Part shown: one piece after another, positions 1-24,276 of the stretch | Layout: each line of letters begins with the position of its first letter | Position numbering within the stretch: position 1 is the stretch's first letter | Origin: a virus | Virus record (IMG/VR): IMGVR_UViG_3300034198_000359 | Coordinates: 1-24,276 of that record | Reading direction: 5' to 3' (one strand) | Length of the DNA stretch: 24,276 nucleotides | The notes under the pieces: model-generated | The model's input: the letters and a program-made list of their open reading frames with translations, nothing else | Databases searched by the model: none | What the model was told of the DNA's origin: nothing | Program-made: the position numbers and the translations under genes

Positions 1-974
1 AGTCAGTACAAGCACCTATTGCTATTCCACAGGATGTACAAGAACTTGCTCTCGGACCTGATTCAATTATGCGTTCATCTAACCCACAAGGTATTCGTCG
101 CGTTCCACTAGAACTACCTGCTGGCGTATTCCAAGAGTCACAAGTACTTGATCGTGAACTTCGTATGGGTGCTCGTTATCCTGAAACTCGTTCAGGAGAT
201 GTAAGCGCATCCGTTATTACTGGTCGTGGTGTACAAGCACTACAGGCTGGCTTTGATTCACAAATCAAGGCAGCACAAGCACAGTTTGCTTTGATGTTCA
301 CACATTTGCTATCAATGGCTTTCAAGGTTGACGAAAAGATCTTTGGTAATAAGGTCAAGGAAATTCGTGGACTTGATGATGGTATGCCGTACTCAATGAA
401 GTACACACCATCAAAGGCAATCGCTGGTGACTATTCTGTAGATGTTCGTTACGGAATTATGTCCGGTATGAACCCTAACAACGCTATCGTTGCGTTGCTA
501 CAAATGCGTTCAGACAAACTTGTATCACGTGACTATGTACGCCGTGAACTACCAGTTGAAATTAACATCAGCCAAGAAGAACAAAAGGTTGATATTGAAG
601 AGATGCGCGATGCACTGCGACTTGCAGTATCCCAATACGCACAAGCCGTACCAACCCTTGCTTCTCAAGGTCAAGATGTATCATTAGTTATTACTAGAAT
701 TGCAGATGTCATCAAGGGCCGTCAAAAGGGCCTTATGATTGAAACAGTAGTTGAGAAGGCGTTTGCGCCTGAACAACCTGCTTCTGGTGGAGTACCGCAA
801 GGTTCACCAGGACAGCCTCCTATGTCTCCAGCAGCAGGTGGACTTCCCACCCCTGCCTCGCAGCCCCAATCTCCACAACCCCAAGGTGGCGCAAACCCTG
901 CTGCTGGACCACAAGCTCCTCAAGGAAAACCAGATATAGCATCATTGCTTGCATCAATCGGCGGCGCAGCATAA
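1..974 (+). CDS. Portal protein, C-terminal part (5' end outside window)
   Basis: The reading frame is open from the left edge (first full codon at base 3), so the ATG at 69 is probably internal and this is the last ~323 residues of a longer protein. The visible part is mostly helical, with a Thr/Ser/Gly segment (SASVITGRGVQAL) leading into long amphipathic helices. It ends in a Pro/Gln/Gly-rich, disordered tail of about 60 residues, common at the C-terminus of phage portals. A portal forms the dodecameric ring at one capsid vertex through which DNA is packaged and ejected. The call rests on the helical pattern, the P/Q-rich tail and its place at the head of a virion gene block that includes scaffold and capsid. 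It could be another large head protein, because the diagnostic N-terminal half is not in the window. Confidence 0.68.
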   Translation, partial: SVQAPIAIPQDVQELALGPDSIMRSSNPQGIRRVPLELPAGVFQESQVLDRELRMGARYPETRSGDVSASVITGRGVQALQAGFDSQIKAAQAQFALMFTHLLSMAFKVDEKIFGNKVKEIRGLDDGMPYSMKYTPSKAIAGDYSVDVRYGIMSGMNPNNAIVALLQMRSDKLVSRDYVRRELPVEINISQEEQKVDIEEMRDALRLAVSQYAQAVPTLASQGQDVSLVITRIADVIKGRQKGLMIETVVEKAFAPEQPASGGVPQGSPGQPPMSPAAGGLPTPASQPQSPQPQGGANPAAGPQAPQGKPDIASLLASIGGAA

Positions 975-990
975 GAAAAGGAGGTGCAAA

Positions 991-1125
991 ATGAACAAAG
1001 GTACACAAGCTCCAGCAACTTATACAAAGCCAACTGAAGGCTCTAAAGAAGGCAGCGTAGTTACAACCGGAAAGGTTTTTCAACCATTCGCGGGTGCAGC
1101 TAAACCAGGTAAGAAAGTAAAGTAG
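991..1125 (+). CDS. Small basic hypothetical protein (44 aa)
   Basis: A short ORF starting MNKGTQAPATYTKPTEG and ending in a Lys-rich tail (GKKVK). It sits 16 bases after the portal stop and has an excellent ribosome site, AAAAGGAGGTG at 977-987, four bases before the ATG. The protein is low-complexity (Gly, Thr, Lys, Ala), probably unstructured, with no membrane segment or recognisable domain. Its position and strong ribosome site suggest a real small gene co-expressed with the portal. The function is unknown. A similarly Gly/Thr/Lys-rich small protein is encoded at 11321 after the capsid gene. Confidence 0.6.
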   Translation: MNKGTQAPATYTKPTEGSKEGSVVTTGKVFQPFAGAAKPGKKVK

Positions 1126-1152
1126 TAAATCACTTTTGAAGGGCGGTTGGGC

Positions 1153-1362
1153 GTGGATAACAATGATTATGTACCACGCTCAATACGCTTCGCAGACTTC
1201 CTTGTTGTGTTTTCGGGTTTCTTACACAACATTGTATCTAGCGTTCTGACTCTTACAGAAGAGTTAATGGAGATTTCGATCTACCACGCTAATAGAGAAA
1301 CCAAGTTAACTAAAGCGCAAGAGGCGTTTAGTCAAGAATTAGAAACATTACAGGAGGAATAA
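1153..1362 (+). CDS. Small helical hypothetical protein (69 aa)
   Basis: The frame opens at TTG 1147, but GTG 1153 is the better start because AAGGGCGG at 1139-1146 lies six bases upstream, whereas it abuts TTG 1147 with no spacing. The N-terminal half is hydrophobic (FADFLVVFSGFLHNIVSSVL) and may associate with membrane. The C-terminal half is a charged amphipathic helix likely to form a coiled coil. Its TAA overlaps the next ATG by one base, indicating translational coupling. I do not recognise the family. Its place between portal and ejection-type genes suggests a virion or assembly role, which is inference only. Confidence 0.6.
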   Translation: MDNNDYVPRSIRFADFLVVFSGFLHNIVSSVLTLTEELMEISIYHANRETKLTKAQEAFSQELETLQEE

Positions 1363-1796
1363 TGGCGCTCGATGAAGCGACAAACCCTATGCAGGGTGTT
1401 TCCGGTCCTGGGGATAAGTCAAAGCGTACTGACCTACAATATCAAGCTCCAGAATACGGTGGCGGCGTAGCATACGACGCAACTAAATCTGGTGCCACAC
1501 TTGCTTCAACTCCTGATGTTCGCGGTGCAACTAATACCGAAGTTCGTCAAGCAGCAAGTAATGTATCTGGTCAATCAAGTACTCCAGTAACTTCTCTTTA
1601 TGCTCCATCAGATCGCCCAAATGAACCAATAACTCACGGAGTTAATGTTGGAGATGGCGCTGGCGCAAATGCGCTACGTATGACATCTCAATTTGCGAGC
1701 GTTAAATTGTCTGACACTCTTGCTAAGATGCTTCCTTATGATACTACCGGTGAAATCGGTATTCTGTATCAACAAGCACAAGCAAGAGGTATGTAA
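1362..1796 (+). CDS. Hypothetical virion-associated protein (144 aa)
   Basis: The ATG overlaps the previous stop (TAATG) and CAGGAGG at 1351-1357 supplies the ribosome site. The first ~90 residues are Gly/Ser/Thr/Asn-rich and look disordered. The last ~45 (ALRMTSQFASVKLSDTLAKM onwards) look helical. The stop at 1794-1796 is immediately followed by the TTG start of the 1542-aa gene, so the two are probably translated together. No enzyme motif or membrane segment is visible. The disordered-to-helical layout fits a small internal head protein or a chaperone for the large neighbour, but the function is not known. Confidence 0.7.
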   Translation: MALDEATNPMQGVSGPGDKSKRTDLQYQAPEYGGGVAYDATKSGATLASTPDVRGATNTEVRQAASNVSGQSSTPVTSLYAPSDRPNEPITHGVNVGDGAGANALRMTSQFASVKLSDTLAKMLPYDTTGEIGILYQQAQARGM

Positions 1797-4700
1797 TTGG
1801 GTAACGCAAACATACAAGGCGCGGCTATACAAGCCGGATTAAACCCAAAAGAGTTAGAACAAGTTTCTGCTCTAAATAAAATTTTAGATTCACACCGTGC
1901 TCTTTTGGCTATGCCCGAAGATCAAGCTAAGGTAGCCTTCGCTAGTAAGCCACAAGATCAACAAGTTGCTCACGCAGCTTTGTTCGGTGGTATGAACCCT
2001 ATTGGTTGGCTAGGTGACGCGGCTCACTATTTAACTCAAGGCGTAAAGACAGCAATCGCTGCACCATTTAAGGCGCTTAATGAAGTCTCTGACTTTATGA
2101 CCCGCATTTACCGTACTGGTGCTATCGCTGTAGATCAAGGCGTTGACCTTGGTAAAGCCTTTCAAATAGCAAACGATAATGGTAACAAGGTATTTAGCCC
2201 AGGACGTATTGACGCTGCTAGAAAACAATATGGCGCAGATACAATGTCTGTAGCAATGAAAGTTGCTAGTGGAACTCCGCTAGATTCTATTCTTGCTAAT
2301 GGCACAGATGCTGAAAAGCAAGTTGCTGCATCTGCAGCCCAAGGTGCCGATAAGTTTTTCCAAGATGCTTTAGATGCAGCGCAAGCTGCTAAGTATTCTC
2401 CAGGACGCCAGATTGCTAACTTATTACTTCCAGGTTCAATGGAAGGTTCTGGTGCTTTATACAAAGGCATTTCAGGATTCTTTGATGCTTCATATCGGAT
2501 CTTTGCTGATCCTACCCTTGCTCTAGGTAAAGCTAAAAAAGCATACGATGTTGCTAACTACGCTTTATTTAAGATTGCTGGTAGTGCTGAAGGTGTAGAT
2601 CGTGCCTTTTCTAAACCAGGTGTAGTTGATTTCTTTAATGCTTATGGTCCTGAACTAGATAAACTGAGTAAAGCACGCAAAGAAAAAGATGTTATAGCAG
2701 CAGAACAGGCTTCAACTAACCTTCGTCGTTTAGCACCGGAGTTTGGCCCAACAGCACAAGATGAATTTATTAAGGCTGGTGTCAAAGATGCGCCTACTGC
2801 TCGCAACTATTTACAGAACCACGCTGATATATCACAGATCCTACAAGGTCAAGCTGCTCGTAAGACTCCGCTGATCCCTAGGTTAGATCTTTCTCGTAAA
2901 GCACGGGTAACATTTTTAACAACAGCAGACAAAGTATTCAACATAAATCAGGTAGGACAAAAACTTGTATCAGGACTCTACGGCGATGGTAGCATTGCTT
3001 ACCAAGATATCACAACAGGGCTTAATGCGAACGCTGAGGCTATTGCTGGTGCCGAAAGACAAGTTGGAAAACTAAAGCAAGACGGAGCATACCGTTTATC
3101 TTTCAATCAAATTGCTGGAAAGATTGATCGCTTCGCTGCTAAGTTTACTTCTATTCCTTATTTCAAAGATGGATTCTTTGATACCTCTGCTCCTAATGCT
3201 TCAACTCAGGTTTATCGCCTAGCACGTTTGTCTAATACTCGTTACCATTCTCGTATTGTTCAAGAGGCTTTCCAAGCTGGCGATGAAGGTCAAAGAAAAC
3301 AAATCTTTACTGGACTCTGGAATACTATTGCTGAAACTCGAGGAGTATCCAAGGGTGAAGCAGGACAGACTTTCCTACAAGATTTTGCTGGCACCGGTGC
3401 TGCTAAACAATATGCTGCTGATGTAGAGCGTACTGTTACAGATGAGAACGGTGTATCAACGGTTATCCGCGATAACCCTGCATCTTTTGATGGTGAACAA
3501 CTTGCTTTGTTTCCATACCAACTTTCTCCAGCAATGGCAGTTCCATCTATCCAAGACTTGAGTAAGTTACCAGCGCTAGATGCTCTCTACTCACGTATGT
3601 TTGGACAGAACTACCGTCAATGGTCACGTAAGATGACTGACTTCTGGGTTATTGGTACACTTGCTGGACCTAAGTTTCCAGTGCGTAACGCCGCAGAAGA
3701 TTTAATGATGCACGCTGCTGCCGGTGATTCAACTTGGGGTATCGTTAAAGGTCGTTTCCTTTCAACTAAAATCCGTCAAGCACAAGCACAAGGTGATCTT
3801 GGTTTCATTCAAAAACTTGTATCGCGTAATCAAACTAAAGAATATGCTCAAAAGATTTCAGATGCTGTTGAGTCAGGTTCACCTGATGCCGCACGTAAAG
3901 TAATGGCTGAAGCTGTACTTAATGATAGTATTGTCTCTAAGTTAGATCCAGAAGCAACTCAAATTCTTTCTGAAATTGCTCATTATGGAAACTTGAATGA
4001 CACTCTAAAAGCTGTATCAGAAGGTGGAAAGAACGCCCTTCGTGGTGGAGATCAATACTTAAATGTATCTAATGATGTATCTCGTTTTGGTAAAATGGGT
4101 GCTATAGAAGTTGATGGCGTTAAATATAAAGCCTCCACTAATGGTGAAGCCTATACAGATTTTAACCCAGTAGCTAATAAACAATCTCGCATCTCTTGGT
4201 TAGTTCAACTTGGTATTACATCTAATGATTACTTAGCAAAGATTGCTGTAAAGAATTTAGATAAGCCTGAAGTTGCTATTGCTGAGATGACTAAGTATCT
4301 TGATGAACTTCCAACAGTTCTACGCAACCGTTTCCAATCAATGTCTGCTAAAGGTATTACATCTCAACAGCACGCAGAACGTGCTTTCCAAGCAGTACAA
4401 AACCTTTACTCAAAAGCAGACGGAACTCTTAATACAGATCTATGGAATAAAGTTGCTAGACTTGATAAGTCAGGTAATCGTGTAGTTTCAACAGCAGATC
4501 TTCGTTTAAGTGATCTACCTCATACAACTAATCTTGCTCCTAAATTTGTACACGGCCCAACACTTGTACCAGTCTCTGAGGCTTCTAATCCAGCAGCAGG
4601 ACTTATTGACCGTACTTGGGATTATATGGGTGAAGCTAACTCACGTTTCTCACGTGAGCCAGCAGTACTAGATGCAATGATTCGTATCCGCAAAGATATG

Positions 4701-6425
4701 ATCTCTAGTAATTATGACAAGCACTATATGGATTTAATGACTGCCGGTAAAACTGGTGATGATTTAATCAAAGCAACTGAATATGCTAAAGCACACTTAG
4801 TATCTATATCTGAGGATATGGCTAAACAACGTATTCTTGCTTATGTAGATAATCCAGCAGTACGAAGCCAGCTTGCTTTTTCTGTAACTAACTTTGCTCG
4901 GTTCTACCGCGCTACTGAAGATTTCTATCGCCGTGTTTATCGTACGGTTAAGTACAACCCAGAAGCTCTTACTCGAGCATCGCTTACCTATGAAGGTATA
5001 GCACACTCAGGTTTTGTACAAACAGATGATGCTGGTAACCAGTACTTCTTTTACCCAGGATTAACTCCTGTATATACCGCTATGAATAAAATGCTAAAAG
5101 TATTTGGTGTAAAAGACGCATTTAAGACAGGTATTCCGATTGATTTCGGCGCACAACTAAAGATGATTACTCCATCTTTGAACCCAGATTCTTTGTTCCC
5201 AACATTCTCTGGACCTTTGGCTGCTGTCCCAATCAAGGCTATTGGAAATATTATTCCACAAGTTAAAGACTTAGAACAGTATTTAACTGGTACCTATGGC
5301 CCAGATCAACCAATGATCTCAGCCGTATTACCTGGTCACGTTAATCGTTTACTAGCTGCACTAAGCACCGATGAACGCAACTCTCAGTTTGCTTCTGCTG
5401 CTCGTAAAGCCGCAACTTACCTTGAGGCTAGTGGTCACGGACTTGATGTTAAGATTGATCCAAAGACCGGACAAGAAATTCCTCCGTCTGCTGGAGAGAT
5501 TGCTGACTATCAGAATAAGCTACAGGGTTCTACAATGACTGTTCTTGCTCTTCGATTCCTTATGGGATTTGTATCCCCAGCAACTCCATCTGTTACCTTA
5601 AAGTCTGATATGGCAAACTGGGTAAAAGATAACCAACGTGTATCTTACAAGCAAGTATTTAACAACCTTATTAACCAATACAACGGTGATATTGATAAGG
5701 CTACTAAAGAATGGCTAAGACTATTTCCAAAGGAAATGCCTTATACAGTTTCTGAAACAGAGAGTACTGTTAACGCTAACGTTCGTGCGGTAACTAGTGC
5801 TACTGACTGGATCAAAACACATAAAGACGTTTTGAAAAAGTACCCTGAAGGTGGTGCCTACCTGATTCCACAGGCAGGTAAGTTTGACTTCAACGCATAC
5901 AAGTTATTGCAAACTGCTGGGCTAAAGACTAACAAGACTCTTACAGACTTTGTTCGTCAAGTAGCATCTTCTAAAGATGTTCAAACATATTACGATATGA
6001 AAGATAAGTTTGATCAACAGATGGCTATGACTCTTGATACTGCTGCTAAGCGCCAGATCCGCGATCAATGGACTGCTTGGTCAGATGAGTTCAAGGGCGC
6101 TCGTCCATTGCTGCAAGAACAACTTGGTACTGGTAGCGCTACTGCTATCCAGCGTACAAAGGCTTTGAATGACTTACGCTTAATGCTTGCTGATAAGACT
6201 GTAACTACTCAACAAAATGTACAATCTAAGTTGAGAGAAATGCTTTCATCATATGATGCGTATGTAACTAATAGAGACTTTGCTAATCAACCTAGTTCCA
6301 ATTTTTCACAACAATATAAAGATGCTTTGAAAATAAGTGCTAAACAACAGATTCAAAATATTGCTCAAGGTGACCCAAGCACACTTGCTGCATTTAATAC
6401 TATGTTCGCACCACTACTTCGATAA
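1797..6425 (+). CDS. Giant helical structural protein, putative internal virion/ejection protein (1542 aa)
   Basis: The largest gene in the window, starting at TTG 1797 directly after the preceding stop. The product is Ala-rich and overwhelmingly helical, without signal peptide, clear transmembrane helix, or the Glu/GxS pattern of a lytic transglycosylase that I could find. Notable stretches are MNPIGWLGDAAHYLTQGVKT near residue 63, GPKFPVRNAAEDLMMHAA near 620, and an aromatic Arg/Tyr-rich stretch (NFARFYRATEDFYRRVYR) near residue 1030. Length and composition resemble phage ejection proteins such as T7 gp16 (about 1300 aa), which leave the capsid ahead of the DNA and cross the cell envelope. 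A tape-measure protein is the alternative, but there is no tail-tube gene and the gene lies between portal and capsid rather than among tail genes. Confidence 0.6.
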   Translation: MGNANIQGAAIQAGLNPKELEQVSALNKILDSHRALLAMPEDQAKVAFASKPQDQQVAHAALFGGMNPIGWLGDAAHYLTQGVKTAIAAPFKALNEVSDFMTRIYRTGAIAVDQGVDLGKAFQIANDNGNKVFSPGRIDAARKQYGADTMSVAMKVASGTPLDSILANGTDAEKQVAASAAQGADKFFQDALDAAQAAKYSPGRQIANLLLPGSMEGSGALYKGISGFFDASYRIFADPTLALGKAKKAYDVANYALFKIAGSAEGVDRAFSKPGVVDFFNAYGPELDKLSKARKEKDVIAAEQASTNLRRLAPEFGPTAQDEFIKAGVKDAPTARNYLQNHADISQILQGQAARKTPLIPRLDLSRKARVTFLTTADKVFNINQVGQKLVSGLYGDGSIAYQDITTGLNANAEAIAGAERQVGKLKQDGAYRLSFNQIAGKIDRFAAKFTSIPYFKDGFFDTSAPNASTQVYRLARLSNTRYHSRIVQEAFQAGDEGQRKQIFTGLWNTIAETRGVSKGEAGQTFLQDFAGTGAAKQYAADVERTVTDENGVSTVIRDNPASFDGEQLALFPYQLSPAMAVPSIQDLSKLPALDALYSRMFGQNYRQWSRKMTDFWVIGTLAGPKFPVRNAAEDLMMHAAAGDSTWGIVKGRFLSTKIRQAQAQGDLGFIQKLVSRNQTKEYAQKISDAVESGSPDAARKVMAEAVLNDSIVSKLDPEATQILSEIAHYGNLNDTLKAVSEGGKNALRGGDQYLNVSNDVSRFGKMGAIEVDGVKYKASTNGEAYTDFNPVANKQSRISWLVQLGITSNDYLAKIAVKNLDKPEVAIAEMTKYLDELPTVLRNRFQSMSAKGITSQQHAERAFQAVQNLYSKADGTLNTDLWNKVARLDKSGNRVVSTADLRLSDLPHTTNLAPKFVHGPTLVPVSEASNPAAGLIDRTWDYMGEANSRFSREPAVLDAMIRIRKDMISSNYDKHYMDLMTAGKTGDDLIKATEYAKAHLVSISEDMAKQRILAYVDNPAVRSQLAFSVTNFARFYRATEDFYRRVYRTVKYNPEALTRASLTYEGIAHSGFVQTDDAGNQYFFYPGLTPVYTAMNKMLKVFGVKDAFKTGIPIDFGAQLKMITPSLNPDSLFPTFSGPLAAVPIKAIGNIIPQVKDLEQYLTGTYGPDQPMISAVLPGHVNRLLAALSTDERNSQFASAARKAATYLEASGHGLDVKIDPKTGQEIPPSAGEIADYQNKLQGSTMTVLALRFLMGFVSPATPSVTLKSDMANWVKDNQRVSYKQVFNNLINQYNGDIDKATKEWLRLFPKEMPYTVSETESTVNANVRAVTSATDWIKTHKDVLKKYPEGGAYLIPQAGKFDFNAYKLLQTAGLKTNKTLTDFVRQVASSKDVQTYYDMKDKFDQQMAMTLDTAAKRQIRDQWTAWSDEFKGARPLLQEQLGTGSATAIQRTKALNDLRLMLADKTVTTQQNVQSKLREMLSSYDAYVTNRDFANQPSSNFSQQYKDALKISAKQQIQNIAQGDPSTLAAFNTMFAPLLR

Positions 6426-6450
6426 TTAAAGTACGAGAGGATAACAACTA

Positions 6451-7890
6451 ATGGCAACTGATGCTAGCCTTAAAGATTATTTGGCTAACCGGTCTGATGT
6501 TAAGAACGCCAAGAAAACTCTATCCTCAGCCAAGGCTCCTTTAGCAGATCTTCAAAGGGCTTTGGATTCAGCACCTGCTGCTTCTAAAGCTGATATCCAA
6601 AAGCGGATTGCTGCTGCTAAAAAAGATGCTGATAAAGCACAGGCAGATTTTAATAGTGTAGTTGCTGCTGCTAAAGATTATTACAAGAACAATATTGACA
6701 CTATCAATGCTGATACTAAGATAGCCCAAAAGAATACAGACATTAAATCACTTGCTGATGCTAAGGCAATGCGTGATCGTCTTATTCAAGCAAATCAAGA
6801 TACTAGCACTATTGATAAAACTATTGCTGAACTTACCGGTAAAGCAAATGCCAAGCCACAGGTAACACCTCCTCCAGGTAATACTGAAACTATTGATGGA
6901 ACTAAGCCCGTAGTCCGTGATTATGCTAAAGAAATAACAGGAGCAGCACAACTTATTTATTCAATGACAGATCACGAAAGATCTGTTTTATCTAGTCAAT
7001 TAAAGGATGCTGGATTCAAAGTTCCCGTAAGTGGTAAATATAACGATGCCCTTACTGCCGCATATCAAACTGCTGTCAGTAACAACCAATTAAGAAATAC
7101 CCAGATACCAAATCTTAACCAATCACTTGCTGAATTTCTTGTAACTAAAGCAAAAGAACCTGGAGCTGGTGGAACAAAAGGTGGCCCTACAACTGATGCA
7201 ACCATATTTAGCCCGACAAATGCTGCCCTTTATATCAATAGTGAATTTCAACAATTCTTAAAGCGCGATGCAACTTCTACTGAAATCTCTACTCTTACTA
7301 AACAACTTACTGATGCTCAACGCAAAAATCCTGACAAATTAAGCACAGATGCTAATGGTAATACTGTTAGAGTTCAGGGCTTAAATGCTCAAGGATTCCT
7401 AGATGGACTTATCAAAAAACTTCCAGAGTTTACAAAGAAATTAGAAGGCAAGACTGCAACTACTCTTGAGGGTGTTCTTAATACAGCCAGAGATAATTCT
7501 ATTATCCCAACTCAAAGTCAAATTGATAGTTGGACTAACCGCCTTAAAACTGGCGAAGATGCTGCAACTATCCAACACGAAATTCGTAACTTAGCTGCTA
7601 TTGGACGTCCAGATGCTATAGCTAAACAACTGCTTGCTGGTAATGACCTTGGAACTATTTTGTCTCCATATAAACAATATATGCAATCAACCCTTGAAAT
7701 ACCAGCAGAGCAAATAGCATTAACAGATCCATCGCTTCAAATGGCTATTGCTGGCGATAAGCCAATGAGCCTTTATGATTATCAAAATGCTCTTCGTAAA
7801 GATAACCGCTGGCAATATACACAGAACGCTAAGACAGATGTTTCTAATTCAATTCAACAAGTCTTAAAAGACTTTGGGTTTATGGGGTAA
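6451..7890 (+). CDS. Putative internal virion protein with coiled coil and peptidoglycan-binding-like segment (479 aa)
   Basis: ATG 6451 follows GAGAGG at 6435-6440. Residues ~15-130 are charged, Ala/Lys/Asp-rich heptad-like helices (coiled coil), followed by a Pro-rich hinge (TPPPGN, ~139-144). Residues ~163-212 (ITGAAQLIYSMTDHE, then LKDAGFKVPVSGKYNDALT) resemble a peptidoglycan-binding-type helical fold: helix, then G-x-Y-N-D, then a closing helix. The remaining ~270 residues are helical. Spacing to both neighbours is tight (25 bases upstream, none downstream), so it belongs to the same operon and probably the same particle compartment as the 1542-aa and 400-aa proteins. A role in wall contact during DNA ejection is inference. 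The weak similarity to a PG-binding fold needs profile confirmation. Confidence 0.6.
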   Translation: MATDASLKDYLANRSDVKNAKKTLSSAKAPLADLQRALDSAPAASKADIQKRIAAAKKDADKAQADFNSVVAAAKDYYKNNIDTINADTKIAQKNTDIKSLADAKAMRDRLIQANQDTSTIDKTIAELTGKANAKPQVTPPPGNTETIDGTKPVVRDYAKEITGAAQLIYSMTDHERSVLSSQLKDAGFKVPVSGKYNDALTAAYQTAVSNNQLRNTQIPNLNQSLAEFLVTKAKEPGAGGTKGGPTTDATIFSPTNAALYINSEFQQFLKRDATSTEISTLTKQLTDAQRKNPDKLSTDANGNTVRVQGLNAQGFLDGLIKKLPEFTKKLEGKTATTLEGVLNTARDNSIIPTQSQIDSWTNRLKTGEDAATIQHEIRNLAAIGRPDAIAKQLLAGNDLGTILSPYKQYMQSTLEIPAEQIALTDPSLQMAIAGDKPMSLYDYQNALRKDNRWQYTQNAKTDVSNSIQQVLKDFGFMG

Positions 7891-9093
7891 ATGATGGCAA
7901 CTACAGGTTATGATGTTTTGTCTGGGCTAAAAGCAATTCCAATGGCAAAGCCAGCTCCAAGTGTTTCACCTCAACAAGCTGCTGATGCACTAGCAGCACA
8001 AGTAAAAGGTCTTCAGCAATCAGCGCCAGGTATTATTAAAACAAATGCTGCTGCTACTGATGTAAATAATGCAGCAAATACTAGTATTGAACAACAAACA
8101 AATGCAATCAATTCTAACACAGATCCAATTACTCAATCTGTTGGTCAGGCATTTACATCATTAGGTGTTCCAGGATATGCTGCACCGCGACAACAACAAC
8201 TTTTGCCAGATACATCAGGATCACAATCTGCTTATGATCTGTTACTTAGTGAATTTCAAAAATATGGTCTTGGTGCTTTAGTAGAACCACTTAAAGGTAT
8301 GATCCAACAAGGTGCCTCTGGTGCAACTATGGCTCTTGCTCTGCAAAATACAGAGGCTTACCAAAAACGTTTTAGTGCAAACCAATCTCGTATTGCTGCT
8401 GGATTATCTGCCCTAAGCCCTGCTGTATATATTGGGCTTGAAGATCAATACCAAAATGTTATGCGTAAGTATGGACTACCTGCTTCATATTACACACCAG
8501 ATTCTACTGGTAAACAACCAGGATTTGATCAACTTATTACTAATGATGTTAGCCCAGTAGAACTTGAAGACCGAGTTACTACAGCACAAAACCGAGTGAT
8601 GAACGCTAACCCAGAAGTTATGAACGCTCTTAAACAATATTATCCTGATATTACTAATGGCGATATGATGTCCTATTTCCTTGATCCTAAAAACGCTATT
8701 AACGCGATCAAGAATAAAGTAACTGCTTCTGAAATAGGTGGCGCTGCTGCTGCAGCAGGACTATCTGATAGTCGCGCTCAAGCAGAACAACTTGCTGCTT
8801 ATGGAATTACTGGAGCGCAAGCACAAGCAAATTATGGAACTGTTGCTCAACTAGCACAACGCGGTAGCCAACTTGCTGATATCTACAAACAACAGCCATA
8901 TGGTCAAGATCAAGCAACAGCAGAAGTATTTAATACAGCCGGACAAACTGATGCTGCAAATCAACGCAAGAAGTTAACTTCACTTGAGCAAGCAGCATTT
9001 TCTGGCTCAGCAGGAGTTGCCCAGAACGCGCTTAGCCGCGATAGAGCAATATCCCCAATGATGATCGGCGTCCCAGGCGCAGGTTCCATCTAA
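7891..9093 (+). CDS. Putative internal virion/structural protein (400 aa)
   Basis: The gene starts at ATGATG right after the previous stop (7888-7890). Either ATG (7891 or 7894) is possible, and TGGGGT at 7884-7889 gives the second slightly better spacing. The first ~100 residues are Ala/Gln/Asn-rich and low-complexity. Residues ~113-200 form a recognisable block, YDLLLSEFQKYGLGALVEPL followed by SANQSRIAAGLSALSP and QYQNVMRKYGLPASYY, that I have seen in large minor structural proteins of actinobacterial phages. The rest is helical and Ala/Gln-rich, ending in a Gly/Pro/Met tail. No catalytic motif is seen. With the two preceding genes it forms a three-gene block of large helical proteins, as podoviruses have for their ejection complex. 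Confidence 0.58.
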   Translation: MMATTGYDVLSGLKAIPMAKPAPSVSPQQAADALAAQVKGLQQSAPGIIKTNAAATDVNNAANTSIEQQTNAINSNTDPITQSVGQAFTSLGVPGYAAPRQQQLLPDTSGSQSAYDLLLSEFQKYGLGALVEPLKGMIQQGASGATMALALQNTEAYQKRFSANQSRIAAGLSALSPAVYIGLEDQYQNVMRKYGLPASYYTPDSTGKQPGFDQLITNDVSPVELEDRVTTAQNRVMNANPEVMNALKQYYPDITNGDMMSYFLDPKNAINAIKNKVTASEIGGAAAAAGLSDSRAQAEQLAAYGITGAQAQANYGTVAQLAQRGSQLADIYKQQPYGQDQATAEVFNTAGQTDAANQRKKLTSLEQAAFSGSAGVAQNALSRDRAISPMMIGVPGAGSI

Positions 9094-9108
9094 ACAAACA
9101 TAGACCTG

Positions 9109-9184
9109 CCTTAGAGTGACTGGTACTAAGGAGAGAATTAAAACCAGTAGTAGAAGCCATATAGAAAATCCCCAAATCTATATG
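9109..9184. promoter_or_regulatory. Structured leader ahead of scaffold/capsid genes (three inverted repeats)
   Basis: The non-coding gap before the scaffold gene carries three inverted repeats. CCTTAG (9109-9114) pairs with CTAAGG (9126-9131). ACTGGT (9119-9124) pairs with ACCAGT (9143-9148). CATATAGA (9158-9165) pairs perfectly with TCTATATG (9177-9184) around an 11-base loop. The first two overlap, so only one can form at a time. An orphan AAGGAGAG (9128-9135) lies in the arm of the first hairpin without a start codon behind it. This suggests an RNA leader or processing region controlling the most highly expressed genes. No T-run follows, so it is not a standard terminator. Confidence 0.45.
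9138..9165 (+). promoter_or_regulatory. Weak candidate promoter for the scaffold/capsid genes
   Basis: TTAAAA at 9138-9143 and TATAGA at 9160-9165 are 16 bases apart, each matching four of six positions of the sigma-70-type boxes. The element lies in the only sizeable gap between the ejection-type genes and the scaffold gene. The match is weak and overlaps the perfect inverted repeat at 9158-9184, so it may be coincidental. Confidence 0.25.
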
Positions 9185-9222
9185 AGGTCTGCGATCAAAC
9201 TAACAGAATGGGAGATGGACTA

Positions 9223-9699
9223 ATGTCCAATTACGACTACGAGGACGATGAGTTCGATACCACAGAAGATACTTCTGTAAGTACGAATAATGATCTCGTC
9301 AAACAGTTGCGTAAAGCAAACAATGCCAAAGAAAAAGAACTCGCTGAGCTACAAGCTAAGATGGGTGACCTTTCAAAGGCACAAAGAGAACGAGCTATTA
9401 AGGATGTCCTCGAAGCTCGCGGAGTAAATAAGAAGATTGCTTCTTTTATTCCATCGGACCTAGACCCAACTGAGGAGTCTTTGTCTAAGTGGTTAGACGA
9501 TAACAGCGATGTTTTCGGATTATCCACTGAATCAAACCAGGATAATGTAGACCCAGCACAGGCTGCTGCATACAAGAAGATGAATCAAGCTGTTAACAAT
9601 GGACTCACCCCTGATTCCAATGATGACATTATGAAGAGACTTCTAAATGCAGAAACGCCTGAACAATTAGCTGAGGTTATGCGGAGTTCTGGACTCTAA
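9223..9699 (+). CDS. Capsid scaffolding protein (158 aa)
   Basis: ATG 9223 is chosen over ATG 9208 because GGGAGA at 9210-9215 lies seven bases before it and nothing like a ribosome site precedes 9208. The protein has an acidic N-terminus (YDYEDDEFDTTED), a strong coiled coil at ~22-60 (LVKQLRKANNAKEKELAELQ), an acidic Ser/Asp middle, and a short amphipathic C-terminal helix. This arrangement is typical of scaffolding proteins, which fill the procapsid, guide capsid assembly through a C-terminal helix, and then exit or are cleaved. It directly precedes the major capsid gene, the usual scaffold position. No separate protease gene is seen in the head block. Confidence 0.8.
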   Translation: MSNYDYEDDEFDTTEDTSVSTNNDLVKQLRKANNAKEKELAELQAKMGDLSKAQRERAIKDVLEARGVNKKIASFIPSDLDPTEESLSKWLDDNSDVFGLSTESNQDNVDPAQAAAYKKMNQAVNNGLTPDSNDDIMKRLLNAETPEQLAEVMRSSGL

Positions 9700-9723
9700 T
9701 CCAACAACCGAAAGGCAAGCTAA

Positions 9724-10653
9724 ATGGCAGTTCCAGGCGGAACCCTTACTGGCACCTCGGCAATCAGCAACCTCGTACAAACAGCGTATGACCAATATGT
9801 CCGTATGGCATTGCGTTCAATCCCTGTTATGCGTTCGTTGGCTGATGTCAAGCCAGTACAACAAGCGATGCCAGGTTCATCAGTTGTATTCTCAATCTAT
9901 TCTGATTTAGCGCAAGCTACTTCAACATTGACAGAAGCATCAGATGTATCTTCTATCGCTCTTGGTAACCCAACACAGGTACCAGTAACACTACAAGAAT
10001 ACGGCTCAGCCGTAACAACAACCAAGAAGTTGAACCTAACTTCTTTCAACGATGTTGATCAAGCACTTGCTGACATCATCGCTTACAACGCAGCAGATTC
10101 TATTGACTCTGTAGTTGCATCAGTACTTACTGGAGGATCTAACGTTCTCTATGCAGGTACAGCAACATCAACTAACAGCATTACTTCTGCACAGAAGATG
10201 ACTGTTTCACTTCTTCGTTCAGCAGTAACTGAACTTCGCACAAACAAGGCTTTGCCTCGTATCGGCGAACTATATGCTGCTTACCTACACCCACGCCAGA
10301 CAGCCGATCTTCGCGCTGAAACAGGCACCGGTGGATTCCAGGAACTATCAAAGTACGTAGATCGCACACCATTCGTGGCTGGCGCAGTTGGCGTAATTGA
10401 AGGTGCGTTCGTTGTAGAAACACCTCGCGTTCCATTCGCAGCTAACACAGGTTCTGTAAACGTCTACAAGGCAGTTGTTGCCGGACGTGAAGCACTTGCT
10501 GAAGCGATGGGCCAAGACATCTCAACCGTCATTGGACCCCAAATTGACGCCTTGCGTCGTTTCCACACAATCGGTTGGTACTACTTCGGCGGATGGTCAC
10601 TCCTACGTCAAGCAGCACTTTACCGTATCGAAACTGCCGCAACAAACGGTTAA
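9724..10653 (+). CDS. Major capsid protein, N4-gp56-like HK97 fold (309 aa)
   Basis: A 309-residue protein directly after the scaffold gene, with a GAAAGG ribosome site at 9710-9715. Family-like features are an N-terminal helix (LVQTAYDQYVRMALRSIPVM, ~17-36), a short loop with QAMPGSSVVF (~47-56), the Thr/Ser-rich strand region, and LQEYGSAVTTTKKLNLTSF (~90-108) followed by a long spine-like helix. This matches the N4-gp56 major capsid family as I know it. The protein would form the icosahedral shell. Codon choice looks more selective than in neighbours (many CGT, CTT and GCA codons), as expected for the most abundant product. Two hairpins follow the stop and may stabilise this mRNA. Confidence 0.85.
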   Translation: MAVPGGTLTGTSAISNLVQTAYDQYVRMALRSIPVMRSLADVKPVQQAMPGSSVVFSIYSDLAQATSTLTEASDVSSIALGNPTQVPVTLQEYGSAVTTTKKLNLTSFNDVDQALADIIAYNAADSIDSVVASVLTGGSNVLYAGTATSTNSITSAQKMTVSLLRSAVTELRTNKALPRIGELYAAYLHPRQTADLRAETGTGGFQELSKYVDRTPFVAGAVGVIEGAFVVETPRVPFAANTGSVNVYKAVVAGREALAEAMGQDISTVIGPQIDALRRFHTIGWYYFGGWSLLRQAALYRIETAATNG

Positions 10654-10700
10654 TCAACCTAGTTGATTTACGGGTAGGTAGGGGGCAACTCCTACCTATC
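10652..10700 (+). promoter_or_regulatory. Tandem hairpins immediately after the capsid gene
   Basis: AATCAAC (10652-10658) pairs perfectly with GTTGATT (10662-10668) across a 3-base loop and includes part of the capsid stop codon. TAGGTAGG (10675-10682) then pairs perfectly with CCTACCTA (10691-10698), extendable by one G-T and one G-C pair to 10673-10700. No T-run follows either hairpin, and a strong ribosome site (TAAGGAGA) for the next gene comes soon after. RNA stabilisation, processing or partial termination that sets capsid mRNA above downstream mRNA is more likely than full termination. Confidence 0.5.
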
Positions 10701-10723
10701 AGCAAGTTCACTAAGGAGAACAA

Positions 10724-11050
10724 ATGCCATACACACTGATTACACCTTGGGAGAACCAAACCTGGGGAGCAGGTCAACCTTGGCCTGATAAATACTCTCG
10801 CCTAGCGGGTAAGCCAATAACAGGCGGAAGCCTTACTGGTTCAATCCCAACATTCATTACCGATATTGCTCGCGGTATGACTTTGATTGTAAATGGTACA
10901 GAAGTAGAAGCAACATTGTACCCATATCAAAACACATTAGCAGATGCTGATGCCTATTATTTAGGTGGTCACGAATATACTTTGACAGATGCCGAAGCAC
11001 AGATCTTAATCAATGCTGGCTATAGCGACTATCTAACACCGGTGGTGTAA
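10724..11050 (+). CDS. Hypothetical head-region protein (108 aa)
   Basis: ATG 10724 follows TAAGGAGA at 10712-10719. The product (MPYTLITPWENQTWGAGQPW onward) looks mixed alpha/beta and Trp/Pro/Gly-rich at the N-terminus, with a beta-like middle (MTLIVNGTEVEATLYPYQNT) and a C-terminal helix with DADAYYLGGHEYTLTDAEAQ. There is no signal peptide or membrane segment. Its stop directly abuts the next ATG at 11051. Lying after the capsid gene, it could be a decoration or head-completion protein. I do not recognise the family with confidence. Confidence 0.65.
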   Translation: MPYTLITPWENQTWGAGQPWPDKYSRLAGKPITGGSLTGSIPTFITDIARGMTLIVNGTEVEATLYPYQNTLADADAYYLGGHEYTLTDAEAQILINAGYSDYLTPVV

Positions 11051-11305
11051 ATGAAACATTGGGAGTATCACCCAGAAGCACAAGAAGATTGCTTTGGATG
11101 TAAAGCATTAAACTTGCAGGTTAATCAAGTATCTCTACGAGTAGATGGTATACAAACTGCAAAGGCACACGATAAAGAATTAGGCAGTTACTATGACGCT
11201 TTGCGTCAAGGTATCGAGCCAGCATCAACACGCAAAAGAGATATTGATGCCGCTGTTCGTCTCAGTAATGATACGGGCGTGGCGTTCGATGTACACAAAA
11301 TATAA
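11051..11305 (+). CDS. Hypothetical CxxC protein (84 aa)
   Basis: Starts immediately after the preceding stop, apparently by translational coupling. It begins MKHWEYHPEAQEDCFGCKAL, with Cys14 and Cys17 forming one CxxC pair. The rest is helical and charged and shows no second Cys pair, so a full zinc site would need another partner or a dimer. Similar short proteins with an N-terminal HWEYHPE...CFGCKAL motif are, to my knowledge, widespread hypothetical proteins of actinobacterial phages just after the capsid gene. The function is unknown. Confidence 0.65.
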   Translation: MKHWEYHPEAQEDCFGCKALNLQVNQVSLRVDGIQTAKAHDKELGSYYDALRQGIEPASTRKRDIDAAVRLSNDTGVAFDVHKI

Positions 11306-11320
11306 AAACAAGGAGCAAAA

Positions 11321-11488
11321 ATGATAGATACATCAAATAAGGGTAGCGCTGAATCTACCGATGACAAGGGCTTTGGTCCAGGCTCCTCTATGGGGATTCC
11401 TGCATCAATGCCAGCCGGTTCATTCGCTGTAAGCACAACTGGTAACACTGCAAAGTTTGCAGCAGGAAAAAAGACAGTAGGTAAATAA
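11321..11488 (+). CDS. Small Gly/Ser/Thr-rich hypothetical protein (55 aa)
   Basis: ATG 11321 follows AAGGAGC at 11310-11316. The 55-residue product starts MIDTSNKGSAESTDDKGFGP and ends in a basic tail (GKKTVGK), with a Ser/Ala/Gly/Met-rich middle. It looks unstructured. Its TAA overlaps the next ATG by one base. The layout (acidic/Ser start, Gly/Pro middle, basic end) resembles the 44-aa product at 991-1125. No function can be assigned. Confidence 0.55.
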   Translation: MIDTSNKGSAESTDDKGFGPGSSMGIPASMPAGSFAVSTTGNTAKFAAGKKTVGK

Positions 11489-11592
11489 TGTGTACTAACT
11501 GTGGTTGCGGATACGCAGCATATGAAGATCTTGAAACAGGAGCAGGTAAGAACGATGTTGCTGGAGAAGCAACAGAAGTGAGTGAAGCATAA
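11488..11592 (+). CDS. Tiny Cys-cluster protein (34 aa)
   Basis: A 34-codon ORF that begins in the stop of the previous gene and ends in the start of the next (TAATG at both junctions). This is strong contextual support for translation. It opens MCTNCGCGYAAYEDLETG, with three cysteines in the first seven residues (Cys2, Cys5, Cys7), followed by a short acidic tail. The cluster could bind one metal ion alone or complete a site in a partner. I have seen similar MCTxCGC-type microproteins in actinophage head clusters, but no role is established. Confidence 0.5.
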   Translation: MCTNCGCGYAAYEDLETGAGKNDVAGEATEVSEA

Positions 11593-11780
11593 TGGCTGCT
11601 GCTAAGAAACATCCAGGATTTGCTAAAGTTCAAGCTAAGATTGCTGCTAAGCAAGGAATCTCAAAAGACCGCGCAGGAGCAATCCTTGCTGCTGGTGCTC
11701 GTAAGGCTTCACCTGCTGCTGTAAAGGCTAACCCAAATCTTAAAAAGGTTAGCGGAATGAAGCAGAAAAAAGGTATGTAA
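11592..11780 (+). CDS. Small basic conserved phage protein (62 aa)
   Basis: A Lys/Ala-rich protein, MAAAKKHPGFAKVQAKIAAK at the start, with the block GISKDRAGAILAAGARKASP and a Lys-rich tail. The pattern HPGF-x-VQ-x-KIA...G-x-x-x-x-AGAILA...KASPAA...NPxLK is a recurrent small phage protein family in my experience. It is very basic, so DNA or capsid-interior binding is plausible, but that is inference. It is coupled on both sides by TAATG overlaps. Confidence 0.65.
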   Translation: MAAAKKHPGFAKVQAKIAAKQGISKDRAGAILAAGARKASPAAVKANPNLKKVSGMKQKKGM

Positions 11781-11809
11781 TGAAAAAGGCTCGTAATAAA
11801 AACAAATAA
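11780..11809 (+). CDS. Possible 9-aa basic peptide ORF
   Basis: The stop of the 62-aa gene overlaps an ATG opening MKKARNKNK and a stop. It has the same TAATG junction as its neighbours and is strongly basic, but it has no ribosome site of its own. It is too short to be distinguished from chance, although the junction style matches the rest of the cluster. It may serve only to carry ribosomes towards the next gene at 11825. Confidence 0.2.
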   Translation: MKKARNKNK

Positions 11810-11824
11810 AGAAAAGAGGATAAG

Positions 11825-12117
11825 GTGTCATTAGGAATTTATGGTTCAACCCTAGTAGATGAGTTAAATCGTCTAGCCAATGGTGGCACCTATCCCAATA
11901 TTTCTGCATATGTTGATGAATCAGGAGCTGCTGCAGATTGGGCAGATCGAAGAGGCGTTAACTATGGAGTGTATTCAGATTCAGTAAGTATCTTAAATAC
12001 CATTTATAACTCTTCAACCCCTACAGATAAATGGCTTGATATAGCCGGTATCTGTAATGCAATCGCTGGTACTACTGGCCTAGAACCAGCCGCAGCGCTA
12101 CGTCAGGTGGCTTCTTA

Positions 12118-12118
<1 letters not shown>
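11825..12118 (+). CDS. Hypothetical connector-region protein (97 aa)
   Basis: GTG start at 11825 with AAGAGGA at 11814-11820. The protein is helical, MSLGIYGSTLVDELNRLANG at the start, then WADRRGVNYG and a C-terminal block IAGTTGLEPAAALRQVA. The LNRLA...AGTTGL...ALR pattern is common in short phage proteins placed between the capsid and adsorption genes. No enzymatic motif is visible. Its TAA overlaps the next ATG. A head-completion or tail-joining role is possible but not shown. Confidence 0.62.
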
Positions 12119-14039
<1,921 letters not shown>

Positions 14040-14077
14040 TAATATATGCTTATGAAAATCTTAGGGGTGAATGACTT

Positions 14078-15154
14078 TTGAAAGTTGCTATATATGCTAT
14101 TAGCCTTAATGAAGAAAAGCACGTTTTGCGTTGGTACGAAAGTTCTATTGATGCTGATTATCACATCATCGCTGATACTGGTTCTACAGACAAGACTGTC
14201 GAAATTGCAAAAGAGCTGGGAATAAATGTTTACAACATCAGTATAAAGCCTTGGCGCTTTGATGATGCTAGAAATGCTGCACTTGCTCTAGTACCAGCAG
14301 ATGCTGACTATTGCATAATCCTAGATATGGATGAAATTCTATCTCCAGGGTGGCGAGATGAATTACAAAAGGCTTATGATGTTGGTGGCATAACAAGACC
14401 ACAACATAAAATCGTTACAGACTTTACCAAAGATGGTAAGCCAGCAGTTCAGTTTTTTGCTAATAGAGTTCACGCTAGAAATAACTACCGGTGGAAATAT
14501 CCTATTCACGAAGTGATTACTCCTTATCAATTAGATAAAGAGACCACTCACGAAGTAGGTATGGAAGTCTGGCACTATCCAGATAATGAAAAATCTCGCG
14601 GTCAATATGTAGATATGCTGGCTGAGGCTTGTAAAGAAAGCCCAACAGAACCTAGAGTTTTATATTACTACGGCAGGGAATTATTCTTTCACGGTAAATT
14701 TTTAGAAGCCAAAAAAATCTTTTTAGAGTACTTAAAATATACACAGTTTCCAGCAGAAAAAGCATATGCACTACGCTACTTAGCCAAGTGTACACCTGAT
14801 GAAGCTGAGGAATATCTAATGCAATCTATCGAGACATTTAATTGTCGAGAAGGTGTGCTAGCACTTGCTAACCATTACTACATTATGAAGCAATGGAAAG
14901 AATGTTTCCTAGCAGCAGAAGAAGGTATAGGAATAACAGAACGCTATAACAACTTTATGTCCGAAGAATGGGCGTGGGGTCATATGGGGTACGACTTAGC
15001 GGCAATCTCTGCTTGGCAGTTACAAGATTGGGATACAGCGTTAAGGTATGGAGAGATGGCTCTTGAGCGATCTCCGGATGATGAAAGACTACAAACCAAT
15101 GTCAAGTTCTACAGGGAGAAAATAGATGCCAACATTCGCGCAGATGGTGGATGA
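14078..15154 (+). CDS. Family-2-like glycosyltransferase with C-terminal TPR-like helices (358 aa)
   Basis: TTG 14078 is the start: an in-frame stop precedes it and AGGGGTGA at 14063-14070 is a well-placed ribosome site. The N-terminus has the GT-A signature (MKVAIYAISLNEEKHVLRWY), a nucleotide-binding stretch ADTGSTDKT at 32-40, and the metal-binding DxD as DMD at 83-85. HEV follows at about 144-146. Residues ~190-358 are tandem amphipathic helices of TPR type (YYYGRELFFHGKFLEAKKIF, then the DWDTALRYGEMALERSP repeat). It would transfer a sugar from a nucleotide-sugar donor. It lies straight after the collagen-like fibre and overlaps the next virion gene by 29 bases. Its most likely substrate is therefore a virion protein (Thr residues of the fibre, by inference), although host surface glycans or DNA bases are alternatives. 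Confidence 0.82.
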   Translation: MKVAIYAISLNEEKHVLRWYESSIDADYHIIADTGSTDKTVEIAKELGINVYNISIKPWRFDDARNAALALVPADADYCIILDMDEILSPGWRDELQKAYDVGGITRPQHKIVTDFTKDGKPAVQFFANRVHARNNYRWKYPIHEVITPYQLDKETTHEVGMEVWHYPDNEKSRGQYVDMLAEACKESPTEPRVLYYYGRELFFHGKFLEAKKIFLEYLKYTQFPAEKAYALRYLAKCTPDEAEEYLMQSIETFNCREGVLALANHYYIMKQWKECFLAAEEGIGITERYNNFMSEEWAWGHMGYDLAAISAWQLQDWDTALRYGEMALERSPDDERLQTNVKFYREKIDANIRADGG

Positions 15155-16028
15155 AACACGCAGCAGCCTTGCGGGTTTTACCCTTCGCCAAGATCGCATC
15201 ACCAATTTAACAAATGCAGGTGGTATAGGCACTAGTGATCTTAGTATCAATATCGGCTCAGCCGAAAACCTTGCTAAGGGTGTTATTGAAATTGATGAAG
15301 AACTTATCTGGATTAACTCTTTTGATCGTACAAACCTAACTCTTAATGTTATTGCTGGTTTTGGTCGTGGTTATGGTGGAACTACAGCTTCCCCCCACAC
15401 ACAAAATAGTCAAGTAACTATGACTCCTACATTTCCAAAAGTCAATGTTAAGAAAGCTATTAACGATACTATTAACTCTTTCTATCCAAAACTTTTTGGC
15501 GTTCAGTCAACGACCTTTACTTTTAATGCAGCGCAAGTTGCATACCCATTACCACCTGAAGCAAGAGATGTTCTCTTTGTTTCGTGGCAAACTGTTGGAC
15601 CAAGCCGAGAATGGTTGCCAGTCAATAGATGGCGTATTGATAGAATGGCAAATGAAGCAGCTTTCAATACTAATAAGACTGTGAATATATATGAAAAAAT
15701 TATGCCTGGTCGCACAGTTCAAGTCTACTATTCAACCATCCCAAATAATCTCCCTAACAACTCTGATGACTTTGCTACTGTTACAGGCTTGCCGGAGTCG
15801 TGCCGAGATGTCGTGGTCTTTGGAGCTTCTTACAGATTGCTCTCATACATTGATACAGGTAGAATTAACTTGTCATCAGCAGAAGCAGATATAAACGATA
15901 CTAAAATTCCTTCTAGTGCTGGCGCTTCTTCATCCAAGTATACCTTTGCTTTATACCAGCAACGTCTACAAGAAGAAGCAACTAAATTACAAGACCGTTT
16001 CCCAATTCGTATTCACTACACAAGGTAA
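15126..16028 (+). CDS. Putative tail/connector adaptor protein (300 aa)
   Basis: The ATG lies inside the glycosyltransferase gene (29-base overlap), with AGGGAGAA at 15113-15120 as ribosome site. Residues ~25-105 form a small beta domain (GVIEIDEELIWINSF, then GRGYGGTTASPHTQNSQV) resembling the N-terminal part of the protein at 16038. The remainder is mixed: a helix (VKKAINDTINSFYPKLF), strands with YPLPPEARDVLFVSW, and C-terminal helices ending LQDRFPIRIHYTR. The C-terminal part resembles connector or tail-tubular adaptor proteins that bridge portal and tail. The family call is tentative because it rests on pattern and position only. Confidence 0.55.
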   Translation: MPTFAQMVDETRSSLAGFTLRQDRITNLTNAGGIGTSDLSINIGSAENLAKGVIEIDEELIWINSFDRTNLTLNVIAGFGRGYGGTTASPHTQNSQVTMTPTFPKVNVKKAINDTINSFYPKLFGVQSTTFTFNAAQVAYPLPPEARDVLFVSWQTVGPSREWLPVNRWRIDRMANEAAFNTNKTVNIYEKIMPGRTVQVYYSTIPNNLPNNSDDFATVTGLPESCRDVVVFGASYRLLSYIDTGRINLSSAEADINDTKIPSSAGASSSKYTFALYQQRLQEEATKLQDRFPIRIHYTR

Positions 16029-16037
16029 GGACACCAG

Positions 16038-16820
16038 ATGCAAAACCGTAAATACTCGTCTATTAGCATAGACACCACACTGGCAGCCGGTGGAATTTCC
16101 TCTACTGCTACCTCAATGACCGTAGCAACTGGTACTGGTTCTGCTCTTATGGGTGGCGTTACTCTTACTACTAACGATACATTTGCCATTGCTTTAGATC
16201 CAGATACGGTTAATGAAGAAATTGTTTTTATTACGGCTCAATCTTCTGATGTATTTACTATTACTCGCGCTCGGGTTGGTACTTCCGGTGTAGTACACGG
16301 TGCTGGTGCTACAGTTCGTCACGTTATGACTAGTGATGATTTGAACTGGTTTAACACTACAAGCCCTGGAACAATCTCTACTGCTAAAGGTGATATTGTA
16401 GTTGCGACTGGGTCTCAGGCTATAGATAAACTTGCACTAGGAACAAATACTTATGTTCTTACTGCTGACTCAACTCAAACGTTGGGTGTCAAGTGGGCAG
16501 CTCTGCCAACTCCGGCTACTTTAGATCTTACCTTGAACGCAAAAACAGCTAGCTATACACTTATAGGTACAGATGTAAATAAACTGGTAACAATGACAAG
16601 CGCATCTAGTACGGTAATAACAGTACCTAATGGGATATTTTCTGTAGGTAACTGTATTAACGTTGCTGGATTAGGAACCGGTTTTGTTACTTTGGCATCT
16701 GATGGAACTTCAGTCCTTCAAGCGACACCAGGACTTAACCTCCGTACTCAGTATTCTTCAGCTACAATTATTTGTATCGCAACTAACACCTTCTTAATCG
16801 TAGGAGATTTGAGCGCTTAA
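16038..16820 (+). CDS. Putative tail fibre / receptor-binding protein (260 aa)
   Basis: Ten bases after the adaptor gene. Residues ~5-105 are a beta domain with EEIVFITAQSSDVFTITRAR and GTSGVVHGAGATV, a motif common at the start of phage appendage proteins and partly shared with the protein at 15126. A short linker with repeated TxxxTK/TTS motifs follows. Residues ~160-260 closely match the C-terminal domain of the collagen-like fibre: both carry a KTASYTL/QTASYTL strand, a KLV-x-M strand, TPG-x-x-LRTQ, and the terminal GDLSA. Two virion proteins therefore share one tip domain, which could trimerise or contact the same receptor or hub. Its TAA overlaps the next ATG. Confidence 0.68.
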   Translation: MQNRKYSSISIDTTLAAGGISSTATSMTVATGTGSALMGGVTLTTNDTFAIALDPDTVNEEIVFITAQSSDVFTITRARVGTSGVVHGAGATVRHVMTSDDLNWFNTTSPGTISTAKGDIVVATGSQAIDKLALGTNTYVLTADSTQTLGVKWAALPTPATLDLTLNAKTASYTLIGTDVNKLVTMTSASSTVITVPNGIFSVGNCINVAGLGTGFVTLASDGTSVLQATPGLNLRTQYSSATIICIATNTFLIVGDLSA

Positions 16821-17926
16821 TGGCTATTAAACTAGGAATAACATCATCCAGCGATGGTGGCACCCCAACCGCCCCTACTATCGGTACGGCTACGGCTGGC
16901 AATAGTTCGGCTACCGTTGCTTATACAGCGTCTACCTACACAGGCAAAGGCGCGGCTACTTATACAGCCACATCTAGCCCTGGTGGATTTACTGGCACAG
17001 GTGCATCTCCAATTACGGTTTCAGGTTTAACTAATGGAACGGCTTATACTTTTACGGTTACTGCTACTTCAACAACAAGTCAAACTGCGGTATCTGGATC
17101 ATCTAACTCAGTAACTCCAGTTGCTCCATTTGCATACTCATCAAATGCTAATTCAACAAGAAATGATGGAACATATACTTATTTGACATTTACTGCTGGT
17201 GGAAACTTTACTGTTAACAATGGAAGTGCAACTGTCACAGTAGGAATGATTGGCGGTGGTGGTGCTGGTGGTGCTGGTTGGGCGCAATATTTTAAAGGTG
17301 TTCACTATTTCGCTGGTGGTGGTGGTGGTGGTGCTGGTGGTAATGTAAGTACAGGAGTATCGGTATCGGCTGGAAATTACCCTATTGTTGTTGGTGGTGG
17401 CGCTGGCACCGCTCAAGGAACCGGAAACGCTAGTACCTTTGGTGGATTTTCTGCTAATGGCGGTGGCGGGGCAAGTAGTGCTGGAGCCAGTAATGCAAGT
17501 TCTGGCGGTTCTGGTGGTGGTGCTGGTGGTTTCAGTACTGGTACTGGCGGTACTGGTAATCAAGGTGGTAATGGTGGTAATACCACTGGAGGTGTTAATG
17601 GTGGTGGAGCGGGTGGCGGTGGTGCTGGTGGTAATGGTGGCGCAAATGGTGGCTCAGGTACTACTATATTTGGAACTGCAGTCGGTGGTGGCGGTGGTGG
17701 TGGCGGTATTGGTGGCGGAGCAGGTGGTGGTGCAACTTCTGGTGGTGGCGCTGGTGGATATGGACAAAATGGCGTAAATGGTGGGGGTTTAGCAGGAACT
17801 TCTGCAACTAATGGTACTGGCGGTGGCGGTGGTGGCGGTGGCGGTGGAAGCAATCAATTCACTGGTGCAACCGTTTATCCTGCAGCAGGTTCTGGAGGTA
17901 ATGGATTGGTGGTAATTAGAATATGA
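16820..17926 (+). CDS. FN3 plus glycine-rich tail tip adhesin (368 aa)
   Basis: ATG 16820 overlaps the previous stop. Residues ~13-103 form an FN3 domain (PTAPTIGTATAGNSSATVAY, then the GLTNGTAYTFTVTA signature strand). Residues ~104-140 form a beta segment (YTYLTFTAGGNFTVNNGSAT). The rest, ~145-350, is a glycine-rich region with polyglycine runs separated by short N/A/S/T segments, closing with AAGSGGNGLVVIRI. Glycine-rich domains with this ending are found in phage tail-fibre tips. In T2-type gp38 adhesins, glycine-rich loops bind outer-membrane receptors. It probably determines host recognition. The G-rich DNA is GGT/GGC-repetitive and could change length by slippage. Confidence 0.72.
   Translation: MAIKLGITSSSDGGTPTAPTIGTATAGNSSATVAYTASTYTGKGAATYTATSSPGGFTGTGASPITVSGLTNGTAYTFTVTATSTTSQTAVSGSSNSVTPVAPFAYSSNANSTRNDGTYTYLTFTAGGNFTVNNGSATVTVGMIGGGGAGGAGWAQYFKGVHYFAGGGGGGAGGNVSTGVSVSAGNYPIVVGGGAGTAQGTGNASTFGGFSANGGGGASSAGASNASSGGSGGGAGGFSTGTGGTGNQGGNGGNTTGGVNGGGAGGGGAGGNGGANGGSGTTIFGTAVGGGGGGGGIGGGAGGGATSGGGAGGYGQNGVNGGGLAGTSATNGTGGGGGGGGGGSNQFTGATVYPAAGSGGNGLVVIRI
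17252..17860 (+). repeat. GGT/GGC-rich low-complexity coding repeat
   Basis: Codon runs of GGT and GGC, with four to nine consecutive glycine codons in places (for example around 17320-17340, 17685-17706 and 17818-17848), encode the polyglycine segments of the tip protein. DNA-level repetitiveness is much higher than in the collagen-like repeat. The reverse strand shows a Pro-run open frame, which is an artefact. Confidence 0.75.
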
Positions 17927-18258
17927 TTCACTTAGAATGGCATCAACACGCTTTTATTGATAACAATAATATTGTTATTGCCGTTGGAGTTTATGAAGAA
18001 TCTGCTCACGACTCAGAACTTCTTACCGATTCTATAAAAGCAATAAAAAACGCAGAACAAGTTATATGTTGTTGCACTTTTGGCATTGCCAATACTGGTG
18101 ATACTTGGACTGGAACAGAATTTAGAACTCCACAATTACATAAAGGTTGGATTTGGGATAGCGAAACTAAATTATGGAATCCTCCTATTCCTAAACCTGA
18201 CGATGGGCCAATCTATGAATGGAGCGATGAGAAAGAACAATGGGTTGAAATAGAATAA
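17923..18258 (+). CDS. Trp-rich small fibre-associated protein (111 aa)
   Basis: ATG 17923 overlaps the stop of the tip gene (ATGA). The N-terminal half is alpha/beta (HLEWHQHAFIDNNNIVIAVG, with a CCC run near residues 49-51). The C-terminal part holds repeated Trp/Pro motifs: KGWIWDSETKLWNPPIPKP followed by IYEWSDEKEQWVEIE. Such W-x-x-x-x-x-x-W-x-PxxP...Y-W...W tails are common in small proteins next to phage tail-fibre genes, where they may act as fibre caps or assembly proteins. The region becomes visibly more AT-rich from here to ~19210. The function is inferred from position. Confidence 0.55.
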   Translation: MIHLEWHQHAFIDNNNIVIAVGVYEESAHDSELLTDSIKAIKNAEQVICCCTFGIANTGDTWTGTEFRTPQLHKGWIWDSETKLWNPPIPKPDDGPIYEWSDEKEQWVEIE

Positions 18259-18782
18259 TGCCTGTATCTGAAATAAAAATTATTTCTAATTTTATGCCAG
18301 ATGAAGAAATAGATAAAACTATTGCTTTAATTAACAATTCTAAAACTTATGCTTTTAAGAATAATCCAGAAGCAAGAATAGTTCCTTTGCGCGAAAGCGA
18401 AAAAGAAGCAACTGCTTTGGTTAAAAAATATGCTAATAAATTATTAGCAGAACAACCAGTTCAACCATTATATTCGGTTGAAGGGTTTTTATCTTTGTGG
18501 CCTACTGGGGCATTTGCAGATGTTCATAAAGATAATCATTATGGGTTTGAATATCTTTCTCATACTGCATTAGTTTATATAAATGATGATTATGAAGGAG
18601 GAGAAATTTATTTTCCAAATTTTGATTTTGAATATAAACCAAAACGCGGAGATGCAATTTTATTTCCCTGCAATAGAGACGAATTTATGCACGGAGTCAA
18701 AGAAGTAACAAAAGGCAATAGATATACTATTGCTATATGGTATTGTTCATTAAAAGAAAAAGAACATCCCTTACTTTCCTGA
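18258..18782 (+). CDS. 2-oxoglutarate/Fe(II)-dependent dioxygenase, prolyl-4-hydroxylase-like (174 aa)
   Basis: ATG 18258 overlaps the previous stop. The double-stranded beta-helix metal site is complete: His90-x-Asp92 in FADVHKDNHYGFEY, distal His145 in FMHGVKEV, and Arg155 ten residues later for the 2-oxoglutarate carboxylate. Strand motifs TALVYINDDYEGGEIYFP and PKRGDAILFP are typical of the P4H-like branch. The enzyme would couple 2-oxoglutarate decarboxylation to hydroxylation of a protein (proline or another side chain), nucleotide or small molecule. Such enzymes are frequent in cyanophages and other aquatic phages. Here it is in the same direction and coupled to the fibre genes, including a collagen-like fibre with many prolines, so fibre hydroxylation is an attractive inference. 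Its 3' end overlaps the minus-strand gene by 12 bases. Confidence 0.85.
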   Translation: MPVSEIKIISNFMPDEEIDKTIALINNSKTYAFKNNPEARIVPLRESEKEATALVKKYANKLLAEQPVQPLYSVEGFLSLWPTGAFADVHKDNHYGFEYLSHTALVYINDDYEGGEIYFPNFDFEYKPKRGDAILFPCNRDEFMHGVKEVTKGNRYTIAIWYCSLKEKEHPLLS

Positions 18783-19208
18783 ATTATTTTTTAAATCCAT
18801 TAAGGCAATAAAATCTGGACTGCCAACCCAGTTAATTCCTCCATCAATTTCCCATTTTATGTTTAAATTATTGTTTAACGCATATTGAAATATCCAACTA
18901 AGCACCCTTGCTTGCATAGGGCTTCCCGCTTCTTTTATACTTAAGTATTCTATTCCTTCAATTTTACGCATATCAATAATGGCGTCTATATCGTTTGGCT
19001 TCATCCATTCAGGAATGTTAACATTAGTAAGCCATTCACATTTATAGGACTGACAAGGGTCTTTAGGTCGTTTTGCATAAACAGAACAACCCTTTCCAAT
19101 AGCAATAAAATGACAAGGTTTGCCTTGAAAAAAAGTATGCCCTAGGGCTTCTCCCGCAAGATAACCTTCACAGCATTTAGTACAGGTACCGCAAGCTCTT
19201 TTGTCCAT
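18771..19208 (-). CDS. YkgJ-type CxxCxxCC metal-binding protein (145 aa)
   Basis: This minus-strand gene lies within an otherwise plus-strand block. It begins MDKRACGTCTKCCEGYLAG, with Cys6, Cys9, Cys12 and Cys13 forming the CxxCxxCC signature, then Cys32, Cys41, and YAKRPKDPCQSYKC with Cys52 and Cys57. This is the pattern of the YkgJ (zinc- or iron-chelating, PF03692-like) family. The biochemical role of that family is largely unknown, and some members relate to Fe-S or flagellin methylation proteins. The C-terminal ~60 residues are helical and lack cysteines. AAGG lies about eight bases before the ATG on the minus strand. It converges on and overlaps the dioxygenase gene. Its orientation and AT-rich composition suggest a moron, an independently acquired gene. 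Confidence 0.75.
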   Translation of the reverse strand: MDKRACGTCTKCCEGYLAGEALGHTFFQGKPCHFIAIGKGCSVYAKRPKDPCQSYKCEWLTNVNIPEWMKPNDIDAIIDMRKIEGIEYLSIKEAGSPMQARVLSWIFQYALNNNLNIKWEIDGGINWVGSPDFIALMDLKNNSGK

Positions 19209-19226
19209 ACTTTATACCTTATCAGG

Positions 19227-19235
19227 TGCTACAAT
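19227..19235 (+). promoter_or_regulatory. Extended -10 promoter for the 19260 gene
   Basis: TG-C-TACAAT at 19227-19235 matches an extended -10 element (TGnTATAAT with one change). No good -35 box lies at 17 bases, which is usual for extended -10 promoters. Transcription would begin near 19242, within the inverted repeat. The location between a minus-strand gene and a plus-strand gene supports an independent promoter here. Confidence 0.5.
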
Positions 19236-19236
19236 A

Positions 19237-19259
19237 AATTGCCTACTAAGGAGGCAATT
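19237..19259. promoter_or_regulatory. Perfect 8-bp inverted repeat over transcription/translation start (candidate operator)
   Basis: AATTGCCT (19237-19244) and AGGCAATT (19252-19259) are exact reverse complements around a 7-base centre. The right arm and centre contain the ribosome site TAAGGAGG (19247-19254), and the ATG follows at once. Either the RNA hairpin hides the ribosome site or, since the predicted start point lies inside the left arm, the palindrome is a DNA operator for a repressor. Confidence 0.55.
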
Positions 19260-19982
19260 ATGACGCAAATCGTGTTTACCAACACATTTGGAGTGCCGGA
19301 AAAATACGCTCCAAAACCAGCATCTCAACTTATACCTGAATGGTATAAAAATACTGAGTCTTATATAGGTGATGAAAAAAAGCCAGGCGGTCAAGGCGAT
19401 ACTACTGGAACCATTAAACGGTGTATGCCTGTATTTGATGCTATTAATTCTGGTTATTTGTTAATAACTCATACAGATATTTGGGTAACTCAACAAGACG
19501 AAATAGACTCAAACACAGGCTCGCCAACAGGTAAAAAAATACCTTGGTTTGAATGGCCTTCGTTTGACCCAATTCAATTTCATCCACCAGAGCAAGCGCC
19601 ATTACATCCAAAAGCAACTGGCAACCCAGTTCCTAAATGGATAAACCCTTGGTCAATAAAAACTCCACCAGGATATTCAACGCTATTTGTAGCCCCATTC
19701 CATCGCAATAATATGTTTAATGCAATGCCAGGTGTAGTAGATACTGATACTTACACTGCTCCAGTCAATATAATTTTTACTCTTTCAGACCCAAATTTTG
19801 AAGGACTTGTTCCCGCCGGTACTCCGATAGTTCAGGTAATTCCATTTCAACGCGAGTCTTGGGAAATGGTTATTGGGAATGCAAATGATTTTCAACAACA
19901 ACAAAATGTAACTGTTAAATTACGGACTAAGTTCTTTGACTCTTATAAAACGCAATACCGACAAGTAAAAGAATATAGATAG
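19260..19982 (+). CDS. Conserved phage protein of unknown function, DUF6065-like (240 aa)
   Basis: ATG 19260 with TAAGGAGG at 19247-19254 is preferred over the in-frame TTG 19239 upstream. The soluble 240-residue protein has distinctive blocks: ASQLIPEWYKNTESY, KRCMPVFDAINSGYLL, NPWSIKTPPGYSTLFVAPFH, GVVDTDTYTAPVNIIFTL, and GTPIVQVIPFQRESWEM. I recognise this pattern as a family found in cyanophages, pelagiphages and other aquatic phages, possibly the one named DUF6065. The name should be checked, and the function is unknown. It has its own promoter and operator-like repeat upstream and a strong terminator directly after, so it forms a single-gene transcription unit inside the late operon. 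That is typical of a moron expressed independently of phage late control. Confidence 0.65.
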   Translation: MTQIVFTNTFGVPEKYAPKPASQLIPEWYKNTESYIGDEKKPGGQGDTTGTIKRCMPVFDAINSGYLLITHTDIWVTQQDEIDSNTGSPTGKKIPWFEWPSFDPIQFHPPEQAPLHPKATGNPVPKWINPWSIKTPPGYSTLFVAPFHRNNMFNAMPGVVDTDTYTAPVNIIFTLSDPNFEGLVPAGTPIVQVIPFQRESWEMVIGNANDFQQQQNVTVKLRTKFFDSYKTQYRQVKEYR

Positions 19983-19998
19983 ATAAAGTACAAACTAG

Positions 19999-20019
19999 CC
20001 CCGCTTCGGCGGGGTTTTT
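19999..20019 (+). terminator. Rho-independent terminator (UUCG loop)
   Basis: CCCCGC (19999-20004), loop TTCG, GCGGGG (20009-20014), then TTTTT. The 6-bp all-GC stem with a stable tetraloop and T-run is textbook. It ends the 19260 unit and stands only 16 bases before the GTG of the next virion gene, so late transcription coming from upstream would have to read through it or be re-initiated. Confidence 0.9.
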
Positions 20020-20035
20020 CTATTAAGGAGCAACA

Positions 20036-22240
20036 GTGGCATACGGCGATCAAATCACAGAAGCGATCCCATCCCCTATTGGTAACCCAGTAGCTAACCA
20101 AACATATGCCCTTACCGGTATTGCTTATGATGTATCTATTGGCGGTCAACCATTCTTCTTAAACAACGATGACAATAATCCTTACCGTAGAATTACAGCT
20201 CAGTATCGCAAGAACCAGATTGATATGTCCCGTGAACCTGGTGAACAAACAATCACCGGATGGTGGCTTAGATCACAATCGTCATTCCACCTTGGTCAAG
20301 GTATAAAGTTTTTTGAACCATCACAAGATGAATTACTTAGATTTCAATACACCTATTCAAAAGGTTGTAACGTTTGGACTAAAGGACAAGTAACCTTACT
20401 TAGTGATACTGATACAGTTCACGAAGTTGATAATGCTTTGCAAACCAATGGGCGTCCATTTCAGTTTTTAAGATCTATTAAATGGAAAGCAAACGGCAAC
20501 TCCTATCAAGGAGCATTACTTTCTGATGGTTACGATGTTGACCGTATCTATCCAGCCATTACTGCTTCTGTTACCAACAAGGCTTTAACTGCCAACGTAG
20601 CTACCCTTACAGCAACTGCTCACGGGCTATCAGTAGGTATGGAAATAAGCGTTACAGGTGTTGACGCAACTTTTAATGGTACTTATGCAATTACCGCAGT
20701 AACAACAAACACTTTTAGTTATGCACTTGTACACGCTAACGTTGCATCTACAGCAGTATCTCCTGCTGGTACTGTTACTAGCGATAATACTCACTTTGCT
20801 GATTACACTTCTGGAACCAATGATCCCGTATATGCTTTATGTGATGATGGTATATATGCTTATTGGGTAACCAACGATGTTGCTAGTGGTAAATTGCAAA
20901 TACAAAAGAAACTAATTTCTGATGGTCCATCCGTAGCACCAACTGTTATGTTTACTAAAGTTGGAATTACTGTAGTTAATGCAGTTATTGAGTATGTAAA
21001 AGAACGTTTAGTTCTAGCAGTAAACAATGCAGTATATGAATTTGCTACAACTGCTACTTCATTACCAACTGCTGTGTATACACATCCAACTACTGACTTT
21101 ACCTATACCAGTATCGCTGCTTCAGGCGCAGCTATCTACTTATCAGGCTACAGCGGCATCCAATCAACAATTCAAAAGTTTACTTTGAATACTTCAACTG
21201 GTGCTATGCCTACCCTTACCTCTGCTATTACAGCAGCAGAATTACCTGCCGGTGAAATCAATTACAAAATATTTTTCTACTTAAACTACTTATGTATCGG
21301 CACCAACAAGGGTGTTCGTATTGCAGACATCAGTACAACTGATGGCTCACTTGCTTACGGTCCACTTATCTTTCAATCATCACAGCCAGTCTATGACTTT
21401 ACTGCTAGAGACAAATACCTTTGGTGTGTTACCGGAGTTGACGGCAACCCTGGCACAACTCGTATTGATCTAGGAACTCAATTAGGATCTAACTTAGTAT
21501 TTGCTTACGCTTGGGATCTATATGACCCTAATACTACAGGCTTTACAACTACTGCCTGTACTTTCCTTGGTGATACTAACCGCCTTATATTTACTACTGC
21601 TAATAACGGTACTACAAATGGTAAAATTTATATCGAAGCTAGCACTCGTTTAATTGCACAAGGCAAATTACACGGTGGATATATTCGTTTCAATACTTTG
21701 GAAAACAAAATCTTTAAGTACCTAACCCCACGTTGTAATACAACCGATGGTGGTTTAGGTATTATTTCCGTAGATGCTAATGGCAATGAATATGATATTG
21801 GTACTTTTTCTCAAGGAACAGATGTAGGGGATGTATCTATTCCTTACCCACCTGGGGCGCAACAATACTTAGGCTTTGAGTTTACCTTTACTAGATCTAC
21901 TACAGACAATACTAAGGGTCCATTATTTACTGGATACCAAGTCAAGGTATTGCTTGCTGTACCACGCCAACGCCTTATCCAACTACCGCTTGAATGTTAT
22001 GACAGCGAATCAGATAAGTTTGGTAACAAAGCTGGATACGATGGTTCTGCTTACAACCGTATCAAAGAACTTGAAACTATTGAATCTAATGGCGATACCA
22101 TTAAGATAGAAGATTTCCGTACCGGAGAAACTCTTACAGGTATCATCGAAGAGATTGACTTTATCAACAGAACTCCTACTGATAAGCGCTATAGCGGTTA
22201 TGGTGGTTTGCTCCTCGTCACTGTTCGTTCTATGAGCTAA
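20036..22240 (+). CDS. Tail nozzle/hub-like beta-propeller protein with Ig-like insert (734 aa)
   Basis: GTG start at 20036 with AAGGAG at 20025-20030. Residues 1-~170 are mixed beta (SIGGQPFFLNNDDNNPYRRI, then GEQTITGWWLRSQSSFHLG). Residues ~175-248 form an Ig-like insert with the widespread phage motif TATAHGLSVGMEISVTGVDA and FNGTYAITAVTTNTFSYA. From ~255 to ~560 there are repeated four-strand blades (YALCDDGIYAYWVTND, LVLAVNNAVYEFAT, NYLCIGTNKGVRIADIS, DKYLWCVTGVDG, NRLIFTTANNGT) characteristic of a beta-propeller. The C-terminus (GETLTGIIEEIDFINRTP) looks like a small barrel found in tail hub proteins. T7 gp12 has comparable length and a propeller and forms the tail nozzle. Other distal tail proteins remain possible. 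Confidence 0.68.
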   Translation: MAYGDQITEAIPSPIGNPVANQTYALTGIAYDVSIGGQPFFLNNDDNNPYRRITAQYRKNQIDMSREPGEQTITGWWLRSQSSFHLGQGIKFFEPSQDELLRFQYTYSKGCNVWTKGQVTLLSDTDTVHEVDNALQTNGRPFQFLRSIKWKANGNSYQGALLSDGYDVDRIYPAITASVTNKALTANVATLTATAHGLSVGMEISVTGVDATFNGTYAITAVTTNTFSYALVHANVASTAVSPAGTVTSDNTHFADYTSGTNDPVYALCDDGIYAYWVTNDVASGKLQIQKKLISDGPSVAPTVMFTKVGITVVNAVIEYVKERLVLAVNNAVYEFATTATSLPTAVYTHPTTDFTYTSIAASGAAIYLSGYSGIQSTIQKFTLNTSTGAMPTLTSAITAAELPAGEINYKIFFYLNYLCIGTNKGVRIADISTTDGSLAYGPLIFQSSQPVYDFTARDKYLWCVTGVDGNPGTTRIDLGTQLGSNLVFAYAWDLYDPNTTGFTTTACTFLGDTNRLIFTTANNGTTNGKIYIEASTRLIAQGKLHGGYIRFNTLENKIFKYLTPRCNTTDGGLGIISVDANGNEYDIGTFSQGTDVGDVSIPYPPGAQQYLGFEFTFTRSTTDNTKGPLFTGYQVKVLLAVPRQRLIQLPLECYDSESDKFGNKAGYDGSAYNRIKELETIESNGDTIKIEDFRTGETLTGIIEEIDFINRTPTDKRYSGYGGLLLVTVRSMS

Positions 22241-22248
22241 GGAATAGT

Positions 22249-22518
22249 ATGAATCCCGCTGATTGGTCAGGCATTGTCTATGCCTATTTTTTTGTAGCTA
22301 CTGGTGTCTTATGGGGAATCATAAGAGCGTTACATCATACAATTCTTACAGTAATAAACACAGCACTTGAACCTGTATGTGAAGACTTAACTAAGATTAA
22401 GTACCAGTTGTATAACAATGGTGGTGAATCTATGAAAGATTCTATTGATCGTATAGAAAAAGATGCTATTGAATTAAGAATTAACCAAGCAATAATTAAA
22501 GCAAAGCTGGAAAACTAA
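22249..22518 (+). CDS. Membrane-anchored coiled-coil protein of lysis cassette, DUF2746-like (89 aa)
   Basis: ATG 22249 follows AAGGA at 22240-22244. One transmembrane segment lies at ~8-26 (GIVYAYFFVATGVLWGIIR). A charged helix and a motif NNGGESMKDSIDRIE follow, leading to a C-terminal coiled coil. The NGGxSxxDxxxRIE pattern recalls DUF2746-type proteins found beside lysis genes in actinobacteriophages, where the role may be holin-like or spanin-like. Its stop overlaps the endolysin start (TAATG), so the two are coupled. Confidence 0.65.
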   Translation: MNPADWSGIVYAYFFVATGVLWGIIRALHHTILTVINTALEPVCEDLTKIKYQLYNNGGESMKDSIDRIEKDAIELRINQAIIKAKLEN

Positions 22519-23000
22519 TGGGATTAAAGGAAGATTTCGTTGCCAAAGCAAGATCAGAAATCGGTTACATTGAAGGTCCAGGGGATAATGAAACTAAATT
22601 CCAGAAGATCCACGCTGCTTGGTGCGGAGCGTTCCTTAACTGGTGTGCAAAAGAAATTGGCTTTACTGGGATGCCTAACCTTGTATACACACCGACGGGC
22701 GCGTCAGCGTTCCAAGGCAAAGGCGCTTGGTCGAATCCTGCTACTGCTAAGCCTGAGCCTGGTGACATTGTGTTCTTTGATTTTCCAGGAGGTCAAAAAA
22801 TTGACCACGTTGGAGTTGTGGTAAAAGATAATTTAGATGGAACTGTTGTGACCGTCGAGGGAAACACTAGTCCAGATACCAAACCTGCCGGTAATCAAAG
22901 TAACGGCGGAGAAGTTTGCCTCAAGGTACGCGCTTACAAGGCAGATAACAAAAGAAAGTTACCAGTATACGTAGCTGGTTTCGGAAGACCAAAATGGTAA
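22518..23000 (+). CDS. CHAP-domain endolysin (160 aa)
   Basis: ATG overlaps the previous stop. This is a CHAP (NlpC/P60-clan) amidase/endopeptidase with catalytic Cys36 in HAAWCGAFLNWCAKEIGF, His97 in KIDHVGVVV, and Glu114 in VVTVEGNTSPDT. PEPGDIVFFDFP is the usual connecting strand before the His. It cuts peptidoglycan peptide bonds or cross-bridges to release virions. At 160 residues it is essentially the catalytic domain alone, with no clear wall-binding domain after residue ~150 and no signal peptide, so export depends on a holin. It lies between two membrane-protein genes, a standard lysis cassette. A structural wall hydrolase is less likely given this context. Confidence 0.88.
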   Translation: MGLKEDFVAKARSEIGYIEGPGDNETKFQKIHAAWCGAFLNWCAKEIGFTGMPNLVYTPTGASAFQGKGAWSNPATAKPEPGDIVFFDFPGGQKIDHVGVVVKDNLDGTVVTVEGNTSPDTKPAGNQSNGGEVCLKVRAYKADNKRKLPVYVAGFGRPKW

Positions 23001-23010
23001 AAGGAGCAAT

Positions 23011-23220
23011 ATGAAGTTCAATAATAAAGCAGTAGAGATCTGGGCCAAGTGGTTCGTTGGTAATGCCATCACAGCAGTAGTTGTAATTGGCAAGTCACCA
23101 ATAGATTTCACAGGATCAGATTGGCATCACGCAGCCAACACAATCTGGCTAGCAGTAGTTCCAGTGCTAATTGCTTGGGCTAACCCAAAGCACGATTTCA
23201 CAATGACAGTTAAGAAGTAA
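23011..23220 (+). CDS. Putative holin, two transmembrane segments, r1t-like (69 aa)
   Basis: ATG 23011 follows AAAAGGAGC at 22999-23007. Hydrophobic segments at ~14-28 (WFVGNAITAVVVIG) and ~41-57 (AANTIWLAVVPVLIAWA) are separated by a short polar turn with FTGSDWHH. A basic tail (TVKK) ends the protein. Size, two membrane helices and the acidic/Trp turn match small phage holins such as the r1t type, which form membrane lesions that free the endolysin. It is the last gene before a strong terminator, so it closes the late operon. Confidence 0.75.
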   Translation: MKFNNKAVEIWAKWFVGNAITAVVVIGKSPIDFTGSDWHHAANTIWLAVVPVLIAWANPKHDFTMTVKK

Positions 23221-23247
23221 CCAGACTCTTACTGCGAGGCACTAAAG

Positions 23248-23279
23248 GCCCATCCCTTCGGGGGTGGGCTTCTTTTTTT
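23248..23279 (+). terminator. Rho-independent terminator ending the late operon
   Basis: GCCCATCCC (23248-23256), loop TTCG, GGGGTGGGC (23261-23269) with one T-G pair, followed by TTCTTTTTTT. This strong terminator lies 27 bases after the holin stop. In reverse it has only a short T-run (CTTTAG), so it may weakly serve the minus-strand gene that ends at 23288. Confidence 0.92.
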
Positions 23280-23287
23280 ATGCCGTT

Positions 23288-23512
23288 TTACGGTTTGTCT
23301 AAAGGGCAGGGAACGATTACTAGGTTGCCACAGTTGACGCACTCAGCGTCAAGGTGGTACCAAGCGATCTCATAGTCATCAAAAGCTGCTGCAATGTAGA
23401 ATGTTTTTGACCCACAGGAACAGGCGTGGACCGGACCAAAGGCCCTTAGATCAGTTCCAAAACGCTCTGGGAGCTGTTTAATTTTACGCAGGGATGGTAG
23501 ACGGAGTCGCAC
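23288..23512 (-). CDS. Zinc-ribbon protein (74 aa)
   Basis: Minus-strand gene starting at GTG 23512, with GAGAGG six bases upstream on that strand. A basic N-terminus (MRLRLPSLRKIKQLPERFG) is followed by a two-knuckle zinc ribbon: Cys31-x-Cys33 in HACSCGSKTF and Cys58-x-x-Cys61 in DAECVNCGNLV. FDDYEIAWYHLDAECVNCG and the ending PCPLDKP match a short zinc-ribbon family I know from actinobacterial phages. Zinc ribbons of this size often bind nucleic acid or other proteins. The gene stands alone and opposite to the late genes, sharing a control region with the proteasome-like gene. A regulatory role is possible but not shown. Confidence 0.7.
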   Translation of the reverse strand: MRLRLPSLRKIKQLPERFGTDLRAFGPVHACSCGSKTFYIAAAFDDYEIAWYHLDAECVNCGNLVIVPCPLDKP

Positions 23513-23530
23513 AGACTGCCTCTCTTCTAC

Positions 23531-23546
23531 CAGCCCGAGAGGGCTG
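23531..23546. promoter_or_regulatory. GNRA-type hairpin in divergent control region
   Basis: CAGCCC (23531-23536) pairs perfectly with GGGCTG (23541-23546) around GAGA. No T-run follows in either direction. On the minus strand it falls in the 5' leader of the zinc-ribbon gene, just before its ribosome site, so it could affect translation of that gene. Confidence 0.4.
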
Positions 23547-23573
23547 ACTGTTTAATTCGCCTTACGGCTCATA

Positions 23574-23601
23574 TTGTAATCACCGAAACGCCTAGTATGA
23601 T
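23574..23601 (+). promoter_or_regulatory. Candidate promoter for the proteasome-like gene
   Basis: TTGTAA (23574-23579) and TATGAT (23596-23601) are 16 bases apart, with four and five matches to the sigma-70-type boxes. Transcription would start near 23608, leaving a ~34-base leader. The complementary strand of the -35 area reads TTACAAT, a possible -10 for the minus-strand zinc-ribbon gene, so the two promoters may overlap. Confidence 0.5.
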
Positions 23602-23641
23602 AAATAAAGGACTTCGTGGCGTGTCGTGATAGACTTCACAT

Positions 23642-24214
23642 ATGACCACACTTACAGGATACCAAGGTGACGGCTTTGTTGTCCTCGCTGCTGACTCACA
23701 GATTACAGAAGATAACTTAATAACTATCTCAACTAAGACGCCAAAGATTCTTACTCGAGGTAAGTATCTACTAGGCATAGTCGGTGATTCAAGACCAGGA
23801 GATATCCTTGCTTACAACTGGAACCCACCTGCTTTTAAGCCAGCCGATGATCCGATACAACATATGGGTCGTAAGGTTATCCCCAGTATTGTGCGAGCAT
23901 TTAGTGACGGTAACTACACGTGGGACAGGGCTGATAAAGAATCAGGTTTTGATTACCTGATAGCTTTTAACGGTCACCTATTTCATATAGCTTGCGATAT
24001 GTCCTTTATCCAGTCAGACTACGGAATATACGGACTTGGAACCGGTGGACAATTTGCTATGGGTTACCTATGGGCGATGAAGGATGCCACGATTGAATAT
24101 GAATGGGATACCGACTCGGCAAAAATGTTCTTGACGGACGCAATTAAGTGTGCGACTATTTTCGATGTAAACACAGGACTACCAATTCAGGTAGAACTAC
24201 AGAAACGGGGATAA
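23642..24214 (+). CDS. Proteasome-beta/HslV-like Ntn-hydrolase protease (190 aa)
   Basis: The sequence opens MTTLTGYQGDGFVVLAADSQ, lining up with HslV (MTTI...GxVVIAGDGQxT) and proteasome beta subunits. Counting from the Thr after Met: Thr1 nucleophile, Asp17, Gln19, Thr21, Asn24, Lys34-Ile35 in the place of Lys33, and Gly47 in GIVGD. Further on, GLGTGGQFAMG (Thr133) takes the Ser129 position, and AIKCATIFDVNTGLPIQVEL gives Asp174 and Thr177 for Asp166 and Ser169, a conservative Ser-to-Thr swap. There is no propeptide, so Met removal would expose Thr1 as in HslV. At 189 mature residues it has HslV-like length. It likely assembles into a ring and cleaves proteins. Targets could be host regulators or phage proteins. 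No unfoldase (HslU, Mpa or ClpX-like) is seen in the window. No clear ribosome site precedes the ATG. Confidence 0.83.
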   Translation: MTTLTGYQGDGFVVLAADSQITEDNLITISTKTPKILTRGKYLLGIVGDSRPGDILAYNWNPPAFKPADDPIQHMGRKVIPSIVRAFSDGNYTWDRADKESGFDYLIAFNGHLFHIACDMSFIQSDYGIYGLGTGGQFAMGYLWAMKDATIEYEWDTDSAKMFLTDAIKCATIFDVNTGLPIQVELQKRG

Positions 24215-24216
24215 GA

Positions 24217-24276
24217 ATGTGGATTGAAAAAGGTAGATGGTTATTTACTGCAGGTTTGCGTAATCGTTCTATATCA
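24217..24276 (+). CDS. Start of a further gene (truncated by window end)
   Basis: ATG 24217 lies two bases after the stop of the protease gene and stays open to the window end (20 codons, MWIEKGRWLFTAGLRNRSIS). GGGGATAAG at 24207-24215 may serve as a ribosome site. The close spacing suggests co-transcription with the proteasome-like gene, so its full product would be of interest as a possible partner. It is too short to identify. Confidence 0.45.
   Translation, partial: MWIEKGRWLFTAGLRNRSIS

Follow-up and report, generated by a model that had tools for sequence, protein, structure and literature searches.

A virus record of 24 kb and 42% GC (IMG/VR record IMGVR_UViG_3300034198_000359, positions 1 to 24,276, the whole of which we call the window) ends in a gene for an HslV/BPH-like peptidase with an N-terminal threonine (23642..24214, plus strand, ATG start, 190 amino acids). 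The explanation that we favor, and on balance a probable one, is that its product is an early threonine peptidase whose task is also within reach of another protease: in sister phages, an unrelated zinc peptidase occupies the same slot behind the same promoter.

A viral member of the proteasome superfamily

That the protein belongs to the proteasome superfamily, in family and in fold, is virtually certain. The original prediction of a proteasome/HslV-like Ntn hydrolase is borne out by profile matches, by the fold and by two family models. PF00227 is matched through the N-terminal part (E 3.8e-5; 23.9 bits against a curated cut-off of 22.4), as it is by 49 of 51 relatives, and PHROG 1040, the "peptidase HslV family," covers the whole length at E 5e-20. 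At least 595 viral relatives were found. Searching the PDB with the single sequence returned no significant match. A profile built from 51 viral sequences aligned residues 2–184 with BPH and HslV structures at E about 1e-11 (HslV 5e-11), and with yeast β5 at E about 4e-7. The protein is not HslV proper by the NCBIfam HslV equivalog, against which it scores 19.2 bits relative to a cut-off of 157.75. The gene is under purifying selection, with a dN/dS of about 0.08 against its nearest homologue (L003, 97%) and of 0.06–0.20 in comparisons with others, which have a nearly saturated dS. An extra copy of the gene within the genome was ruled out (single copy, 23 of 23 records).

AlphaFold2 run on the 51-sequence profile gave a model with pLDDT 89 and pTM 0.87; an alignment of 24 close homologues reached a pLDDT of 44, which rose to 89 on adding relatives of the E7 and DSL types. 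Foldseek placed BPH as the best match, and VIA-align 2 superposed model residues 2..190 on residues 1..189 of the 5ovt chain (Z 20.0, 2.7 Å over 173 residues), such that model residue 2 falls on Thr1 of 5ovt. Helices are modeled at 50–59 and 71–89. As modeled, the protein would thus adopt the alpha-beta-beta-alpha fold with Thr as residue 1 that defines the superfamily. The comparison of residues 2–190 with 20S beta subunits and HslV that had been proposed for the protein hence yields a significant profile match and a fold closest to BPH.

The catalytic residues are in place. Under the methionine aminopeptidase rule, an MT-T start leads to Met removal and an exposed Thr. Residues Thr2, Asp18, Lys35 and Gly48 correspond to Thr1, Asp17, Lys33 and Gly47 of the superfamily, with Lys35 aligned to the catalytic Lys of HslV in the profile alignment, and these four together with Thr3 are invariant across the 51 aligned rows. 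The original claim of an N-terminal Thr after Met removal, accompanied by equivalents of Asp17 and Lys33, agrees with this. Its supporting triad Thr133/Asp174/Thr177 is correct as mature numbering, being Thr134/Asp175/Thr178 in the full-length protein. The further suggestion that Ser-to-Thr swaps mark a clade fails, since 57 of 61 relatives have Ser at position 134 (mature 133, the 129 equivalent); Thr178 is almost invariant across the family. A GDxR motif, typical of the family, adjoins the oxyanion glycine. We predict, with good confidence, that the protein is an active enzyme.

The phage and its likely host

Other genes of the window are as follows: the C-terminal part of the portal (3..974, plus strand), the gene that the protease gene follows in the E7 clade; a 1542-residue protein behind it (1797–6425), matched by neither Pfam nor PHROG and 27–29% identical to its E7 homologue, which may be a virion protein, ejected or internal; a separate scaffold-like protein (9208..9699, plus strand); the major head protein (9724..10653, plus strand), whose profile match spans residues 7–307 of 309 and which has no long N-terminal prodomain; a 528-residue protein with long collagen repeats (12453–14039; PF01391, E 1e-51); a CHAP endolysin supported by profile matches (22518..23000, plus strand); and, last in the late operon, a small holin-like protein with a weak match (23011..23220, plus strand). 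The structural genes are collinear with those of LanE43-AprE7, at 50% identity for the portal, 47% for the capsid and up to 56% for the tail part. "Ca. Planktophila" LanE-43 served as isolation host for E7 and its companion F5 (PMC10202952).

Loci 97% identical over the protease gene continue beyond the end of the window with a run of genes for a Cas4-like exonuclease, a gp49-like protein, WhiB and DnaB, followed by a Holliday resolvase, a primase and a sigma factor, so that the replication module comes after the protease gene. WhiB is a mark of actinophages (PMC10202952), and its presence in near relatives, alongside the E7 collinearity, agrees with the original assignment to an actinophage. 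From these two features and the 42% GC we infer that the window's own host is a Nanopelagicales-type actinobacterium.

A conserved promoter at the protease slot

A terminator-like hairpin with a T run (23246..23281, plus strand) closes the late operon. Beyond it lies a divergent 74-residue gene with several Cys (23288..23512, minus strand), which, by the criterion used, forms the upstream edge of the protease slot in 75 of 77 relatives, neighbors being counted with named marker genes. It has no family match; the window's clade keeps it beside the slot, and the E7 clade has it at another place. The protease gene has its own promoter, as had been claimed: an extended −10 element TGATAGACT (TGN-TANNNT; 23627..23635, plus strand) stands six bases before the ATG, a probable leaderless start, and its spacing is conserved in relatives. 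Of the 45 unique upstream regions in the window clade, 38 carry a TANNNT whose end is 5–8 bases from the start codon (6 or 7 in 36 of them); at no single spacing does the motif reach 4% among 793 other gene starts. Among the seven exceptions, six show a Shine-Dalgarno sequence, and most of these six keep the promoter at a greater distance upstream. Mycobacterium tuberculosis often makes leaderless mRNAs, and its TANNNT is centered 7–12 bases ahead of the start site (PMC3898074). Because of this pattern and the conserved spacing, a leaderless transcript made at 23642 by a host-type polymerase is predicted as likely.

Immediately upstream of the −10 lies a second conserved motif, GGCGTGTCG (23618..23626, plus strand), which in most relatives reads CGACACGCC. 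The latter or its complement sits just upstream of the −10 and, outside coding sequence, is almost confined to the protease-slot promoter. A wider GGCGTGTCG regulon was considered and ruled out, as the window holds one exact match and noncoding matches in relatives fall almost only at the slot promoter. Comparing window positions 23600–23641 with three relatives (L024, L034, L029) shows the motif before the −10 in either orientation, and in several relatives it lies between matching arms (CTACG...CGTAG, CTAACG...CGTTAG). The CGACACGCC region is a possible operator between the two divergent genes. Early expression of the protease gene is likely in the window clade; it does not extend to the whole family, given that the E7-clade homologue has a Shine-Dalgarno sequence and sits behind the portal.

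Exchange with an unrelated zinc peptidase

Among 23 records (19 chosen by capsid, four by DnaB), the protease gene is present in one copy in 18 and absent in five. In all five, the interval from the 74-residue gene to the exonuclease encodes instead a protein of 110–132 amino acids with an HExxH motif, preceded by the same promoter motif. In a census for which contigs were picked by capsid protein and not by protease gene, the slot could be read in 25 contigs: 19 hold the HslV-like gene, six the zinc peptidase, and none is empty or otherwise filled. Searching for the zinc peptidase itself yielded 44 loci, 41 in the slot and none with the HslV-like gene, the other three being distant relatives from other phages. 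Across 14 whole records the two proteases never occur together, while the same search was positive in 18 of the 23 capsid- or DnaB-chosen records. On a DnaB tree the protease label switches four times, and at least three of these switches are required by well-supported branches.

The replacement is a minimal zinc peptidase, as exemplified in sister phages at L366:525-854, L368:15159-15554, L371:6603-6932 and L364:12550-12888. It matches PHROG 1233 and resembles DUF6782/M78, with Pfam metallopeptidase families near or below cut-off, and its H53, E54, H57 and E75 (HExxH...E) are invariant in 35 sequences. Genomes that carry it have the same portal, together with a capsid protein 85–90% identical and a scaffold 64–66% identical. 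Outside this phage family, the T5-like Pantoea phage AAS21 (L171) encodes a protease of the HslV family with a putative metallopeptidase eight genes farther along, so that both protease types possibly share one genome there.

Because unrelated peptidases exclude each other in one slot, it is likely that one has been replaced by the other under a single promoter and that proteolysis is the selected function. Whether they also share a substrate is a step we take only tentatively. We would advance with similar reserve the fuller idea of a dedicated cassette, in which a conserved early leaderless promoter drives either peptidase and both remove the same host factor, in hosts lacking a proteasome. 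Alternatively, early anti-host genes in general might be exchanged at the slot, with two peptidases there by history and without shared function. The sharing of the promoter while the coding content switches, the three or more exchanges, and the extra small ORFs that sometimes lie between the slot gene and the exonuclease all fit such a site. We nevertheless consider it unlikely, as a peptidase sits in every one of the 25 capsid-chosen slots and whole genomes carry one peptidase or the other, never both.

A possible capsid role and the E7 clade

A shared proteolytic task in early infection has also to be weighed against head maturation. Phages of the cultured Planktophila clade carry the homologue (L083:7500-8033, and at L090-L169) with an SD-like start, directly behind the portal at 79 of 80 loci. 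Whole records of this clade have exactly one copy, and E7 and eight E7-type records contained neither a zinc peptidase nor a second homologue. Gene position has thus switched within a collinear phage family. The original argument, that a position outside the late operon speaks against a capsid protease, is not supported, given these related cultured phages, and a capsid role is reopened for the E7 clade: there the gene falls between portal and major head protein, whereas in the window it does not.

For the window clade, a procapsid-maturation or scaffold-removing protease relocated within the genome seems quite unlikely. The place behind the portal is the usual slot of head maturation proteases, which together with the 79 E7-type loci lends the idea some weight, as does the fact that no other prohead protease was recognized in the window. 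However, genomes with capsids 85–90% identical use an unrelated metallopeptidase in the early slot, which is a reason to doubt a capsid role here. Moreover, the major head protein lacks a long N-terminal prodomain, relatives in other phages adjoin nucleotide-metabolism or PhoH genes, and the window-clade gene has its own promoter behind the late terminator.

Place among known proteasome homologues

The gene is known in kind: it is a member of PHROG 1040, and the novelty implied by the original prediction was overstated, since the phage homologues PPH and AAH were published in 2021. That survey by Fuchs, Alva and Lupas described phage-borne proteasome homologues and found no AAA+ partner, no actinophage carrier of AAH and no genomic context hinting at function (PMC8665760). 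Like AAH and PPH, which are phage-borne group I homologues, the window protein has no known AAA+ partner. It differs from PPH, which has about 140 residues and lacks helix H2, in its 190 residues and in having both helices; AAH was reported without an actinophage carrier (PMC8665760). The 51-sequence profile also detected full-length relatives in 25 of 297 genomes of the host class. These AAH-like actinomycete proteins, probably the AAH of the survey, have a T-C start, mostly lack Gly47 and group with proteobacterial phage homologues as a separate branch, whereas the window clade has a T-T start and Gly47. A peptide-pattern search of GTDB contigs found no relatives of the window protein, and no relatives of the Pumpernickel gene were found in IMG/VR.

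In a tree with PrcB, HslV and phage homologues, as had been proposed, the window clade joins the E7 clade in a single group (98/97), and PrcB and E. coli HslV fall outside it. The idea of a distinct phage clade thus stands, shared with E7, while the Ser-to-Thr swap does not serve as its mark. Origin from a host PrcB was ruled out by the tree position.

Other comparisons are instructive. Annotated PHROG 1040 homologues from DSL-LC01, Vibrio, Aeromonas and T5-like phages belong to the same family by profile, but at 23–32% identity to the window protein, in other contexts and with no protease exchange described; in DSL-LC01, from lake water, WhiB likewise lies next to the homologue. BPH from Thiobacillus denitrificans (5OVS/5OVT) is the best fold match at 24% identity, yet it is bacterial rather than phage-borne. 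HslV (ClpQ) shares the single-subunit type with Thr1, Asp17 and Lys33, but has a cognate HslU, which the window phage and host-type genomes lack. The Planktophila phages LanE43-AprE7 and F5 belong to the same phage family, have been cultured with their host, and carry one homologue each at 31.8% identity, placed behind the portal with an SD-like start, unlike the window gene with its different position and own promoter. The main text on these phages mentions no proteasome-like protein (PMC10202952). A literature search returned nothing on proteasomes in Nanopelagicales, nor on phage proteasomes beyond the 2021 survey. Nor does the literature searched describe this clade in actinophages, the exchange at the slot or the lack of a proteasome in the host.

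Could the protein be an Ntn hydrolase other than a protease, for example a connectase-like ligase or an amidase? The superfamily does include the protein ligase connectase (PMC8665760), and GDxR beside the oxyanion glycine could change specificity. Canonical Thr1/Asp17/Lys33/Gly47, a fold closest to BPH, HslV and beta subunits, and a metallopeptidase as replacement, which points to proteolysis, make this very unlikely.

Likely hosts, mostly without a proteasome

The LanE-43 chromosome and seven related Planktophila-type genomes contain no PF00227 protein, Pup ligase or HslU over cut-off; in these eight the HslU profile picks up AAA+ proteins other than HslU, with the sizes of ClpX, FtsH and ClpC. 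The Mpa profile gave nothing over cut-off in six of the eight, where its best matches were FtsH-sized, but scored above 800 bits in two members of the order that carry PrcAB. More broadly, PF00227 is absent from 147 of 151 sampled genomes of the order and a PrcA/PrcB pair is present in four (the search was positive in 10 of 14 control genomes). The four retaining PrcA/PrcB are larger, at 1.8–1.9 Mb (G059, G084, G135, G159), with Mpa in both of those tested; proteasome loss in the order is patchy, perhaps along with genome streamlining. ClpX- and ClpC-like AAA+ proteins are present in host-type genomes, and no AAA+ of the Clp/HslU type was found in the 23 phage records.

The original prediction had raised the prospect of a subunit joining or poisoning the host Pup-proteasome. 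With likely hosts lacking PF00227, Pup ligase and Mpa, the host core normally offers no such target; although some Actinobacteria, including four of the 151 sampled order members, have PrcA/PrcB, a subunit acting on a host 20S proteasome is exceedingly unlikely given that LanE-43 and 146 other sampled order genomes are without PF00227, that no Pup ligase or Mpa appeared in the genomes tested, and that the protein lies far from PrcB on the tree. Neither the tree nor the host-type genomes, without PF00227 and Mpa, would class it as a PrcB.

Proposed mechanism and outlook

We envisage a lytic phage that infects streamlined freshwater Actinobacteria (Nanopelagicales) and carries a peptidase of the HslV/BPH branch with an N-terminal threonine. 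Host RNA polymerase would probably read the gene early from its own leaderless promoter, as the first of the replication module. Removal of Met would leave Thr1 as the nucleophile, and the subunit may assemble into a homo-oligomeric ring, as HslV and BPH do; by this analogy, a small ring is somewhat favored. With HslU and Mpa absent from phage and host, the protease might work unaided or with a borrowed ClpX or ClpC. Early in infection it would cut or degrade a small number of proteins, perhaps a single one, and most likely host or defence proteins; the same task would be open to the unrelated small zinc peptidase that sister phages hold in the same slot behind the same promoter.

The host order is among the most abundant freshwater bacterial orders. 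Proteasome-like genes occur on no fewer than 595 viral contigs, and many of these contigs are closely related to phages that infect this order. Mutual exclusion with an unrelated peptidase amounts to a natural complementation experiment and offers a route to the substrate, and a cultured phage–host pair with a homologue—E7 and F5 on LanE-43—makes the question experimentally approachable.
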